From Cryptosporangium minutisporangium (GTDB taxonomy: Bacteria > Actinomycetota > Actinomycetes > Mycobacteriales > Cryptosporangiaceae), in contig NZ_BAAAYN010000022.1 of the NCBI RefSeq assembly GCF_039536245.1, forward strand, positions 1-64,000: a stretch of 64,000 nucleotides of DNA, given 5' to 3'. The translations under genes were made by a program, and so were the position numbers. This document shows, in pieces, positions 1 through 64,000 of this stretch. Below the pieces are notes generated by a model that saw only the letters and a program-made list of their open reading frames with translations, was not told the DNA's origin and searched no databases. Each line of letters begins with the position of its first letter. Position 1 is the first letter of the stretch.

Positions 1-1793
1 GACAGCAGCGGCGCGATGACTTGGGACTGCATCGGTAGTGGTGCGTTCTCGTACCAGTCCCAGAAGCTGAGCAGTCCCTCGGAGTCGGTGAGCAGCGTGG
101 TGTAGCGGCGGCGGAAGCCGCGGTCCTGCAGCAGCCGTGGGATGTGTGTCAGGGTCGCGTTGGGTCGCCGGAACAGGGTCAGGCACGCCACCCGGAGGAT
201 GTCGTCCATGCGTGGGCCCCAGTGGGAGGCGAAGATCTTGCTGAAGATCGATACGACGTTGTCGACCAGCAGATCGGGGTCTCCGCCGGAGAGCGGGTTG
301 AGGGTGACTCCGGGTGGCTGGTCGGGGTCGAGGAGCACGAGCCGTTTGGCGTAGCGCAGCGGGATACGGTCGAGTAGATCCAGGATGAGGTCGCCTCGCG
401 GGTCGATGACCACGACGCCGCGGCGGGCGTGGATGTCCTCGAGGATCATGTTGAGCAGCAGCGTGCTTTTGCCCGACCCGGTCGAGCCCAGGATGTGCAC
501 GTGCTGGCGGGCGTCGACGACGGGTAGCGCCACGGAGTGGCCGCCGACTTCGGCGCGGCCGAGCACTTTGGTGTCCCGGCCTCCGGCCGGTACCGCGATC
601 GGTGCGGGCATCGACCGGGCGCGGGCCCGGTCCAGGCCCGGCACCGCGAGGTCCTGCGGAAGTGCGGCGAGGGTGACGAGCTCGGTGGCCGAGAGCAGGA
701 ATCCTCGGCGCAGCACCCGGCCCGCCAGGACCGGCCCGGGACGCCGGACGCGGACGCGGCGCAGGCGATTGCGGCCCGTCCAGGTCCCGAACGCCGAGGC
801 GATGCCGTGCGCGAGGGTGACCAGCCTCGCCCGCAGGTTCTCCGGGTCGACCTGCCGCGGATTGGTGTGGGCGACGCCGTAGCGCATGGCGACCTCCCAC
901 TGCCCGTCGGTGAGCTTGTCCACGCCGGCGCGACTATCGCGGTCCCGCTGCGGATCACTGCTCGCGACCGGCATCGCCCGAGAGGTCGGCAGTGTGCGGC
1001 GCGCCGGCCCGAGAACCTCGGCTGCCAGGTTCAGCGCGCCACGCAGCCAGGCTGCCGGATCGGCGAGATCGTTCGGTGCTCGTCCGGTCCGAAGCGCCTG
1101 CACGCCCGCCCGCAGCCGGTGGACTTGCCGGCGAGTGGCCGGCCGCAGGAGCAATTGCACGCACGCGGACTCGGGGTGACGCAGGCCGGAGGCGGCGGCG
1201 ATCAGCATGCGCAGCGGATCGGTGTCGTGGTCGGTGGCCAGCGGATACCAGGCCGGGAGCGCCGGAGCGAGCGCACCGCCGACCTCGACTGCGTCCAGCG
1301 GCAGCGGCGGGTCGGCGTCGGTGACCGTGCAGGTCGCGCCCGGCCAGGCGCCGACCACGGCGGCGCGCACGGGTCCGATCGGCACCGTCGCCGGGACCCA
1401 CAAGGCGATCGTGAACTCCCGGCCGGCCCACCGGTACTCCAGCGCGACGTGCGACCGGCCCTCCCGCAGCCGACGACGCGGCGCCACCTGCAGGATCTCG
1501 GCCAGATCGGCCCAGAACGCTGAGGTACCGGCGGGATCAACCTCGGGTGGCGGATGGATCGTGAGCAGCTGTGCGTGCCGGGCCATGCGGTGATGCAGGT
1601 TGCGCTGTCGCAGCAGGGAGGCGAGGAATGCGGCTGCGGCCAGCGCCGCGGCGAGCGCGGCCAGCCACGGACGGGCCGCGCACCAGTCCGCAGCGGCGGT
1701 CAGCGAATCCAGCAGCCATTGCGAGGGACCGGGTAACGGCGGATCGGCCGGCGGAGACGCTGGTGCAGAGGAGAGCAGGGCGAGGGCAAACAT
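1..1793 (-). CDS. VirD4/TraG-like conjugative coupling ATPase (partial, C-terminus off the left edge)
   Basis: ATP-binding protein of the type IV coupling/HerA type, expected to bring DNA to the secretion channel. I read it from the ATG at 1793, which has a good ribosome site (GGAAGGAG, 5 nt spacing). About 597 codons are visible with no stop before the edge. An Ala-rich hydrophobic segment near residues 35-55 is a probable membrane anchor. A Walker A motif (GSTGSGKST) lies near residue 435 and is followed by VVVIDPRGD, the usual coupling-protein beta-strand and acidic loop. It sits downstream of the VirB4 gene on the same strand but with its own leader, so it may have its own promoter. The type (VirD4 versus TraG versus a HerA-like protein) is not settled because the C-terminal half is missing. 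Confidence 0.8.
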   Translation of the reverse strand, partial: MFALALLSSAPASPPADPPLPGPSQWLLDSLTAAADWCAARPWLAALAAALAAAAFLASLLRQRNLHHRMARHAQLLTIHPPPEVDPAGTSAFWADLAEILQVAPRRRLREGRSHVALEYRWAGREFTIALWVPATVPIGPVRAAVVGAWPGATCTVTDADPPLPLDAVEVGGALAPALPAWYPLATDHDTDPLRMLIAAASGLRHPESACVQLLLRPATRRQVHRLRAGVQALRTGRAPNDLADPAAWLRGALNLAAEVLGPARRTLPTSRAMPVASSDPQRDRDSRAGVDKLTDGQWEVAMRYGVAHTNPRQVDPENLRARLVTLAHGIASAFGTWTGRNRLRRVRVRRPGPVLAGRVLRRGFLLSATELVTLAALPQDLAVPGLDRARARSMPAPIAVPAGGRDTKVLGRAEVGGHSVALPVVDARQHVHILGSTGSGKSTLLLNMILEDIHARRGVVVIDPRGDLILDLLDRIPLRYAKRLVLLDPDQPPGVTLNPLSGGDPDLLVDNVVSIFSKIFASHWGPRMDDILRVACLTLFRRPNATLTHIPRLLQDRGFRRRYTTLLTDSEGLLSFWDWYENAPLPMQSQVIAPLL

Positions 1794-1812
1794 GGGTACT
1801 CCTTCCGTAAGG

Positions 1813-1860
1813 CGCGAAGGCCCGCGGACCGCGGCGACGGGCGGTCCGCGGGCCTTCGCG
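1813..1860. promoter_or_regulatory. Perfect 20-bp inverted repeat in the leader of the VirD4-like gene
   Basis: Arms at 1813-1832 (CGCGAAGGCCCGCGGACCGC) and 1841-1860 match perfectly around an 8-nt loop. The hairpin ends 20 nt before the start codon at 1793 and has no T-run, so it could be a leader structure, an operator, or the end of an upstream transcript. Its role is inferred only from position. Confidence 0.5.
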
Positions 1861-2073
1861 GATCCGGGTTTTCGGAGCTCGGGGAAGCTGGGAGCTCGGG
1901 GCGACGGGGCAGATCGGATCCGGGTGATGTGGGCCAGCAATGGCCGGTGCCGGGCCCGGCCGGTGGACCCCGATGGCCGGACGTAGGGACCGAAGGCCAG
2001 GGCGCTGCAGGGCTATCGAGGCCCGGCGGTCACGGCCTGGCGTCGGTTGGTGACGCACGGAAGACTGGGTGGC

Positions 2074-2412
2074 ATGGCTGACGGTGGACTTGACCTCACC
2101 GCGCCACTGCGTGCGCGACTCGCACGGATGGCACGGTGGAGCGCGACGGGACTGCTGCTCAGTGCCGGCAGCGGCCTGGTGATCTGGGCCGTCATTCGGG
2201 CCGGGGAGGAGCCGCCACCGGGCTGGGTGGTGTGGGCAGCCTGGATCGTCTGCGGGGCGTCGGCGATCGTCTCGCTGACAGGACTGGTGCTGACCGCGGT
2301 GTTCGGGCTGATCTACCAGCAGCGCCGTCCGCAGCTAGAAGCGCAGATCCGGGACGCGATGTCCGAGATGCAGGAGCGCGTGGAGCGGGGTGTGGCCGGT
2401 TCTGACCGGTGA
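2074..2412 (+). CDS. Small two-helix membrane protein, unknown function
   Basis: I do not recognise a family. From the ATG at 2074 it encodes about 112 residues. Two hydrophobic stretches (roughly residues 25-45 and 52-80) predict a hairpin in the membrane, followed by a charged C-terminal tail rich in Glu, Gln and Arg (QQRRPQLEAQIRDAMSEMQE) that looks like a short coiled coil. It is the only plus-strand gene inside the secretion region, placed between the VirB4 and VirD4-like genes and facing VirB4. Alternative starts (TTG 2047, GTG 2050) exist and the ribosome site is weak, so the N-terminus is uncertain. Confidence 0.5.
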   Translation: MADGGLDLTAPLRARLARMARWSATGLLLSAGSGLVIWAVIRAGEEPPPGWVVWAAWIVCGASAIVSLTGLVLTAVFGLIYQQRRPQLEAQIRDAMSEMQERVERGVAGSDR

Positions 2413-2507
2413 TCCGCGTCGGCGTCCGGTGCGGCTGGTCGCCGAGCCGGAGACCCCGGGCATCCGCGTTGTGAGACGGCCGGCGTGTCCTGCGGCCGCC
2501 GTGCGCA

Positions 2508-4322
2508 TCATTCGTCGTCGTCGGCGAGTTCGAGGTCGCCGATGCAGAGCCGGTGTTCGCGTGGGGACGCGACGACGTCGAAGGCCACGCGGTGGGTGCC
2601 GGAGAGCAGGAGGCCTTCGCCGCGGCGAGCGGCCAGGAGTTGCCGGGCTTCGCCGGTGGTGAGTGCGAAGACGTCGGTGACGACGTCGATGACTTGGGGT
2701 GCTTGGCGTAGCAGGATTTGGGTGGCGGCGTTGGCGATGACGATCTGTCCGAGGTCGGAGCCGAGTAGGTCGCCGACGTCCTGGGTGATGACGGCCAACC
2801 CGGCTTTGCGCTTGCGGGCGGCTTTGGCCAATTTGGACAGGAAGCGGGCGCCTTCGCCTTCGCGGAGCAGTGTCCAGGCTTCGTCGACGACGACGAGCCG
2901 GCGGGGGGTGTGGGAGGGCCGGGTGTTGGGGGTGTCGACGTCGCGCCAGATCGCGTCGAGCGCGAGGAGCATGCCGGCGGCGCGGAGTTCGTCGGGGAGC
3001 TGGCGGGTGGACCAGCACACCAGCTGCCCGGCCGGGACGGTGGTGGTGGGGCCGTCGAACATTTCCCGGAACGATCCGGTGACCCACGGCGCGAGACGGG
3101 CGGCGAGGGTGGTCGCGGCGTCGGTGCGTTGGGCGGTTAGCGCGTCGGTGACGTCGCGCAGCAGTGGCGCGGGGCGCCGCCAGGTGGCCGGGTCGTTGGT
3201 GATCCCGGCGGTGTTGTAGGCGGCGTTGATGGCGCTGTCGAGCGCGGCGCGTTCGGAGGGTGGCGGCTGGTGGCCGAGCAGCACCGCTACGAGGGTGTGG
3301 AGGAACAGTCCGCGGTAGGTGCGGGCCTGCGGCCGCCGGTCGGCGGGGGGAATGTCGAGGGGGTTGAGCCGTACTCCGCCGGAGCCGAGGGCGAGGGTGA
3401 CGCCGTCGACGGCTTCCACGAGGCGGATGTATTCGTTGTCCGGGTCGATGATCGAGACGTGGACGTCGTCGGCGAGCGACCGGAGGATTTTCAGTTTGAC
3501 CAGGTAGCTTTTGCCGGCGCCGCTGCGCGCGAGGACGACGCTGTTGGCGTTGTGCTGATCCCAGTCATCCCACCAGGCGATGCCGTTGGAGTGGGGGTTG
3601 AGGCCGTAGAGCACGCCCCCGGCCGCGGCCGGCTCGCCGGGTAGCGGCGCTGGCAGGTCGGGGCTGGCCAGTGGGAACGCGGCGGCGAGAGCGTCGGTGT
3701 CCATGACCCGCCGCATGCCGAGGCCGTCGGTGGCTAGCGGCAGTGAGGTGATCCAGCCCTGCAGTTGGCGCCAGGTGGCCGGTTGGGTGTCCAGCAGCAC
3801 CGACGCGGCCGTGGCGCGCACGTGAGCCACGGCCTCGTCGAGCTCCTCGAGCGACGGGGCGTGGACGCAGAGGTAGAGGCCGACCTGGAAGAGTTTCGCT
3901 TCGCCGCGAGCGACCCGGTCGGCCAGGTCCGCGGCGTCCTCGGCAGCAGCCTCGGCCATCGGATCGGCGAGCCGCCCGGTCTCGGCGTCGGTGCGCCGGG
4001 TGGATTCCAGCCGGGCTCGTTGCCGGCGCAGCCGTGCGGCGGCCACCGGCGGTGCGAGGGGTTCGATGTGCTGGACGACGTCGAGGCGACCGGGCCAGGA
4101 CAGCAGCGGATCCAGCCACGCCGGCCCGACCTCGGCGGGGTAGCCGGTGACGATCAGCGTCGCTGTGTAGCCGTCGGCGACCTTGAGGTAGTGCGGGGCG
4201 TTCTCGACGGCGGCCGGGCCGAGCACGGTGGCCAGCCCGGCCTGCCCGACCGACCCCGCCGGTCCCGTCGAACGCGCTGGCGTCGCGTCGCGGTTGGTGC
4301 GTAGTCGCAGGCGGAGGCTCAT
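2508..4322 (-). CDS. VirB4-family conjugation ATPase
   Basis: The energising ATPase of a type IV secretion system, acting at the cytoplasmic membrane. The product is 604 residues, shorter than classical VirB4 (about 800) but usual for actinobacterial versions. The Walker A motif ARSGAGKSY is near residue 268 and is followed by IIDPDNEY. A Walker B motif, LVVVDEAWTLL, lies in the C-terminal half, and an arginine-rich segment (KAARKRKAGL) with ITQDVGDLL follows, as in other VirB4/TraC proteins. The start at 4322 overlaps the stop of the PrgI gene by the four bases ATGA, so translation is probably coupled. Confidence 0.88.
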   Translation of the reverse strand: MSLRLRLRTNRDATPARSTGPAGSVGQAGLATVLGPAAVENAPHYLKVADGYTATLIVTGYPAEVGPAWLDPLLSWPGRLDVVQHIEPLAPPVAAARLRRQRARLESTRRTDAETGRLADPMAEAAAEDAADLADRVARGEAKLFQVGLYLCVHAPSLEELDEAVAHVRATAASVLLDTQPATWRQLQGWITSLPLATDGLGMRRVMDTDALAAAFPLASPDLPAPLPGEPAAAGGVLYGLNPHSNGIAWWDDWDQHNANSVVLARSGAGKSYLVKLKILRSLADDVHVSIIDPDNEYIRLVEAVDGVTLALGSGGVRLNPLDIPPADRRPQARTYRGLFLHTLVAVLLGHQPPPSERAALDSAINAAYNTAGITNDPATWRRPAPLLRDVTDALTAQRTDAATTLAARLAPWVTGSFREMFDGPTTTVPAGQLVCWSTRQLPDELRAAGMLLALDAIWRDVDTPNTRPSHTPRRLVVVDEAWTLLREGEGARFLSKLAKAARKRKAGLAVITQDVGDLLGSDLGQIVIANAATQILLRQAPQVIDVVTDVFALTTGEARQLLAARRGEGLLLSGTHRVAFDVVASPREHRLCIGDLELADDDE

Positions 4323-5254
4323 CGGGGTGCTCCTCCGGTGACGGCCTCGCCGGGATGGGCGCGGGGCCACGCGGTGTCGGCGGGGGTGTAGGGGTCCGCG
4401 GCGCAGGCCAACACTGCGACGGCGCGCCTGCCCTCCAGGACCGCGGTCTGCGCACCCAACGCGGTTAACGCCGAGGCGGCGTGCTCGGCGCGGCGCAGCA
4501 CGTCGGTGTCACGGCCGGCGGTGTCGGTGACGGCGACGGTCACGGTGCGCCACAGCGGATCGCGGCGCACGGCGAGTTCATCGAGGAACGCGGCGTAGTC
4601 CTCAGCCGCCTCCGCGAGGGCCGGGTTGGTGATCGTCTGCGCGGTCTGCGCGATCCGGTGGGCGTGACCGGACAGGTCGACGCGTTGGGTGGAGACCACG
4701 ATCTGCACCGGACAGGTGAGGCTGTTGAGCCATCGGCCGTAGGCGCCGAGCAGCGCGGCCTGCTCGCCGCCGGTACGGAGGCCGATGTTGACCGTGGTGC
4801 ACCCGACCAGGGCCACGGCCTGGGCGCCGGTGTCGATGACGCCGGTGTCGCTGATCGCGTCCGCGGGCAGCCGCAGCGCCGACACGCGCGGCAGCGGCGG
4901 ACTGGTCTCCGGCGCCCACTCCGGGACGGGCGCGGACCGCCCGGCGGCGGCCGGTGCGAGCCGCTTCGGGCCGCGGTTGTGCTGGATGGCGGCCAGCAGC
5001 CAGGCGTCCATCGGCAGTCCGTCGCGACGGCCGAGCGCCAGCACGATCGCCACACCCGCCAACGGAATCAGTAGGGCGAGGAGGACCGGTTGGGGCAGCA
5101 GCCCGCCCAGGCCACGGATGAGGCCGTAGCCGAGGGTTGCAGCTACCGCCAGGATCGCCAGCTGCCGCGCGGTGAGCCCGTAGACGATCTTGTCCGGCGT
5201 GTCGACATCGGCAGGAATCCGAGCCCGGGGAGCCTCGTCGGGATCGTTCCTCAC
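4319..5254 (-). CDS. PrgI-family (VirB3-like) membrane protein
   Basis: An inner-membrane component that pairs with VirB4 in Gram-positive secretion systems. The N-terminus carries the PrgI signature (IPADVDTPDKIVYGLTARQL) followed by two membrane helices within the first 90 residues. The remaining roughly 200 residues form a soluble domain of the type often fused to PrgI in actinobacteria. I chose the GTG at 5254, with GGGAGG 6 nt upstream and a GTGA overlap with the preceding gene, rather than the upstream GTG at 5278. The product is 311 residues. The gene is part of a tightly packed operon whose junctions all overlap. Confidence 0.8.
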   Translation of the reverse strand: MRNDPDEAPRARIPADVDTPDKIVYGLTARQLAILAVAATLGYGLIRGLGGLLPQPVLLALLIPLAGVAIVLALGRRDGLPMDAWLLAAIQHNRGPKRLAPAAAGRSAPVPEWAPETSPPLPRVSALRLPADAISDTGVIDTGAQAVALVGCTTVNIGLRTGGEQAALLGAYGRWLNSLTCPVQIVVSTQRVDLSGHAHRIAQTAQTITNPALAEAAEDYAAFLDELAVRRDPLWRTVTVAVTDTAGRDTDVLRRAEHAASALTALGAQTAVLEGRRAVAVLACAADPYTPADTAWPRAHPGEAVTGGAPR

Positions 5255-5574
5255 GGCGCCTCCCGACCAGCGGCGCACGCGGCGTGACGGCGCGCCGCGG
5301 CCTTCAGCGCGCGGGTGTAGACGTCGACGCCGGCCGTGATCTGCTCGCGGGTGTAGGAGTAGATCGCCCGGCCGGTGGGCCAGGCGACCGCGACGATGCC
5401 GGCCGCGGGCTGACGCCCCGTCGGCCCAGTCGTCGCGACCTCGGAAGCACCAACCGCGGAAGTGGGCGTCGCGGACAGGGGCGGCTCCGATACGGGCGCC
5501 GCGAGCCGGGGCGTGCTGCTCTTGGTCGGATCGGTGGCGCGCGGGTGGGTGATGACTGCGATGAGGGTGATCAC
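5251..5574 (-). CDS. Small protein sharing a YTRE tail motif with the TrbL-like protein
   Basis: 107 residues from GTG 5574, with a strong AGGAGG site and GTGA overlaps with both neighbours. No known domain is visible. The first half is Ala/Thr/Pro-rich and probably disordered. The C-terminal 35 residues read WPTGRAIYSYTREQ then ITAGVDVYTRALK, a near copy of the end of the adjacent TrbL-like protein (YPTGRSVRPYTREE, LARGVDPYTRALK). This implies a shared binding partner, or duplication of a C-terminal module. Gene position inside the secretion operon supports a role in transfer; the exact role is unknown. Confidence 0.65.
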   Translation of the reverse strand: MITLIAVITHPRATDPTKSSTPRLAAPVSEPPLSATPTSAVGASEVATTGPTGRQPAAGIVAVAWPTGRAIYSYTREQITAGVDVYTRALKAAARRHAACAAGREAP

Positions 5575-6740
5575 GGTTGCCTCCTGGGGGTCGTGCCGCC
5601 GGTCGTGCGGCGGGTCTTCAACGCGCGGGTGTAGGGGTCGACGCCGCGGGCGAGCTCCTCGCGGGTGTACGGGCGGACCGAGCGGCCGGTGGGGTAGGCG
5701 ACACCGACCCGGCCGGGGGCGGCGCCGGCAGGCCGGGGCAGCGACCGGGCGGACCCGCTGCGGCCAGAACGCATCGGCCAGGTGTTGATCTGGATCCGGG
5801 TCCCGCCGCCACCGGACGGCCGGCCGGTCCCGGGAATGCGACGCAGGGAGCGGGTCAGCTGCTGAACGAGGACGACGCGCGCGATCGTGGCGAGCCCGGA
5901 CGGTTTGGGTTGGGTCACGTAGCGGCGCATCAGCGCGGGAATCTTGATGACCGCCCACAGCAGGCACACCACGATGAGCAGGTTCATCACCGCGCCGGGC
6001 TCCCCGGGCAGCCCCAGCATGGGCAGGTTCGCGGCCGGGTCGAGGAAGATCGTCAGTGTGGTGTGCAGCGCGACCGCCTGCAGGACGACGGTGCCCAGCG
6101 CACCGAGCAAGGTCCGCCACCACAGCTTTGCCGCGCCCTCGGTCTGCGGTGTGCCGTGCAGCGCGAGCGCGATCGGCGCGATTCCGACGGCGACGACCAG
6201 CACGCCGAGCCGGATGATCCACTGCACGATCAGGACACCGACGAGAACCGCGATCAGCAGGCCGATCAGCACGAGCAGGATCCCGGCGTCGCTGACGGGT
6301 TTCCCGGTCCCCAGCGACGCCATCGTCAGGTCGTGCAGCTGCTGCATCGACTTCGGTGAGGTGATGCTCTGGCTGGTCAGCGCGGCGGTCAGCGCATTGG
6401 CCAACTGGATCGCCGTCGAGCAGATCGGTTGCGAGAAGTTCGCCGCGATCAGGCCGATGATCAGCCGGGGAACCAGCTCACCGGGACCGACTCGGGACTG
6501 CAGGGTGTCGCGCCCCATGATCTGTAGCGCCGTCCACAGGAACGCCAGCACGTAGCAGACATTCACTACATCCAGGCACGTGTCGGCCAGCGCAACGACC
6601 TGCGGCATTTCAGTCACGTTGGGGCTGACGAACACCGTGGCTGACAGCAACCCCCACAGCGTGTCCAGCGCGCTCGTGGCGGCCGCAGCCAACGCCACCA
6701 GAACGGCGTCGAGGAGGTTGCCGGTGACCCAGTCGCCCAC
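5571..6740 (-). CDS. TrbL/VirB6-like polytopic transfer protein
   Basis: 389 residues from GTG 6740, just after the stop of the pilin-like gene; an upstream in-frame start at 6791 would overlap that gene. At least six hydrophobic segments span residues of about 5 to 270, as in TrbL/VirB6 channel components of the inner membrane. The last 100 residues are Gly/Pro/Arg-rich and end in the YTRE motif repeated in the next gene. It probably forms the membrane channel with PrgI and VirB4. Assignment rests on topology, length and operon position rather than a sharp motif. Confidence 0.75.
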   Translation of the reverse strand: MGDWVTGNLLDAVLVALAAAATSALDTLWGLLSATVFVSPNVTEMPQVVALADTCLDVVNVCYVLAFLWTALQIMGRDTLQSRVGPGELVPRLIIGLIAANFSQPICSTAIQLANALTAALTSQSITSPKSMQQLHDLTMASLGTGKPVSDAGILLVLIGLLIAVLVGVLIVQWIIRLGVLVVAVGIAPIALALHGTPQTEGAAKLWWRTLLGALGTVVLQAVALHTTLTIFLDPAANLPMLGLPGEPGAVMNLLIVVCLLWAVIKIPALMRRYVTQPKPSGLATIARVVLVQQLTRSLRRIPGTGRPSGGGGTRIQINTWPMRSGRSGSARSLPRPAGAAPGRVGVAYPTGRSVRPYTREELARGVDPYTRALKTRRTTGGTTPRRQP

Positions 6741-6744
6741 CGGG

Positions 6745-7131
6745 TCAGCCCCCGATCCAGCCCCGCACGATCCCGAGGAGGACCGGGGCAAGAACGGCGA
6801 GGGCGTAGCCGATCAGCGCCGATTTGAATGCGGACTTGGCCTTCTCGACCTCGGTGGGGTCGCCGCCGGCGGCCAGGTACCGCAGGCCCCCGATGGTCAG
6901 GAAGAGCGTGGCGACGCCGAGGAGGATGCCGATGATCCAGTTCGTGATGTTGGTGATGATCTGCGGCAGGCTGTAGACGGCGAGGATCTGCGGATCCGCG
7001 GCGATCTGCCGTGCGGCGGCGGTCTGGGGCTCGGCGAACGCGGGAGCCGCCCCCAGCGCCATTGCCAGGGAGACGGCGGCCAGCGTCGTGCCGGTGCGTG
7101 TGGCGACGCGCAGGATGGTGCGGCGGTTCAT
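6745..7131 (-). CDS. VirB2-like pilin or channel subunit with signal peptide
   Basis: 128 residues from ATG 7131 with GGGAGG upstream. A typical signal peptide ends in AAPAFA before EPQTAAAR. The mature part has two membrane helices (around IITNITNWIIGILLGVATLF and ALIGYALAVLAPVLLGIV) joined by a short loop containing AAGGDPTEVEKAKS. This two-helix layout, with the GG(D/N)P..(V/I)xxAK loop, is characteristic of the VirB2/TrbC-like pilins annotated in actinobacterial transfer clusters. It is the second gene of the operon. Confidence 0.78.
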   Translation of the reverse strand: MNRRTILRVATRTGTTLAAVSLAMALGAAPAFAEPQTAAARQIAADPQILAVYSLPQIITNITNWIIGILLGVATLFLTIGGLRYLAAGGDPTEVEKAKSAFKSALIGYALAVLAPVLLGIVRGWIGG

Positions 7132-7259
7132 GGGTGGACACCTCCCGCCCCGCGGATGCGGGACTTGGTCGGGATGAGGTGCGCCACCGGGAACCTGGAC
7201 GGGGCCGTGGGAGCGCTGCTCCTTCCAGCCGGAGACGGATCGAGTGCGAACACGGCCAC

Positions 7260-8258
7260 TCAGGCCGGCCGCGCCCCGATCCCCGGGGCGCGACACCGGT
7301 CCCCGTTCGGGTCCGATGCCTTGCCCACCAAGGCCGGCGGTTGGGCGGCCAACACGACGCCCGGTTCGGCGACCGAACCCAACGGCGACCCAACCGCGAT
7401 CGGCTGCGGACCAGCGACGACTGACCGCGCCCGGGACGGTGGCACCTGGAGCCGGTTCGTACGGTCTGGCCGAGGGCTCGTCGCGCCGCGGATGTGGCTC
7501 GTGGTGACGCGTGTTGGGGCCGGACGCAGCGGAATGAATGCCAGGTCGCCGTCGCGGATGGCTTCGGCGAGTCGCTGTTCGGCCTTCCGTCGCCAAGTCG
7601 AGCCCAGGCTGGCGCTGATGCCGATCCGCGCGCCGGCCTGAGCCAGCGTGGCGCCCTCCAGACGGGTCTCGGCGATCAGGTGGGCTTCGTCGACGTCCAG
7701 GACGCCGGCGGCGACCGCGCGCGCTAGCACCAGCTCTGGGTGGTCCCACGGGTAGATCGGTGCGATCGGCCCGGTTGCCTCCACGCGCACCAGTCGGGCG
7801 TCGGACTCGGCATCGCGGGCCTTGCGGGCGGCGCGAACACCGGCGTCGATCAACCTGCCGCAGATACGCGGTGGGTCCAGGTCGATGGTCGTGAGATGCG
7901 CGACGAAGCCGGTCAGCAGCTCGGCGTCCAGATCATGGGTGTCACCGCGCCAGCCCGCGGCGAGCAGACCGGCGGCACGGCGCAGGCCCGGCATCGCGAC
8001 GCCGACCGCAGCCACCACCCACGCTGGACCGTCGCGGCGGGCCCGCACCACCAACTCGCGCCACACCATGTCGCGGACGTGCGCGCTGGTCCGCGGCGAG
8101 AGCATCAGCGCGCGCAGACGCTCCAACGGAATGATCTTGTCGGGTAAGCCCTCCGTGCCACGGCCGTCGAACCCGACGTGGGTCGGCGGCTGAACGAGCA
8201 ACAGGAACGCGCGTTCGGCCGCGGCAAGGGGAGAGGAGGGCCAGGAGCGAGCAGACAT
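7260..8258 (-). CDS. Helix-turn-helix protein at the head of the secretion operon
   Basis: 332 residues from ATG 8258. The family is not firmly recognised. Around residues 200-250 the segment VLDVDEAHLIAETRLEGATLAQAGARIG continues into RRKAEQRLAEAI, resembling a sigma-70 region-4-like helix-turn-helix (ARIGISASLGSTWRRKAEQR). The C-terminus is Pro/Arg-rich and probably unstructured. Being first in the operon and directly preceded by a palindrome, it may regulate the transfer genes. I see no sigma region 2, so it is not a normal sigma factor. Confidence 0.6.
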   Translation of the reverse strand: MSARSWPSSPLAAAERAFLLLVQPPTHVGFDGRGTEGLPDKIIPLERLRALMLSPRTSAHVRDMVWRELVVRARRDGPAWVVAAVGVAMPGLRRAAGLLAAGWRGDTHDLDAELLTGFVAHLTTIDLDPPRICGRLIDAGVRAARKARDAESDARLVRVEATGPIAPIYPWDHPELVLARAVAAGVLDVDEAHLIAETRLEGATLAQAGARIGISASLGSTWRRKAEQRLAEAIRDGDLAFIPLRPAPTRVTTSHIRGATSPRPDRTNRLQVPPSRARSVVAGPQPIAVGSPLGSVAEPGVVLAAQPPALVGKASDPNGDRCRAPGIGARPA

Positions 8259-8271
8259 GACGACCTCGCAA

Positions 8272-8314
8272 ATAGGGACCGGCGCCGCGCTTCGCTGCGG
8301 CGTGAGGTCCCTAT
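8272..8314. promoter_or_regulatory. Interrupted palindrome upstream of the secretion operon
   Basis: ATAGGGACC at 8272-8280 and GGTCCCTAT at 8306-8314 form a perfect 9-bp dyad. An inner stem GCCGC (8284-8288) pairs with GCGGC (8297-8301). It ends 14 nt before the first gene of the operon, so it is either an operator or a 5'-leader hairpin. Confidence 0.5.
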
Positions 8315-8880
8315 CCGCGCACACCCACCGAACAGCACCGCCCGCGACCGCCTTCCCTCCAGCGTGTTTGGCCTGCTCAAGCGCGCTGTTCGCCCAACAC
8401 CCAACGGCCCGGGCCGGTCGGGTGTGCACTGGCTGCGGCACCCAACGGTGCAGGTGCCGATGCTTGTTGGGTGGGGTTGGGTCGATGCGACAAGACGGCC
8501 GCCGAACTGCGGGTTCGTGGCCCGCTGCTGGTTCGAGCTGATCGATGTAACGGCGCCGCGCTACCGGATCGAGGAGGCGCTACCTACCTCGGTGATGATC
8601 CGAGTTCGATCGACGAGCGATCCGACGAGCGGGGCCCGCTCGATTCCGCAGACGTGACAGGACGGTGGTGGCCAGGTCCGTGAGTAGTGACCGCGTCGTT
8701 GGTCGCTTTCGACCAGGGCACGGCCGTTTCGACGACGGCCGACGACTATCGTGATCGGACAGCACAGTCACCGGGGGCGGTGACTTCCTGCCAGCAGTGG
8801 TTGATCCTCCGTTCGGATCAGCGCCTGCAGCGATCGTCGGGGCAGGGGGGCCTGGATGCGCGAGCAGGAGGTATGCAGAC
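8315..8880. other. Gene-free stretch with repeated CACCCAACGG boxes
   Basis: No convincing gene is visible between the secretion operon and the Gabija-like pair. The segment holds CACCCAACGG twice (8398-8407, 8439-8448), another CCCAAC at 8393-8398, and GTTGGG at 8466-8471 and 8476-8481. Five copies of one hexamer on both strands within 89 bp suggest protein-binding sites, for example a transfer origin or replication iterons. This is inference only. Confidence 0.4.
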
Positions 8881-10509
8881 GTGCGGATAGCTCGGGTGGC
8901 ATGGACGAACTATCGGCGGATCCCCGATGCCGAGTTGATGGTCCGCGACCGGCTGATGCTGGTTGGTCCGAACGACTCGGGGAAGTCGAGTGTGTTGCAG
9001 GCGTTGCACTTGTGCCTGGGGGCTGCCCGCAGCGAACTGTCGTCTGCTATCACCGTCCGGGACTTCACCGATATGACCCAACCTTTGCGCCTATCTGTGA
9101 CTCTGACCGACCTCACTACTGACGAGGCCGCAGCATTTCCGGATGAGGTTGACGCCACTGGCGCCGAGGACACGGTGACCATCGCCGTGGAGGCGATGTT
9201 GGATGCCGCCAGCGGCGAGGACGGCTTCACAAATGACGTGGCCGAGTCCCTGACGGTACGGCGGTTCTTCGTGGACGCCGGCCACTCGCGAGGGCCCTCT
9301 CGTGCTCAGTTGGAGGCGATCTCCTGGTTCTTCCTGCCAGCCAGCCGGTCCCTCACTCGGGAACTCGGCGGGCAGAGTGGCATGCTGCGTGCGCTGCTGA
9401 ACTCCTTGGACCTCATCGATGAGGCCGCCCAGATCGAGGCTGCGACAGCGGCCCTGAAGCAGGCAGTGGACCAGGCGACGACGGTAAAAAGCCTTAGAGA
9501 GGCACTAGCCTCCGCGTTGGACAATGCGCTTCCGCGACACGTTCAGCCGGATGACGTCCAGATATCGACCCCCATGGACCTAGGGGAGTCGGCTCTGTCG
9601 GCGATGTCCGTCACGATAGTGGACGGTGACCATCTCGCCGGGCTCGCGGCCCAGAGTGATGGACTGAAGGCCTTGTCCTTGCTGGCCGTACTTTCGGTGG
9701 CCCAGAGCGGCACGAAAATCGTGTGCGTGGACGAGCCGGAGAACCACCTGCACGTCACCGCTCAACGGGCGGTCATCCGCGCGTTTCAATCCTCGCCGTC
9801 GCAGACCATCATGGCGTCGCATTCGGCGGCCATGATCTGCCGCCTGCATCCGTGCGACGTCGTCGCGTTCGGCCCGGACCGCGTGCCACGACAGCTCGCC
9901 GCTAACTCGACTTTCGCCAGTGCGACAACCGCAGCGAAGTACTGGACCCCTGCGCTGGTCGAAGCCCTCACCGCGCACAAGATCTTCTTCGTGGAGGGCC
10001 AAAGCGACGTGATCGTGGTGGAAACCGTCGCTGACCTTATGGGGCTACGGCTGGACCGCGCTGGCGTCGCCATTGTTGGGCTGGATGGCGGAAGCTCTTT
10101 CCCGTCGGCCTACCGCCTACTGAGCACTCCCGGCTTCGGAGTGCCCGCCAGTGGGATGGTCGACGAGGACAAGCGCACTACGTGGGCCGACGGTCTGGGA
10201 GTCGACCCGGGCGCCCTCGAGGCGCAGGGCTACCTGGTGTGTCAGCCCGATCTCGAGGCCATGTACATCGATGCGTTGGGAGTGCCGCGGGTGCTGGAGC
10301 TGCTGCGGGCCAGCCCAGACGTGAAGGAGCGCAGCATCCTGCAGATGTCTGCTGCTGCCAGCTTGGATGAGGTGACGGCCGACGGGCTGGCGAAGTTCTG
10401 CCGCAAGTACAAGGTCCCCGCCGCGGTCGCGCTGTCGCAGGGGATGACAAGAGTCGACGCCGAGTCGATGCCGCTCCTCGTCAGTCACCTGAAGGCAATG
10501 CTGGGATGA
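8881..10509 (+). CDS. gajA: OLD-family ATPase/TOPRIM nuclease, Gabija GajA-like
   Basis: 542 residues from GTG 8881, with AGGAGG about 9 nt upstream. The N-terminal ABC-type ATPase has Walker A GPNDSGKSS (residues 29-37) and Walker B IVCVDEPENHLH (about 280-291), then MASHSA. A C-terminal TOPRIM domain follows, with the metal-binding glutamate in FVEGQSD (E372) and an acidic cluster GMVDEDK (residues 426-431). This architecture is the class 2 OLD nuclease, and the stop overlaps the start of a UvrD-like helicase by ATGA. In known Gabija systems GajA is a nucleotide-sensing DNA endonuclease that works in complex with GajB. Length is close to the usual 580. The call rests on domain order plus partner. 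Confidence 0.85.
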   Translation: MRIARVAWTNYRRIPDAELMVRDRLMLVGPNDSGKSSVLQALHLCLGAARSELSSAITVRDFTDMTQPLRLSVTLTDLTTDEAAAFPDEVDATGAEDTVTIAVEAMLDAASGEDGFTNDVAESLTVRRFFVDAGHSRGPSRAQLEAISWFFLPASRSLTRELGGQSGMLRALLNSLDLIDEAAQIEAATAALKQAVDQATTVKSLREALASALDNALPRHVQPDDVQISTPMDLGESALSAMSVTIVDGDHLAGLAAQSDGLKALSLLAVLSVAQSGTKIVCVDEPENHLHVTAQRAVIRAFQSSPSQTIMASHSAAMICRLHPCDVVAFGPDRVPRQLAANSTFASATTAAKYWTPALVEALTAHKIFFVEGQSDVIVVETVADLMGLRLDRAGVAIVGLDGGSSFPSAYRLLSTPGFGVPASGMVDEDKRTTWADGLGVDPGALEAQGYLVCQPDLEAMYIDALGVPRVLELLRASPDVKERSILQMSAAASLDEVTADGLAKFCRKYKVPAAVALSQGMTRVDAESMPLLVSHLKAMLG

Positions 10510-12158
10510 CCCAGCTGAACATAGAGAAGCCCATTGACCTGCTACGGCGTCTCCCGATCGACCGGGAGGTGCTGCTGATCGCCCCGGCAGGATGCGGGAA
10601 GACACAAGCGTTGGCGACCCGCGCCGCCGCGCTGATTCAGCAGGGTTCCGTGCGCTCACCGCGCAGACTGCTCGCCTTGACCTACTCGAACAAGGCACGG
10701 GACAACCTTCGGGTCCGGTTGCGCAGCGAGCTACCAGCCAGCGCCCAGCAACTGGTCCAGGTCAGCACATTGCACGGGTTCGCCGGCCGAGTGACCGCCG
10801 CGCACGGACGATGCCTCGGCCTGGACATGACTCGGACTCTGCCCGAGCAAGGTGCCCTGCGCCGGCTGCGCAGAGACGCTGGAATTTCCTACCAAAACAG
10901 CGACTACGTCGACGGCATCCTGACCCGCCACAAGCGGAACGCCGGGATCGACGATCAAGCTCTGCTGGACGCCCTGGCCGACAGTGGCTGCCGGGAGGCG
11001 GTCGCGTACGAGCAGGCGCTGCGGGCCGAAGGCCGGGTCGACTTCGATGACATGCTCAGGTACGGCGCCCGGCTGTTGAAGCTTGAGCGGGTCGCACGGC
11101 TGTACCGCCAGCATTTCGCCGGCGCATTGGTAGACGAGGTCCAGGACCTGAGCCTGCTGCAGCTAGAGATGATCGAATCGATCGGCGAACGCCGAGTCAC
11201 CTACGCTGGCGACCCTGAACAGGGCATCTATGCCTTCGCAGGCGCCGAGCCGGCTTCAATCTTCCGGCGTTTGCGCGAGCGCGAGCCCGAGCTGGTGCCG
11301 TTGACCGTCTCGTACCGATCCAGCCCCGCCGTGCTGCGAGCGGTGAACGCGTTGGCAAGCGGGACCGGTGCCCCCGTGCTGACTTGCCACGATTCGACCA
11401 AGTGGGCGGAGGACTGCGCGTTCGCGAGTCTGGTCTCGACCAACGAAGACGCTGAGGCCCGCCACCTGCTGAGATTCATCCGGGACTATATGCACGGCTA
11501 TCCCGAACGGTCGATCGGCATCCTCACCCGAGGTAACCGCAGGCTCTCGTACCTCCTACCCGTTCTAACCCACGCCGGACTGACCTTCCAAGACTGGAGC
11601 GTGCCCACACACGTTCCGTCGGTCATGGCATTGCTGCGCCGACACGCAGCCGCAGCCTGCGCCGATCCGGGCAGCCCGACGACCCACGGCGAGCGTTTGG
11701 TCGAGCTGTGCACGGCAGACGCGGCGCTGGGTGATGTCACTACACATGACGAGGTGCGCTCCGCGGTAGACATCCTCTTGGATCAGGTCACGCCAGGCGT
11801 GCCTCTCTCACAGGTAGTCGCGCGAATGCCCACCCCGCAACAACCAGATCGCCCAGTCGCGCCGGGTCTGCACGTTCTAACCGGTCATGCCGGAAAAGGC
11901 CAGGAATTCGACCTAGTCATCATCGTCGGCCTAGAGGACGGGAAGATCCCCGACTTTCGGGCCACGACCTCGGTAGCGATCGCAGAGGAACGACGCGTCC
12001 TGCATGTGATGCTGTCACGAGCCAAACACTCATTGCTTATAACACGAATCGAGAATGAGACACGGACTCCGAGGTGGGTGGCGCCCGCAAAGCGCTCACC
12101 CTGGTGGGACCTGCTCGCCGAGGTCGCAACAGAGATTGGCGCCCGACCGGCGCGGTAG
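10506..12158 (+). CDS. gajB: UvrD/PcrA-like helicase, Gabija GajB-like
   Basis: 550 residues. Superfamily 1 helicase motifs are all visible: Walker A APAGCGKT (26-33), motif Ia/Ib (TYSNKARDNLR, TLHGFAGR), motif II DEVQD (210-214), motif III GDPEQGIYAFAGA (235-247), SYRSS, motif V GHAGKGQEFD, and motif VI LHVMLSRAKHSL near the C-terminus. The ATGA overlap with the upstream OLD nuclease implies coupled expression. The glutamine-rich part of motif V and the compact size (PcrA is above 700) fit the shortened helicases of Gabija loci. Alone it could be a repair helicase; the partner decides the assignment. Confidence 0.85.
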   Translation: MTQLNIEKPIDLLRRLPIDREVLLIAPAGCGKTQALATRAAALIQQGSVRSPRRLLALTYSNKARDNLRVRLRSELPASAQQLVQVSTLHGFAGRVTAAHGRCLGLDMTRTLPEQGALRRLRRDAGISYQNSDYVDGILTRHKRNAGIDDQALLDALADSGCREAVAYEQALRAEGRVDFDDMLRYGARLLKLERVARLYRQHFAGALVDEVQDLSLLQLEMIESIGERRVTYAGDPEQGIYAFAGAEPASIFRRLREREPELVPLTVSYRSSPAVLRAVNALASGTGAPVLTCHDSTKWAEDCAFASLVSTNEDAEARHLLRFIRDYMHGYPERSIGILTRGNRRLSYLLPVLTHAGLTFQDWSVPTHVPSVMALLRRHAAAACADPGSPTTHGERLVELCTADAALGDVTTHDEVRSAVDILLDQVTPGVPLSQVVARMPTPQQPDRPVAPGLHVLTGHAGKGQEFDLVIIVGLEDGKIPDFRATTSVAIAEERRVLHVMLSRAKHSLLITRIENETRTPRWVAPAKRSPWWDLLAEVATEIGARPAR

Positions 12159-12245
12159 GCGCTGTCCGGCCGAGTAAGCGGTCACTATGCTCGCCATGCG
12201 CCTCCGGGTGCCGGTAGAGGCGCTGTCATCCCAGGCAACGGCGAG

Positions 12246-12935
12246 GTGTTGGACCGCGAGCCGGGACGGCCAATATCACCGCCCGTGAAGCGACAGGTCG
12301 AACCCGATGAGCTGGTTGAGCACTGGACGCTGTTGGACGACGAGCAGGAGCGGGTTGTCGACGGGTCGCGAGGAAGCGCGGCACGACGAGGCTCGGAGCT
12401 GATCGCGCAGCAGTACGACCAGATGATCCGCTACGCCACCGCGATCCGCATCGGCCTCCACTGAGGCGATCCTGCGCCGGATCGCCAAGACCAACGCGAT
12501 GCACCCCCACCTACCAGGCCATGATCGAGGTCAGCCGCGCGCAGAAGCCTCTGTTCGTGGCCCGCTACCTTGCCGGATCGGGACCTGCAGTGGGAGATCA
12601 ACTCCGGTCTGAACGTCGTGGAGTCCTGGAACCGGGCAACGAGATCCTGTTTCTTCGGCAAGGGTGGGGACATCACCACCAACCGCCGCGACGAGCAGGA
12701 ACTCTCTGTCCTGTGCTGCGGGTCCTGCAGTGCGCCCTGGTCTACGTCAACACCCTCATGCTTCAGGACGGGCTTGGCCGACGAGGGCTGGGACCAGGCG
12801 CTCACGCCGGAGGACCGGCGCGGGCTGACCCCGCTGTTCTGGACCCACCTCGCCCCGTATGGCGAGGTCAAGCTCGACATGAGCAGCCGGCTCGCCCTCG
12901 GCCGGACACCGCGGGGACCGTCGGCCGGCGCGTAG
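12246..12935 (+). pseudogene. Decayed Tn3-family transposase
   Basis: Pieces of a Tn3-type TnpA appear in shifting frames. A fragment reading VEPDELVEHWTLLDDEQERVV is joined without the normal middle to SELIAQQYDQMIRYATAIR. The reading then changes frame through ASTEAILRR, HPTYQAM-like and FVARYL-like words, then EINSGLNVVESWNRATRS and TNRRDEQELSVL, and ends with LTPEDRRGLTPLFWTHLAPYG and KLDMSSRLAL. These are conserved C-terminal Tn3 transposase segments. Several frameshifts and a large internal deletion make it inactive. No terminal inverted repeats or resolvase were seen. Confidence 0.8.
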
Positions 12936-12984
12936 CCGCGGCGAGGTTCGGCACGGAGCCCTCGCCGCGTCGTGCTGCGAGGTC

Positions 12985-13923
12985 CTACCTGGCGCGTTCT
13001 GCTTCTACCTCTACCGGGGCCGTGGTGGGGGCGGTGGTGCTGCAGTTGCCGGAGGACCGGAAGGGTTCGGTGAGTTGGGCCAGGTATCGGGTCGGGTAGT
13101 GGGGTTTGGCGGCCATGCCGAGGTCGTCGCTGGTGAAGCCCCGGGTCGGGTCGTAGGTGTAGGTGCCCAGCAGCCGGTCCCAGACCAAGGTGTAGAGGCC
13201 GAAGTTGACGTCGCCGATGCCGGCCCATTTGAGGTGGTGGAACCGGTGGCCCTCGTTGAGGGCGAGGACGCGGCCGAGGGGGCCGACGCGGTAGTCGGCG
13301 TTGGAGTGCTGCAGCAGCAGTTGGACGGCGACGGTGAGGGCGAGCGCGGCGGCAACGGTGACGGGTAGGCCGAGCAGCAGGAGGGGCAGGACACCGGCGG
13401 TCATCTCCACGGTTTGGTGGAGGGGGTGTTTCATCAGGCCGTTGAGCCCGTACATGCGGGTGACCGAGTGGTGCACGGCGTGGAATCGCCACAGCGCGCC
13501 GATCTTGTGGCTGGCGTAGTGGACCAGGGTGATGCCGGCGTCTGCCACAAGGACCGCGAGGAGGACCTCGGCGAGGAACGGCCAGTGGTGCGGCCAGACG
13601 CCGTGCCCGGGGGTGAGGGCGGCGAGGGTGGGGATGGCGGCGACGCTGGCGAGGATGAGGGTCTCGTTGACGGCGCTGTGGGTGGCGTCGCGACCGGCGT
13701 CGCCGGTGCTGGCGTTCCACTCGGGCCGGTAGGGCAGGACCGCTTCGGCCGTGTAGGACAGAGCTATCGCCGCGCCGAGCAGGGCCAGCAGCCACAGTTT
13801 CGGGGCGTCGGCGGCGGCCAGGGCGATGCCGGCGCCGTTGACGCCGATCAGCAGCAGAGGCGCGTATCCGTAGCGGACCGCGGCAGTGAGGATCGTGGAC
13901 ACGCCTTCGAGGGTGGCGCCCAA
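12985..13923 (-). CDS. Sterol desaturase-family membrane di-iron protein
   Basis: 312 residues if read from the TTG at 13923; a GTG at 13902 is an equally possible start. It has several membrane helices and the three histidine boxes of the fatty acid hydroxylase/sterol desaturase family: HYASH, HAVHH, and HRFHH. These bind two irons in enzymes that hydroxylate or desaturate lipids. The tail after PTRYLAQLTEPF is low-complexity Thr/Pro. It lies downstream of the AraC gene on the same strand, but a 40-nt gap and no overlap leave co-transcription open. The lipid substrate cannot be told from sequence. Confidence 0.8.
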   Translation of the reverse strand: MGATLEGVSTILTAAVRYGYAPLLLIGVNGAGIALAAADAPKLWLLALLGAAIALSYTAEAVLPYRPEWNASTGDAGRDATHSAVNETLILASVAAIPTLAALTPGHGVWPHHWPFLAEVLLAVLVADAGITLVHYASHKIGALWRFHAVHHSVTRMYGLNGLMKHPLHQTVEMTAGVLPLLLLGLPVTVAAALALTVAVQLLLQHSNADYRVGPLGRVLALNEGHRFHHLKWAGIGDVNFGLYTLVWDRLLGTYTYDPTRGFTSDDLGMAAKPHYPTRYLAQLTEPFRSSGNCSTTAPTTAPVEVEAERAR

Positions 13924-13963
13924 GGCGGTCAGGGCCTTGCACGGATCCGCTGCGACCGGGGTT

Positions 13964-14680
13964 TCAGGCTCGCCAGCCTGCGGCGCGCAGCGCCTCGGTG
14001 GGGGTGAGGCCGAACATGGCGCGGCAGGTGCGGGTCAGGTGGGCGCTGTCGGTGAACCCCGCGGCATGCGCGGCCTGGGTAAGGGTGGCGCCGGCGCGGA
14101 CCTGGTCCAGGGCGTTGCGCAGCCGGGTCCACCGCCGCCAGGCCGGGTAGGGCAGGCGTAGCTGGTCGTGGAACAGGTGCCCCAGACGGCTGGCCGAGAG
14201 TCCGACGAGGCCGGCCAGGACGGTCAGGTCGGGCGGGCCGTCGGTCCGGCGGGTACTCAGGTCCACCGCCCGGCGCAGCCCGGGGTGCAGAGGCGCGGGG
14301 TCGGCCGCCGGCACGATGGCCTCGACATGGGTCCAGGTCGAGGCGTGCTCGGGCGGGCCGAGGGCGGCCAGGTGGTGGGAAGCGGCGCGCGCGCCGGTGC
14401 TGGCCGGGTCGAGGTAGGCGATCAGGCCCTTGGCGTCCGGCTCGGCGGTGAGGGCGTGCCGGACGCCGGTGGGAATGATCGCGGTGTGGGCGCGGCGGGT
14501 GTCGCCGTGTTCGTCGCTGAGGTGCACCGCGCCGGTGGTCACGTGCAGGATCTGCAGGCAGGCGTGGGCGTGAGCGGCGGCGGTACCGATCCGGCCGGTG
14601 AAGGCCAGCAGCCCTGGCTCGACGACCAGGGCCCCCGACCAGCCCGCAGCGGCTGCGTCGGCTGGCGACGACTGGCTCAC
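13964..14680 (-). CDS. AraC-family transcriptional regulator
   Basis: 238 residues from GTG 14680, with GGAGG upstream and a GTGA overlap with the stop of the exporter gene. The N-terminal cupin-like sensing domain contains AAAHAHACLQILHV and IIPTGVRHAL. The C-terminal double helix-turn-helix is seen in LVGLSASRLGHLFHDQL and TQAAHAAGFTDSAHLTRTCR, followed by MFGLTPTEAL, the AraC signature. Coupling to the exporter suggests that it controls that exporter in response to a small molecule. Confidence 0.85.
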   Translation of the reverse strand: MSQSSPADAAAAGWSGALVVEPGLLAFTGRIGTAAAHAHACLQILHVTTGAVHLSDEHGDTRRAHTAIIPTGVRHALTAEPDAKGLIAYLDPASTGARAASHHLAALGPPEHASTWTHVEAIVPAADPAPLHPGLRRAVDLSTRRTDGPPDLTVLAGLVGLSASRLGHLFHDQLRLPYPAWRRWTRLRNALDQVRAGATLTQAAHAAGFTDSAHLTRTCRAMFGLTPTEALRAAGWRA

Positions 14681-16218
14681 GCCACCGCCTCCGGATGCGC
14701 CCCCGGCTGGGTCACCTGGCCGGTCGGCGTCGGACGGCCGGGCAGGAACACCGCGGTCAGGACCGCGCCGAGCAACGCGACGACGGCGGCCGCGCCCAGC
14801 GCGAGGGCCATGCCGTGCACGAACGCGTCCGAGGCGTTCGCGGCCAGGGCGGTGTTGCCAGTGCGGGCGGCGAGGGCGCGCGCGGCGGCGACCGACTCGT
14901 CGGCGGCGTGTGCGGCGGGTGAGGGCAGGCCGGTGGTGTCCAGGCGGGAGCTGTAGCCGGCGGCGAGCAGGCTGCCCAGCAGCGCGACTCCGAACGCGCC
15001 GGCGACCTGCCGCAGCGCCATCGTCAGCGCCGTGCCCGACCCGGCCCGTTCCGGTGGAAGCACGCCGAGGACGGCGTCCATCGCCGGGGTCAGGCTCATG
15101 CCTGCCCCGAATCCGGTGAGGGTCAGCCAGGCAGCCACGAATCCATAGCCGGTCCCGACGTCGGTGGTGGCTCCGGCGGCCAGCCCTGCCGCGGCCAGCA
15201 GCAGTCCTGCTGCGACGGGCGTCCGGTAGCCGGCCCGGGCGGCCAGGGACTGCGCGATTGGCGCGCCGAGCACGATCCCGCCGATCAAAGGCAGCAGCCG
15301 CAGCCCGGTGCCGAACGCGTCGGCGCCCTCCACCAGCTGCAGATACTGCGGCAGCGTGAACAGCAGCCCGAACAATGCGAAGCTGGCCAGCGTCGCTCCA
15401 ACGGTGCCCCACGCGAACTGAGCATCGGCGAACAGCCGCAGATCGATCATCGGCGCCGCGGCGCGCAGCTCCCAGACCACGAACCCGGCCAGCAGCCCGA
15501 TCCCGGCCGCGGACATCCCCAGGACCAGCGGATCAGTCCAACCGCGGCCGGGTGCCTCGACGATGCCGTAAACGAGGCCGACCAGCCCGGCGGTGGACAG
15601 GACCGCGCCGGGCAGGTCGGCGCGCGGGGGCCGGGGATCCTTCGATTCGGGCATCAACACCGCGATCAGCGCTCCGGCCGCCGCGGCGATCGGCACGTTG
15701 ATCAGGAAGATCGAGCCCCACCAGTAGTGCTGCAGCAGCCAGCCACCCACGATCGGCCCCAGCGGAAGCCCGGCACCGATCGCGACCACCACCACCGACA
15801 GCGCCTTGCCGCGTTCCCGCTCGTCGAACAGGACCGCCAGCACCGCCAGCACGATCGGCATGATGATCGCCGCGCCCGCGCCCATCACCGCCCGCAGCGC
15901 CACCAGCACCGCCACCGACTCCGCCCACGTCGCGGCCAGACACGCCCCGCCGAACACGACGAGCCCGGCCAGCAGCAGCCGCCGGCGGCCGTAGCGGTCA
16001 CCCAGCGCCCCGGCCGGGAGCATCAACCCCGCGAACACCAGCACGTAGGCGTTGACCACCCACTGCAGCCCGCCGGTGCCCACCGCCAGGTCCCCGGCGA
16101 TCGTCGGCAACGCCACGTTCAGGATCGTCAAGTCCAGACCCAGCACCAGCACACACAGCACCAGCGCCCCGAGCACCCACCACCGGCGATCACCGGCCCG
16201 CTCCGCCACCGCCACCAC
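14677..16218 (-). CDS. DHA2-family (EmrB/QacA-like) drug exporter of the major facilitator superfamily
   Basis: 513 residues from GTG 16218; no strong ribosome site is visible, so the start is uncertain. About fourteen membrane helices are predicted. The loop 2-3 signature GDRYGRRRLLL and the antiporter motif C-like GLPLGPIVGGWL place it in the DHA2 drug:H+ antiporters. It probably pumps a hydrophobic toxic compound out of the cell using the proton gradient. It is divergent from the ArsR gene across about 70 bp, and the AraC gene follows it with a GTGA overlap. Confidence 0.85.
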   Translation of the reverse strand: MVAVAERAGDRRWWVLGALVLCVLVLGLDLTILNVALPTIAGDLAVGTGGLQWVVNAYVLVFAGLMLPAGALGDRYGRRRLLLAGLVVFGGACLAATWAESVAVLVALRAVMGAGAAIIMPIVLAVLAVLFDERERGKALSVVVVAIGAGLPLGPIVGGWLLQHYWWGSIFLINVPIAAAAGALIAVLMPESKDPRPPRADLPGAVLSTAGLVGLVYGIVEAPGRGWTDPLVLGMSAAGIGLLAGFVVWELRAAAPMIDLRLFADAQFAWGTVGATLASFALFGLLFTLPQYLQLVEGADAFGTGLRLLPLIGGIVLGAPIAQSLAARAGYRTPVAAGLLLAAAGLAAGATTDVGTGYGFVAAWLTLTGFGAGMSLTPAMDAVLGVLPPERAGSGTALTMALRQVAGAFGVALLGSLLAAGYSSRLDTTGLPSPAAHAADESVAAARALAARTGNTALAANASDAFVHGMALALGAAAVVALLGAVLTAVFLPGRPTPTGQVTQPGAHPEAVA

Positions 16219-16232
16219 ATCCGATCGTCGCC

Positions 16233-16287
16233 GAGCGATGTAACCTACAGTTGACGATGAATCCGGCCTAGACGTTATCATCGCTCT
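16233..16287. promoter_or_regulatory. Divergent promoter with an 8-bp dyad, probable ArsR operator
   Basis: GAGCGATG (16233-16240) and CATCGCTC (16279-16286) are inverted around a TTGACG box (16251-16256) and a TATCAT box (16276-16281). The -10-like box ends 6 nt before the GTG at 16288, which has no ribosome site, so the ArsR transcript is probably leaderless. The dyad overlaps the presumed promoter, as metal-sensing ArsR operators do. Confidence 0.5.
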
Positions 16288-16656
16288 GTGGCGATTAAAA
16301 GTGATGTGGCGGCCGCGCGATCGGCCGATGACCTGGCGCCCGCGGCGGCGTTGTTCCGCGGGCTGGGCGACCCGACCCGGCTGGCGATCCTGCGGCGCCT
16401 GGCCGACGGGGAACTGCGGGTGGTGGACCTGACCGGCATGCTCGGCCTGGCGCAGTCGACGGTCTCGGCGCACATAGCCTGTCTGCGCGACTGCGGCCTG
16501 GTCACCGGCCGCCCCGAAGGCCGGCAGATGTTCTACGCCCTCGCCCGGCCCGAACTGCTCGACCTGCTGCGCGCCGCCGAACAGCTGCTCGCCGCGACCG
16601 GCGAAGCCGTCGCGCTGTGCCCCACCTACGGCTGCGCCACCGAGGAGGACCGATGA
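16288..16656 (+). CDS. ArsR/SmtB-family metal-responsive repressor
   Basis: 122 residues from GTG 16288. A winged helix-turn-helix is clear: ALFRGLGDPTRLAILRRL, then the recognition helix in LGLAQSTVSAHIACLRDCGLV and the wing GRPEGRQMFYAL. Cysteines in HIACLRDC and in the C-terminal CPTYGC could ligate metal, as in the CmtR/NmtR/KmtR group. The stop overlaps the start of a cation transporter by ATGA, so it most likely represses an operon for metal efflux. Which metal is sensed is unknown. Confidence 0.88.
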   Translation: MAIKSDVAAARSADDLAPAAALFRGLGDPTRLAILRRLADGELRVVDLTGMLGLAQSTVSAHIACLRDCGLVTGRPEGRQMFYALARPELLDLLRAAEQLLAATGEAVALCPTYGCATEEDR

Positions 16657-17309
16657 GTACGGCACCGGCCGCCCTCAGCGCGGCGGAGACTGAGCGGCTG
16701 ACCCGCCGCGGGCTGCGACTGGCGCAGTTCACCGTGGTCTACAACGTGATCGAGGGAGCGGTCGCGATCACCGTCGGGCTGCTCGCCGGCCTGGTGTCGC
16801 TGGTCGGATTCGGCCTGGACTCCGGCATCGAATCCGCCGCCTCGGTGCTAGTCGGGCTGCGCCTGGCGGCCCGGCTACGCCACGGCGAAGCCGACGAAGC
16901 CAAAGAACGCCGCACCCTCAAGGCCGTCGCGGTCACCTTCTTCGTGCTGGCCGCCTACGTCATCATCGAGGGCGTCCGGAGCCTGGTGGGCGGCGAGGAA
17001 CCCGAGACCTCGCTCGTCGGGATCGTGCTGCTGATCGCCTCCGTGGTGGTCATGCCGCTGCTGGCCCGGGCCAAGCGCCGCGTCGGGACACAACTGGGCG
17101 GGGACCAGCTGATCCTGGCCGACGCCGCCGAGACCAAGATCTGCGTCCTGCTCAGCATCTCCACCCTCCTCGGACTCGGCCTCTACGCCGTGACCGGCGC
17201 CGCCTGGCTCGACCCCGTCGCGGGCTTCATCATCGCCGCGTTCGCCGTCTGGGAAGGCAAGGAAGCCTGGGAGGGCGAACTCGTCGAAGACGATGACGAC
17301 GACGACTGA
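16653..17309 (+). CDS. Cation transporter of the CDF-like type
   Basis: 218 residues from ATG 16653. Six membrane helices are predicted. The helix-2 motif GFGLDSGIESAASVL and the helix-5 motif LADAAETKICVLLS carry the paired acidic residues that bind metal in the cation diffusion facilitator superfamily. The usual C-terminal cytoplasmic domain is absent; the chain ends in a run of aspartates. It is coupled to the ArsR gene, so export of a divalent metal (zinc, cadmium, cobalt or similar) is the likely role. Confidence 0.82.
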   Translation: MSTAPAALSAAETERLTRRGLRLAQFTVVYNVIEGAVAITVGLLAGLVSLVGFGLDSGIESAASVLVGLRLAARLRHGEADEAKERRTLKAVAVTFFVLAAYVIIEGVRSLVGGEEPETSLVGIVLLIASVVVMPLLARAKRRVGTQLGGDQLILADAAETKICVLLSISTLLGLGLYAVTGAAWLDPVAGFIIAAFAVWEGKEAWEGELVEDDDDDD

Positions 17310-17393
17310 GTCCTGAACTGACCCGCAGTAGCCCGACGCCAATCTGGTCGGCGCCATTCGGGACGCGGTTCCGATATATCGGGAGCCTGGTCG

Positions 17394-18085
17394 GTGGCGG
17401 CAGTAACCAGGGAGCGGCTCGACGCGGCGCTGGTCGACTACGAGCGGGCGCCGGCAGCCAACGCCGACATCTACGATCACCTCGGCGTGGGCCACACCGT
17501 CGCCCGCTGGGAAGGCCTGCCGGCCGCGGCGCCCCGCGCGCTGGACGAGGCCGACCAGCGTCGGTTTCTCCGCCAGGCCGAGAAGCTGGACTCCGCCCGG
17601 GACAAGGCGATCGCCTACTGCTCTTCTACACCGGCGTCCGGACGGCCGAACTGGTCGGCCTCGACCTGGACGACGTGCCGATTAGCGCCCGCAAGGGGAA
17701 GCGCTCGTCCGATCGGGGGAAGGGTAACCGGTACCGCGAGGTGCCGCTGCACGCCGAACCCCGACCGCCCATCAAGGCATGGATGGTCGAGTGAGCCGGC
17801 TGGCCCGGCGCCGACGAGACGAACGCGCTGTTCCTCAACCGCTAGGGCGCCCGGCTCTCCCGGCCGCAGCGTCGACGAGCTGATCGGTAAGAGCGCCGGC
17901 CTGGAGGGCCTCACCCGCACGTGCTGCGGCACACCTTCGGCACCCGGCTGCTCCGACAGGTTGCCGACGTCGTCCTGGTCGCCGAGCCGATGGGCCATTC
18001 CCTGCTCGACACTACTCGGCGTGACACGCTGCCCACCGCCATCGACCGGGAAGCCGCCATCGACCTCCTCATCGTCGACCGCTGA
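17394..18085 (+). pseudogene. Dead tyrosine recombinase (integrase remnant)
   Basis: The N-terminal frame reads from the GTG at 17394 through ALDEADQRRFLRQAEK. It then shifts into LLFYTGVRTAELVGLDLDDV, which contains the first catalytic arginine. Stops interrupt after IKAWMVE and after LFLNR. Further on, LRHTFGTRLL preserves the HxxR box in another frame, and the final segment ends RRDTLPTAID at the place where the active-site tyrosine is expected, so the nucleophile appears to be an aspartate. The gene cannot be functional. It lies 230 bp from the left attachment repeat of the AICE and may be the old integrase of a neighbouring element. Confidence 0.75.
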
Positions 18086-18213
18086 CACGGTCCGCCGTTG
18101 CCTGTGGTGACAGTGCTCTTGCCGGCGCCCCGCCTTAGCGGCGGATCTTCCATGCCGGTTGGCGCGGGTCCTGCTGGGCGGAGGTCACTGAGGACAGATG
18201 GTGATGTTCGTCT

Positions 18214-18327
18214 GGGGCTGATTCGGCTGGTGTTCACGTGGTGCGGCGCTCCTTCGTGACGGGAAGCCGCAGGTCAGGGCCGGTGACGGTGGGGCTAGGG
18301 GTGTTCTTATGCCGGGACCTCAGCTCC
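18214..18327 (+). other. Left flank with acceptor-like ends, possible tmRNA remnant
   Basis: GGGGCTG at 18214-18220, followed by ATTC as at the 5' end of many tmRNAs, could pair with CAGCTCC at 18321-18327. The 114 nt between the outer ends is too short for a tmRNA and too long for a tRNA, and no T-arm precedes the repeat. It may be a shrunken remnant or chance. The rest of the 18086-18436 spacer holds only the repeat and the hairpin listed separately. Confidence 0.25.
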
Positions 18328-18334
18328 ACCCCAA
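18318..18334 (+). repeat. Left attachment repeat of the AICE
   Basis: A 17-bp sequence identical to 35315-35331. It lies about 100 bp beyond the 3' end of the integrase gene, the normal position for an AICE attachment site. The bases on either side differ between the two copies, so 17 bp is the exact shared core. Confidence 0.8.
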
Positions 18335-18342
18335 GAAGTAGA

Positions 18343-18393
18343 ACAGACGCCGTGCAGGTCAGGCTAGAGATAGCCCACCCGCACGGCGTCTGT
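18343..18393. terminator. Strong hairpin just inside the left attachment site
   Basis: ACAGACGCCGTGC (18343-18355) pairs perfectly with 18381-18393, with an inner GGCT/AGCC stem, and is followed by CGTTT. A hairpin in the same place follows the right repeat. They look like the terminator of the target RNA gene, one copy carried by the element and one chromosomal, and may also end the integrase transcript. Confidence 0.6.
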
Positions 18394-18436
18394 CGTTTCC
18401 GGGGCGATTAGGGGCGCGTGCCCAACGCGTGCCCGA

Positions 18437-19573
18437 TCAGGCTCCGGTGCGCTCCCTCGCGGCGTTCAGCATCGCGTCGAGTGACGCTGCGATGGCGTGA
18501 TCCCGGTCGCTGGTCGCGTGCTGGTAGATCAGGGCCGCCCGCGGGCTCGCGTGGCCGATCCTGGCCATCAGCTCTTTGAGCGTGGCGCCGCTCTGCGCAG
18601 ACCAGGTGCTCCCGGTGTGCCGGAGGTCGTGCAGCCGTAGCCTGAGTTCGCCGGGGATCTTCGCGTCCTTGAGCGCCTTGTGCCAGACGCGGTTGAAGTT
18701 CCGCCGTCGAGGGATGCCGCCCTGGGAACCGACGAACAGGCGGCCGGCCGGACCAGGTTGGGCGAACGTCGACAGGTGCAGCTCGACGTCGGCTTTGAGC
18801 GCGGTCGGTAGTGCGATCTTGCGCTTTCCGGCCTCGGATTTCGGGTCTTCGTCGATCTGGGTTCCGTCCTCCAATTCGATGGTCTGGGTTCTGATTTTCA
18901 GCTCCATTTTTGTGAGGTCGACGTTCCGGCGCCGTAGGCCGACCAATTCACCGAAGCGGAGCTGAGTGAACGTAGCCAGCAGAACGAGGAGCCGGTATCG
19001 GGGCTGAATTGCAGCGGCGATTGCCATTACCTGGGTGAGGGTTGCCGTCGGGCGCTCGGCTGCCTTGTCCTGGCCGGCGCCCTTGATGCGGCAGGGATTG
19101 CGGCGGATGATCTCGTCTTCGTCCAGCGCCGTGGCGAAGATCGCGTGAGCGATCCGGTACGCCTTGGCGATCGTCGGAGCACCGACGCCGTTGGCGGTGA
19201 GGTCGGCTCGCCATGTCCGGATGTCCGACGGGCGGATGTCTCCGACGAACTTCTCGCCGAGGTAAGGGAGGACGTGCAGCCGGATCACGCGGGCGTGCTC
19301 CTGCCGAGTACGGGGCTTCACCTCGCGTTCGGTGATCCAGCGGTCGGCGTAGTCGGTGAGGTAGATCTTTCCGGCATCGGGGTCAGTCCAGGCGTCGTGA
19401 AGGATCGCGGCGTTCTGCTGGGTGAGCCAGTCACGGGCGGCCGTCTTGGTCTCGAAGGTGTGCGGAGCGGTGCGCCGAATACCGTCCGGGCCGGTGTAGC
19501 GGGCCTGCCACCGTCCCGATTTGAGCTTTCGCGCACTGCCGAACGATGCCTTGGTGTTTTTGCGTGGCGCCAT
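18437..19573 (-). CDS. int: Tyrosine integrase of the AICE
   Basis: 378 residues, intact. An N-terminal arm-binding domain (FGSARKLKSGRWQARYTGPDG) and a SAM-like core-binding domain precede the catalytic domain. The catalytic residues are R206 (TQLRFGEL), a lysine near 245, H315 and R318 in HDLRHTG, H341 in GHASP, and Y350 in ALIYQHAT. It catalyses site-specific integration at the 17-bp core. It is followed within 110 bp by the attachment repeat and preceded directly by the excisionase gene on the same strand (1-nt junction). Confidence 0.93.
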   Translation of the reverse strand: MAPRKNTKASFGSARKLKSGRWQARYTGPDGIRRTAPHTFETKTAARDWLTQQNAAILHDAWTDPDAGKIYLTDYADRWITEREVKPRTRQEHARVIRLHVLPYLGEKFVGDIRPSDIRTWRADLTANGVGAPTIAKAYRIAHAIFATALDEDEIIRRNPCRIKGAGQDKAAERPTATLTQVMAIAAAIQPRYRLLVLLATFTQLRFGELVGLRRRNVDLTKMELKIRTQTIELEDGTQIDEDPKSEAGKRKIALPTALKADVELHLSTFAQPGPAGRLFVGSQGGIPRRRNFNRVWHKALKDAKIPGELRLRLHDLRHTGSTWSAQSGATLKELMARIGHASPRAALIYQHATSDRDHAIAASLDAMLNAARERTGA

Positions 19574-19999
19574 TTATGCGACGCTCCTTACTCGCCGGGA
19601 TCGCCGGACGGGTTCAACGGTGCATGACTCGATGTAGGCCGTCAGTACCGATTCGGCGATGCGGACGTGTCGTCCGAAGCGTTGGAATTCGATGCGTCGT
19701 TCCTCGATCAGTCGGCGGGGGAATCGCTCGGTGGTGCCAAGAATCTCGGCGACCTGGGGAATGGAGAGGTAACGCTCTTTGGTGCTGCGGGCTCCTCGCT
19801 TCGTTGCGCCCGCTGGGAGCGCCGTAGGTAGCCGGGTCCGCTGATCGGTGCTCGTTTGGTGACTGCGGTTCGGCCGGACGTCGCGGCCGTCTGCGAGCCC
19901 GTTGTGTGGCCCGTGGACGGTCTGGAGCGCGGGGGTCGGTGTGGTGGTGACCGTAGGTGCGCGTCGAGGCGCTGAGGCGGGCCGCTTCTGAGTGGTCAT
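19574..19999 (-). CDS. xis: Excisionase-like helix-turn-helix protein
   Basis: 141 residues. The C-terminal 60 residues form a MerR-type winged helix typical of excisionases: YLSIPQVAEILGTTERFPRRL followed by IEFQRFGRHVRIAESVLTAYI. The N-terminal 75 residues are Thr/Pro/Arg-rich and probably disordered, unusually long for Xis; an internal start cannot be excluded. It sits between the replication gene (ATGA overlap) and the integrase, the standard Xis position, and should direct the integrase toward excision. Confidence 0.8.
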   Translation of the reverse strand: MTTQKRPASAPRRAPTVTTTPTPALQTVHGPHNGLADGRDVRPNRSHQTSTDQRTRLPTALPAGATKRGARSTKERYLSIPQVAEILGTTERFPRRLIEERRIEFQRFGRHVRIAESVLTAYIESCTVEPVRRSRRVRSVA

Positions 20000-21258
20000 T
20001 CGGCGCCTCGCACGAGTCGGAGTGGAGGGGTAGCCGTCCCAGCCGTCCCAGGGTCATTTCCGCTGGTCACGCTGGGACGGCTTGAATTGGCGGTACGGCT
20101 GAGCCGTCCCGGTTCGTCGAGCCGTCCCGCGCTGACCTGCACCGATGAGGTTGGGACGGCTGGGACGGCTTCCTCGCTCGGCGGTGCCGATTCGGGGCAG
20201 TAGCGCGCCCACGCGTCGGCGAAATCGGCGCGCTGGTAGCCCTTGCTCTGGCTACCGTCGGTGAACCGAATGTTGGACGACCGGATGTCGTACTCGCGGA
20301 GAAACTGCCCGAGCTTCATGGCCGACAGGCCGGCCGGACCGTAGTCGAGCCACGGTGCTTCCGGGTCGGTCTTCAGCCGGTCGAGCAGCACGGCGGTCGG
20401 CAAGACGGTGTCGGTTCCGAACGCAGTGCGGCAGTCGGCGAGCAGCTGCACGCGGAGCGACGTCTGTCCCTGGTCGCTTGCCTCGGCGGTGAGGGCGAGT
20501 GACGCAGCGCGGGCGCGTTCCGGCCAGGTGCCGCCGGCCTGGTCGGCGACGATGACCAGCGGTTCCCAGGTGTCGGCGGTGCGGTCTTCCACGGGCATCG
20601 CGGGCTCGGCCGATTCGAGCGCCTTCAGGTCGATGCGCAGCCACTCGGCGAGCTGGTCGGCCAGCTCGCGCAGCGCGGGCCGGTCGCGCCGGTGCCGGAA
20701 CGGCGACACGGATTCTCCGGCCGTCCGGCGACGCATGTGGATGACGACTGCCCGGTCCTCGATCGTGTCGGGCATCGCGCCGATTCCGGCGAGCGCGGCC
20801 ATCGCGAACGTCGGGATGTGCTCGACGCGGTTGTTCGCGGCGTCGTACCGGACGGCGGGTCGGTTGCGCTGGTGGCCGGCGTTGAGCAGGCCGCGCAGGT
20901 CTTCGTTGCCCTCGGCCTTCGGACCGAAGATGGTGTCCGACTCGTCGACCAGCAGCGTCGGTGGGTCGCCGGTGATCGAGCGGTACACCGCGGCCGGCGA
21001 CGCGTTGACCGTGATGAGCGGCGCGTGGCTGAGTGCTTCGACGATGTCGAGCAGCCGGGACTTGCCGCAGCGCTTCTCCGGTGCGCGGATCACCAGGCGC
21101 GGTGCGTGCGCCCACGCGGGTTGTCCGTGCGTCGCGGCGATCCAGAGGACGACGGCGTCGGTGGCCTCTGGGGTCGGCAGGACGACATAGCGGGTGAGCG
21201 ACGCGTGGACGGCGTCGAGCAGGCGCGCACCCTCGGATGCGACGACGGGCGTGGTCAT
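19996..21258 (-). CDS. DUF3631-domain ATPase, probable replication protein of the element
   Basis: 420 residues from ATG 21258, preceded by GGGAGG. A P-loop-like APEKRCGKSRLLD lies near residue 60 and a Walker B/acidic motif follows in TLLVDESDTIFG. The region HMRRRTAGESVSPFRHRRD and the C-terminal KGYQRADFADAWARY match the DUF3631 family found in actinobacterial phages and integrative elements next to prim-pol genes. The last 40 residues are low complexity. ATGA overlaps on both sides join it to the methylase and excisionase. A helicase-like replication-initiation role is inferred from the family and neighbours. Confidence 0.75.
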   Translation of the reverse strand: MTTPVVASEGARLLDAVHASLTRYVVLPTPEATDAVVLWIAATHGQPAWAHAPRLVIRAPEKRCGKSRLLDIVEALSHAPLITVNASPAAVYRSITGDPPTLLVDESDTIFGPKAEGNEDLRGLLNAGHQRNRPAVRYDAANNRVEHIPTFAMAALAGIGAMPDTIEDRAVVIHMRRRTAGESVSPFRHRRDRPALRELADQLAEWLRIDLKALESAEPAMPVEDRTADTWEPLVIVADQAGGTWPERARAASLALTAEASDQGQTSLRVQLLADCRTAFGTDTVLPTAVLLDRLKTDPEAPWLDYGPAGLSAMKLGQFLREYDIRSSNIRFTDGSQSKGYQRADFADAWARYCPESAPPSEEAVPAVPTSSVQVSAGRLDEPGRLSRTANSSRPSVTSGNDPGTAGTATPPLRLVRGAE

Positions 21259-22916
21259 GCTGCCTCCCTGAGCGTGTTGTGGGTTGGCGGGACGACGGGG
21301 GCGTCGCCGTGGCCGCTGAGTACGGCGGCGATCTGGGTGGCCAGCCATTGGGCGACGTTCGACGAGACGGCGTTACCGGCCTGCATGGTCTGCTCGCCCT
21401 GATTGCCGGTGACCAGGTACTCATCCGGGAAGCGTTGGCCGCGCAGGTGCTCGCGGGGCTTGAGCATCCGGAAGGAACAGTCCTCGACGTCGACGGTCGG
21501 CCGGACCAGCGCGGCGGACTCGCGGGTCGCCAGGGTGTGCAGCGGCTCGGCGGTCGTCTTGGCCGTGCCCTTGCGATACGGGATGACCAGGGCGTGGTGG
21601 TCCTGCGCGGTAAGGACGCCGAGTGGTTCGGAGACCACGCGCTTGACCATGTGCCGTGGCTCGGCGTGGCCACCGTAGTTCTTGACGTAGAACGCGTCTG
21701 GCGGAGCCACAGTCAGGTAGTGGTGGTGGCCGCTGGTCGTGATCGTGGACAGAGGTTCTTCGACCGGTTCGGCGGTCGAGTGGTTGCGCATCACGGTCAG
21801 CCAGGCCGGCGGGACCGTCAGGCCCTCGAATCCCTTCTCGTTGGCCAGCCGGGTGCGCATCGGCGCGCCGGTGCTTGTCGCTGCGGTGTTCCAGGTGCCG
21901 CCGCTCGGTACCAGCAGGGGCGGAATCGCTAGGCCGTCCCCGATGCGGACGGTGCGGGTGGGCAGCGGCCCACCGAACGCCGGGAAGGCTCGGCCATCGG
22001 CGGCCAGCGCGCCGTGATTGACGGTGATCATGCTCGGCTCGGTGGCGAACATTTCGAGTCCGGCGGTGATCCGGCGCATGGTGGCCGCTGCCAGCGGCCG
22101 GGGTCGGTCGCCGATCCGGGTGCCGAGGTCGGACCAGTCGATCGCGGTAGCGGCAGGGAGAACGTAGGGCTCGACCAGTCCGTTACGGCAGGTCGCGTTC
22201 GGGCATCGGTAGTCGTACTGCTGGCGGTACTTTCCGACCTTGCGTTTGCGCAGGTTGCGCCAGGCTTGGACGGCGTTGACGTCGGTCTCGCAGACCGGGC
22301 ACCAGGCCAGCGGGCGCGGGGCGACGTCCGGCAGTGGGATTCCGGTGCGGGTGAACACGATGTAGAGCCGGTCGCGCCATTGGGGCGCGTGCGGGTTGTC
22401 CTCACCGCCGACGTGTGCGGAGGACACGGAGACGAATTGGACCTGGTAGCCGAGCTTGCACATGCCCTCGACCCACCAGTCGAACAGCTCCCACTTCCAG
22501 ACGACATCGACGACGTTCTCGACGATGACGGCCTGGTATCGGTGCACTTCGGTGGCGCGGATGACGTCGTGGAACGTCGCGCGGGTGCGCTCGAATCCGG
22601 CCTGGGCGATCGGGCCGAACTCCAGTAGATCGAGCTGCCCTTTAGCCGACGATTGGCGTCCGCCGGACCGGCCTCCGGCCGGTGACATCTCCGTGCAGAT
22701 CGGCGAAGCCCACAAGACGCTGGTGCGGGGTAGCCGCCGCATGTCGTAGTTGTTGACGTCGGCACACAGGTGCTCGGCGTCGCGGAAGTTCGCGGCGTGA
22801 GTCTCGATCGCTCGCGGCCAGTGGTTGGCGGCCAGCTTCAGTTCGAATCCGGCGGCGGTCAGCCCGATCGACGATCCGCCGGCGCCGCAGAAAATGTCAG
22901 TGAACGTGAGCGTCAT
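21255..22916 (-). CDS. C5-cytosine DNA methyltransferase
   Basis: 553 residues. Motif I is DIFCGAGGSSIGL at the N-terminus. Motif IV appears as ASPICTEMSPAGG, with the catalytic cysteine in an SPIC rather than PPC context. Motif VI is VIVENVVDV, and motif X is NQGEQTMQAGNAVSSNVAQWL at the C-terminus. Between VI and X lies a long insert with CPVCETDVN and CPNATCRNG, a possible zinc site. No restriction enzyme gene is adjacent, so it likely protects the element's DNA from host restriction, or marks it. It is overlap-coupled to the replication genes on both sides. Confidence 0.85.
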   Translation of the reverse strand: MTLTFTDIFCGAGGSSIGLTAAGFELKLAANHWPRAIETHAANFRDAEHLCADVNNYDMRRLPRTSVLWASPICTEMSPAGGRSGGRQSSAKGQLDLLEFGPIAQAGFERTRATFHDVIRATEVHRYQAVIVENVVDVVWKWELFDWWVEGMCKLGYQVQFVSVSSAHVGGEDNPHAPQWRDRLYIVFTRTGIPLPDVAPRPLAWCPVCETDVNAVQAWRNLRKRKVGKYRQQYDYRCPNATCRNGLVEPYVLPAATAIDWSDLGTRIGDRPRPLAAATMRRITAGLEMFATEPSMITVNHGALAADGRAFPAFGGPLPTRTVRIGDGLAIPPLLVPSGGTWNTAATSTGAPMRTRLANEKGFEGLTVPPAWLTVMRNHSTAEPVEEPLSTITTSGHHHYLTVAPPDAFYVKNYGGHAEPRHMVKRVVSEPLGVLTAQDHHALVIPYRKGTAKTTAEPLHTLATRESAALVRPTVDVEDCSFRMLKPREHLRGQRFPDEYLVTGNQGEQTMQAGNAVSSNVAQWLATQIAAVLSGHGDAPVVPPTHNTLREAA

Positions 22917-24103
22917 GCGGCCACCTCGCGGGGGTTGCGGGAACCGGCGTCGAGGCCGGAGCGGACGGCGCGGCTGGTCTCCCCGGGCTCGAGTCCGGCG
23001 GCCAGTCCGGCGTCGGTGAGGACGGTGACGACCAGGTCGCGGTCGAGGGCGCCGGAGCCGACGAGTCGGCCGAGGCTGTAGGCGGCGGTGTTGAGCGCGT
23101 CGTTGCGGTTGCTGGTCGCGTTCAGGACGCGGTCCCGCTCGCCGGTGAGCGCGGCGGCGGCGTAGGCGTTACGGCGCTTCGCCGTGGCCAGCAACTCCGC
23201 CCATGCTCGACTCGGTCGAACCGGTGACGGGGCGGTCGGAGTCAAGGGCAGTGCTAGCCACGGAGGAAGTGGCGCTGGCGGAGCGTCGTACGTCGCGGTG
23301 TAGGCGTGGCCGTCGACCAGGGAGCCAGCAGCAACGACGTAGCCACCGTGCGCGCGGGTGTCGATGAGCCAGCCGAGGCGTCCGGCGGTGTTGCGCAGTT
23401 CGGGACCGTCGGGGTGCGCGTAGTACAGGTGGAGGCCACCGGACGGCGTGGCGACGGTGTAGGTGTCGAGCGGCAGGTCGGAGCTCGCCTGGTCGGCGAG
23501 CACGGCCAGCACGTCTTGCCCGGATCGGATGCCGGGAAGGCGCCACTCCTCCGGAGCGTCGGCGCCGTCCTTTGGGGTGTCGAGGTCGACGACGACGAGT
23601 CCGGACGGCCCGGTCGCGATGCCGACGTTGAAGGCGCCGGTTGACCAGCAGCGGCGGATGCGGTCGGGGTCGGTGGTGGCGCGGTTCTCCCAGTCGGTGA
23701 TGGCGGGGCGCTTCTGGCCGGGGCGGAGCGGGAAGACGTGCCAGCCTCGGCCGGCGGCCGAGAGAGCAGCGTCGAGTAGTGCGTTCTGGCTGGTGTTCAC
23801 GGGTGGTTCCTCCGGTGCGTTGAACAGGTCGGGCGTGGCGCTGGTCGGTGGTTCGGCGATCGGTGGAGCGGGGGTGCCAGCGGCCAGCTCGGCGGCGCGT
23901 CGGGCGTAGATGGCCTGGTTCCAGGCGGCGAAGTTCGCGCGGGCAGTGGCCTCGGGGTCGTCGCCGTTGCTGGCGGCGCGTTCCGACCAGGCAGCGGCTT
24001 GGCGCGCGTACCAGGCGGCGACCTGGTCGGGGCCGGTGCCGGCCTGGTGCAGGTCGCTGACCCACACCAGGCCGGGCGTCGGCTCAGAACGGCGGTTCGT
24101 CAC
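22913..24103 (-). CDS. Bifunctional primase-polymerase (prim-pol)
   Basis: 396 residues from GTG 24103, which overlaps the end of ssb; the start is uncertain. The first 100 residues are helical and Ala-rich. The prim-pol core begins at NALLDAALSAAGRGWHVFPL and has PAITDWENRATTD, then the metal-binding acidic motif LVVVDLDTPKDG, and TPSGGLHLYY, GGYVVAAGS as in the AEP primase family of plasmids and phages. A C-terminal helical domain (LNTAAYSLGRLVGSG, VRSGLDAG) is typical of actinobacterial copies. It presumably primes replication of the excised circle. Confidence 0.85.
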   Translation of the reverse strand: MTNRRSEPTPGLVWVSDLHQAGTGPDQVAAWYARQAAAWSERAASNGDDPEATARANFAAWNQAIYARRAAELAAGTPAPPIAEPPTSATPDLFNAPEEPPVNTSQNALLDAALSAAGRGWHVFPLRPGQKRPAITDWENRATTDPDRIRRCWSTGAFNVGIATGPSGLVVVDLDTPKDGADAPEEWRLPGIRSGQDVLAVLADQASSDLPLDTYTVATPSGGLHLYYAHPDGPELRNTAGRLGWLIDTRAHGGYVVAAGSLVDGHAYTATYDAPPAPLPPWLALPLTPTAPSPVRPSRAWAELLATAKRRNAYAAAALTGERDRVLNATSNRNDALNTAAYSLGRLVGSGALDRDLVVTVLTDAGLAAGLEPGETSRAVRSGLDAGSRNPREVAA

Positions 24104-24545
24104 TGCCGTGGTTCGTCGGCGCGGCGGGTGCGGCGGTCGACCAGGCGTCGTCCGGCGGCGTCTGCCCGGTCGGCCCCGAGCGGGTGGCCTTGCGGACGGT
24201 CGCGGTGGCCCAACGGAGCGACGGGCCGATTTCCTCGACGTCGACACCGAACATGGAGCGCTTCTCACCCTGGTCGGTCTCCCAGTGGTGCTGGCGCAGC
24301 CGCCCGGTCAGGACGACGCGGGAGCCCTTGGTCAGGGACTGCGTGACGTTCTCGGCGAGCTGGCGCCAGGCGGTGCAGGTCAGGAACATCGCCTCGCCGT
24401 CGACCCACTGACCGGACGCCTTGTCGAGGGTCCGGGGCGTCGAGGCGACGGTGAACTTGGCGACGGCCACGCCGGTCGGGGTGACTCGCATTTCGGGGTC
24501 GGCGGTGAGGTTCCCGACGATGGTGATGGTGGTTTCGTTGGCCAT
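24084..24545 (-). CDS. ssb: Single-stranded DNA-binding protein
   Basis: 153 residues from ATG 24545 with GGAGA upstream. The OB-fold is clear: TITIVGNLTADPEMRVTPTG, then VAVAKFTVAST, MFLTCTAWRQLAENV and GSRVVLTGRL. The C-terminal tip DEPPF keeps the acidic, phenylalanine-ended tail that binds partner proteins. Its neighbours (prim-pol, methylase, DUF3631) make it the element's own SSB rather than the housekeeping one. Confidence 0.92.
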   Translation of the reverse strand: MANETTITIVGNLTADPEMRVTPTGVAVAKFTVASTPRTLDKASGQWVDGEAMFLTCTAWRQLAENVTQSLTKGSRVVLTGRLRQHHWETDQGEKRSMFGVDVEEIGPSLRWATATVRKATRSGPTGQTPPDDAWSTAAPAAPTNHGSDEPPF

Positions 24546-24558
24546 GAGAGGTCTCCGT

Positions 24559-24861
24559 TCAGTGCTTCGGGCGACGGGTGGTGTGGTGGGTGCGGCGCAG
24601 GTAGTTCAGGACGTGCCGGCCGAGGCGCAGCTGCGCTCCGGTGCCGTCGCAGGACGGGCACATCCGGAACCCGCGGCCGATCCAGGCGGCGCGGTGGCCG
24701 GTGCCTCCGCAGCGGCGGCAGCCGGTGAACGGCCAGACGAAACAGAGGCCGAGATAGGCGGGGAGGACGATCAGCGCGGCGAGCAGCAGCCACGCGAGGG
24801 GAACCAGGAGGTCACCGTAGGTAGCGGGATCGGGGGTAGAGGTAGCGGCGAGGGCAAGCAC
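24559..24861 (-). CDS. Small membrane protein with a DnaJ-type zinc motif
   Basis: 100 residues. A membrane segment (VPLAWLLLAALIVLPAYLGL) is followed by two zinc half-sites, CRRCGGTG and CPSCDGTG, spaced about 20 residues apart as in DnaJ cysteine repeats. The basic C-terminus (LRRTHHTTRRPKH) could touch DNA. Proteins of this kind are common in AICEs next to the transfer gene, but their function is unknown. It lies 13 nt upstream of ssb on the same strand. Confidence 0.65.
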   Translation of the reverse strand: MLALAATSTPDPATYGDLLVPLAWLLLAALIVLPAYLGLCFVWPFTGCRRCGGTGHRAAWIGRGFRMCPSCDGTGAQLRLGRHVLNYLRRTHHTTRRPKH

Positions 24862-24907
24862 GGGATGCCTCCACGGGCTGTTTTTGGGCGTGAGGGGCCA
24901 GGGCCGC

Positions 24908-25011
24908 GACCCGCTACCAGCGGAAATACGGCCTGATGGGATGGGTTGGTGGTGGTAGCGGGTCGGGTAGCGCAGCCGCTACCGGTAGCGCGGGAGTCGC
25001 TACCCGACCCG
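24908..25011. other. Repeat-rich gap downstream of traB, candidate clt transfer locus
   Basis: This 160-bp gap holds GACCCGCTACC (24908-24918), a 14-bp dyad CGGGTCGGGTAGCG / CGCTACCCGACCCG (24959-24972, 24998-25011), and inside it the perfect palindrome CGCTACCGGTAGCG (24977-24990). In mobile actinomycete plasmids, TraB binds 8-bp repeats, some GACCCG-like, in a non-coding clt site beside its gene. Position and motif fit that role. Confidence 0.5.
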
Positions 25012-25024
25012 ATCGGTCAGTTGG

Positions 25025-27208
25025 TTACGCTCCGTTCGCCTCGCGGCGTTCGAGCGCGGTCCGGACGTCGGCGGCGCGGGCGCCCTTGAGGTTCTGGCCG
25101 TCGCGCTTGACGTCCTTGCTCGGCACCTTCAGTGCGCGCATCTGCGCCGAGATCGCGTCGGCGGTCAGGTCGGCGTAGTGCTCGGGGATACGGTCGGCGA
25201 GCCGTGCAGCGATGACCGTCCAGTGCAGACCGGTCTCCGAGACGGTGAACACGCTCGCCACGTCGGCGAGCACGTCGCGGGTCTCGCGGGCCACCTGCTC
25301 GCCGGCGGCCATGCCGGAGAGCGTTCCGGTGTGCTCGCGGAGTTTGCGGGCGGCGAGCAGGATCTTTTCCGCGTCCGGTGCCTCGGCGAGGTAGGTCCGC
25401 ACCATGGGCGTTGCGTCCGAGGCGCCCCGGAGCATCCCGACGCCTTTGTACGTGGGCAGCAGCGTGGAGGAGTCGAAGCCTTCGCTGTAGGCGCCGGAGC
25501 CCAGGACCAGGTCGGAGACCTGCCAGGAGCCGGTGCGCAGCGCGAAGCGGACTTGGTGGTTGTCGCGGAAAGAGATGAACTGGCTGGCGACTTGCCCGTT
25601 GCCGATGCCCGAGGGTCGCTGGGTGGCGTCGACCAGGCAGATTCCGGCGGCCGGTGCGACCTTGACCAGGTAGACCAGCAGTCCGGCGATCTCCTTGGAC
25701 TGCTCTCCCAGGTCGAAGTACTCCTGGAATTCGTCCATGAAGACGGCCCAGACGGGCATGCGGTACTTCGGGTCGCGGGCGATCTCGCGGGTGAGCTTGC
25801 CTTCCGGGCACACGTCGACCGGGAGCTGGGACAGCCGCTCGTAGCGGTCTTGCACCTCGGCCTTGAGCCAGCGGAGGAAGCCGAGCAGGATGTCGGCCGG
25901 GTCGCCGTCGCGGGTGAGCGCGAGACCGAAGGCGTACCAGTCGGCGACCAGCGCGAACCGTCGCCAGTCCGGCTTACCGCCACCGTCGAACACGGCGAGC
26001 TTCACGTACGGGTCCAGCGCGGCATAGAGCGCCAGCGTGCGGGCGGCGAACGTCTTGCCCTGCCGGGGCTGCGCACCGATGAGCAGCGAGGTCCACATCA
26101 GGTTGACCGAGACGACGTTGCCCCGCTCGTCGAGCCCGAATGGTGCCGGCTGCCAGATGTCGGTCGGCTTGCAGCGCAGCAGCGGCGTCCGGCCCGCCGG
26201 GAGCGCCAGCGGGTCACGGTCGGCGACCCACAGCACGTGCCGGCGGTGGCTCGACGGGTCACGCGAGATGAAGACCTGCGAGAGCGCCACATCCATGCCC
26301 GACGCGATGGCGCCCCGGGCCTTGACCGCGTCGTCCAGACCCTTGCCGTACGGCAGGTCGACCAGGACGTGCGAGCCACCACCCTCACGACCCATGCGCG
26401 AGCCGAACTGGATCTGCTGACCGGCCTTGTCCGGGTCGCCGAGCTTCGCCGCGTAGTACGCCCGCAGCACGACGTCGGAGTTCAGCTTCCGGAAGCGTGG
26501 CGCCACGATCGCCGTCCCGATGATCGTGCGACCGGCCGGACGGCCGACGTGGGCCAGGACCAGCAGCGCCCCCACCAGTGCGAGCCCCAGGTACAGGCGC
26601 GGGACCAGCGCCCACGCGATGAATCCGCCGATCAGGATCGTGACGGCCTCGGTGCCGAGGACGATGCCGCGCCACAGCCGGGTCGACTTGATCTCGCGGT
26701 GGATCTTGAGCCATTCATGCGGGTCGTTGGCGTCGGCGGTGTGCTGGAGCAGCGCGAAGTGGTTGCGCACCCACCACCAGCCGAGCTGGAGCCGCACCAC
26801 GCGGAGCAGACCCCGGAGAGCGAACCAAAGCGTCTGGAGCAGGTACCAGGGGGAGCGGATCGCGTGGAAGCCGGACACGTAGGCGACCTGCCCGAGGAAC
26901 CGGGCAAGGGTGTCGCGCAGGTTCTCCGGGCGCAGTGAGACCGGGATGATCGGCCGGCGCGTGCCCTCCGGAGCGATCACCGGGGCGTCGACCAGCTCGC
27001 CCACGAGGGGCGTCTGGTCGGCCGAGTCCAGTTCGATCTCGTAGGAGGTGTCCCACACCTGTCCACGCCGACCGCGGGCGGCGTCCAGGTCGACTACCTC
27101 GGCGGTGCTCCCGTCCGGGCCGACAGCAGGTGTCGAAGTGTTCAGGTCGTTCTCGGCGCGATTCCAGTCGAATCGGCCCGGGTCGTGCTGGTCGTTGGGG
27201 CTCGTCAT
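25025..27208 (-). CDS. traB: FtsK/SpoIIIE-type DNA translocase TraB
   Basis: 727 residues. Hydrophobic segments at about 182-200 and 203-220 anchor it in the membrane. The ATPase has Walker A GAQPRQGKT (378-386) and Walker B VWAVFMDEFQEY. The segment LVDATQRPSG is typical of FtsK-like conjugation motors. The C-terminal 60 residues (ADAISAQMRALKVPSKDVKRD) resemble the winged-helix gamma domain that recognises repeat sequences. In AICEs and Streptomyces plasmids, this one protein moves double-stranded DNA between mycelia. It is last in its gene string and is preceded by an intergenic hairpin. Confidence 0.88.
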   Translation of the reverse strand: MTSPNDQHDPGRFDWNRAENDLNTSTPAVGPDGSTAEVVDLDAARGRRGQVWDTSYEIELDSADQTPLVGELVDAPVIAPEGTRRPIIPVSLRPENLRDTLARFLGQVAYVSGFHAIRSPWYLLQTLWFALRGLLRVVRLQLGWWWVRNHFALLQHTADANDPHEWLKIHREIKSTRLWRGIVLGTEAVTILIGGFIAWALVPRLYLGLALVGALLVLAHVGRPAGRTIIGTAIVAPRFRKLNSDVVLRAYYAAKLGDPDKAGQQIQFGSRMGREGGGSHVLVDLPYGKGLDDAVKARGAIASGMDVALSQVFISRDPSSHRRHVLWVADRDPLALPAGRTPLLRCKPTDIWQPAPFGLDERGNVVSVNLMWTSLLIGAQPRQGKTFAARTLALYAALDPYVKLAVFDGGGKPDWRRFALVADWYAFGLALTRDGDPADILLGFLRWLKAEVQDRYERLSQLPVDVCPEGKLTREIARDPKYRMPVWAVFMDEFQEYFDLGEQSKEIAGLLVYLVKVAPAAGICLVDATQRPSGIGNGQVASQFISFRDNHQVRFALRTGSWQVSDLVLGSGAYSEGFDSSTLLPTYKGVGMLRGASDATPMVRTYLAEAPDAEKILLAARKLREHTGTLSGMAAGEQVARETRDVLADVASVFTVSETGLHWTVIAARLADRIPEHYADLTADAISAQMRALKVPSKDVKRDGQNLKGARAADVRTALERREANGA

Positions 27209-27252
27209 GATGGGTCTGCCTCCCTGGCAGTCGATGCGGGGTGGTGAGGAAG

Positions 27253-27298
27253 GCGGACCGACCCGAACACTCTTGGCGGGGTAGGCGGGTCGGTCCGC
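27253..27298. terminator. 13-bp inverted repeat between the spread-type gene and traB
   Basis: GCGGACCGACCCG (27253-27265) pairs perfectly with 27286-27298. It begins just after the stop of the upstream gene and lies about 45 nt before traB. It may partly terminate or attenuate transcription into traB. It also contains GACCCG, so binding by TraB is conceivable. Confidence 0.5.
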
Positions 27299-27302
27299 GT
27301 CG

Positions 27303-28127
27303 TCAGCGGTCGTGGAGTAGGTGGGCGAGCGCGGCGCCCATGCCGAGTACGGCGACGGGCAGACAGGCGACCAGGGTGGTGATCGGCCAGGGCGCCTGGG
27401 TGACGTTCGCGGCGGCCATCTGGTGGTAGGCGATCTGCCCGAGCGCGCCGAGCGTCAGTGACCCGATCGCGGACCACTTCGCGAACCGGCGAGCACGCGG
27501 CGGGACAGCGGGAGAGAGCCAGGCTCGGAGCGCGTAAGCGGCGTACGCCTCCATGCCGATCGGAAGCGTGATCGCGGTGTTCAGCTCGAACTCGTCCCAG
27601 ATGCCCGGGAGCGGGTGCACGATGCCGAACCCGGTCAGCTCGCCGAGTCCGACCCAGCCCGACCAGATGGTCACGAACGCGCCGAACGCCAGCAGCAGCA
27701 CCGGCCACGAGCGGGGCACCCGACCGGTCGTTGGTGTCTCCTCGTGAGTCGGCGTGCCCGGGTGTCCGTCCTCGCTGATCTGCGGCGATGCTTCGGGGGT
27801 CGGGGTGGCCTGAATCGGCGCTGACGGCTCAACCGTCACGGTTGTGGTCTCGATCGGAGCCGGGGCCACCTCGACCGGCACCGGGTCCGACTCGTCGGCG
27901 GTGACGAGATGCAGGCGACCCATGCCGGTCTCGCGTCCGGTCGGTGCCTCTGAGGTGAGCACGTCGCGGAGCGCACCTGCCTTGGGTGCACCGATCCGGA
28001 GTTCCTGCATGAGCTTGTTCCGCGACGGCAGCGAACCCAGAGCTGAGGCCAGCTCTCGGGCGCGCGGTAACAGCGCCTCAATCGAGGCCGGGTAGGTGCT
28101 TCCGGGCTTGGTCACGTCGGTGGTCAT
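27303..28127 (-). CDS. Membrane protein with N-terminal helical domain, spread (Spd)-like
   Basis: 274 residues from ATG 28127. An N-terminal domain (SIEALLPRARELASALGSLP, SRNKLMQELRIGAPKAGALRDVL) looks like a helix-turn-helix. A Pro/Thr-rich linker follows, then four membrane helices in the C-terminal half (VLLLAFGAFVTIWSGW, TLGALGQIAY and others). This plan matches the DUF2637/SpdB-like proteins that accompany TraB in AICEs and help spread the element between hyphal compartments. The match is by architecture and position, not by a signature motif. Confidence 0.6.
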   Translation of the reverse strand: MTTDVTKPGSTYPASIEALLPRARELASALGSLPSRNKLMQELRIGAPKAGALRDVLTSEAPTGRETGMGRLHLVTADESDPVPVEVAPAPIETTTVTVEPSAPIQATPTPEASPQISEDGHPGTPTHEETPTTGRVPRSWPVLLLAFGAFVTIWSGWVGLGELTGFGIVHPLPGIWDEFELNTAITLPIGMEAYAAYALRAWLSPAVPPRARRFAKWSAIGSLTLGALGQIAYHQMAAANVTQAPWPITTLVACLPVAVLGMGAALAHLLHDR

Positions 28128-28246
28128 CGCGTGCGCCCCGTTCCACCGCATGCAGTGCAGCGCTTGTACGTGTAGCCCGATCCGCCCGCGCTGTGCGCAG
28201 TCGAGCCGTGGCCGTTGCACGTCTTGCAGGTCTGCTCGGCGGCCAT
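28124..28246 (-). CDS. 40-residue zinc-ribbon protein
   Basis: A tiny gene reading MAAEQTCKTCNGHGSTAHSA and ending CTACGGTGRTR. Two CxxCxGxG half-sites (CKTCNGHG, CTACGGTG) make one DnaJ-type zinc centre. It is locked between neighbours by TGATG and ATGA overlaps, which strongly supports translation despite its size. Similar mini-proteins are common in AICEs; the function is unknown. The motif echoes the membrane zinc protein at 24559-24861. Confidence 0.7.
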   Translation of the reverse strand: MAAEQTCKTCNGHGSTAHSAGGSGYTYKRCTACGGTGRTR

Positions 28247-28512
28247 CACGCCACCCCCGGGAAGTCGGACCGGATGGCCGGACGGGCGGCCAGGTCGCGG
28301 AGCGCGAGTACACGACGCTCGGCCCGACGCAGCCGGCGCCAGTCGAGCGCGGACGGGCGGACGACCGAGACGATGCGTATCTCGGCATCGACCACGTCCA
28401 ACTCAGCAGCGATCATCGGCCACTCGGCCGTGATCGCTGCCAGCTCGGCGGCGGATGGCTCTTCGTTGTCCTGGGTGCCGTGCGTGGGCACGGCGGCACT
28501 TACGATCGACAT
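28246..28512 (-). CDS. DUF6284-like small helical protein
   Basis: 88 residues from ATG 28512. The core AELAAITAEWPMIAAELDVVDAEI and ALDWRRLRRAERRVLALR matches the short DUF6284 family found in AICEs of filamentous actinobacteria. It is all helical and charged, with no enzyme motif. It is the first gene of the leftward conjugation/replication string, so its promoter must lie in the 28513-28839 gap next to the 28650 dyad. Confidence 0.6.
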   Translation of the reverse strand: MSIVSAAVPTHGTQDNEEPSAAELAAITAEWPMIAAELDVVDAEIRIVSVVRPSALDWRRLRRAERRVLALRDLAARPAIRSDFPGVA

Positions 28513-28649
28513 GCGTCAACTCCCCTTACCTGGATTGACGTGCTGGTTCTCGCTGGTTGGCGCCAGCGGGAACCGACCTGTAACGCGGCCGTCCGGTGTT
28601 GGCGCACCGGGCGGCCGTTGGCGTTCGTGGGCGGCTACCCACAAGCGCA

Positions 28650-28672
28650 GAGTACTGACTCAGTCAGTACTC
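28650..28672. promoter_or_regulatory. Perfect 11-bp dyad in the divergent control region
   Basis: GAGTACTGACT (28650-28660) and AGTCAGTACTC (28662-28672) are perfect inverted repeats around a single C, in a locally A+T-richer patch. They lie between the start of the leftward string (28512) and the rightward regulator (28840). Such a short symmetric site suits a dimeric repressor of the GntR/KorSA type. The remainder of the 28513-28839 gap shows no gene. Confidence 0.6.
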
Positions 28673-28839
28673 GGTCAATGGCCGTTCCGGGCGGAGCCAG
28701 CCTCTTCGCTGACCACACCATGAAGTTTGGCGAGGTCGGAGCGACTTCAGCAGGGCGCAAACGGGGGCGCAAAGATGCAAAGCCGTACCGCGTGTGCGCC
28801 CCGGTGTGTTGCGATAGCGGGGAGGAGGTGCGGCACGCC

Positions 28840-30231
28840 GTGGAGCCACCACGCAGGAACGACCAGCTCGCCGGTCTGATGGCCGAAGCGAACATGTCCA
28901 ACAAGGCGCTTGCTCGCGCCGTCCGGGACTGGTCCACACGCGACAGGCACCCCGTTCGCTGCGATCACACGTCCGTGAACCGCTGGCTCGCGGGCATGCG
29001 ACCCCGGGGCCGAACCGGTCAGTACATCGCCGATGCGATCGGCGAACGCCTCGGACGAACCGTGACGCTGGCCGACGTCGGCATGTCGGCGACCGAGGCA
29101 CTCGATCCCGAACTGGGCATGACCTACGGCACCGAACCAGAGGACGTCGGCGCCGTGCTCTCCCGACTGTGGCGCGCGGACCTCGACGACATGCGACCGA
29201 TCCTCGACGCGCCACCGAAGGCGTCCGCCTGGGCCGAAGCGTCGCTGGCGTGGCTCGTCCGGCCGGGCCGCGACGACCTGGTCGAGCGCGCGGCCGGCGT
29301 CCGCGTTGGCCAGTCCGACGTCGACGCTGTGCGCGCCACCACCGCGGCCTTAGATCGGCTCGACAACGACTACGGGGGCGAACGCCCGCGTCGGGCGCTG
29401 ATTCAGTTCCTGCACTCCGACGTCGCGGGCCTGCTCGCCGGCCGCTACGGCGAGCAGGCCGGGCGGCAGCTGCACGCGGCGGCAGCGGAAGCCACGCTGC
29501 TCGCGGCGTGGGCTACGTACGACGCTGGCGTGCACGGGATGGCGCAGCGGTACTTCATTCAGTCGCTCCGCCTGGCACAGGCAGCTGACGACGTGCTGCT
29601 GGCCAGCAGCGCACTGGACGCCATGAGCCACCAGGCGACGTTCCTCGGCCGGTCGCGGGAAGCGGCGAACCTCGCGCGGGCGGCTCGGACCGGCAGCCAG
29701 CGTTACGCGACACCGACGCTCACCGCGCACTTCTACGCGATGGAGGCACGCGCGCTGGCGGTCGGTGGCGACGTTGTCGGAACGCAGAAGGCACTCGGCG
29801 AGGCGGTCAACGTGTTCGAGCGTCGGCAGCCGGGCAACGATCCCGACTGGATCTCTTACGTTGACGACGCCGAGCTGGCGGCCGAGCTGGCGCACAGCTT
29901 CCGGGACATCGGGCGCAGCGCCGACGCGGTCACCTACGCCGTGAGCGCGCTGGCCGGCAGCGGCGGTGCGTCCGCTCGGAGCGACTTCTTCGTCACGATG
30001 GTGCAGGCAGCCGGACACCTCGGCCAGGGCGACGTCGAGCAGGCATGCGTCACCGCACGGGCCGCACTCGACCTGGGGGAGCAGGTGCGGTCCGCGCGGT
30101 GCGTGGAGTACTTACGGCAGTTCCGGAAGCAGCTCGCGCCGCACGCGGCCAGTGCGCACGTGCGCGAGCTGGTCGGGGCCGCTGGCGAACATCATCTGTG
30201 GGTGGCCAGCCGAACGGCTCGCGGTTCCTAG
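28840..30231 (+). CDS. HTH-TPR transcriptional regulator of the AICE
   Basis: 463 residues from GTG 28840, with AGGAGG 11 nt upstream. An N-terminal helix-turn-helix (LAGLMAEANMSNKALARAVRD, HTSVNRWLAGMRPRG) is followed by a long all-helical region of TPR-like repeats (SALDAMSHQATFLGRSREAAN, AMEARALAVGGDVVGTQKALG). This matches the large regulators near the control region of many AICEs, in the position of the pSAM2 activator gene pra. It is the only rightward gene of the core and faces the phosphotransferase tail to tail with a 4-nt overlap. Confidence 0.75.
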   Translation: MEPPRRNDQLAGLMAEANMSNKALARAVRDWSTRDRHPVRCDHTSVNRWLAGMRPRGRTGQYIADAIGERLGRTVTLADVGMSATEALDPELGMTYGTEPEDVGAVLSRLWRADLDDMRPILDAPPKASAWAEASLAWLVRPGRDDLVERAAGVRVGQSDVDAVRATTAALDRLDNDYGGERPRRALIQFLHSDVAGLLAGRYGEQAGRQLHAAAAEATLLAAWATYDAGVHGMAQRYFIQSLRLAQAADDVLLASSALDAMSHQATFLGRSREAANLARAARTGSQRYATPTLTAHFYAMEARALAVGGDVVGTQKALGEAVNVFERRQPGNDPDWISYVDDAELAAELAHSFRDIGRSADAVTYAVSALAGSGGASARSDFFVTMVQAAGHLGQGDVEQACVTARAALDLGEQVRSARCVEYLRQFRKQLAPHAASAHVRELVGAAGEHHLWVASRTARGS

Positions 30232-31139
30232 AACGGTGCCCAGTCCTTGCGGCTGGCGCCTGTGCGGAGACTGTCAATCCGCTTCGCCAGCTCGGCGTCG
30301 ACCTTCGCATCACCGTGGCCGGCGTTCTGAGCCATCCACGTGACCATCAGGAACTCTTTCGTTTGGGCCAGCGTCTCGTAACCAGGCCAAGCGAGCATGT
30401 CGAAGCCATAGACGTCAGTGAACGCTCGGTACTCGCCCTCGTTGTGCCAGCCGTACCGGTCGAAGAACATGGCGGTCTGCAACAGGTCCCATTCACGCGG
30501 GCCGATCGCGAACCCATCCAGGTCGCCGAACAGCGGACGGTCGTTCCGGTCCCGGAAGACGTTCCCGACGTTGGCGTCCCCGTGGACCACGCCGATCGGT
30601 AGGGCGAATTCGAGTCCGTCGTAGGCCTCGGTCAGCTCCTTGGCCTTGTCACGCAGGAAGCCTCGCTGGTCTTCATCGAGGCCGTCGGCCTGGTCGACGC
30701 GATCAGTCGCGCGGCCGAGCGGTTGCAGGTTCGGTAGGTCGAGGGAGGCCGGCGGCGTGAGCGCGTGCAGCTGGCGCAGCAGCTCGGCCAACTCGGCGGG
30801 TGTGCCGTACTCGACTTCGTCGGAGGCAGACTCCCACAGGGTCACAATGCGGCCGTTGACCACGATTGGCTGCTCGAGGTCCAGGTCGAGAACACGGACG
30901 GCGGGGATACCGGCCGAGGCAAGCCACTCGGCCACCGCAACCTCGCGGCGGGCGACTGGCAGCAGCGATTCGGAACGCCCGACGCGGGCGATGACGGGAA
31001 GGCCGCGTAGGCGGAACACGGCGTACGACCCGAGACGCACCAGTTCGGCGTCTGCCGGGTCGTACGGCAGGTCCGCGGTTGCAGCGGTCAGAGCTTCGTA
31101 GGCGGTGTCACGGTCGAAGGGGGCGCGCGCAGCAGCCAC
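30228..31139 (-). CDS. Aminoglycoside phosphotransferase-like kinase
   Basis: 303 residues from GTG 31139. The kinase core is clear: VIARVGRSE near the nucleotide-binding lysine region, the catalytic loop VVHGDANVGNVF (about residue 195), and FGDLDGFAIGPREWDL for magnesium binding. The family phosphorylates small alcohols, sugars or antibiotics. Similar kinases are frequent AICE cargo beside the regulator. Antibiotic resistance cannot be claimed from sequence. Confidence 0.78.
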   Translation of the reverse strand: MAAARAPFDRDTAYEALTAATADLPYDPADAELVRLGSYAVFRLRGLPVIARVGRSESLLPVARREVAVAEWLASAGIPAVRVLDLDLEQPIVVNGRIVTLWESASDEVEYGTPAELAELLRQLHALTPPASLDLPNLQPLGRATDRVDQADGLDEDQRGFLRDKAKELTEAYDGLEFALPIGVVHGDANVGNVFRDRNDRPLFGDLDGFAIGPREWDLLQTAMFFDRYGWHNEGEYRAFTDVYGFDMLAWPGYETLAQTKEFLMVTWMAQNAGHGDAKVDAELAKRIDSLRTGASRKDWAPF

Positions 31140-31169
31140 AGAGAGCCTGCCTTCCGGACGGAGCTGTCT

Positions 31170-31442
31170 TCAGTCTGCCGTCTCGACATCGCTCGTGTCC
31201 GCCGGCACGGGACGTCCGCCGACGCCGGGGCGCGGGCGCTGCTCGTGCCACTCGACGATGCGAGCCGGACGCCACATATGGGTGCGGCCAACAGTCATGT
31301 CGGGTTCGGGCATCTGCCCACGCTGGCGGTAGGAACTGACCGTGCCGACACGCAGATTCAGGTAGGCGGCGACGTCGGACGTCGTCCACCACTCGGCGTC
31401 TACTGATGGAGGAGGGACGGGCTCTTCGTTGACGCGGGGCAC
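31170..31442 (-). CDS. Small helix-turn-helix protein, excisionase/MerR-like
   Basis: 90 residues. WWTTSDVAAYLNLRVGTVSSY followed by RTHMWRPARIVEWHEQR is the helix-turn-helix and wing of the HTH_17 (excisionase/AlpA) group. The flanks are Pro-rich. It lies 30 nt upstream of the kinase gene on the same strand and may be co-transcribed. It could be a second directionality factor or a local regulator. Confidence 0.65.
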   Translation of the reverse strand: MPRVNEEPVPPPSVDAEWWTTSDVAAYLNLRVGTVSSYRQRGQMPEPDMTVGRTHMWRPARIVEWHEQRPRPGVGGRPVPADTSDVETAD

Positions 31443-31834
31443 GCCTCCAACGGTATGCCACGCTCTCTGCGAGCTTCAGACCGGCTGATGCAGGAGATTT
31501 CTTAAAACGTCGTCGTTAGGCGAAAGCACCGAAGCCAAGAGTCCGACGAGTCGCGGACGACTGATCTGGCGTGAAACGGTGATGGGATGCTGAGCGGGCT
31601 CCTGCGCCGATGATCTACCTACGCCCGGTCCTCAGACGCCCCCTTGATTCCGCTGGCCAGACCGGTACCAGGAACACTCACGAGTCTCGCCATTAGCTTA
31701 ACAACCCCGAAAGCCAAGCGAACTCAATTTGCCCCATAAGGCCGGTCTCTTAAATCTAAGTTTGGCCCTAGTTCATGCTCGGTCTGCACTTATAGTCGGG
31801 AGGTCCCTGTCCATCGTAGAGGGAGACGGATTCG
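31443..31834. other. Gene-free junction between AICE core and cargo
   Basis: About 390 bp without a convincing gene. Base composition becomes richer in A+T from about 31680 onward, marking the border of the cargo. It should contain the promoter of the nuclease gene at 31835; a TATAGT-like box occurs near 31789-31797, but no matching -35 box is clear. Confidence 0.5.
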
Positions 31835-33283
31835 GTGAGGGTTTCCGAGTACTTTGGTCTCGACAGAAATCAGCCAGCCCTGGACTTTCTCGACGTATAC
31901 GTAGATCGGGACGTGCCCCTTTTCATTGATCCACGGGCTATCCGCATCCAAGAAACTGAGTGGTCCAAGAGCTGCGAAGCTCTGTTGCAATCCTTCTTCA
32001 CGGAGGTGCTATTAGCCCTGGTGCCAACGAATTACAGTCGCCTTACTGAACTTCTTGGAGAATTAAAGGAGCCAAATGAGACGCACCTAGGCTATTCGAA
32101 GACGGCAGGAAGGGGGCGTGGTCTCGGAGGTGTAGATGCGGAGAACTTGATTCAACGTCTCATGGAAAGCCCAGCGGCTCAGTCTGGCCTGCTTTCCGAC
32201 CTGGAAGACTCTGCACTTTTTGTCGAAGGTATTGACCTCGACATCATGTCGGACATGACCACACACATAATCAGAGGGGCCCTGATTGGCTACACCCAGC
32301 GCGCCTGTAGCTATTACGCTATACCGATGGAGTTGCAAAAGAGTGGACCCGTGTGGAGTCCAGATGCTTTGGAGTGGCATGAGGATCAAGTGGAACTGCC
32401 GAGCATCGACGGCGAGCGACTTCTGCTAGTGCCCAGATCAATCGCTCGCAAGATCCCCGTTCTCGATAGAAAGAAGTTTTATCGCAGGCTGGTGACGGAG
32501 CATTTGATGGACAAAGAAAAGGACTCCGCATCTAAGCTGGTTCAGCTACTCAAAAGTGGTGACCAAGAGGCTTATCGCAAAGAGCTGGCGATGAAGTATC
32601 CGGCGTCGAAGCTGGCGATTATCGAGTACAGCACGGAGTTCGAAGGCGCGCTGTCGAAGTATAAGGAAAGTCTAAATAAGACGAGTTCGCCCCCGCTATC
32701 GCACGAAAACTTGGCGCGCGAACTTGACGTGCCGACGCCGGACTATGACCAGTTGTTGTCAGATCTGCGCAGGGTCCCCGCTGGGAATGCCGGAGCAACG
32801 CTCTACCATCGGGCCGCGGAGAAGCTTCTCACGGCTTTGTTCTACCCGCATCTCGCCAATGTGCAACTAGAGAAGGAAATACATGAAGGTCGGAAGCGCA
32901 TCGACATCTGTTATGACAACCTTTCTCCATACGGCACATTCTTCTGGCTAACGACCAACTACCATGCGCCCGTTGTTCCCGTTGAGTGTAAGAACTATGC
33001 CCGCGATATAGAGAACCCGGAACTTGATCAAATATCCAGTCGCTTCTCGGATCGGCGTGGATGGGTTGGAATGATTGTATGTCGAAGGTTAATGAAGAAG
33101 GATCTCTTTTTAAAGCGTTGTCGCGACACTGCTCACGATGGTCGCGGTTACATCCTGGCTTTTGACGACGAAGATTTGGTGGAAATGGTAAAGGAACGCA
33201 AGATTGCTGTCAGTGAGTCCAACAAGAATAGGCGGGCGCTGTTCAAGCTGGTTCGAGAGCGCCTAGACTTCTTGATCTCATAG
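31835..33283 (+). CDS. Predicted PD-(D/E)XK nuclease, possible defence protein
   Basis: 482 residues from GTG 31835, with AGGGAGA 9 nt upstream. I do not recognise the family. The C-terminal region has a PD-(D/E)XK-like core: E346/E348 in a helix, D358 in KRIDICYDN, and E384-x-K386 in VPVECKNY, with a following helix around DIENPELDQISSRF and a strand WVGMIVCRR, all in the expected order. The N-terminal 300 residues are largely helical and start with MRVSEYFGLDRNQPALDFLD. Codon use is A+T-richer than the AICE core, suggesting separate acquisition. A role in cutting invading DNA is inferred from the fold and from the TIR-like neighbour. Confidence 0.65.
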   Translation: MRVSEYFGLDRNQPALDFLDVYVDRDVPLFIDPRAIRIQETEWSKSCEALLQSFFTEVLLALVPTNYSRLTELLGELKEPNETHLGYSKTAGRGRGLGGVDAENLIQRLMESPAAQSGLLSDLEDSALFVEGIDLDIMSDMTTHIIRGALIGYTQRACSYYAIPMELQKSGPVWSPDALEWHEDQVELPSIDGERLLLVPRSIARKIPVLDRKKFYRRLVTEHLMDKEKDSASKLVQLLKSGDQEAYRKELAMKYPASKLAIIEYSTEFEGALSKYKESLNKTSSPPLSHENLARELDVPTPDYDQLLSDLRRVPAGNAGATLYHRAAEKLLTALFYPHLANVQLEKEIHEGRKRIDICYDNLSPYGTFFWLTTNYHAPVVPVECKNYARDIENPELDQISSRFSDRRGWVGMIVCRRLMKKDLFLKRCRDTAHDGRGYILAFDDEDLVEMVKERKIAVSESNKNRRALFKLVRERLDFLIS

Positions 33284-33340
33284 AATTTTGACGCTGGTTA
33301 GAGAACGTATAGCAGCCACCTTTAGAGGCCATTCATCCCT

Positions 33341-33378
33341 AACGCTCACCTTCGCCGGGCACGGCGAAGGTGAGCGTT
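33341..33378. terminator. Bidirectional terminator between convergent cargo genes
   Basis: AACGCTCACCTTCGCC (33341-33356) pairs perfectly over 16 bp with 33363-33378, with a 6-nt loop. It sits between the stops of the nuclease gene (33283) and the TIR-like gene (33402), which converge. Confidence 0.75.
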
Positions 33379-33401
33379 CGATCGTCAACCGCGGTATGGA
33401 C

Positions 33402-34259
33402 CTAACGCGCCGCATTCAAATCGACATCGATGCCCGCCGTCCTCATCTCTCGGCCTAGCTCGAACCGCCAGTCGGATCCGAGGGAGGTGTAGAGCATTCC
33501 GCTTACGTCTGAAGGTAGCTCAACATCAGCTTCATGGATTGCGGCGACACGCTCGCGCCCAAGCGCTGAAATAAAGAATCCAAGTTCTAGAATGACGTTT
33601 TGTCGTGCACGTAGCCGAAGATCGGCTGAGCCCCGAACGCCGCCCTCATCGTCGCCAGTCAGCAATACGATGGCAAAGCCAATAGATTCTGCATGGTCCT
33701 CGAATTTTTCGATGATAGTGCGCCCGGAGTTAGGCATCTCGCGCAAGATCACCGGCTCCCGCTGTGTGACCTGCCTGATGAATCTGGCCACCGTTTGGAG
33801 CGTCGCATTGTCGTGGCCGTGCACGATGAAGACATCCTGTGCCGTACTGGGGACATCACGTCGCTTAGAAACCGTCTTAGGCGTGCTTTCCGGGTAGAGG
33901 GCGAGGCGATCCTTGATGGAGTTCAGACGCCGTATATCCGCCGAGATGTCTTCGATGAGTTCGCGGTATTCCTCGGCGGGGGTGGATGATCCGCCGAATC
34001 CAACGGTGATCCTACTGGAGTATTCATTTGCGAGTTCGGAGGTCGTGAATGAACGCTTCAGAAGCGTGACATTATATTCGCCCCAGCTGTAGTACTCGTT
34101 CCGGAGTTCTTTCAGGCTCCCTGGCTGAGCGATCTGCCGACTTTTGAACTCTTCTCCTAGCGCTATCCGATCCTCAAGCGCTGCCTGTAGATCGCCGCGC
34201 GAAACCAATAGGTTCGGTTCATTTTCTGTTGATCCGTGAGACGGCGGGTTAGATGCCAT
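33402..34259 (-). CDS. TIR-like nucleotide-binding effector (PF10137-type)
   Basis: 285 residues from ATG 34259. The N-terminal 130 residues are helical and unrecognised. The C-terminal domain matches the family described as predicted nucleotide-binding proteins with a TIR-like fold: DVFIVHGHDNATLQTVARFI (142-161), LREMPNSGRTIIEKFE, FAIVLLTGDDEGG, RARQNVILELGFFISALGRE with a candidate catalytic glutamate near E225, and a final WRFELGREMRTAG. Relatives act as NAD-consuming effectors in anti-phage systems. It is downstream of the 34333-35061 gene by 73 nt on the same strand, so the two probably form an operon. Confidence 0.78.
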   Translation of the reverse strand: MASNPPSHGSTENEPNLLVSRGDLQAALEDRIALGEEFKSRQIAQPGSLKELRNEYYSWGEYNVTLLKRSFTTSELANEYSSRITVGFGGSSTPAEEYRELIEDISADIRRLNSIKDRLALYPESTPKTVSKRRDVPSTAQDVFIVHGHDNATLQTVARFIRQVTQREPVILREMPNSGRTIIEKFEDHAESIGFAIVLLTGDDEGGVRGSADLRLRARQNVILELGFFISALGRERVAAIHEADVELPSDVSGMLYTSLGSDWRFELGREMRTAGIDVDLNAAR

Positions 34260-34332
34260 GGGAGTCGAGTACCTCGTGAGAGAAGTGAGTTCTTCGAAAT
34301 CTTTATGAGTGGCGGTCGGTCGTGCCCGACTC

Positions 34333-35061
34333 CTACTGTTGAATTGCATAGGGACGAATTACAAGTGCCGGACCAGCTATCACAAGATCCTGTGGTTCGC
34401 TCGACCGCTTCTGCCCTTTGCGGCCAGATGCTCGCCGCTGCTCGCGGTTCAATTGCGAAAAACTTGCCATCCCAGGAATTTGGATTATTTCCTTCCTGTC
34501 GGTCTTGCTCACCCGCTCGACGACGCGGCCGTACACAGTGGCACGGCCGGCGAAGCGATCGACATTCACCTTCGTGTAAGAACGGTCCAAGTAGAGTAGG
34601 GCTGGCAGCTCGACTCCGTCGATATGGTCGATCTTGAACAGAACGGGGAATGTCTCGCGTATCAGTTCTTGCAGCTCAGACAACTGTTTGAGCGTTTCAT
34701 CCTCGTTACCACTGATCGGGAGAAATCCTAGGCGCTGGCCTAGTTGCAGAAGGTTTTGAAGCTGGTCTGCGGCAGAGACCATAGCGATGAGTGGCGGGAC
34801 GGTAAGTTGCCCAGAAAATTCACAAAAGCTGTTGTCCGTCGCGGTGTTCCACGTTGAGGTCAGGTCGGCTGCGGCGGCTGCCACCGTCTCGTACTCGTCG
34901 TTAGTGATTTCTCGCCATAGCTGACGAAACCGCTTGGCATTGCTCGCGTCTTCGGGCTGCTCGCCGCCTGCGGTCGAGGGAGTTCCTGACTCGTCGACCT
35001 CAGCAAGTAGGCGCTCGATCGCCGGTGAATCTATGTACAGGAACTCGCGAAACCTGCTCAT
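34333..35061 (-). CDS. Unrecognised protein paired with the TIR-like effector (DUF6414-like)
   Basis: 242 residues from ATG 35061 with AGAGGTG just upstream. The N-terminus (FREFLYIDSPAIERLLAEVDE) resembles the start of DUF6414 proteins, which also begin with a tyrosine-rich strand followed by a helix. The middle (LTVPPLIAMVSAADQLQNLL) is moderately hydrophobic, and the C-terminus has a strand-rich region with VYGRVVERVSKTDRKEIIQI. No enzyme motif is visible. As first gene of the pair it could be the sensor or inhibitor of the TIR-like protein. Both ideas are inference. Confidence 0.5.
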   Translation of the reverse strand: MSRFREFLYIDSPAIERLLAEVDESGTPSTAGGEQPEDASNAKRFRQLWREITNDEYETVAAAAADLTSTWNTATDNSFCEFSGQLTVPPLIAMVSAADQLQNLLQLGQRLGFLPISGNEDETLKQLSELQELIRETFPVLFKIDHIDGVELPALLYLDRSYTKVNVDRFAGRATVYGRVVERVSKTDRKEIIQIPGMASFSQLNREQRRASGRKGQKRSSEPQDLVIAGPALVIRPYAIQQ

Positions 35062-35300
35062 ATCACCTCTTTGTGATTGCGCGCGGTGCCATGTGAAGGA
35101 TGCACAGACTAGCCGACCTCCCGGCTCGCGCTCACGGATGTGTTCCGACGGAGGTTTGCGCGTGCCCAACCCGTGCCCGATCGAACAGGGTTGGTGGGGG
35201 AGCCACGGTGAGTGGCGGTGATCCGGTCGACAGGTGCCCGGCCCGCGCGCTACCGAGGTCACCCGGCGTCGCCGAGGGCAGTCCTGGCAGTGTGGGGGTC

Positions 35301-35330
35301 AGGGGTTCGAGTCCCCTCAGCTCCACCCCA
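35301..35330 (+). other. 3' end of a tmRNA or tRNA gene at the right AICE junction
   Basis: AGGGG-TTCGAGT-CCCCT (35301-35317) is a perfect T-arm, followed by acceptor strand CAGCTCC and discriminator A. CAGCTCC is the 3' acceptor of tmRNA (5' GGGGCTG), and related sequences end tRNA-Ala. No matching 5' half lies upstream, since a protein gene ends there, so this is only the 3' fragment carried or displaced by the element. Confidence 0.7.
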
Positions 35331-35331
35331 A
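35315..35331 (+). repeat. Right attachment repeat of the AICE
   Basis: An exact second copy of the 17-bp core at 18318-18334. It lies inside the acceptor end of the RNA-gene fragment at 35301-35330. Chromosomal genes with ordinary composition resume to its right. Confidence 0.8.
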
Positions 35332-35343
35332 CAGGTCGACACA

Positions 35344-35384
35344 AACGCCCTGGTCGCTCGGTACGCCGAGCAGGCCAGGGCGTT
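35344..35384. terminator. Hairpin after the right attachment site
   Basis: AACGCCCTGG (35344-35353) pairs with 35375-35384, and an inner GCTCGG/CCGAGC stem extends it. CGTCTT follows. Its place, 13 nt after the core, mirrors the left hairpin and suits the native terminator of the target RNA gene. Confidence 0.65.
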
Positions 35385-35549
35385 CGTCTTCTCCGGCCGC
35401 CCTTCCGCGCGAGTCGTGCCGCCCGTGCCTCGGTACGCCTGTGGCCGTGTAGCCGACACCTGAACGTTGTTTCGACCGCCGCCATGACAACACTGAGTTG
35501 CAGACCGTGCGGCTGCCGCCGTGATCCGGGTACTGAAACGACTGCGCTG

Positions 35550-36437
35550 TCAGGCAGGGATCCGGGCATCGAGGGCGGCCTGGACGAACGCGCGGACCAG
35601 CGGCGTCTCGTTGGCGCTCCGCCACACCGCTGCGTACTGCAGGACCGGCGCATCGGTGATCGGTACGAACGTGATGTCACGACGCGACCGAGTGACGGCC
35701 ACATGGACTCCGACGGGGGACACGACGGCACCGGTGGCGATCGCCGCAAGACCTTCCGCGAGCGTGGCCACGGTGTGCGCGCGCCGGATGGGCCGCCCGG
35801 CCGGCGTGACCAACGGAGTGTGCATCTCGAAGAGGTAGTCCGGAATGGGCCGGTCCAGACCCAACACCGGGTAATCGCCGAGGTCTTCCATCTCGACCTG
35901 ATCCCGGTCGGCCAGCGGATGATCGGCGGCGACCGCCAACGCCAACCGCTCCGTGTGCGTGTGCGGCCCCACGGTGAGGTCGGGCTCACGGATCGGTAGC
36001 CAGAGCACCGCGATATCGATCCGGCCGGCACGCAGCCCGCCGAACGGGTCGGACACCACGATCTCGCGGAGGCGGAGCTCGCACTGGGGATGCCGCTGCC
36101 GGAACAGGTCGAGGACGGCCGCGATCTCCGTGTGGTGGGTGTCGAACGCGCCGACGGTCAGCGTGCCCGCATGCCCGCGTGCGGCGGCCGTAGCCTCGTC
36201 GATGCCCGCCATGATCTCGCCGTAGCCGGCGGCGAGCCGGTCGCGCAGTCGCTCGCCGAGTGGGGTGAGCCGCACGCGGCGGCTGGTCCGCTCGAACAGG
36301 GCACCGCCGATGCGCCGCTCCTGCTGTTTGATCGACTGACTGACTCGCGCCTGGGACACGCGGAGGTGCTCGGCAGTACGCCCGAAATGCAACTCTTCGG
36401 CCAGCTTCAGGAAAATCTCGATGTCGCGCAGTTCCAC
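35550..36437 (-). CDS. LysR-family transcriptional regulator
   Basis: 295 residues from GTG 36437. The N-terminal winged helix is standard (DIEIFLKLAEELHFGRTAEHL, VSQARVSQSIKQQERRIG, LFERTSRRVRLTPLGE). A periplasmic-binding-like effector domain follows (GTLTVGAFDTHHTEIAAVLD, RIDIAVLWLP). It reads away from the GNAT gene across 134 bp and could control that gene or itself. The inducer is unknown. Confidence 0.88.
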   Translation of the reverse strand: MELRDIEIFLKLAEELHFGRTAEHLRVSQARVSQSIKQQERRIGGALFERTSRRVRLTPLGERLRDRLAAGYGEIMAGIDEATAAARGHAGTLTVGAFDTHHTEIAAVLDLFRQRHPQCELRLREIVVSDPFGGLRAGRIDIAVLWLPIREPDLTVGPHTHTERLALAVAADHPLADRDQVEMEDLGDYPVLGLDRPIPDYLFEMHTPLVTPAGRPIRRAHTVATLAEGLAAIATGAVVSPVGVHVAVTRSRRDITFVPITDAPVLQYAAVWRSANETPLVRAFVQAALDARIPA

Positions 36438-36571
36438 CCGGCCGGTTCTCCTCCCACCACCGCGCGATCGGGAAGCTACGGCTGGCTGACCTCGAACGAT
36501 AACCGAGGGCTAATCCGTCGGCTCGATCTTTTGCGTTGTTCGAGCCCTGGACGGGCGCGATCGTCTGTTTC

Positions 36572-37348
36572 ATGAGCGACTGCTTGACCGACATCGTGGC
36601 GGTGTCGGATCGTCCCGGGGTCTCGCGGTGGCACGCCGTGGCGCCGAGTGGCTCCGTGGTCGGGTCGGCCAGTCTGCGGCCGGATCTGCCGTTCCCGTCC
36701 TCGGTGCCGAGCGTTCCCGAGCTGCGGCTCTACGTGGAGCCGGAACAGCGGCGTCGCGGCATCGGCTCGCGGCTCCTGACCGCCGTGCAGGAGCGGGCCA
36801 CCGAGACACGACTGGCCACGGACGTGGCCCCGGACTCGCCGGGGGAGTCGTTCTGCCTGCGGCACGGTTTTCGGAACCCACGCATCCGGCGCCATGACCT
36901 GCTCACCTACTGCGACGTGCACCAAGCGTGGCTGGGGGAGCTGGTCGATGCTGAGCATCCCGGGTACCGCTTGACCCACTGGACCGGCGACCTGCCGAGC
37001 ACGGCCGGGGCCGAGGCACTACTGCGCGGCCCGAGCCGGCCCGGTAACGCGGTGTTGACCGCGGCCGACATGGATGGCGACCTGGCGGCCTACGTCGTTG
37101 CGGTCGTCGGCGGCCAGCTCCAGCCGCGGGCCCGCCAATACGGGCCGACAGTGTTTCCCGAGCACCGCGGGCGGCGGCTGGGACGCTGGGTCAACGCCGC
37201 CTTGATTCGGCGATTGCGTGAGGTCCATCCGCATGTCAGCGAGATCGAGACCGCCACTGCCGGGGACGGCCGCCACTCGGTCGGGACCCTCGAGGATCTC
37301 GGATTTCGCCTTCTCCGCCGGATGCGCCGCTACGAGCTGACCCTTTAA
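36572..37348 (+). CDS. Double-domain GNAT acetyltransferase
   Basis: 258 residues from ATG 36572; no clear ribosome site is seen, and an upstream TTG at 36536 is possible. The first GNAT core has LRLYVEPEQRRRGIGSRLLTAVQE, the acetyl-CoA pyrophosphate loop (RRRGIG). A second, weaker one follows in the C-terminal half (TVFPEHRGRRLGRWVNAALIRRL, TLEDLGFRLLRRMRRYEL). Tandem GNAT proteins acetylate amines of small molecules or proteins. The substrate is not evident. Confidence 0.82.
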   Translation: MSDCLTDIVAVSDRPGVSRWHAVAPSGSVVGSASLRPDLPFPSSVPSVPELRLYVEPEQRRRGIGSRLLTAVQERATETRLATDVAPDSPGESFCLRHGFRNPRIRRHDLLTYCDVHQAWLGELVDAEHPGYRLTHWTGDLPSTAGAEALLRGPSRPGNAVLTAADMDGDLAAYVVAVVGGQLQPRARQYGPTVFPEHRGRRLGRWVNAALIRRLREVHPHVSEIETATAGDGRHSVGTLEDLGFRLLRRMRRYELTL

Positions 37349-37378
37349 CGCCACTCCACCACCGAAGGTAAGGACGAA

Positions 37379-37570
37379 ATGACCGCGCACCAGCTAGCGC
37401 GCAGAGTTGTGCCGGTGCTGTTCACGATCGTGGTGGGCATCTCCCACGTCGCGTTCCGCCGCTTCCTGTCGCCGACGTCTGGCTCCTGCTCCCCCCGTGG
37501 CTCGCCGTCGCGCCCGGCCTCACCGCGAACTTGCTCACCCTCCACCGCGCGAATGCTTGGGGTCTTCAGA
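37379..37570 (+). other. Possible small frameshifted membrane reading frame upstream of the MMPL gene
   Basis: An ATG at 37379 with AAGG upstream opens MTAHQLARRVVPVLFTIVVG, a plausible membrane helix. The frame of the MMPL gene becomes hydrophobic from about 37470 (VADVWLLLPPWLAVAPGLTA). Joined by a frameshift the two would make a two-helix protein or an N-terminal extension. It may also be chance. Confidence 0.25.
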
Positions 37571-39753
37571 TGTTCACGAAGTTCGGGCGACTCGTCGTCC
37601 ACCATCCATGGAAAGTCGTCGCGATCTGGCTCGTGCTGCTCGTCGGCTCGTTCTTCGCGCCGTCGCTGGCTGACCAGGTCAGCACCGATCAGGCCAGCTT
37701 CCTGCCCTCCCGCTACGAGTCGGTCCAGGCTCAGGAGTTAGCCGAGCGCGCGTTCGACCAGGGCGACGGGGCGACCGCCACCATCGTCGTGAAGCGGAAC
37801 GACGACCAGGCTCTCGAACCGGCCGACACCGAGCGCGTCGGCAGGCTCGCGCAGACGCTGCAGAGCGCCGGTATCGAGCACGTCGGCGCTGCGGTCACCG
37901 GGCCGCAGGCCGTCTCCCCGAACAAAGAGGTCCAGCTCGTCAACATCGCGCTCATCGGCGCACCCGCCGATCCGGTGCTCGGCGACGCGATCGTCGCGAT
38001 CCGCGACAAGGCACGGTCCACGCTGGCGGACTCCGGACTGTCCTACGCGGTGACCGGAGACGTCGCGCTCATCGTCGACAACCAGGACGCGTTCGACAGC
38101 GCGCTGATGATCGTCAGCATCGTGACGCTCGTCCTGGTCGTCGGCCTGCTGCTGGTGATCTATCGCAGCCCGGTCGCGGCGTTCCTGCCGGTGGTCGTCG
38201 TCGGCGTGGTGTCGGCCGTGTCCAGCGCGACCATCACGCTGTTCGTCAAGGCGTTCGGCATGCAGGTCGACCAGTCCCTGCTGACGATCCTCACCGTCGT
38301 GCTCTACGGCGTCGGTACCGACTACATCGTCTTCCTGCTGTTCCGCTACCGCGAGCGGCTCCGCGCTGGGGACGCCTCGAAGAGCGCGCTCACCACCGCC
38401 GTCAGCCGGGTCGGTGAGGTCATCGCGTCGGCCGCCGCGGCGATCGTGATCGCGTTCGGAGCCCTCCTGCTCGCGGTGTTCGGTGGCTTCCGGAGCCTGG
38501 GACCGGGCCTCGCCATCGGCGTGATCGTCATGGCGGTCGCGTCGGTCACGCTGGTGCCGGCCATCGTCTCGCTCATCGGCCCCAAGGTCTTCTGGCCCTC
38601 GAAGTCGTGGCAGCGCACTCCTCGCGGCAGCGTCTTCGCAAGCCTCGGCCGGTTCACCGGACGTCGACCGGCGATCGTCGCCCTCGCCTCTGGCGGCGTC
38701 ATGGTCGTCCTGGCGCTGGGCGTGTTCGGGCTCAAGGTCGACTACGACCAGGTCGGCCAGCTCCCCGCCGACACCGAGTCGGCGCGGGCCCTCGAGGACC
38801 TGAAAACCGGGTTCCCCGCCGGTGCGCTCAACCCCACCACCGTCTACCTCCGCGCGGACGACGGTCAGCGCATCGATCCGGCGACGATCCCTGCCTATGC
38901 GCAGGCGTTGACCCGCGTGCCGGGCGTCGGGAGCCTGATGCCCGCAGCCGACGGCAAGCCCGCCACGATCACCGACGACGGCACGGCCGCCCAGATCAAC
39001 CTGTTGCTGGACACCAGCGCGTACTCGACCGCGGCGCTCGACCTGGCCGGCGACGACCTGCGGCGCATCGCGCACGACCAGGCACCGTCCGGAACGACGG
39101 CGCTGGTCGGTGGCGTCAGCTCGGTGTTCGCGGACATCCGTGACGCGAACAACCGCGACCTCCGGGTGATCTTCCCGGTGGCCGGAGTGCTGATCGCGGT
39201 GATCCTCGGGCTGCTCCTGCGTAGCCTCGTCGCACCGCTCTATCTCATGATCGCGGTCGGCCTCGGCTTCATGGCGACGCTCGGCGCCACGGTCCTGGCC
39301 TTCCAGGGGGTCGGTGACCGACCCGGCCTGTCGTTCTCGCTGCCGATCATCCTGTACCTGTTCGTGGTCGCGATCGGCACCGACTACAACATCCTGATGA
39401 TCGCCCGGCTCCGCGAGGAGGCCCGAGCAGGCAACGAGCCGCGCGCTGCCGCATCCCTGGCGATCCGCCACGGTGGTCCGTCCGTCGCCGCAGCCGGGCT
39501 CATCCTCGCCGGTACGTTCGCGTCGATGCTGTTCGCCGGGGTGTCGTTCCTGGCCGAGATGGGCTTCGCGGTCTCGGTCGGGATCGTGCTGTCCGCGTTC
39601 GTGATGTCGTTGTTCCTCGTCCCCAGCGTCACCGCGCTGCTCGGTCACGCCGCCTGGTGGCCCGGGCACGGCGATGCCCGCCGATCGTCGCCACCTGCGG
39701 GCGAGGAGCAGCCGACCGGTGAGCCGCAGCCGGAGGTGGCACGGGCCCGCTGA
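37570..39753 (+). CDS. MMPL-family (RND superfamily) membrane transporter
   Basis: 727 residues from ATG 37570. The architecture is two repeats of one helix, an extracellular domain and a block of five to six helices. The N-terminus MFTKFGRLVVHHPWKVVAIWL is typical. The proton-relay motif GTDYIVFLLFRYRERL in the first half and GTDYNILMIARLREEA in the second are diagnostic of MMPL proteins. They export lipids, peptides or drugs using proton flow. The C-terminus is a short hydrophilic tail. It follows the GNAT gene by 220 bp; no substrate can be named. Confidence 0.9.
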   Translation: MFTKFGRLVVHHPWKVVAIWLVLLVGSFFAPSLADQVSTDQASFLPSRYESVQAQELAERAFDQGDGATATIVVKRNDDQALEPADTERVGRLAQTLQSAGIEHVGAAVTGPQAVSPNKEVQLVNIALIGAPADPVLGDAIVAIRDKARSTLADSGLSYAVTGDVALIVDNQDAFDSALMIVSIVTLVLVVGLLLVIYRSPVAAFLPVVVVGVVSAVSSATITLFVKAFGMQVDQSLLTILTVVLYGVGTDYIVFLLFRYRERLRAGDASKSALTTAVSRVGEVIASAAAAIVIAFGALLLAVFGGFRSLGPGLAIGVIVMAVASVTLVPAIVSLIGPKVFWPSKSWQRTPRGSVFASLGRFTGRRPAIVALASGGVMVVLALGVFGLKVDYDQVGQLPADTESARALEDLKTGFPAGALNPTTVYLRADDGQRIDPATIPAYAQALTRVPGVGSLMPAADGKPATITDDGTAAQINLLLDTSAYSTAALDLAGDDLRRIAHDQAPSGTTALVGGVSSVFADIRDANNRDLRVIFPVAGVLIAVILGLLLRSLVAPLYLMIAVGLGFMATLGATVLAFQGVGDRPGLSFSLPIILYLFVVAIGTDYNILMIARLREEARAGNEPRAAASLAIRHGGPSVAAAGLILAGTFASMLFAGVSFLAEMGFAVSVGIVLSAFVMSLFLVPSVTALLGHAAWWPGHGDARRSSPPAGEEQPTGEPQPEVARAR

Positions 39754-39863
39754 CCGATCGCGGTGCGCGGTGGGCCGGAGCGATTCGCTCCGGCCACCTG
39801 CGTGCTCGACGGGTCCGGTGGAGAGCGATGTCGAGCACGGGATCGGCCGGTCCGGAGCCGGTA

Positions 39864-39899
39864 TGTTGGTGATGTGGTTGGAAGACCAACATCGCCAAC
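39864..39899. promoter_or_regulatory. Dyad operator upstream of vapBC
   Basis: TGTTGGT (39864-39870) and ACCAACA (39885-39891) are perfect inverted repeats; GTTGGTGATGT (39865-39875) and ACATCGCCAAC (39889-39899) add a second dyad with one mismatch. AAGGAGGAG and the vapB start follow directly. VapBC complexes normally repress themselves at such sites. Confidence 0.6.
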
Positions 39900-39911
39900 A
39901 AGGAGGAGTCG

Positions 39912-40130
39912 ATGACCGTCACTCAGATCGATCTTGATGACGAGGCACTCGCCGAGGCGATGCAGCTCTCCGGTGCGAAGAGCAAGAAGGAGACGGTGAA
40001 CTTGGCGTTGCGTGAGTACGCCGCCCGCCATCGCCGTATCGCAGCGTTGGAGCGCCATGCGGAAGCTGCCCAGACTTGGGACTACGAGGGGTGGCGTGAA
40101 CTGCGTCAGCGAAGCAAGGCGCCTGAGTGA
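39912..40130 (+). CDS. vapB: VapB-type antitoxin
   Basis: 72 residues with a strong AAGGAGG site. A ribbon-helix-helix N-terminus (TVTQIDLDDEALAEAMQLSG, KSKKETVNLALREYAARH) is followed by a charged tail with DYEGWRELR, the segment that blocks VapC. GTGA overlap with the toxin gene couples their translation. Confidence 0.9.
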   Translation: MTVTQIDLDDEALAEAMQLSGAKSKKETVNLALREYAARHRRIAALERHAEAAQTWDYEGWRELRQRSKAPE

Positions 40131-40540
40131 TTCGTTATCTGGCGGACTCATCTGCGCTGTGGCGACTGCTTCGTGACCAAGAAGTGCGCGAGGCATGGAG
40201 GGATGTCGTTTCCGGTCAGGCGATCGGGACCTGTTCACCGCAGCGCACCGAATTTCGCCGGTCCGCTCGTACTCTCGCTGAGTACGAGCAGATGGGCGAG
40301 ATGCTCGTTGAACTTTATCCAGACGTGCCGGTACCGAAGACCGTATGGCAGTGGACGGAATCGGCTCAGTATCGGTTGCTGCGCAGCGGTGCGCATCGGT
40401 CACTGTCTTGCGTTGATCTCTTGATCTGTGGGTGTGCCGCCCTTCGAAGGCTCGTTGTTCTTCATGACGACAACGATTTCGTGACCGCTGCGAAGTACTT
40501 GCCGGACGTTGCCGAGCGCCGTGTACGCAACCTGCCTTGA
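40127..40540 (+). CDS. vapC: VapC-type PIN-domain ribonuclease toxin
   Basis: 137 residues from GTG 40127. The acidic PIN residues are visible: D in LADSSALWRLL, E in CSPQRTEFRRSAR, D in LSCVDLLICGCAAL, and D in LHDDNDF. The product cleaves RNA, usually tRNA or rRNA, when the antitoxin is lost. The pair looks intact. Confidence 0.9.
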   Translation: MIRYLADSSALWRLLRDQEVREAWRDVVSGQAIGTCSPQRTEFRRSARTLAEYEQMGEMLVELYPDVPVPKTVWQWTESAQYRLLRSGAHRSLSCVDLLICGCAALRRLVVLHDDNDFVTAAKYLPDVAERRVRNLP

Positions 40541-40550
40541 GGGCGCCCGT

Positions 40551-42503
40551 TCAGCGTCGTCGACCACCGCTCGGACTCGGCACCGACAGCCGTTCAGCCA
40601 GCCCGGCCTGCACCGCGTCGGCCACGCGAGTAACAGGCATCGAGTAGGCGCCGAGATCCATCACCCGTAAGGCTTCGGAGCTGCGGACCGGGCGGAGGAG
40701 CGCGGGTGGCTCCACTCCCGGCTTCAAGGCGACGAACAGCGTCCGGCTCTGCCGCCATCCGAAGGGGCGGATCTCCGCTGCGGTGAGCGTCTGCCAGTCC
40801 AGCTTCGCCTCGGCGCTCGCCGCCGACGCAGCGGTGTCGATGAGCAAGAACCTTCGCCGACGCCGACTCCACCGCACGATTTCCCCCGCGGCAGCGGCAA
40901 GGGACAGCGCGAGGCCGGCGCCGCACGCGATCGCTACGGCCCATGCACCTCCGGTACTCATACCGTTCCAGATCACCGCGAACAGGGCCGCCGCGAACGC
41001 ACCCCCGACCAGCAGATGCCCGACCAGCCGCACCAGGAGGTGTCCGAGCCTCGGGACGAGGCGCACGATCAGGTGGTCGTGGTCGATGCCGAGTTCAGCC
41101 TTGTCGAACGCCCGGGCCAACACTCGGATGCCGCACTCGAAGACGCCCACGCCGACGAACAGCACGCCGCCGCCGGGATCCGACAAGTATTCATAGCGAA
41201 CGGGGAGCGCGAACAGCGTCGCGCCGATGGTGATCACGGCGAGTAACGCCACCACTCCACCGACCGCGGACAGAGCGAGGCCACGGAGTGCGACCAGCCA
41301 AGGACGCGACTCGATCGTGATGCCGGCCGGGCCGACCTCGACCGCCGAGGTGGGGAGCGCTCGCTCCGGCTTTGCCGACTCGGCCCGCTCGTTCCGGGAC
41401 GCAGCGCCCGTTGCGACCGGTTCTGCGTCGGCAGAGGTGCGCTGGACGACGGCGTGGAGCGCGCCTTCGGCGACCACCAGTTCGGGATGGTCGAGGACCG
41501 TCGGAGCGATCCCCAGCCGTTGGTGGAGGAGCGTGGCGACGAGCGGCACCCGGGTCGAGCCGCCCACGAGGAACACGCCGCCGATGCGGTCTTTCGGCAC
41601 TCCGGATGCGCGGATCGCGGAGTCGGTGACCGCGACGGAGCGCTCAAGCATCGGCCGGGCGGCAGCGTCGAAGGCTTCCCGCGTGACGTGGACATCCCGG
41701 TCCAGCAGAGGAATCGGAACCTCGGCCGACGAGTTCCTGGACAGGGCTTCCTTGGCTCCGCAGGCGTCGTCCCAGAGTTGCCGGAACGCCCGACGCTCGA
41801 CCAGTGAGTCGGGGTGGATCAGCTGCTGCCACGTCGGCGTCGCTTCGAGCGCCGTATTGATCTGATCGACGACGAGCGCGTCCAAGTCCAACCCGCCGAG
41901 ATCGTCGAGGCCCTGGTACGCAAGCGTCTCGAAGCCGGACCGCCCCCGGCGCACCACGCTCACGTCGAAGGTGCCTGCGCCGAGGTCGTAGGTGACGACC
42001 GACTGGTCGTCGGTGATCCGGCTTCCCAGGACGCCGACGAAGTACGCCGCCGCCGCTACCGGCTCGGGTACCAGCTGCGGCGTGGGAAGACCTGCCTGGG
42101 CGCTGGCCTCGATCAACACCGCCTGACGGCTGGCGCCCCAGGCGACCGGGCACGTGATGATCACCGACTCGGGGAACTCGTTCGCGGTTCGGTGTGCCTC
42201 GTCCCGGACCATTCGAAGGGTGGCTGCTACCGCCGCGACGATGGGCACCTCGTGCTCGCCCAAGAGCAGCGTTCCCTCGTCCACCCGTCGCTTCGGATTC
42301 GGCTCGTAGCAGGCGGGCTGCAGCCGCGCCGAGCGGACAGCGTCGCGGCCGGCTCGGAGCGCACCGCCCGGTTCGAGGAACACCGCCGACGGAAGCAGGG
42401 GCGAGCCGTCGAACAACAGCGGACGGGTGCGGCGGTCCGGCCAGCGCAGCATGGCGACTGTGTTCGACGTACCGTAGTCGATGGCCAACGTGGTACCCCG
42501 CAC
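40551..42503 (-). CDS. Hsp70-like ATPase with a C-terminal membrane domain
   Basis: 650 residues from GTG 42503. The first 380 residues are a DnaK-type nucleotide-binding domain: phosphate-1 loop LAIDYGTSNTVAM, ITCPVAWGASRQ, phosphate-2 loop TYDLGAGTFDVSVV and adenosine motif GGVFLVGGSTRVP. The normal peptide-binding domain is missing. Instead, a linker leads to two pairs of membrane helices (about residues 420-560) and a cytoplasmic tail with TLTAAEIRPFGWRQSRTLFV. It reads toward vapBC and is divergent from the GGDEF gene. An ATP-driven membrane sensor or assembly factor is possible; the function is unknown. Confidence 0.8.
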   Translation of the reverse strand: MRGTTLAIDYGTSNTVAMLRWPDRRTRPLLFDGSPLLPSAVFLEPGGALRAGRDAVRSARLQPACYEPNPKRRVDEGTLLLGEHEVPIVAAVAATLRMVRDEAHRTANEFPESVIITCPVAWGASRQAVLIEASAQAGLPTPQLVPEPVAAAAYFVGVLGSRITDDQSVVTYDLGAGTFDVSVVRRGRSGFETLAYQGLDDLGGLDLDALVVDQINTALEATPTWQQLIHPDSLVERRAFRQLWDDACGAKEALSRNSSAEVPIPLLDRDVHVTREAFDAAARPMLERSVAVTDSAIRASGVPKDRIGGVFLVGGSTRVPLVATLLHQRLGIAPTVLDHPELVVAEGALHAVVQRTSADAEPVATGAASRNERAESAKPERALPTSAVEVGPAGITIESRPWLVALRGLALSAVGGVVALLAVITIGATLFALPVRYEYLSDPGGGVLFVGVGVFECGIRVLARAFDKAELGIDHDHLIVRLVPRLGHLLVRLVGHLLVGGAFAAALFAVIWNGMSTGGAWAVAIACGAGLALSLAAAAGEIVRWSRRRRRFLLIDTAASAASAEAKLDWQTLTAAEIRPFGWRQSRTLFVALKPGVEPPALLRPVRSSEALRVMDLGAYSMPVTRVADAVQAGLAERLSVPSPSGGRRR

Positions 42504-42584
42504 GCCCGGGAGCCTATCCGCCGCCCTTCGACCGGGGCCGATCAGCCGGCTGACCACCCAAAGCAGGCGAGTGCTTACGGTCAG

Positions 42585-44234
42585 ATGTATCAGCGTCCGG
42601 TCGTCGATGCCGATGAGATTGAGGTGCGCGTGCGATGGCGGAGACCGCAGAGGAGTAGCTGCGTCGCCGTGATGTTGGTGGTCGCTGTGCTGGCGACCGG
42701 GGGTCTCATCACCAGCGCTGCGTTCAACACGGTCGACCGAAGCGGTATGCGCGACGCGGGGCGGCTCATGGACCGGTACGCCGACGATCTCTCGGCCGGG
42801 GTCAGCGATCGTGCCGCCCACTACGGCGATATCTTGCACGTCCTCGCCGCCGCGGTCGGTGCCCAGTCCAGCCTGTTCAGCGACGACTACGCTCGACTCA
42901 CCGCGGGTCTGGAGAGCGCGCGGCTACCCGGTGTCGCCGGTATCAGCTTCGTCGTTCCCGCCACCACCGCACAACTAGGCACCGTGCAACAGAACTGGCG
43001 CGCTCGTGGCGCGACGGGACTGATGCTGCGACCCGCGCCAGGAAAGGCGGAGCACGCGTTCGTCATATTCGACCGGGCCTTCGGCGGAAATGCGGTCGTT
43101 CCGGGCCTGGACGTGACCCACATTCCGCAATTGGATAATGCACTGCGCCGCGCATGGCAGGGCCACACACTGGCGGTCAGCTCCGCATTCCACCTCGTCC
43201 GGGATCAAAAACTTCCGGAACAGCTTCGGCAGTCGTCGATAGTGTTCGCCGAACCGATCTATACAACGCAAGGATCGGCGTTGCCCGATCGATTCGCAGG
43301 CTGGATCGTGATGAGCGTGCGCGGTCAGGACTTCCTGTCCCAGATCCTTCTCGACCGTGGCCAGGGCGCCATTCAGGCCAGCGTGACCGAGTCCGACGAG
43401 AACGGCGCCGTCCTCACCGCGGTGCGCCCCGGCCAGCGGGCACAGCAGGGATCGCTGACCCGGCACCGCACTCTCTTCATCGGTCAACGCCGCTGGCAGA
43501 TCACCATGTGGCCGACCACCCGTCTACTGGAATCCACTGATCGGGGGATGAGCTGGCTGACGCTCGCGGCCGGTGCTGTCCTGACTCTTCTGCTCGCGGC
43601 CCTGACCGGAATACTCGCCGGCAGCCGCAGCCGCGCGCTGCGCAAAGTCGATCAGGCTACGGCAGCGCTGCGACGCGACATCGCTCAACGCGAACACGTC
43701 GAAGCCCGACTCCGGGAACGCGAGCAGCAACTGCAGCACCTGGCCTTCCACGATCCGTTGACCGGTTTGGCCAATCGGGCGCTGTTCTACGACCGCCTCA
43801 CCCACGCGCTGACGGCCCGCCCCGAACGTCTCGTCGGGCTCCTCTTCATCGACCTGGACGGCTTCAAGCAGGTCAACGACGAGCTGGGACACCATGCCGG
43901 TGACACCGTCCTGCGCGCGGTCGCCGACCGGCTCCGCGTCGCCCTGCGCGCCGGCGACACCATCACCCGATTCGGTGGCGACGAGTTCGCCATCATTCTC
44001 GATGGTCTCGCCACTGCCGCCGAGGCCCGTACCACCGCTGAACGGGTGATCGCCGACGTCCAGGTACCGATCGACGTCGCCGGCACGCAGGCTCGCGTCT
44101 CCGCCAGCATCGGCATCGCGATCAGCCGCGCCGGTGCCGCCGCCGATGATCTGGTTCGCGACGCCGACACTGCCATGTACGTCGCGAAGAGCAACGGCAA
44201 GAACCGCTACGTCGAAGCAGGCCTACTCACCTGA
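42585..44234 (+). CDS. Membrane CHASE-type sensor diguanylate cyclase
   Basis: 549 residues from ATG 42585; a GTG at 42624 is also possible. A membrane helix (VAVMLVVAVLATGGLITSAA) precedes an extracellular CHASE-like domain (ARLTAGLESARLPGVAGISF, HAFVIFDRAFGG, FAEPIYT). A second helix is near residue 340, followed by a coiled coil (QREHVEARLREREQQLQHL). The GGDEF domain has FHDPLTGLANRALFYDRL, IDLDGFKQVND and the active site GGDEF at 464-468. The inhibitory site RAGD lies five residues upstream. It makes cyclic di-GMP in response to an outside signal. No EAL domain follows. Confidence 0.88.
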   Translation: MYQRPVVDADEIEVRVRWRRPQRSSCVAVMLVVAVLATGGLITSAAFNTVDRSGMRDAGRLMDRYADDLSAGVSDRAAHYGDILHVLAAAVGAQSSLFSDDYARLTAGLESARLPGVAGISFVVPATTAQLGTVQQNWRARGATGLMLRPAPGKAEHAFVIFDRAFGGNAVVPGLDVTHIPQLDNALRRAWQGHTLAVSSAFHLVRDQKLPEQLRQSSIVFAEPIYTTQGSALPDRFAGWIVMSVRGQDFLSQILLDRGQGAIQASVTESDENGAVLTAVRPGQRAQQGSLTRHRTLFIGQRRWQITMWPTTRLLESTDRGMSWLTLAAGAVLTLLLAALTGILAGSRSRALRKVDQATAALRRDIAQREHVEARLREREQQLQHLAFHDPLTGLANRALFYDRLTHALTARPERLVGLLFIDLDGFKQVNDELGHHAGDTVLRAVADRLRVALRAGDTITRFGGDEFAIILDGLATAAEARTTAERVIADVQVPIDVAGTQARVSASIGIAISRAGAAADDLVRDADTAMYVAKSNGKNRYVEAGLLT

Positions 44235-44252
44235 GGATCGAACGGCGGCCGG

Positions 44253-44750
44253 TCACTCCAGGCGCCGGAACTGGCTGGCGTGGAAGACCAGCGGGGTGAC
44301 GTCGTGGTGCGCGTCGAGATCGCGTACCCGCAGCACGACGATGTCGTGGTCACCGGCGCGGACCTCCTGTTCGATGCTGGTCTCGAACCATCCGCTCGCC
44401 TGCTCCAGCAGCACGGCGCCGTCCTCCGTGGTGCGCCAGGACAGGTCGGCGAAGCGGTCCGCGGCCCGTCCGGCGAGCTGGCGGCCGGCGCGCTCCTGCG
44501 CCCCGCTGAGGATGCTCACCCCCAGCCGCGGTGCGGTGCGCAACGTGGGCCAGGTGGTGGACGTGTGCGCGATGCAGAACGACACCAGCGGCGGGTCCAG
44601 CGAGACCGAGGTGAACGAGCTGGCGACGAGGCCGACCGGAGCGGCGGAGACCAGCGCGGCGACGGCAACCACACCGGAGGGGAACGTTCCGAAGACCTGC
44701 CGCAGCCGCTGCTGATCGGTGAGCGAGGAGACAACGGTGGTCATCGTCAT
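44253..44750 (-). CDS. Flavin reductase (FMN-binding split-barrel)
   Basis: 165 residues from ATG 44750. The sequence LRQVFGTFPSGVVAVAALV, GLVASSFTSVSLDPPLVSFC and TTWPTLRTAPRLGVSIL is the HpaC/NtaB-type flavin reductase fold. It should supply reduced FMN to the two flavin-dependent monooxygenases encoded upstream. TGATG overlap with the hydrolase gene makes it the last gene of the operon. Confidence 0.88.
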   Translation of the reverse strand: MTMTTVVSSLTDQQRLRQVFGTFPSGVVAVAALVSAAPVGLVASSFTSVSLDPPLVSFCIAHTSTTWPTLRTAPRLGVSILSGAQERAGRQLAGRAADRFADLSWRTTEDGAVLLEQASGWFETSIEQEVRAGDHDIVVLRVRDLDAHHDVTPLVFHASQFRRLE

Positions 44751-45502
44751 CACCAGGCACTGGATTCGACGTCGACGATCGGGACCAGCGGCGTGCCGTC
44801 CCGCAGCACCTCCAGGAACGTGACGATCTCCGCGGCGACCGAGCGGTGCTGCAGATCGTTGAGGACGTCGTGATGGCCGCCGCGCACCACGGCCAGGCGC
44901 GCACGGGGCAGCGTCTTGGCAGCGCTGGTCAGTGCGGCGCGGTCCGCATACGGGTCCGCGTCGCCGACGAGCAGCAGGTGCGGGACGTCGACCGCGTTGC
45001 CGTACGCCGCGTCCAGGAGAGCGCTCGGCACCGCGCGGTCCAGCGTCCCCCGGGCGACCTCGGTGTCGTCGCTGAGCACTCCGCGGTGCACGGCGCAGTG
45101 CGTACGGGCGTCGAGTTCGTCGTCCCAGGCGTCCGATCCGTGGGTGCCGTACCCCGGCAGCGCGGCGAGCACCACCGCGTCCGGCCACCACGCGGCACCC
45201 GTCTCCTCGCGTGCCACCAGCGCGGCGAGCGCGGCGGCGCCGAGGTCCGAGCCGATCAGGACGAGCGGGTGAACCAGGTCGGGGCCGAGGTCGGTCACGG
45301 CCGCGGTCAGCTCGGCGGCCAAGCGATCCGCGGACCCGGCGTCGGCGTCGGGTGCGGCCAGGACCCGCACCCGATAGGAGTCCGCGGCCAGCCGGGTACC
45401 GAACCGGGCGTAGCTCCGCCGGGTCTCGCCGCGCCCGGGAAGAACCAGGACGGTGCCGCGGGTGCGCAGACCCTGCGGCCCGAGATAGTCGTGCTCGGTC
45501 AT
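44750..45502 (-). CDS. Alpha/beta-hydrolase-like protein
   Basis: 250 residues from ATG 45502. VLVLPGRGETRRSY is the oxyanion-side strand and loop, VLIGSDLGAAALAAL stands where the nucleophile elbow should be (GSDLG, an aspartate in place of serine), LLLVGDADPYADRAA is the acid strand and VVRGGHHDVL holds the histidine. An aspartate nucleophile would suit a dehalogenase or epoxide-hydrolase-like reaction, or the protein may be non-classical. Overlaps (ATGA, TGATG) place it firmly in the operon. Confidence 0.75.
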   Translation of the reverse strand: MTEHDYLGPQGLRTRGTVLVLPGRGETRRSYARFGTRLAADSYRVRVLAAPDADAGSADRLAAELTAAVTDLGPDLVHPLVLIGSDLGAAALAALVAREETGAAWWPDAVVLAALPGYGTHGSDAWDDELDARTHCAVHRGVLSDDTEVARGTLDRAVPSALLDAAYGNAVDVPHLLLVGDADPYADRAALTSAAKTLPRARLAVVRGGHHDVLNDLQHRSVAAEIVTFLEVLRDGTPLVPIVDVESSAW

Positions 45503-47235
45503 GAGACCGCCTCCGAAGTGAGAATCGTGGGGAGCAAGGGCTGGGACTCGGGAGCCGTGCTGACGCCGAGGATCCGGTCGAGGACCGCGGCGGTGCCGCC
45601 GACCGGCAGGGCGTCGCCGCGCCAGGCGACGTGCTGATCCGGCCGGACGAGGACGTTGTCGGCGCCGTAGAGGGCGCGCACCTCCGGATCGATGAGGTGG
45701 ATGACGGTGAACGGAAGCCCTCGGCCGGCCACCTCGCCGAGGAACGCCGCCTCGACGGTGCGGTCGGACGAGAGCACCAGCAGCGCGAAGTTGTTGCCGA
45801 TGCGGTCGTAGAGCGTTCCGCCGTACGGATCGATCAGGCCGTCGGGGGCGCGGTGCCCGGGACGTGGGTCGTCGGCGTACACGTCTCCGCGCCAGTCCGG
45901 CTCGGGACCGTCCTCGTACCAGATGACCGACGAGGCGTCGTAGCGCTCGTCGAACGTCACCCCGACCGCGTCCACCCGGTCGGCGTCGATCCGACGGGCG
46001 ATCTCGGTGCGCCGTCCCTGCGCCTGGCTGCTCGGATCGGCGTCGTCCGGAACGCCGATCCGGCGGATCTCGGCGAGGGTCGCGGCCGCGCGCCGCGCGC
46101 GGGCCAGCGCGAAGTCCGCGACCCGCCAGTTGTGCGGACGTCGCTCCTGGTCGTAGGAGTCGAGCAGACGATCGGGGGCGGAGCCGGCGAGTACGGCGGC
46201 GAGCTTCCAGCCGAGGTTCACCACGTCGCCGAAGCCCTCGCCGAGGTTGCCGCCCGGGGTTCGGACGTGCGCGGCGTCGCCCGCCAGGAGCACCCGGCCA
46301 GCTCTGAACGTCCGCGCGATTTGGGTGGCCTCGTAGAACGTCGTCGCCGACGCGATCTCCAAGTCGAGGTCGAACCCGAACGCGGCTCGGGCGATCCCGA
46401 GGAGTTCCGGCTCGGACGGCTCGTAGTCCAGCGGGTACGGGCCGGCGTAGACCCGCCACTCCCGGGTGCTGACGGCCGCGAGGAATCCCGAGGCTTTCTG
46501 GTTGAAGACGATGTTGGTGCCGCTCGGGGCGGGGCCGACGCGGTCGGAGATGTCGCCGGTGCGGACGATGAGCCGCAGGCGCTTCTCGGTGGCGCGCTCC
46601 CCGTCCCGCGCGATGCCGGCCAGCCGTCGCACAGTGCTGCTGGCACCGTCCGCGCCGACGACGTACCGGGCACGGATCGTGCGGGCGGATGCGTGGTCCA
46701 CCTCGGTCAGGTCGGCCTCGACGCCGTCGTCGCTCTCCCGCAGCGCGGTCAGTCGCCAGCCACCCGCGACGCTCACGCTGCGTTCGTCCAGGTGGTCGAG
46801 GAAGACCCGCTGGAGTGCGGACTGCGGACGGCGGAGCGCCTCCTCGGTCGAGTTCCGCCGGGTGCCGGGACTGGCGAAGGAGGGCGCACGAGTGGGCGCC
46901 AGCTCGTGCCCGACCAGCGAGGTCACCAGCCGGATACCGCGGTTCCACTCGGGCGGGAACGTCCACTCGTCCCGGATCCGCTGGAGCAGTCCCCAGCGCC
47001 GGAAATGCTCGACCACGCGCGGCGTGTGCCCCATGGCTCCCGCGCGGATCAGCGTGGCGACGCGGGCCTGGTCGACCACGGCCACCTCGACCCCGCGTCC
47101 GGCCAGCTCGACGGCGGCGGACAGCCCGACCGGCCCGGCTCCGACGACGAGAACGTCGACGTCCGCGGGCGGCGTCGCGGCCGGGAAGTACACCGTGTGG
47201 ACGTCGCGCCCACCCGTTGCCGAATGAGCGCTCAT
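45499..47235 (-). CDS. FAD-dependent aromatic-type monooxygenase
   Basis: 578 residues from ATG 47235. The dinucleotide motif VDVLVVGAGPVGLSAAVELAG is near residue 30, the DG motif VVGADGASSTVRRLAG is in the middle, and the GD motif RVLLAGDAAHVRTPGGNLGEG is near residue 300. The C-terminal 150 residues form the thioredoxin-like domain of phenol hydroxylase/PheA-TfdB types. It hydroxylates a ring or similar substrate using NAD(P)H and oxygen. Sitting between a hydrolase and a DszA-type enzyme (ATGA overlaps both sides), it suggests stepwise breakdown of an imported compound. Confidence 0.88.
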   Translation of the reverse strand: MSAHSATGGRDVHTVYFPAATPPADVDVLVVGAGPVGLSAAVELAGRGVEVAVVDQARVATLIRAGAMGHTPRVVEHFRRWGLLQRIRDEWTFPPEWNRGIRLVTSLVGHELAPTRAPSFASPGTRRNSTEEALRRPQSALQRVFLDHLDERSVSVAGGWRLTALRESDDGVEADLTEVDHASARTIRARYVVGADGASSTVRRLAGIARDGERATEKRLRLIVRTGDISDRVGPAPSGTNIVFNQKASGFLAAVSTREWRVYAGPYPLDYEPSEPELLGIARAAFGFDLDLEIASATTFYEATQIARTFRAGRVLLAGDAAHVRTPGGNLGEGFGDVVNLGWKLAAVLAGSAPDRLLDSYDQERRPHNWRVADFALARARRAAATLAEIRRIGVPDDADPSSQAQGRRTEIARRIDADRVDAVGVTFDERYDASSVIWYEDGPEPDWRGDVYADDPRPGHRAPDGLIDPYGGTLYDRIGNNFALLVLSSDRTVEAAFLGEVAGRGLPFTVIHLIDPEVRALYGADNVLVRPDQHVAWRGDALPVGGTAAVLDRILGVSTAPESQPLLPTILTSEAVS

Positions 47236-48563
47236 CCGACCGACACCCGCGTGTACCGGTTGGCCGGGATCGGCAGGCCGAGGTGTCCGCGCAGGGTGTC
47301 CGCCTCGTACTCGGTACGGAACAGGCCACGCTTCTGCAGGAGCGGCACCACGCCGTCGGCGAAGTAGGTCAGCTCCTCCTCGGTGCGGAACGCGAGGTTG
47401 ATGCCGTCGAAGGTGCCGGCCTCGAACCACGTCTCGATCGTGTCCGCGACCGTCTGCGGAGAGCCGACGAACGGCGACTGCTTGAACTCGGTGGCGCTGT
47501 CGACCACCTGGCGCAGCGTGAGGTTCTCCCGGCGCGCGCGCTCGACGATCTTCGCGGCGCCGGTGCGCCCGCCCCGCTCGGCGAGGTGGGCGACGTCCGG
47601 GAAGGGGCCGTCCGGGTCGTACTGGCTGAAGTCGTGCGCGCCGAAGCCGCGGCCGAGCAGCGCCAGGTTGCGCTCGAAATCGTTGTCTTCGGCGAAGATC
47701 TCCCGCTCGCGCTCCCGTGCCGCGGCGTCGGTGGCGCCCACGATCGGGCCGCCGTGGATGAAGATCTTGATATGGTCCGGGTCGCGCCCGGCGGCTGCGG
47801 TGCGTCGCTTGATGTCCGCGTAGTACTCGCGGGCCTGCTCCAGCGAGCCGCCCGGGGCATAGATGCCCTCCGCGACCTCCGCGGCCAGGTTTCGCCCCTC
47901 CTCGGAGACGCCCGCCTGGAAGATCACCGGCTGTCCCTGCGGCGAGCGGGACAGGTTGAGCGGTCCGGCGACCCGGAAGTGCTCGCCGACGTGGTCCAGC
48001 GCGTGCAGCTTGGTCGGATCGAGGAACACGTTGCGCTCGACGTCGGCGGGGAAAGCGTCGTCCTCGTAGGAGTCCCAGAGACCCCGGATCACCTGGACCG
48101 ACTCGAGCGCGCGACCGTAGCGGGTGGCGTAGTCGAGGTGCTCGTCGAGGCCGTAGTTGCGGGAAGTTCCGGTGTCGAAGCTGGTCACGACGTTCCAGCC
48201 GGCGCGTCCACCGCTGATGTGATCGAGCGAGGCGAAGCGGCGGGCGAGGTTGAACGGCGAGTTGTAGGTCGAGCTCGCGGTGCCGACCAGGCCGAGGTGG
48301 GTGGTGTGCACCGCGACGGCGGAGAGCAGCGTGAGCGGCTCCAGCCGGTTGAGGTAGTGCGCCGGGTAGGTGCTGTTGATGAACTGGCTGTCGACGATGA
48401 AGAGCGCGTCGAAGAGCGCCTGTTCGGCCAGCTGCGCCTGCCGGATGTAGTACCGGATGTCGATGCTGGCGTTCTTGGCGATCCGCGGGTCTCTCCACAG
48501 GCCGTGCTGACCGGGGCCGCCGACGCCGTACGGGTGGAGCGCGAGGTGGATCTTTCGAGGCAT
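47232..48563 (-). CDS. FMNH2-dependent monooxygenase of the NtaA/SnaA/DszA family
   Basis: 443 residues from ATG 48563. The luciferase-like fold is recognisable in FIVDSQFINSTYPAHYLNRLE, VAVHTTHLGLVGTASSTYNSPFNLAR, SLDHISGGRAGWNVVTS and SRSPQGQPVIFQAGVSEEGR, all NtaA/SnaA/DszA hallmarks. These enzymes oxidise sulfones, sulfonates or amines using FMNH2 from a partner reductase, here at 44253-44750. A second member lies at 53755-55155; the two share this same set of motifs but differ in the substrate loops. Confidence 0.9.
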   Translation of the reverse strand: MPRKIHLALHPYGVGGPGQHGLWRDPRIAKNASIDIRYYIRQAQLAEQALFDALFIVDSQFINSTYPAHYLNRLEPLTLLSAVAVHTTHLGLVGTASSTYNSPFNLARRFASLDHISGGRAGWNVVTSFDTGTSRNYGLDEHLDYATRYGRALESVQVIRGLWDSYEDDAFPADVERNVFLDPTKLHALDHVGEHFRVAGPLNLSRSPQGQPVIFQAGVSEEGRNLAAEVAEGIYAPGGSLEQAREYYADIKRRTAAAGRDPDHIKIFIHGGPIVGATDAAAREREREIFAEDNDFERNLALLGRGFGAHDFSQYDPDGPFPDVAHLAERGGRTGAAKIVERARRENLTLRQVVDSATEFKQSPFVGSPQTVADTIETWFEAGTFDGINLAFRTEEELTYFADGVVPLLQKRGLFRTEYEADTLRGHLGLPIPANRYTRVSVG

Positions 48564-48575
48564 GAGGGTCCCCTC

Positions 48576-49394
48576 TCAGGCGTGCAGGAGCTCGCGAAGC
48601 GCTTGACGTTCGGCTCGGTCGACGGTCGCCGCGCGCAGCATCGGGGCCGAGCTGACGAGTAGCCGGGTGTAGACGTGCTCCGGAGCGGTGATGACGCGGT
48701 GCGTCGGGCCGTCCTCGACCAGCTCGCCCTGGTAGATCACGGCGATCCGGTCGGCGACGCCGGCGACCGATCCGAGGTCGTGGGAGATGAAGATCAGCGC
48801 GACGCCGGCGGCCCGCAGGTCCTTGAGGATCTCCAGGATCTGGACGCGGTTGGCTGCGTCGAGCGCGCTGACCGGCTCGTCCAGGATGATCACCGCGGGG
48901 TCGGTGACCAGTGCCCGCGCGACCGCGACACGCTGCCGCTGCCCGCCCGAGAGGCCGCTCGGCAGCCGACCCAGCAATTCGTCGTCGAGCTGAACGCGCG
49001 CGAGCATCAGCCGGGCCCGGTCCACCGCGTCGCCGCGGGCCACGCCCTGGACGAGCAGCGGCTCGATCAGCGAGTCGGAGATCGTGAGTTCGGGGTCGAG
49101 GCTCCGCAGCGGATCTTGGAAGACGTACTGGATCACGCCACGACGGCGCAGCGCTCGCCACTGGCGCTTCGTGTAACGGGTGACGTCCTCACCGTCGACG
49201 AGGATCTGGCCCGCGGAGGCCGGCACCAGCCCGAGAACGGCGCGGGCCAGCGTCGACTTGCCCGATCCGGTCTCGCCGATCACGCCGACCGTCTCGCCGG
49301 GGCTCACCCGCAGCGAGACGTCGCGCAGCGCGTGCCGTCGGCCGTATCGCACGTCCAGACCCGAGATCTGCAGAAGCGGGGCGTCAGAGGACAT
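48576..49394 (-). CDS. Peptide/nickel-type ABC importer ATPase (second)
   Basis: 272 residues. Walker A GETGSGKST, Q-loop VFQDPLRSLDPEL, signature LSGGQRQR, Walker B VIILDEP and the H-loop ISHDLGS are all present. The C-terminus carries the oligopeptide-ATPase extension (APEHVYTRLLVSSAP). It overlaps the other ATPase gene by 11 nt and forms the heterodimeric motor of the importer encoded up to 53707. Confidence 0.93.
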   Translation of the reverse strand: MSSDAPLLQISGLDVRYGRRHALRDVSLRVSPGETVGVIGETGSGKSTLARAVLGLVPASAGQILVDGEDVTRYTKRQWRALRRRGVIQYVFQDPLRSLDPELTISDSLIEPLLVQGVARGDAVDRARLMLARVQLDDELLGRLPSGLSGGQRQRVAVARALVTDPAVIILDEPVSALDAANRVQILEILKDLRAAGVALIFISHDLGSVAGVADRIAVIYQGELVEDGPTHRVITAPEHVYTRLLVSSAPMLRAATVDRAERQALRELLHA

Positions 49395-50262
49395 GGGCCG
49401 GCTCCGTGGTCTCGAGGTACCGCTCCAGGCCGTACTGGTCGTGTTCGCTGATCAGCAGCCGGGTGTACTCGTGCTGGGGGTGGTGCAGCACTTCGCTGGT
49501 CGAGCCCCGCTCCACCACTTCGCCGTGGCGCATGACGAGGACTTCGTCGCAGATCTGGGCGATCACGGCGAGGTCGTGGGAGACCACGAGCAGCGCGAGC
49601 CCGGTCCGTTCCCGCAAGTCGGCCAGGAGGTCGAGGATCTCCGCCTGCACGATGACGTCGAGCGCCGTGGTCGCTTCGTCGGCGATGAGCACCGTCGGGT
49701 CGGCCGCGATCGCCGCGGCGATCAGGACACGCTGCAACATCCCACCGGACAGTTCGTAGGTGTACTGCTCGTAGACCAGTGCCGGGTTGCGGATGTGGAC
49801 CGCGGCGAGCAGGTCGATCGCGCGGCGGCGGGCCGCTCGCTTGGAGAGCCCCTTCTTGACCTTGATGACCTCCGCGATCTGGGCTCCGACCCGCATCGAC
49901 GGGTTGAGATAGGACGCTGGATCCTGGAACACCGCGCTGATCGTGGAGCCGCGCAGCCGGGTCCAGTCGGCCGCGGACAGCCCGGCGATGTCGCGTCCGT
50001 CGATCTCGATCGAGCCGCCGGAGACGACGAGGCGCTCGGGGAGGATGCCCAGCGTGGCCCGGCAGGTCAGCGTCTTGCCGCTACCGGATTCGCCGACGAT
50101 GCCCACGACCCTGCCCGGGGTGAGCTCGAACGAGACGCCGTGGACGATGTCCCGGTCGTTGACCTGGTCGTGCACGTGCAGGTCGCGTACGGCCAGCACG
50201 ACCCGATCGGAGGGCTCCGGCGACGCGCTGCGCGCCGCCGCGACTTGGGTGGACGCGGTCAT
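49384..50262 (-). CDS. Peptide/nickel-type ABC importer ATPase (first)
   Basis: 292 residues. Walker A is GESGSGKT, Q-loop VFQDPASYLNPSM, signature LSGGMLQRV (methionine variant), Walker B VLIADEATTALD and H-loop VSHDLAV. The C-terminal HPQHEYTRLLI is typical of DppD/OppD-like subunits. TGATG overlap with the permease gene. Confidence 0.93.
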   Translation of the reverse strand: MTASTQVAAARSASPEPSDRVVLAVRDLHVHDQVNDRDIVHGVSFELTPGRVVGIVGESGSGKTLTCRATLGILPERLVVSGGSIEIDGRDIAGLSAADWTRLRGSTISAVFQDPASYLNPSMRVGAQIAEVIKVKKGLSKRAARRRAIDLLAAVHIRNPALVYEQYTYELSGGMLQRVLIAAAIAADPTVLIADEATTALDVIVQAEILDLLADLRERTGLALLVVSHDLAVIAQICDEVLVMRHGEVVERGSTSEVLHHPQHEYTRLLISEHDQYGLERYLETTEPAHVL

Positions 50263-51143
50263 CAGGGCTTTCCTTCCGCGGAGGCGGGCTCGACGCTGGT
50301 GCGGTGGGCCTTGCGGGCGTCAACGAGAGCCCGACCGGATTCCCCCGAGACGTCGCGGATGGCGTCGGCGAGCAGGTTGCAGGCCCAGACCGTCGCCATG
50401 ATCAGCGCGGCGGGGGCGACCGGCGCGAAGGGCCGGTAGTGCAGGTAGTTCAGGTCCGAGGCGAGCAGGCCGCCCCACGTCGGCGCGGGCGGCTGGACGC
50501 CGATGCCCAGGAACGTGAGGCTGGAGACGACGATGAAGCCGACGCCGACGGTCTGGGCGAACGCCACCGCGATCGGCGGGAGCACCTTGCCCCAGACGTG
50601 GCGCCGGATGATCCAGCCGACGGAGGCACCGGAGATCAGCGCGGCCTCCACGTACTGCGAGTGCGCGACCGACAGCGTCGCTGCCCGCGCCACCCGGAAG
50701 AACAGTGGTGAGACGAGCACCCCGACCGTGAGCATGGCCTGGGTGAGGCCGTTGCCCAGCAGCGAGGTCACCGCGACGGCGAACACCAGGAACGGCAGCG
50801 CGACGAGGGTGTCGGTCAGGCGCAGCGTCGTCCACTCGAACACCCGCCCCAGCAGGACCGAGAGCAGGCCGGGAACGACCCCGACGACGAGCGCCACCAG
50901 CGCGACCTCGACCGAGCCGACGACGCTGTCGCGGGATCCGGCGAGCAGCCGGCTGAACACGTCGCGACCGAGGTAGTCCGTGCCGAGCCAGTGTTCACCG
51001 GAGATGCCCGCGAGCGGCTTGGCCGCGGCTTGCAGTGGATCTTCCGGCGCCACGATCGGACCGACGATCGCCAGCAGACCGATTCCGATCAGGATGCCGA
51101 TCGCGAGCCGGCCCGAGGGCAACGCGAGGATTCTCTTGACCAT
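50262..51143 (-). CDS. Peptide/nickel-type ABC importer permease (DppC-like)
   Basis: 293 residues with six membrane helices. The N-terminus resembles DppC (WLGTDYLGRDVFSRLLAGSR), and the EAA loop appears in EAALISGASVGWIIRRHVWGKVLPP. It ends just before the ATPase gene and starts 1 nt after the stop of the other permease. Confidence 0.9.
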   Translation of the reverse strand: MVKRILALPSGRLAIGILIGIGLLAIVGPIVAPEDPLQAAAKPLAGISGEHWLGTDYLGRDVFSRLLAGSRDSVVGSVEVALVALVVGVVPGLLSVLLGRVFEWTTLRLTDTLVALPFLVFAVAVTSLLGNGLTQAMLTVGVLVSPLFFRVARAATLSVAHSQYVEAALISGASVGWIIRRHVWGKVLPPIAVAFAQTVGVGFIVVSSLTFLGIGVQPPAPTWGGLLASDLNYLHYRPFAPVAPAALIMATVWACNLLADAIRDVSGESGRALVDARKAHRTSVEPASAEGKP

Positions 51144-51144
51144 C

Positions 51145-52178
51145 TCAGACTCCCCGCTGCGCGGCCGGCGTGACCTTGCCGAGCACCACGTTGACGATCA
51201 GGTTGAAGCTGACCACCAGGACGATCGAGACCACCAGGACGCCCTGGACCGCGGGTACGTCGCCGGCTTGGGCGGAGTCGTTGGCGAAGCGTCCGAAGCC
51301 CTGCAGGCCGAAGATCCATTCGGTGACGACCGCGCCGCCGATGATCGTCGGGAACTTCAGCCCGAGCACGGCCAGCGACGGCCCCACCCCGTTCGGCAGG
51401 ACGTGCCGGAGGAAGATCCGCCGCGGACCGAGCCCGCGCACCACCGCCCCGGTGACGTAGTTCTCCGAGTACGCGCCGACCAAGCCTGCGCGTAGCTGCC
51501 GCGCCACGTCCGCGACGGTGTCGAAGCTCAGCGCGAGCGCGGGTAGCAGCAGGTGTGCGAACCAGGGCGACACACCGACCTCGAACGGCACGTAACCGCC
51601 CGAGGGGAACCACCCCAGCCCGACCGCGAAGATCTCGACGAGCACGATGCCGACCACGAACGGTGGCATACCGAGAAGACGGTCAGCACCGAGGTGATCG
51701 CCCGATCGATCCACGTGGTGCGTCGCAGCGCGGCGAGGGTGCCCAGCGCGAAGCCGAACACCACGCCGATGATCATCGCGAGCGTGGCCACCGAGAGGCT
51801 GATCGCCAGCCCTTCGGCGATCAGCTGCGAGATGCCCACGCCGTTCGACCAGCTGCGACCGAGGTCGCCGTGGAGGACCTGGTTGAGCCAGTTCCAATAC
51901 TGGACGAGGAACGGCTCGTCCAGGCCCCACTCGTGCTCGATGCGGTCCACCGCGGCCGGGGTGGCCTCCTCACCCAGCTGCAGATGCGCCGGGCTCAGCC
52001 CGCTCAGCGCCCGGAGCCCGAAGGCCACGAACGTCGCCACCAGGAAGACCGGCACGACGATCGCGAGCGAACGGGCGACGGTGATCAGGGTGCGGCCGAG
52101 GGCCCGCCGCACCCGGATCCCCGCGAGCGCGGCGCGGCTGGATACGAGCGGGGGCGCGTAGACAGCTGCGTTGGCCAT
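51145..52178 (-). pseudogene. Peptide/nickel-type ABC importer permease (DppB-like), frameshifted
   Basis: From ATG 52178 the frame reads a normal DppB start (SLAIVVPVFLVATFVAFGLR, DLGRSWSNGVGISQLIAEGL) and continues to RAITSVLTVFS. Near 51670 it moves into nonsense. The proper continuation, MPPFVVGIVLVEIFAVGLGW followed by NYVTGAVVRGLGPRRIFLRHVLPN and the rest of the permease, is in another frame down to the stop at 51145. A one- or two-base indel therefore breaks the gene, by mutation or sequencing error. All partner subunits are intact, so an error is quite possible. Confidence 0.8.
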
Positions 52179-52183
52179 GGAAC

Positions 52184-53707
52184 TCAGCTGACCTTTACGC
52201 CGGTCCAGTCGATGTGACCGGGGTTGGCGGGCAGCGCCGAGATGGACTTGCTCTTGGCGAGCAGGTTGGGCGAGGAGTACGTGAAGATCAGCGCGTTGCT
52301 CGCCAGGCCGGTCCGGGTGGCCGCTTGCAGCACCGAGGCGTACTCCGGCGAGTCGGGCGACGTCTGCCGCACCTTCGCGATCGCCGTGTCGAAACCGGCC
52401 GGCTGGTAGGGCGAGCTGAGGTTGAGCGGGCCGTCCGGACCGAAGTGCGCGGTCAGCGTCTGGACCGCCGAGTCACGCCCGGTCGTCCCGTAGAGGGACA
52501 GGGTCAGTTCCTTGGCGAAGAACGGCGTCGCCCAGTTCTTGTCGACCTTGATGTCGACCGTGATGCCGACCGCGGCCAGCTGCGACTGCACGATCTCCGC
52601 GGCGGGCTGGGCGTCCGGGATGACCAGCGTCAGCTTGATCTTGCCCGGCTGGTAGCCGGCCTCGGCGAGCAGCTGCTTCGACTTCGCCGGGTCGTACGGG
52701 TACTTGTCGGCCGACTGCGGGTCGTAGGCGATGTAGTCCTTGGGGAACGGCTGGTCCGTGGCCTCGCCGTAGCCGAAGCCGAGCTTCTCGACGAACTCCT
52801 TGCGATTGACGGCGTAGCGCACGGCGTCGACGACCTTGGGGTTGTTGAACGGCGCCTTGTTCACGTTGAGGCTGATGTTGCTGGCGTTGAAGCCCGGCTG
52901 CACGAACACGTCCAGCCCCGCCGCCTTGGCCGCGGTCGCGTTGCTCGGGGTGATGTCGGCGAAGTTGTAGACGCCGGTCTGCAGGCCCGAGACCACGGTC
53001 GCGGCGTCCGGCGCGGAGATCAGCTCCACCTTGTCGATGTGGATGTTCTTGGCGTCCCAGTAGTCCGGGTTCCTCTTCAGCACCGCCTTGGTGCCGGGGA
53101 TCAATTGGGTGACGATGAACGGCCCGGCGCCGACCGGCTTCTGGTCGAGCGTCGTCGGGTCGGCAGCCGCCTTGGGGCTGGCGATCTGCAGCACCCGCTG
53201 ACCGAGCAGCAGCGGGATCTGGTAGTCGGTCTGCGTCAGCTGCACGACGACGTCGAGCTCGCCCTTGGTCGTCACCGACTTGATCGAGGTCAGGTCACCG
53301 AAGAGCGCCGAGTTCTTCTGCGTCTTGGCCCGCTCGATGGCGGCCTTCACCGCGGCGGCGTTCACCGGGGTGCCGTCGCTGAACTTCAGCTCGGGCCGCA
53401 GGTGGAACGTCACCTCGTCGCCGGTGCTGTTGTACTTCCAGCTCTCGGCGAGGTCGGGCACCGCGTTGCCCTTCTCGTCGGTCCTGGTCAGCGAGGCGTA
53501 GACGAGCGCGAGTTCACGGAACTGCGCGCCGCTGCCGGAGACCACCGGGTCCCAGTGCGTCGGGAAGTAGGACGAGGCCCACTTCAACGTGGCCGAGCCG
53601 CCGCCGGCGGCGGTGGACCCGCTACCGGCGCAGGCGCTGAGGACGAGGGCCAGCGCGGCCACCAGGGCCGCGAGTACAACGCTGGGCCGGGAACGGCGTC
53701 TGGGCAT
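52184..53707 (-). CDS. Substrate-binding lipoprotein of the peptide/nickel-type ABC importer
   Basis: 507 residues from ATG 53707. A lipoprotein signal (LVAALALVLSACAGS) puts it on the outer face of the membrane. The mature protein is a cluster C (DppA/OppA) solute-binding protein: VYASLTRTDEKGNAVPDLAESW, FHLRPELKFSDGTPVNA, VGAGPFIVTQ and ISLNVNKAPFNNPKVVDAVRYAVNR. It delivers the growth substrate to the permease pair. The presence of monooxygenase genes on both sides suggests an organosulfur or similar ligand rather than peptides. Confidence 0.92.
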   Translation of the reverse strand: MPRRRSRPSVVLAALVAALALVLSACAGSGSTAAGGGSATLKWASSYFPTHWDPVVSGSGAQFRELALVYASLTRTDEKGNAVPDLAESWKYNSTGDEVTFHLRPELKFSDGTPVNAAAVKAAIERAKTQKNSALFGDLTSIKSVTTKGELDVVVQLTQTDYQIPLLLGQRVLQIASPKAAADPTTLDQKPVGAGPFIVTQLIPGTKAVLKRNPDYWDAKNIHIDKVELISAPDAATVVSGLQTGVYNFADITPSNATAAKAAGLDVFVQPGFNASNISLNVNKAPFNNPKVVDAVRYAVNRKEFVEKLGFGYGEATDQPFPKDYIAYDPQSADKYPYDPAKSKQLLAEAGYQPGKIKLTLVIPDAQPAAEIVQSQLAAVGITVDIKVDKNWATPFFAKELTLSLYGTTGRDSAVQTLTAHFGPDGPLNLSSPYQPAGFDTAIAKVRQTSPDSPEYASVLQAATRTGLASNALIFTYSSPNLLAKSKSISALPANPGHIDWTGVKVS

Positions 53708-53754
53708 CGGACTTCTCTCTCTGCTGGAGGGATACGGCACGGTGGGGGAGGGGC

Positions 53755-55155
53755 TCACCGGACGGCGGCGGGCTGGGCCGCGTGCGAGGACTGCGGCGCG
53801 GCGGGTTCCGCCTTGCGCGCGGCGGTGCGGTGGTTCTCCGGACTGTGCCGATTCGCTGGAATGGGCAGGCCGAGGTTGCCGCGGAGGGTCGTCGCCTCGT
53901 AGTTCCTGCGGACGACGCCGCGCTCGCGGAGGATCGGCACCACCTCGTCGGTGAAGCGAGCGAACTCGCGCGGCGAGGTGACGCTGACGCTGATGCCGTC
54001 GAAACCGCCGCCGACGAACCAGCGCTCGATCTCGTTCGCCACGGTCAGCGGCGAACCGACGAACGGGGAGCGCTGCGCGGCCAGCTGGTGCTCCACGACC
54101 TGCCGCAACGTCAGGCTGTTCTCCCGTGCGTGGCGCGTGATCGCCTCGGCTTGGGTTCGGAAGCTGTTGGCGGCGGCGGGGTCGACGTCCGGGTACGGCG
54201 CGTCCAGGTCGTACTGGCGGAAGTCGTGCCACCCGAACGGCCGACCGAGCTCGGCCAGCGCCCGCTCGAAGCTCTTGTTGCCGAGGATCGCGGCCTCCTT
54301 GGCCCGCGCCTCCTCGTCGGTGTCGGCGATGATCGGGAAGATCCCCGGGACGATCAGCACGTTCTCCGGATCGCGGCCCTTCGCAGCAGCCCGCCGGCGC
54401 AGCTCGGTCCGGTAGGCGCGGGCCTGTTCCAGGGTCTGCGAGTGGGTGAAGATCGCGTCGGCGATGCTCGCCCCCAGGTCGCGACCGTCCTCGGAGTCAC
54501 CGGCCTGGAAGATCACCGGCTGGCCCTGCGGTGAGCGCTCGAGGTTGAGCGGCCCGACCACGGAGAAGTGCTCGCCCTGGTGGTTGAGGGCGTGCTGCTT
54601 GCTCCGGTCGAAGAAGACGCCGCGCTCCTTGTCCCGCGGGAAGGCGTCGGCCTCGTAGGAGTCCCACAGCCCCTGGGCCACCCGGACGTGTTCGAGTGCG
54701 CGCCCGTACCGGGTGGGGTAGTCGTAGTGCTCGTCCCGGCTGTAGTTGCCCGCGGTTCCGGCGTCGCCGCTGGTGACGACGTTCCAGCCGGCGCGGCCAC
54801 CGCTGATGTGGTCCAGCGAGTAGAGCCGCCGAGCCACGTTGAACGGCTCGTTGTAGGAGGTCGTGAGCGTGCCGACCAAGCCGATGTGGGTGGTGTGCAC
54901 CGCGATCGCCGACAGCAGGGTCAGCGGCTCCAGGCGACTGAGGTAGTGGTTCGGCGAGTCCGGGGTGATGAACTGGCTGTCGACGATGAAGACGAGGTCG
55001 AACTTGGCCGCTTCGGCCTCCTGAGCGCGCGCGATGTACCAGCGGACGTCGACGCTGGCGTCGGCGGCGACATCGGAGTCGAGCCAGGTGTTGTGCTGAC
55101 CTGGTCCGCCGACTCCGAGGAGAATGGCGCCCAGCTTGAGGGTGCGGCGAGACAT
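53755..55155 (-). CDS. FMNH2-dependent monooxygenase of the NtaA/SnaA/DszA family (second copy)
   Basis: 466 residues from ATG 55155 with GGAAGG upstream. It has the same motifs as the 47232-48563 protein: VDSQFITPDSPNHYLSRLEP, HTTHIGLVGTLTTSYNEPFN, SLDHISGGRAGWNVVTSGDA, ERSPQGQPVIFQAGDSEDGR. The extra C-terminal 30 residues are Ala/Pro-rich. It is the first gene of the long leftward operon and is divergent from the LysR gene. Two paralogues in one operon suggest two related substrates or sequential steps. Confidence 0.9.
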   Translation of the reverse strand: MSRRTLKLGAILLGVGGPGQHNTWLDSDVAADASVDVRWYIARAQEAEAAKFDLVFIVDSQFITPDSPNHYLSRLEPLTLLSAIAVHTTHIGLVGTLTTSYNEPFNVARRLYSLDHISGGRAGWNVVTSGDAGTAGNYSRDEHYDYPTRYGRALEHVRVAQGLWDSYEADAFPRDKERGVFFDRSKQHALNHQGEHFSVVGPLNLERSPQGQPVIFQAGDSEDGRDLGASIADAIFTHSQTLEQARAYRTELRRRAAAKGRDPENVLIVPGIFPIIADTDEEARAKEAAILGNKSFERALAELGRPFGWHDFRQYDLDAPYPDVDPAAANSFRTQAEAITRHARENSLTLRQVVEHQLAAQRSPFVGSPLTVANEIERWFVGGGFDGISVSVTSPREFARFTDEVVPILRERGVVRRNYEATTLRGNLGLPIPANRHSPENHRTAARKAEPAAPQSSHAAQPAAVR

Positions 55156-55477
55156 GGATTTGCCTTCCGTGCCGAGTGCGAGCGAACAGGTGGAGGCCGG
55201 CCCGTCTCGGACAGGCGGCGTGATCGGGCGGGCTCCGCGTCGGGTGCGGCTCACTCGCGGACGCCGTTCGACGGTCGTCCGCGGGCCGGGTCAGTGCGTC
55301 AGGGACAGACCGCGGGTCCGTGGCACACGCGGTCGCTGCAGCGACAACGTGCGTGCATCACACTGACCGGCGGCCTCATGTCCACTATCCTGATCAACTA
55401 GGTAGGGAAAGTCCAACGACGTATCGCGATGGTGACCCATCACATCCGCTAATGAATCGTTGAGCAGAGGGGTGGAG
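55156..55477. promoter_or_regulatory. Divergent control region of the catabolic cluster
   Basis: A 320-bp gap between the first monooxygenase gene and the LysR gene. An imperfect dyad, CTATCCT-GATCAACT-AGGTAG (55385-55405), lies about 75 bp before LysR and may be the LysR-binding or promoter site. I see no small gene here. Confidence 0.45.
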
Positions 55478-56377
55478 ATGGCGTTGACCTTGGACATCGC
55501 ACCGTTGCGCAGCTTCGTCGCCGTGGCCGACTGCGGCGGTTTCCAGCGCGCAGCACGGGCGCTGCAGCTGAGCCAGAGCGCGATCAGCCAGCACGTCCGC
55601 CGGCTGGAGGCGGCCGTCGATCGCCCGCTGGTCGTTCGCCACGGACGGGGATCCCGGTTCACGCCGGACGGTGAACAACTACTCGCCCACGCTCGACGAA
55701 TACTGGCCGTGCACGACGAGGCGCTCCGCGCGTTCGGCGTCGAGGCGGAGCGTTTCGTCGTGATCGGCTCGACGGAGCACGCCGCCGCGCAGCTGCTGCC
55801 CTGCTTGACGGCGGCGCTGGAAGAGAGCCTCCCGGACTGGCGGACGCGGTTCCGGATCGACCGCGGCGCACGCCTCCGCGACGGCCTGGCGGCCGGGAGC
55901 ATCGACTTGGCGTTGCTCCTCGGCAACAGCGACGACCCGCGTGCGGTGCCGGTCGGGGAGCTGGAGCTCACCTGGTACTCGGGCCCCACCTGGACGCCGC
56001 CGGTGCCCGGCAGGCCGATCCCGATCGCCGCCTTCGACGACCCGTGCGCTCTCCGCAGCCGGGCGCTGGAGACCCTCGCCGAGCACGGTCTACCCGCGGA
56101 GATCAGCGCGGAGTCGGCTCAGCTCGCCGGAGTGCAGGCCGCAGTCGGTGCCGGGCTGGGCGTGGCGCTGATGGCGACGCTCGGCCAGACGCCGGAAGGC
56201 CTGATTCCACGCGACGACCTGCCGAAACCCCGGTCGCTCACCCTCAACATCTGGTCCCGGCCGGGCCTCCCGTCCGACGTCACCCGCGCCGCCGCCCGTG
56301 CGGTGGCGCGCTTACTGAACTCGCCGGGCGGCCCGGTGCCGCTCGTCTCCGCCATCGCGCTAGCAAAGGGTGCCTGA
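55478..56377 (+). CDS. LysR-family regulator of the catabolic cluster
   Basis: 299 residues from ATG 55478 with GAGGGG/GGAG upstream. A LysR winged helix (PLRSFVAVADCGGFQRAARAL, LSQSAISQHVRRLEAAVDRP) and an effector domain follow. It is divergent from the monooxygenase/ABC operon, the usual layout for its activator, and its stop overlaps the cupin gene by TGATG. Confidence 0.9.
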   Translation: MALTLDIAPLRSFVAVADCGGFQRAARALQLSQSAISQHVRRLEAAVDRPLVVRHGRGSRFTPDGEQLLAHARRILAVHDEALRAFGVEAERFVVIGSTEHAAAQLLPCLTAALEESLPDWRTRFRIDRGARLRDGLAAGSIDLALLLGNSDDPRAVPVGELELTWYSGPTWTPPVPGRPIPIAAFDDPCALRSRALETLAEHGLPAEISAESAQLAGVQAAVGAGLGVALMATLGQTPEGLIPRDDLPKPRSLTLNIWSRPGLPSDVTRAAARAVARLLNSPGGPVPLVSAIALAKGA

Positions 56378-56886
56378 TGTCCGCTCTGCACGTCCCCGCC
56401 GGTTCGACGCCCAGCGGCGTGGTGCTGCCCGCCGACATCGACCCGTTCCACCGCCGCCTGCACCGCATCGCACCGTCCGGCCTGGTCGGCCAGACCACGC
56501 AGACGTCGGGCATGCGTCGCGTCGAGGCGATCAGCGGCAAGACGGTCGGCGCGCAGAACCTCTGGATGGGGCAGACCCATGTCCCCGCGTCCACCAATTC
56601 GGGCAACCATCACCACGGCGCGTCGGAGACGGCGATCTACGTGGTCTCCGGTACGCCCGCGTTCGTGTTCCTCGACCTGGAGGGCGACGAGCCGGTCGAG
56701 ACGCGCATCCAGACCGGCCCCGGCGACTACGTGTTCGTGCCGCCGTTCGTGCCGCACCGGGAGGAGAACCCGGATCCGGACACGGAGGCCGTCGTCGTGA
56801 TCGCTCGAACCACTCAGGAGGCGATCGTGGTCAACCTGGACAGCCTGAGCTGGGCCGGGGTGGACCCTGGCACGGCCCGTTCCTGA
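56377..56886 (+). CDS. Cupin-domain protein
   Basis: 169 residues. The first cupin box is visible in SGNHHHGASETAIYVVSG (three histidines and a glutamate as metal ligands) and the second in GPGDYVFVPPFVPHREEN. This is a single-domain cupin, either a dioxygenase-like or isomerase-like enzyme or a small-molecule sensor. Coupling to the LysR gene and to the cluster suggests that it handles a product of the pathway. Confidence 0.82.
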   Translation: MSALHVPAGSTPSGVVLPADIDPFHRRLHRIAPSGLVGQTTQTSGMRRVEAISGKTVGAQNLWMGQTHVPASTNSGNHHHGASETAIYVVSGTPAFVFLDLEGDEPVETRIQTGPGDYVFVPPFVPHREENPDPDTEAVVVIARTTQEAIVVNLDSLSWAGVDPGTARS

Positions 56887-56906
56887 GCGCGGGCGTCAGC
56901 TGATCG

Positions 56907-57194
56907 TCAGCTGTTCGTCGCGAACGGGTCGTGCTCGGTGAGCAGCTTGTCGATGCGAGCCTGGTCGACCCGGCTCACGACCTCCGTCGACTCCTGGTGG
57001 TCGCGGACGCACTTGGCCAACGTGAACGACGACGTCACCAGGTAGAGCAGGCTGAGTGCGATGAAGGCTCGTGGCCAGGCACCGACCGGCAGGTTGATCA
57101 CGGCGAAGCCGGCTGCAAGGACGGCGACGCCGAACGAGAGCCCGGCCTGGACGAAGAACGCGGTAGTGGTCTTGCGGGGCGGGGTAGCGGCCAT
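56907..57194 (-). CDS. YiaA/B two-helix inner membrane protein
   Basis: 95 residues from ATG 57194. Two helices (FFVQAGLSFGVAVLAAGFAV, FIALSLLYLVTSSFTLAKCV) with the KCVRD motif after the second are the YiaA/YiaB domain. The C-terminus is a charged cytoplasmic tail. Function is unknown. It converges on the cupin gene. Confidence 0.75.
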   Translation of the reverse strand: MAATPPRKTTTAFFVQAGLSFGVAVLAAGFAVINLPVGAWPRAFIALSLLYLVTSSFTLAKCVRDHQESTEVVSRVDQARIDKLLTEHDPFATNS

Positions 57195-57286
57195 GCCGCA
57201 ATGGTCCGGCCCCGCGCCGTCGCAGTCTTGAGCACTCGTACTCAGGCGGATCGACACCTTGCGGCGACCGTTGGTACGAGGCTGGT

Positions 57287-57730
57287 GTGGCGCACGGCCG
57301 CGAGCGATTCGGCGCAGGGCTGCACCTCATCGACACGTCCGCGCACGCACGAGTGGCCCACCCGGCGGTGCGCGACGTCATCGCTGGGCTGGTCATCGAC
57401 CGCGCGGCGGCGGCGTGCGTCACCGTCGACCTGGGAGCGGGCTACTCCGGGCGCGACGCGGAGCACGTCGGGCGCATTCGTTGCCGTCGACGCGAGCTGT
57501 ACGTCACCCTGCGGATCAGCGAGGCGATCGCCGATCGGGCGCGCGACGTCCAAAGCCGGATGGCGTCGCGCGGTCACCATCGGGCGGCTGGCGTCTTGGA
57601 CCTGCTCACGGCGGCGGTGGCCGAGCACCACGGGGCCGTAGTTCTCCACTACGACGCCGATTTCGAGCACATCGCGGACACCACCGGACAACCCCATCGC
57701 CGGGTCGCGCCGCGCGGCAGCGTGGACTGA
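57287..57730 (+). CDS. Lone VapC-like PIN protein, probably degenerate
   Basis: 147 residues from GTG 57287. LHLIDTSAHARVAHP, LDLLTAAVAEHHGAVVLHYDADFEHIADTTGQP and the final VAPRGSVD match actinobacterial VapC toxins closely. The usual N-terminus is extended, and the region that normally holds the conserved glutamate (VELELLYSAR in relatives) reads VTVDLGAGYSGR here, so one catalytic acid seems lost. No VapB-like gene precedes it; the 92-bp gap upstream has no antitoxin. It may be a relic. Confidence 0.65.
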   Translation: MAHGRERFGAGLHLIDTSAHARVAHPAVRDVIAGLVIDRAAAACVTVDLGAGYSGRDAEHVGRIRCRRRELYVTLRISEAIADRARDVQSRMASRGHHRAAGVLDLLTAAVAEHHGAVVLHYDADFEHIADTTGQPHRRVAPRGSVD

Positions 57731-57792
57731 GACGTGGCGGCCCCGGGGGCTTTACCCGTCCCCCGGGGCCTGAACGTGGAGAACGACCACGT

Positions 57793-57865
57793 TGGAGTCG
57801 GCGGGAATCGAACCCGCAACTTCATCCTCTGAAGGGATGCGCGCTACCAGTTGCGCTACAACTCG
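57793..57865 (-). tRNA. 73-nt tRNA with anticodon UCA (reads UGA)
   Basis: On the minus strand a full cloverleaf folds. The acceptor CGAGTTG/CGACTCC pairs except for the first pair (C:C). The D-stem is GCGC/GCGC, the anticodon stem CATCC/GGATG with loop CTTCAGA (U33 present, anticodon TCA at 57830-57832), the variable loop 5 nt, and the T-arm GCGGG-TTCGATT-CCCGC. The discriminator is A and CCA is not encoded. It has no long variable arm, so it is not a tRNA-Sec; it would be an opal-reading tRNA. The mismatched first pair leaves some doubt about activity. Confidence 0.65.
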
Positions 57866-57914
57866 CGCCTCGCGCTGACGACCTCCGCCACTGTCGGCGC
57901 CGGTCAGCCTGATT

Positions 57915-57986
57915 CGCTGCGCTCTGCCGTTGAGCCATTCCGCCGTGGTGGAGGCGGAACCGGGATTCGAACCCGGAACCTCAGCG
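57915..57986 (-). tRNA. Circularly permuted tRNA-like locus, 3' half before 5' half, UCA anticodon
   Basis: On the minus strand the 3' half comes first (57986-57949): CGCTG anticodon stem, AGGTT, T-arm CCGGG-TTCGAAT-CCCGG, acceptor TTCCGCC, T, CCA. Four bases later comes the 5' half (57944-57915): acceptor GGCGGAA, TG, D-arm GCTC-AACGGCA-GAGC, G, anticodon stem CAGCG. Acceptor strands match 7/7 and anticodon stems 5/5. The loop positions flanking each half both place TCA at 34-36. Either it is a permuted tRNA or the joint of a lost tandem tRNA pair. U33 is missing in both readings, so function is uncertain. Confidence 0.55.
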
Positions 57987-58155
57987 AGTGAGCCGACGCG
58001 CGTCGTGCCGGACGGCCCGAGGCGATATTCAATTTGGCGCAATAGCTTCAACATGAGGGCGGGCATTGATCTGCCCTGGTCAGCCTGAATCTCAGTCTCA
58101 GCTTCTCCGGCTTTCGCGGCCGGTACCCCGCGCGCCAGCGGGGAGTCTCGTCCGG

Positions 58156-58929
58156 CTAATCCCGCAGGAGGTAGCCGGTCAGGGCGGCGCCGAGCGGATT
58201 GTCGACGACCTCCTCCAGGTTGGCCTGCTCGCGCGCCATCCGCACGGCCGCGATGAGCTTGTCGACCCGGTCGAGCAGCGTCGCCTTCCGGCCGGCCGGG
58301 ATCGCGCCGGACAGCTTCACGGTCGTCCAGAAGCCGACGACGACGTCCTCGTTGTACGAGGTGACCTGCGCCGGGTGCTTCTCGGTGGCCTCGTAGAGCA
58401 CCTGCACGCGCGGGACCTTCGCCGTGCGGGTGGTCTCCCGCGGCTCCGACCGGTACGCGCCGGCGTCCGCGTCGCGCGTCCAGACCTCGGCGATGTCGAG
58501 GACCGGGAGCTTGGCGATGACGCCACGCCAGTCGACGAGCTCCTTCTCCAGCGTCATCAGGAACGTGACCGGCACCTGGGCGGCGATGGTCTCACCGTCG
58601 ACGACGATGTCACCGCGGGCCCGCGCGTTCGTCTCGTCCTTGCTGGCCGTGACGTCGAACAGGCGCGAAAGCGTGCGGGACGCCTCGTCGAGGAGCTCCT
58701 CGACGTGGACCTGAACCCGGGTGCGCTCGTCCGGCAGCCGTACGCCCTCGTCGTCGATCGGCCGGTAGGTCCGGATCAGACCGGTGAGGGCCGCCTCCAG
58801 CGAACCGCGCTGCATCTGCTGGTGGATCGCCGACTGCGCGTCCTTGGCGCGTGCCTTGACGCTCTTCTCGATGGCGACGAGCTGGTTGAGCAGCGTCGTC
58901 CGGTTGCGGACCTGCGTGGTGGTAGTCAT
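58156..58929 (-). CDS. Conserved-type protein of unknown function
   Basis: 257 residues from ATG 58929. I do not recognise the family with certainty. The first half is helical and charged (LLNQLVAIEKSVKARAKDAQ, VHVEELLDEASRTLSRLF). The second half is strand-rich (VPRVQVLYEATEKHPAQV, VVVGFWTTVKLSGAIPAGRK). No membrane helix, signal peptide or catalytic motif is evident. It lies 32 bp downstream of the PucR gene on the same strand and could share its transcript. Confidence 0.55.
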   Translation of the reverse strand: MTTTTQVRNRTTLLNQLVAIEKSVKARAKDAQSAIHQQMQRGSLEAALTGLIRTYRPIDDEGVRLPDERTRVQVHVEELLDEASRTLSRLFDVTASKDETNARARGDIVVDGETIAAQVPVTFLMTLEKELVDWRGVIAKLPVLDIAEVWTRDADAGAYRSEPRETTRTAKVPRVQVLYEATEKHPAQVTSYNEDVVVGFWTTVKLSGAIPAGRKATLLDRVDKLIAAVRMAREQANLEEVVDNPLGAALTGYLLRD

Positions 58930-58961
58930 TTCTCCTGCCCCGTTCGGTACGTCCGCGAACT

Positions 58962-60149
58962 CTATGACCCACCGGCAACAGCGCCAACGGAATTCGCGCG
59001 CAGGGCCAGGACCAGCAGCAACTCGAACCGCAGTCGGGGATCGTCCAACTCGTCGCCGAGCAGATCACGCAGCACCTTGAGCCGATAGCTGACCGTCTGC
59101 GGGTGGACGAACAGCTCGGCCGCCACCTCGTTCCGCGCTCCCCAGTGGAGTAGCCAGCTGTGCAATGTGTCCAGAAGGCGATCCCGCTGCATCGGGCGAA
59201 GGTGCTCCAGCGGCGCGAGGCGGCGGGCCGCGAGCACGGCCAGCGCCCCGGGCTCACCGCGCAGCGCCAGCGTCGCGAGGTGATCGTCGACGAACACCGG
59301 ACCCCTACCGTTCGACGCCAGCTCGGCCGCGAGCTCGGTCAGCCGCACGCCCTCCGGCGTGCGGGACCAGGGCAGCGGTGGCCCGACGACGGCTCGGTAC
59401 CCGGCGAGACCGTCGGAGAGCGCGGCGCGGGTGGCGCGGGCGCCTTCCGGCAACAGCAGGACGGCGTCGCGTGCCCGGTCGACGACGATGCCGTCGGCGC
59501 CGTACCGGAAGCGAGCGTCCCTGGCCCGGTCGAGGGGGAGGAGCACCGGCACGATCACGTCCGGCGTCGGCCAGCCGATGCCTGCCGCGGCCGCCAGCAC
59601 GACGCTCTCCGCCGCACCGCCGCGGAGCAGCAACTCGGCGAACTGACGGCGGCGCCGGTCGCCCTCGCCGACCTGCTCCCGCAGCTGACGGCTGTACCCC
59701 TCGGTGCTTCCGGCCGACAACTCGTCGACGAACGCGGTCACCGCATCGGACAGGTCGATCAGCTCCTCGGCGCTCACCGGCCGACGCCGGGCCAGCGCCT
59801 CGCCGCACGTGCGGAGGATGAGCCGGGACGCCGTCCGGAACGCGGCCAACAGCGCCTCCGGGCCGCGTTCCTCCCGCGCTTCGGCGGCGCCGAGGCTGGC
59901 GAAGACCTCCCGGGACTGCGGCGGCAACGCCGGTTGGTCGGTGCCGGCCAGATCGAGGAAACGCTCCAGGGCGACGGTGACCGCGGTCCGCACGTCGCGC
60001 TCGAACTTCGGGTCGGAGATGCTCCGGAACGCGGGCGACGTCGCGGTGACTGCGTCCGCGATCTCCCGCACGGTCTGCTCGAGCCGTGGCCGCATCGCGT
60101 CGGCAAGATCGGGTGGCAGGCTCCGCCACGGGACATGATTTAGCACCAT
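58962..60149 (-). CDS. PucR-family transcriptional regulator
   Basis: 395 residues from ATG 60149. The C-terminal helix-turn-helix is the PucR/CdaR type: DTLHSWLLHWGARNEVAAEL, then FVHPQTVSYRLKVLRDLLGD. The N-terminal 200 residues are helical with a conserved segment EELIDLSDAVTAFVDEL, and the middle domain is GGDEF-like without the motif. No ribosome site precedes the ATG, so the message may be leaderless. The start codon lies in a palindrome that separates it from the divergent aldolase-aminotransferase gene, implying self-control and control of that operon. Confidence 0.82.
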   Translation of the reverse strand: MVLNHVPWRSLPPDLADAMRPRLEQTVREIADAVTATSPAFRSISDPKFERDVRTAVTVALERFLDLAGTDQPALPPQSREVFASLGAAEAREERGPEALLAAFRTASRLILRTCGEALARRRPVSAEELIDLSDAVTAFVDELSAGSTEGYSRQLREQVGEGDRRRRQFAELLLRGGAAESVVLAAAAGIGWPTPDVIVPVLLPLDRARDARFRYGADGIVVDRARDAVLLLPEGARATRAALSDGLAGYRAVVGPPLPWSRTPEGVRLTELAAELASNGRGPVFVDDHLATLALRGEPGALAVLAARRLAPLEHLRPMQRDRLLDTLHSWLLHWGARNEVAAELFVHPQTVSYRLKVLRDLLGDELDDPRLRFELLLVLALRANSVGAVAGGS

Positions 60150-60162
60150 GTGCTAAATCATG
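60134..60162. promoter_or_regulatory. Perfect 12-bp dyad covering the pucR start codon
   Basis: CATGATTTAGCA (60134-60145) and TGCTAAATCATG (60151-60162) are perfect inverted repeats around CCATG, and the ATG of the PucR gene is in that spacer. The site is A+T-rich in a very G+C-rich setting. A protein bound here would block the PucR gene directly and could act on the operon starting at 60256. Confidence 0.7.
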
Positions 60163-60255
60163 CCCGTTTTCTGACTGGTCGTGGTACGGAGATCTCGTCG
60201 TCGACAGCCGTCACGATGAGCGTGATCACCCGCGTCCAGTTCCCCGGGGGACCCC

Positions 60256-62712
60256 ATGGAGCACCGCACCTCCCGCCAGCACGTCGTGGACATGTGCCGC
60301 ACCATGCTCGAGCGCGGCTACCTCAAGGCGACCGAGGGCAACGTCTCGGTCCGCGTGCCGAGCCACGACTGCTATGCGGTGACGCCGAGCAACTACGACT
60401 ACGACCGGATGCGCGCCGAAGACGTCAGCCTGGTCGGGTTCGACGGGAAACCGCTGCCCGGGTCGGGGGCGGGCCTGCCGCCGTCGATCGAGTGCGGCAT
60501 GCACGCGAACATCTACCGCGAGCGGCCGGACGTCAACGCGATCGTGCACACGCACCAGCCGTACGCGTCGGCGCTGGCGTTCTTGCGGAAGGAGATCCCG
60601 GCGCTCACCGACGAGCAGGTGCGGTTCCTCGGGCGCAAGGTCGCGATCATTCCCTACGCGCCGTCGGGCACGTCGTTCCTCGCCGGCAAGGTGCAGAAGA
60701 AGGTCGCCAGCGGCGACAACGCGTTCATCATCGCGAACCACGGCATCATCGCGCTGGGCACCGACCCCGACCGTGCGGTCTTCAACATGGCGCTGCTGGA
60801 GAAGGTCTCGCTGGCGTATCTCCTGGCGCTGACCACCGAAGCCGGCAAGATCTACACGATCCCGGACGCGATCCGGGAGGTGGCGTTCAGCAAGCTGCGC
60901 AAGGACGAGAAGCGGATCGCCGCGCAGATCACCGCCGCGGTCGAGCCGGTGCGGGTGCCTCCGACGGAGGAGCTGCCCAGCGTCACCGACGCGCCGGTAG
61001 CCGCTCTCCCGGCCGAGGCAGTGCCCGCTCCGACCAAGGCAGTGCCCGCTCCGACCGAGGCAGTGCCCGCGACGGCCGAAGCGGACCCGGCTGCGTCCGC
61101 GTCGGACGGGCCCGACGCGGACGGGCTCCTGGCGGCGGCTGCCGACCTCGCGTCCGCAGGAGGCGACGACCCGGCCGCCTCCCCGTCCGCGGAGGCGGCC
61201 GCACCCGTCACCGCAAAGACCTCGGCGGACGACGTTCCGCAGCCGATCGGCGCGGAGTCGGCGGCGCTGGGCTACGCGATCAGCACCTATCCGGACGTCG
61301 ACGACACGATGCGCCGGCTCAAGGCGCTGGTGGCCCAGCCGATCCGGGGCCTGCGGCACGACGCCCTGCACGACGTCCTCAACTACTTCGAGACGAAGTG
61401 CCGGGCCAGCAAGGAGATCACCGACCGCGCCAAGACCCGGATCCCCGGCGGCGTCCAGCACAACCTGGCCTTCAACTACCCGTTCCCGCTCGCGATCGAG
61501 AAGGCCGAGGGCGCCTACCTCACCGACCGCGACGGCAACACGTACATCGACTTCCTGCAGGCCGGTGGCCCGACGCTCCTCGGTAGCAACTACGGCCCGG
61601 TCAACGAGCGGGTCGCCGAGGTGATCAAGCGCTCCGGCCCGGTCACCGGCCTCTTCCACGAGTACGAGCTCAAGCTCGCCGAGATCATCAACCGGTACAT
61701 GCCGCACATCGAGATGTACCGCGCGCTCGGCTCCGGCACCGAGGCGGTCATGGCAGCCGTCCGCGGTGCCCGTGCCTTCACCGGCAAGAACGTCGTGATC
61801 AAGGTCGGCGGCGCCTACCACGGCTGGTCCGACACGATGGTCTACGGCCTCCGCGTACCCGGCACCTTCCGGATGAACGCGAAGGGCATCCCGTTCGGCG
61901 CCACCGGCAGCACCCGAGAGGCGTTCCCGCACGACCTCGGCCTGCTCAAGCGCAAGCTGATCGAGAACCGGCTGCGCGGCGGCACGGCCGCGGTCATCGT
62001 CGAGCCGGTCGGCCCGGAGTCCGGCACCCGGCCGGTGCCGAAGGACTACAACGCGAAGGTGCGCGAACTCTGCGACGAGTTCGGGGCGCTGCTGATCTTC
62101 GACGAGGTCGTCACCGGGTTCCGGCTCGGGCTCGGCGGTGCGGCCGGCTACTTCGGCGTCACCCCCGACCTGACCGTGCTGGGCAAGGCCGTCTCCGGCG
62201 GCTACCCGATGGCCGGCGGCGTCGGCGGCCGGGCCGACGTCATGGCGGTCTTCGGCTCCGGGCTCGACGGCAAGAACGGTGCGCACGTCCAGGTCGGTGG
62301 CACGCTGTCGGCGAACCCGCTCTCCTGCGCGGCCGGCTACTTCGCGATCGAGGAGATGGCCCGCACCAACGCCCCGGTACTCGCCGGGCGCGCTGGTGAC
62401 CGGCTCACCCGTGGCCTGCAGCGTCTCGTCGACAAGTACGGCCTGCCCTACGTCGTCTACAACCAGGGGTCGATCGTCCACCTGGAGTGCAGTGGCGTGT
62501 TGCTGCTCGACATGCGTCATCCGGTGAAATTGCTCAAGGAGAACAAGCCGCGGAAGCGGCTGATGGAACAGATGAGCGCGGCGTACGCCGCGCACGGCAT
62601 CATTACGCTCGCCGGGGCGCGGATGTACACGTCGATGGCCGACACCGACGAGGTGATCGACGACGCACTGGCGCGGTTCGACCAGGTATTCGCCTTGGTG
62701 GAGGGCGTGTGA
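60256..62712 (+). CDS. Fusion of class II aldolase/adducin domain and class III aminotransferase
   Basis: 818 residues from ATG 60256. Residues 1-210 are a class II aldolase (TEGNVSVRVPS, the zinc-histidine box VHTHQPYASAL, and IIANHGIIALG). Residues about 240-340 are an Ala/Pro-rich linker with repeated VPAPTKA/VPAPTEA units. Residues about 345-818 are a class III aminotransferase of the glutamate-1-semialdehyde aminomutase type: LGSGTEAVMAAVRGAR, GGAYHGWSDTM, FDEVVTGFRLGLGG and the PLP lysine in LTVLGKAVSGGYPMAGG. The two parts probably handle successive steps on one sugar- or amino-aldehyde intermediate. The FGGY kinase follows 80 nt downstream. Confidence 0.85.
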   Translation: MEHRTSRQHVVDMCRTMLERGYLKATEGNVSVRVPSHDCYAVTPSNYDYDRMRAEDVSLVGFDGKPLPGSGAGLPPSIECGMHANIYRERPDVNAIVHTHQPYASALAFLRKEIPALTDEQVRFLGRKVAIIPYAPSGTSFLAGKVQKKVASGDNAFIIANHGIIALGTDPDRAVFNMALLEKVSLAYLLALTTEAGKIYTIPDAIREVAFSKLRKDEKRIAAQITAAVEPVRVPPTEELPSVTDAPVAALPAEAVPAPTKAVPAPTEAVPATAEADPAASASDGPDADGLLAAAADLASAGGDDPAASPSAEAAAPVTAKTSADDVPQPIGAESAALGYAISTYPDVDDTMRRLKALVAQPIRGLRHDALHDVLNYFETKCRASKEITDRAKTRIPGGVQHNLAFNYPFPLAIEKAEGAYLTDRDGNTYIDFLQAGGPTLLGSNYGPVNERVAEVIKRSGPVTGLFHEYELKLAEIINRYMPHIEMYRALGSGTEAVMAAVRGARAFTGKNVVIKVGGAYHGWSDTMVYGLRVPGTFRMNAKGIPFGATGSTREAFPHDLGLLKRKLIENRLRGGTAAVIVEPVGPESGTRPVPKDYNAKVRELCDEFGALLIFDEVVTGFRLGLGGAAGYFGVTPDLTVLGKAVSGGYPMAGGVGGRADVMAVFGSGLDGKNGAHVQVGGTLSANPLSCAAGYFAIEEMARTNAPVLAGRAGDRLTRGLQRLVDKYGLPYVVYNQGSIVHLECSGVLLLDMRHPVKLLKENKPRKRLMEQMSAAYAAHGIITLAGARMYTSMADTDEVIDDALARFDQVFALVEGV

Positions 62713-62791
62713 CTCGGTACCCCGGCTACCTCCTCCGCTCCGCTCCTCGCTCGCTAGGGCTCACTACGATGCTCGCTTCGGAGGCGGCCTC

Positions 62792-64000
62792 GTGACCCCT
62801 CAGCCCCAGGTGCTCGCGATCGATCTGGGCACATCGGGCATGAAAGCCGCTCTGGTCGCGGCGGACGGCACCGTGACCGGGTGGGCCGAGCGCGAGGTGC
62901 CGTTGCACGTGCTGCCCGGCGGCGGGGCCGAGCAGGATCCGTACGACTGGTGGAACGCTCTCGCCGGCGTCGTGGCCGCGCTCGGCCGGGCGCACCCCGA
63001 CCACCTGCGCGCGGTCACGACCGTGTGCGCTTCCACGCAGGGCGAGGGCACGATCCCGGTCGACGCCGACGGTGAGCCACTGACCCGCTGCATCACCTGG
63101 CTCGACATGCGGGGCGCGCCTCATCTGCGGCGTCAGTTCGGTGGGTTCCCGGCGGTCGACGGCATGTCGGTGCGCCGCATCGCCCGCTGGCTACGGCTGA
63201 CCGGGGGCATGCCGTCGCCCACCGGCAAGGACCCCGCGGCGCACATGCTGCTGGTCCGGGACACGATGCCGGAGGTCTACGAGCGCACCGCGTCGTTCCT
63301 CAACGTGCTCGACTGGATCAACCTGAAGCTCACCGGCCGGACGGTGGCGACCGTCGACTCGATCCTGACGTCCTGGGTCACCGACAACCGGCGTCCGGGA
63401 CGGATCCGGTACTCGCCCGCGCTGGTGGCCGACAGCGGCATCGACCGGGACAAGCTGCCGCCGATCGTCGCGTGCACGGACGTGATCGGGTCGCTGTCGC
63501 CGCAGGCTGCCGCGCACCTCGGGCTGCCGCTGCGGGTGCAGGTCGTGGCCGGGGCGATCGACAACACCGCCGCCGCGGTGGGCGCCGGCACCGTCGGCGA
63601 CCATCAGCCGCACCTGTACCTCGGGACGTCGTCCTGGATCGCCGCGCACGTGCGTCGCAAGAAGACGGACGTGTTCGCGCAGATCGCGTCGGTGCCGTGC
63701 GCGGTGCCCGACCGGTACCTGATGACCGCGCTGCAGGCCACCGCGGGCGCGAACCTCACCTGGCTGCGCGACAAGGTGGTCGAGTTCGACGACCCGCTGC
63801 TGAGCGCCGGGCACATCAGCCGGGACGAAGGCTCGATCTTCGACGCGTTCGACCGCATCCTGCCGACGGTTCCCGCGGGGGCGAACGGCGTCCTCTACAC
63901 ACCGTGGCTCTACGGGGAGCGCGCGCCGGTCGACGACCCGAAGCTGCGTGCCGGCTTCTTCAACATCTCGCTGGACACCAACCGCTCGGACTTGCTGCGT
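62792..64000 (+). CDS. FGGY-family carbohydrate kinase (partial, C-terminus off the right edge)
   Basis: 403 codons are visible from GTG 62792 with GGAGG upstream, about 80% of a normal FGGY kinase. The N-terminal ATPase core has LAIDLGTSGMKAALV (phosphate-1), CASTQGEGTIPVD, and ITWLDMRGAP. The second half shows GAIDNTAAAVGAGTVGDHQPHLYLGTSSW (phosphate-2) and YTPWLYGERAPVDDP. Xylulokinase-like members phosphorylate pentoses, pentitols or related sugars. Co-direction with the aldolase-aminotransferase points to one sugar-breakdown pathway. Confidence 0.88.
   Translation, partial: MTPQPQVLAIDLGTSGMKAALVAADGTVTGWAEREVPLHVLPGGGAEQDPYDWWNALAGVVAALGRAHPDHLRAVTTVCASTQGEGTIPVDADGEPLTRCITWLDMRGAPHLRRQFGGFPAVDGMSVRRIARWLRLTGGMPSPTGKDPAAHMLLVRDTMPEVYERTASFLNVLDWINLKLTGRTVATVDSILTSWVTDNRRPGRIRYSPALVADSGIDRDKLPPIVACTDVIGSLSPQAAAHLGLPLRVQVVAGAIDNTAAAVGAGTVGDHQPHLYLGTSSWIAAHVRRKKTDVFAQIASVPCAVPDRYLMTALQATAGANLTWLRDKVVEFDDPLLSAGHISRDEGSIFDAFDRILPTVPAGANGVLYTPWLYGERAPVDDPKLRAGFFNISLDTNRSDLLR

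Follow-up and report, generated by a model that had tools for sequence, protein, structure and literature searches.

Introduction

In the two-piece, circularly permuted tmRNA (RF04321), the T-arm and acceptor strand come first and a long helix replaces the anticodon arm, while GOLLD is a large structured RNA of tRNA arrays. The title of a work cited in PMC9569102 reports GOLLD in the tRNA arrays of Mycobacterium. The bacterial RNAs known to imitate the shape of tRNA are few, tmRNA and YrlA being the examples named in PMC8394870, and both PMC11472068 and PMC8394870 describe the bacterial Y RNA as superposable on tRNA by circular permutation. In algae and archaea, permuted tRNA genes are tied, in PMC3978253, to a bulge-helix-bulge motif and to a splicing endonuclease.

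The locus described here lies in a stretch of 64,000 nucleotides of Cryptosporangium minutisporangium (NCBI RefSeq assembly GCF_039536245.1, contig NZ_BAAAYN010000022.1, positions 1 to 64,000; hereafter, the window), for which a permuted tRNA with a UCA anticodon had been proposed from the sequence. The element is one domain of a structured RNA of about 400 nt placed just downstream of the gene for a DUF7873 protein, and not a decoding tRNA gene. Its layout and linkage leave hardly any doubt that this domain has the shape of a circularly permuted tRNA and belongs to a structured RNA linked to DUF7873; in actinobacteria as well as in phages, compensatory change has preserved it. The best overall explanation, which we regard as highly probable, is a Ro60-independent tRNA-mimic RNA working with DUF7873.

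The permuted domain and its RNA region

The permuted cloverleaf (57915-57986, minus strand; the downstream domain, elt2, of the family) was delimited from the sequence, from covariation in an alignment of 45 sequences and from the minimum free energy (MFE) fold of 165 nt. The order given in the original prediction, with the 3' half (T-arm, acceptor strand and CCA) followed by 4 nt and then by the 5' half (acceptor strand and D-arm), is exact on the minus strand from 57986 to 57915. Read in this direction, the 5' strand of the closing stem, CGCTG (57986-57982), is followed by AGGTT, the T-arm CCGGG-TTCGAAT-CCCGG (57976-57960), the acceptor 3' strand TTCCGCC (57959-57953), TCCA (57952-57949) and CCAC (57948-57945), so that the 8-nt linker between the acceptor strands reads TCCACCAC. 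The acceptor 5' strand GGCGGAA (57944-57938) comes next, then TG, the D-arm GCTC-AACGGCA-GAGC (57935-57921), a G and the 3' strand of the closing stem, CAGCG (57919-57915), which pairs with CGCTG. The complementarity claimed for the acceptor strands (7/7) and for the anticodon-stem strands (5/5) was confirmed, as was the presence of TCA on both sides of the break, in AATCA after CAGCG and in TCACT before CGCTG. Beneath the closing stem, an internal loop (CTCACT, 57992-57987, and AATCAGGCTGA, 57914-57904) is followed by an outer stem, in which CGTCGG (57998-57993) pairs with CCGGCG (57903-57898). The 3' strand of the internal loop is resembled by ATCAGACTGACC in a locus of a different genus (L048). 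As regards the outer stem, its outermost pair is C-G in the window and in L003 and T-A in L004, both loci of the same genus as the window, and its third pair is T-G in the window and C-G in the other two. When the 165-nt stretch is folded alone, CGCCTCG (58018..58024) and CGAGGCG (57866..57872), also on the minus strand, form an outermost stem in the MFE structure.

Most relatives carry a further permuted domain upstream (elt1), whose site corresponds to 58030..58104 (minus strand) of the window. There, stem-like sequence shared with the relatives is found together with a short hairpin (AGGGC, 58077-58073, with GCCCT, 58060-58056). In the window's genus this hairpin replaces elt1, and a tRNA-like of ordinary order comes after elt2. 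The latter (57793..57865, minus strand), at the 3' end of the same RNA region, is the second UCA tRNA that had been noticed about 50 nt away; it was found 49 nt downstream, with a C-C mismatch at 1-72 and without an encoded CCA. It is detected by ARAGORN and by Rfam (tRNA, 64.3 bits), and both programs call only this tRNA (57865-57793) in the region, leaving the permuted element uncalled. Its counterpart in L004 has a 6-nt anticodon loop and no UCA, and because of this loop and of the C-C pair a UGA-reading role for 57793-57865 is doubtful. By eye, the viral contigs L169 and L171 show an arrangement like that of the window's genus, and in L168 two permuted domains are followed by a UCA tRNA-like (6630-6704) with mismatches inside its acceptor stem. 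A gene with a vWA-like start comes after the UCA tRNA-like of L168.

A GC-rich hairpin (57739..57770, minus strand), which the window shares with the other two loci of its genus, stands at the end of the region; a consensus terminator scan of the window, which requires a T run, found none. A PIN-domain gene (57287-57730) converges on the RNA region. In L076, of a different genus, a PIN gene is also located downstream of the RNA, and it is absent from the other nine downstream genes scanned.

Linkage to DUF7873

The conserved partner gene (58156..58929, minus strand) encodes a DUF7873 protein of 257 aa (Pfam PF25283, E 2.7e-96). The defining feature of the proposed family, a permuted domain on the same strand as DUF7873 and downstream of it, is true of the window. 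The element is kept in L003 and L004 (DNA identity of 92% and 82%), and in a third relative, G001, which lacks DUF7873, the sole match is weak, spans 39 nt and falls outside the element. The search for the same permuted order in related genomes, suggested in the original prediction, returned it from distant relatives with strong covariation. In fact, a locus of a different genus (L048) and one of a different family (L036) keep the permuted layout with entirely different acceptor stems, each 7/7 paired, and among 111 loci (the best 80 of 552 included) this layout is combined with 69 distinct acceptor pairs. DUF7873 was found in 7 of 121 relatives, and in all seven at least one permuted domain adjoins the gene.

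For wider counts, DUF7873 loci were taken from GTDB genomes (80, the best 80 of 552 relatives) and from viruses (16, all those returned), and searched with a scanner written for the permuted layout, in which the window element scores 33-34. At a loose threshold, 94 of these 96 loci (genome part, best 80 of 552) had at least one downstream domain, and at the strict threshold (31) 89 of the 96 did. In the strict-threshold controls, domains were found in 0/95 upstream stretches, 0/96 on the reverse strand, 1/96 inside the gene and 1/93 far downstream, and none of the 288 dinucleotide shuffles, made from the relatives' downstream stretches, reached 31; chance does not account for the window element. 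Over the 111 loci (best 80 of 552 included), at least one domain was present in 108, 107 and 102, and at least two in 81, 67 and 37, at thresholds of 27.5 (loose), 30 and 31 (strict), respectively; five loci show three hits at the count of at least two domains, some of them surely by chance. The window, counted here as L072 (with the L003 and L004 loci as L073 and L074), has only one domain by the scanner, two being common and not universal. Three loci without a domain by the scanner (L164, L171 and L177) were counted as misses, and in L164 and L171 domains are apparently present by eye, with features beyond the scanner's limits. Since L032 and L056, YrlA-like RNAs beside TROVE genes, pass the scanner too, this tool cannot tell the DUF7873-linked kind from the YrlA-like one.

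Moreover, a covariance model of elt2 (R1) was scanned on 296 genomes of the class. In 24 of the 25 genomes with DUF7873 it scored 62.7 bits or more, every match adjoining the gene, and in the other 271 it did not go beyond 56.4 bits; the 25th genome, G301, which holds only pieces of the gene, gave no R1 match beside DUF7873. Since R1 contains sequences from the same species groups, its scores lean high and this result is support, not proof. Six loci inspected from the next tier of matches were a tandem tRNA-Asn (L231), two loci with a pair of YrlA-like RNAs each, at about 1.2 kb from TROVE (L232 and L235), a YrlA-like RNA about 2.7 kb from a TROVE match (L233, 1501-1607, contig C174 of G132), which sits inside an array of 15 tRNA genes, and single YrlA-like candidates (L230 and L234). 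The candidate at L230 (1501-1618) belongs to a genome, G392, without a TROVE match, and L234 (G194) is similar. Listing the ORFs of L230, L232 and L233 added nothing.

DUF7873 was also found in 73 phage records and 4 plasmids. Among the nine named phages examined out of these 73 records, the gene lies inside a tRNA array or borders on one in four (Phendrix, Mimi, NiceHouse and Rhizobium TM39) and is outside a large tRNA array in five. Two annotated tRNAs are near it in Fryberger and Vibrio D505, and none is annotated within 2.5 kb in Pam2, the Microcoleus phage and Klebsiella MJ359. Downstream of DUF7873, eight of the nine have one or more permuted domains, the Microcoleus phage being the one without. 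Of the 16 viral contigs, L162, L164, L167, L168 and L170 have 5 to 26 tRNA or tmRNA genes around DUF7873, and the remaining ones 0 to 3.

Covariation and folding

Two alignments were built from regions with a linker of at most 14 nt, picked for spread: one of 45 of the 100 such elt2 regions (A4; 108 in total), omitting eight single-domain rows taken as elt1, and one of 36 of the 61 such elt1 regions (A6; 80 in total). In elt2, 90.8% of cells were paired versus 68.6% when shuffled and 37-47% when slid, with 181 double changes versus 46 shuffled. Each of the 7 acceptor pairs and each of the 5 T-stem pairs shows double changes, and none of them has a broken cell. In elt1, 91.9% of cells were paired versus 78.3% shuffled and 45-57% slid, with 84 double changes versus 21 shuffled. 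These regions had been cut by the scanner, which favours paired sequences, and therefore 40 whole RNAs (of the 111 loci, picked for spread) were aligned by position alone. From this scanner-free alignment RNAalifold recovered both cloverleafs, each inside an enclosing helix, with 92.7% paired versus 39-46% slid, a figure for which the structure itself came from this alignment. Pairing is poorest in the closing ('anticodon') stem, at 67-70% of cells on the alignments, and this stem extends into a long irregular helix both in the alignment consensus and in the isolated fold.

Folded in isolation, the 165-nt stretch of the window adopts as MFE the permuted cloverleaf on its long stem (-80.1 kcal/mol), with a z of only -2.0, 4 of 200 shuffles folding as well. 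When a longer part of the window was folded, the acceptor and T-stem pairs exceeded a probability of 0.9, apart from the first acceptor pair (0.73) and the first T-stem pair (0.70). Elsewhere the probabilities were 0.70 for the D-stem, 0.43 for the closing stem, 0.05 for the outer stem and 0.06-0.12 for the outermost stem 58018..58024/57866..57872. As to the loops, GG is kept in the D-loop (elt1 80/80, elt2 105/107) and TTCNA in the T-loop (79/80 and 106/107), and the linker carries C at the second and third-from-last positions in 105 and 101 of 107 elt2 and in 67 and 78 of 80 elt1 domains. Such a kept elbow and C-bearing linker fit a tRNA mimic closed by a short loop.

The DUF7873 protein and the neighbouring genes

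The AlphaFold model of DUF7873 (pLDDT 89.2, pTM 0.76) gave no match at E 1e-3 or better in Foldseek against the PDB and a viral library, a lack which is no proof of a new fold, and the best VIA-align result (Z 6.2) was to TolC-type long helices and uninformative. By sequence, the PDB returned four matches (best E 0.099), none of them convincing, PADLOC and NCBIfam none, and PHROGs two at E 0.14 and 0.21. In the protein tree, the DUF7873 of the window clusters with those of L165 and L168 (support 0.915). Both DUF7873 by name and an RNA of this kind were absent from the literature searched, and other papers may exist.

An all-against-all comparison of the flanking ORFs of the 96 loci produced no group of more than 16 loci. 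Seven distinct groups span at least 12 loci; six of them start -46 to +81 nt from the DUF7873 end, a position within the RNA region, and the remaining one, of 12 loci, consists of a short ORF located about 880 nt downstream. Furthermore, ten genes from each side, downstream and upstream, out of 17 per side selected by a simple rule, had no Pfam family in common.

Alternative explanations

The region might be a structured 3' UTR of the DUF7873 mRNA, serving as a stability or termination element and never becoming a free RNA, which we consider improbable. It would suit this explanation that the first domain lies about 70-220 nt past the stop codon in most loci, and that a sigma-70-like promoter scan of the window found none. 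Nevertheless, the domains of L168 are about 650 and 800 nt from the gene, in L167 the single detected domain is at about 500 nt, and two tRNA mimics with a kept elbow exceed what a stabilising hairpin needs.

That the element belongs to the YrlA/Y RNA family proper and is bound by Ro60 is decidedly unlikely, in spite of the same strand order and of the presence in it of the permuted tRNA-like domain typical of YrlA (T-arm, acceptor hairpin and D-arm). A permissive Rfam scan matches 58006-57891 to full-length YrlA with 32.7 bits (E 2.4e-5), L003 and L004 reach 30.3 and 35.2 bits at the element, and 7 of 10 related loci give 31-38 bits, while the cut-off is 69 and no Rfam family reached its own cut-off over the permuted domains of the 10 loci. 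The junction of two complete tRNAs in L039 also attains 33.6 bits, and YrlA-like RNAs beside TROVE are under 69 as well (36-44 bits in four, 28.8 in G039); consequently, the YrlA score alone separates nothing, and the Rfam model seems too narrow for these actinobacteria. In the window's genome (G000), TROVE (Ro60) is on a different contig from the element, with a separate YrlA-like RNA within about 1 kb of the match (L037, L066), a situation which counts against this alternative. The same proximity of a YrlA-like RNA to a TROVE match, within about 1 kb, is seen in G002, G024, G035 and G039. The YrlA-like RNA of G000 beside TROVE (L037, 1501-1615, contig C17) scores 36.3 bits, under the Rfam cut-off. 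Among the 296 genomes of the class, DUF7873 is present in 25, TROVE in 37 and both in 17. This overlap speaks for the YrlA assignment and may reflect phylogeny; against it, 8 of the 25 DUF7873 genomes, one being G301, are without TROVE. Moreover, G003, a 100% complete genome in a single contig, contains the element and gave no match to TROVE, and DUF7873 shows no profile similarity to the genome's TROVE protein (probability 0.2%). The filing of the element as Rfam YrlA was rejected on score, neighbourhood and G003; a functional link of the DUF7873 RNA to Ro60 is possible.

The original prediction of a functional permuted tRNA gene, whose precursor would yield a UCA tRNA after ligation at the anticodon loop and cleavage between CCA and +1, stands as to the permutation, which is real and conserved by compensatory change, and falls as to the tRNA gene. 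The matching halves (7/7 and 5/5), the TCCA followed by 4 nt and the retention of TCA on both sides in L073 and L074 favour it, and among elt1 domains TCA follows the 5' half in 23/80, even if on both sides in 0/80. Nevertheless, the family conserves no anticodon, U33 or CCA: TCA on both sides is found in only 3 of 107 elt2 domains, all from the window's genus, with 31 different triplets at the anticodon place among the 107, U33 in 40/107 and NCCA at the linker start in 20/108 (38/80 in elt1). In the cloverleaf of the window, position 33 would be A and not U and position 37 would be C, a point unmentioned in the prediction, and in the alignment consensus the break runs on into long helices. 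Neither the bulge-helix-bulge motif nor the splicing endonuclease is known from bacteria, which also counts against a permuted tRNA gene. Altogether, such a gene is very hard to sustain.

A scar left where two tandem tRNAs were joined by deletion (the other option originally raised) or a decaying pseudogene has practically no standing, since, even if tandem identical tRNAs give the same pattern (as the tandem tRNA-Asn of L231 does), the two alignments covary, with double changes in all 7 acceptor pairs of elt2, the place beside DUF7873 is steady in several genera and in phages, and ARAGORN found no complete tRNA at the element's place in the related loci scanned; we regard it as refuted.

Proposed role of the RNA

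Under the preferred explanation, that of a tRNA-mimic RNA working with DUF7873, the region would be transcribed as a free RNA, and DUF7873 would bind it, presumably through the long stem beneath each cloverleaf. By analogy with Ro60 and YrlA, the formation of a ribonucleoprotein by DUF7873 and the RNA is reasonably likely, the acidic character of the protein (pI 5.2-6.3, 9 checked) and the failure to recognise a known fold in it having been counted against this. The elbow of T-loop and D-loop, together with the acceptor-like hairpin, may imitate tRNA and so dock a tRNA-recognising enzyme, the candidates being modification enzymes, nucleases such as PNPase, and nucleases that attack tRNA and would be decoyed in this way; the choice of any one docking target is tentative. 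Most members would offer two mimic domains, and the window's genus, where the upstream one is missing, an ordinary-order tRNA-like after the remaining one instead. Phages may benefit from the RNA, and its home in phage tRNA arrays suggests a role in handling or protecting tRNA. In its broadest form, the proposal is that DUF7873 and the double tRNA-mimic RNA constitute a new two-component ribonucleoprotein of actinobacteria and phage tRNA arrays, independent of Ro60, which protects or redirects tRNA metabolism against tRNA-attacking defence, a view for which the chances are about even.

If true, a widespread family would be added to the tRNA mimics, often with two domains per RNA and with a different protein partner, and DUF7873, a protein of no known function, would gain a candidate RNA partner. 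The RNA is easy to miss, because tRNA finders are blind to permuted tRNAs and the stretch can stay unannotated; in the Gordonia phage Phendrix, 507 nt of the RNA region were left unannotated. The finding also directs attention to the advantage that tRNA mimics may bring to phages that have them among their tRNA genes.

Comparison with known systems

Like YrlA (RF02553), the RNA of the Ro60/Rsr ribonucleoprotein, which is bound by Ro60 and serves to tether PNPase, the element presents T-arm, acceptor-like hairpin and D-arm, in this order, on a long stem. Unlike YrlA, it adjoins DUF7873 and not Ro60, and occurs without Ro60; its region often has two domains, its score is far under the YrlA cut-off, and its linker is often NCCA-like, with C conserved near both ends. 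With the permuted tRNA genes of algae and archaea it shares a 3' half with CCA placed before a complementary 5' half, and it differs from them in that its family lacks a conserved anticodon, U33 and CCA and is not decoding.

The two-piece tmRNA (RF04321) resembles the element in having the T-arm and acceptor strand before the acceptor and D-arm strand. The differences are that the element has a complete 4-bp D-stem in place of a reduced D-arm and C-G as acceptor pair 3-70 in place of G3-U70, and Rfam gave no permuted tmRNA match at it, only a 17-nt tmRNA match of 12.7 bits (cut-off 47), the sole permuted tmRNA match being at 57757-57817 with 21.1 bits (cut-off 47). As regards GOLLD, the DUF7873-linked RNA is likewise long, structured and located in or near tRNA arrays; it is set apart by the result that its permuted domains, in the 10 loci scanned, brought no Rfam family to the cut-off. 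The layout is of a known kind, that of the bacterial tRNA mimics, and the partner, the double form and the distribution appear to be new.
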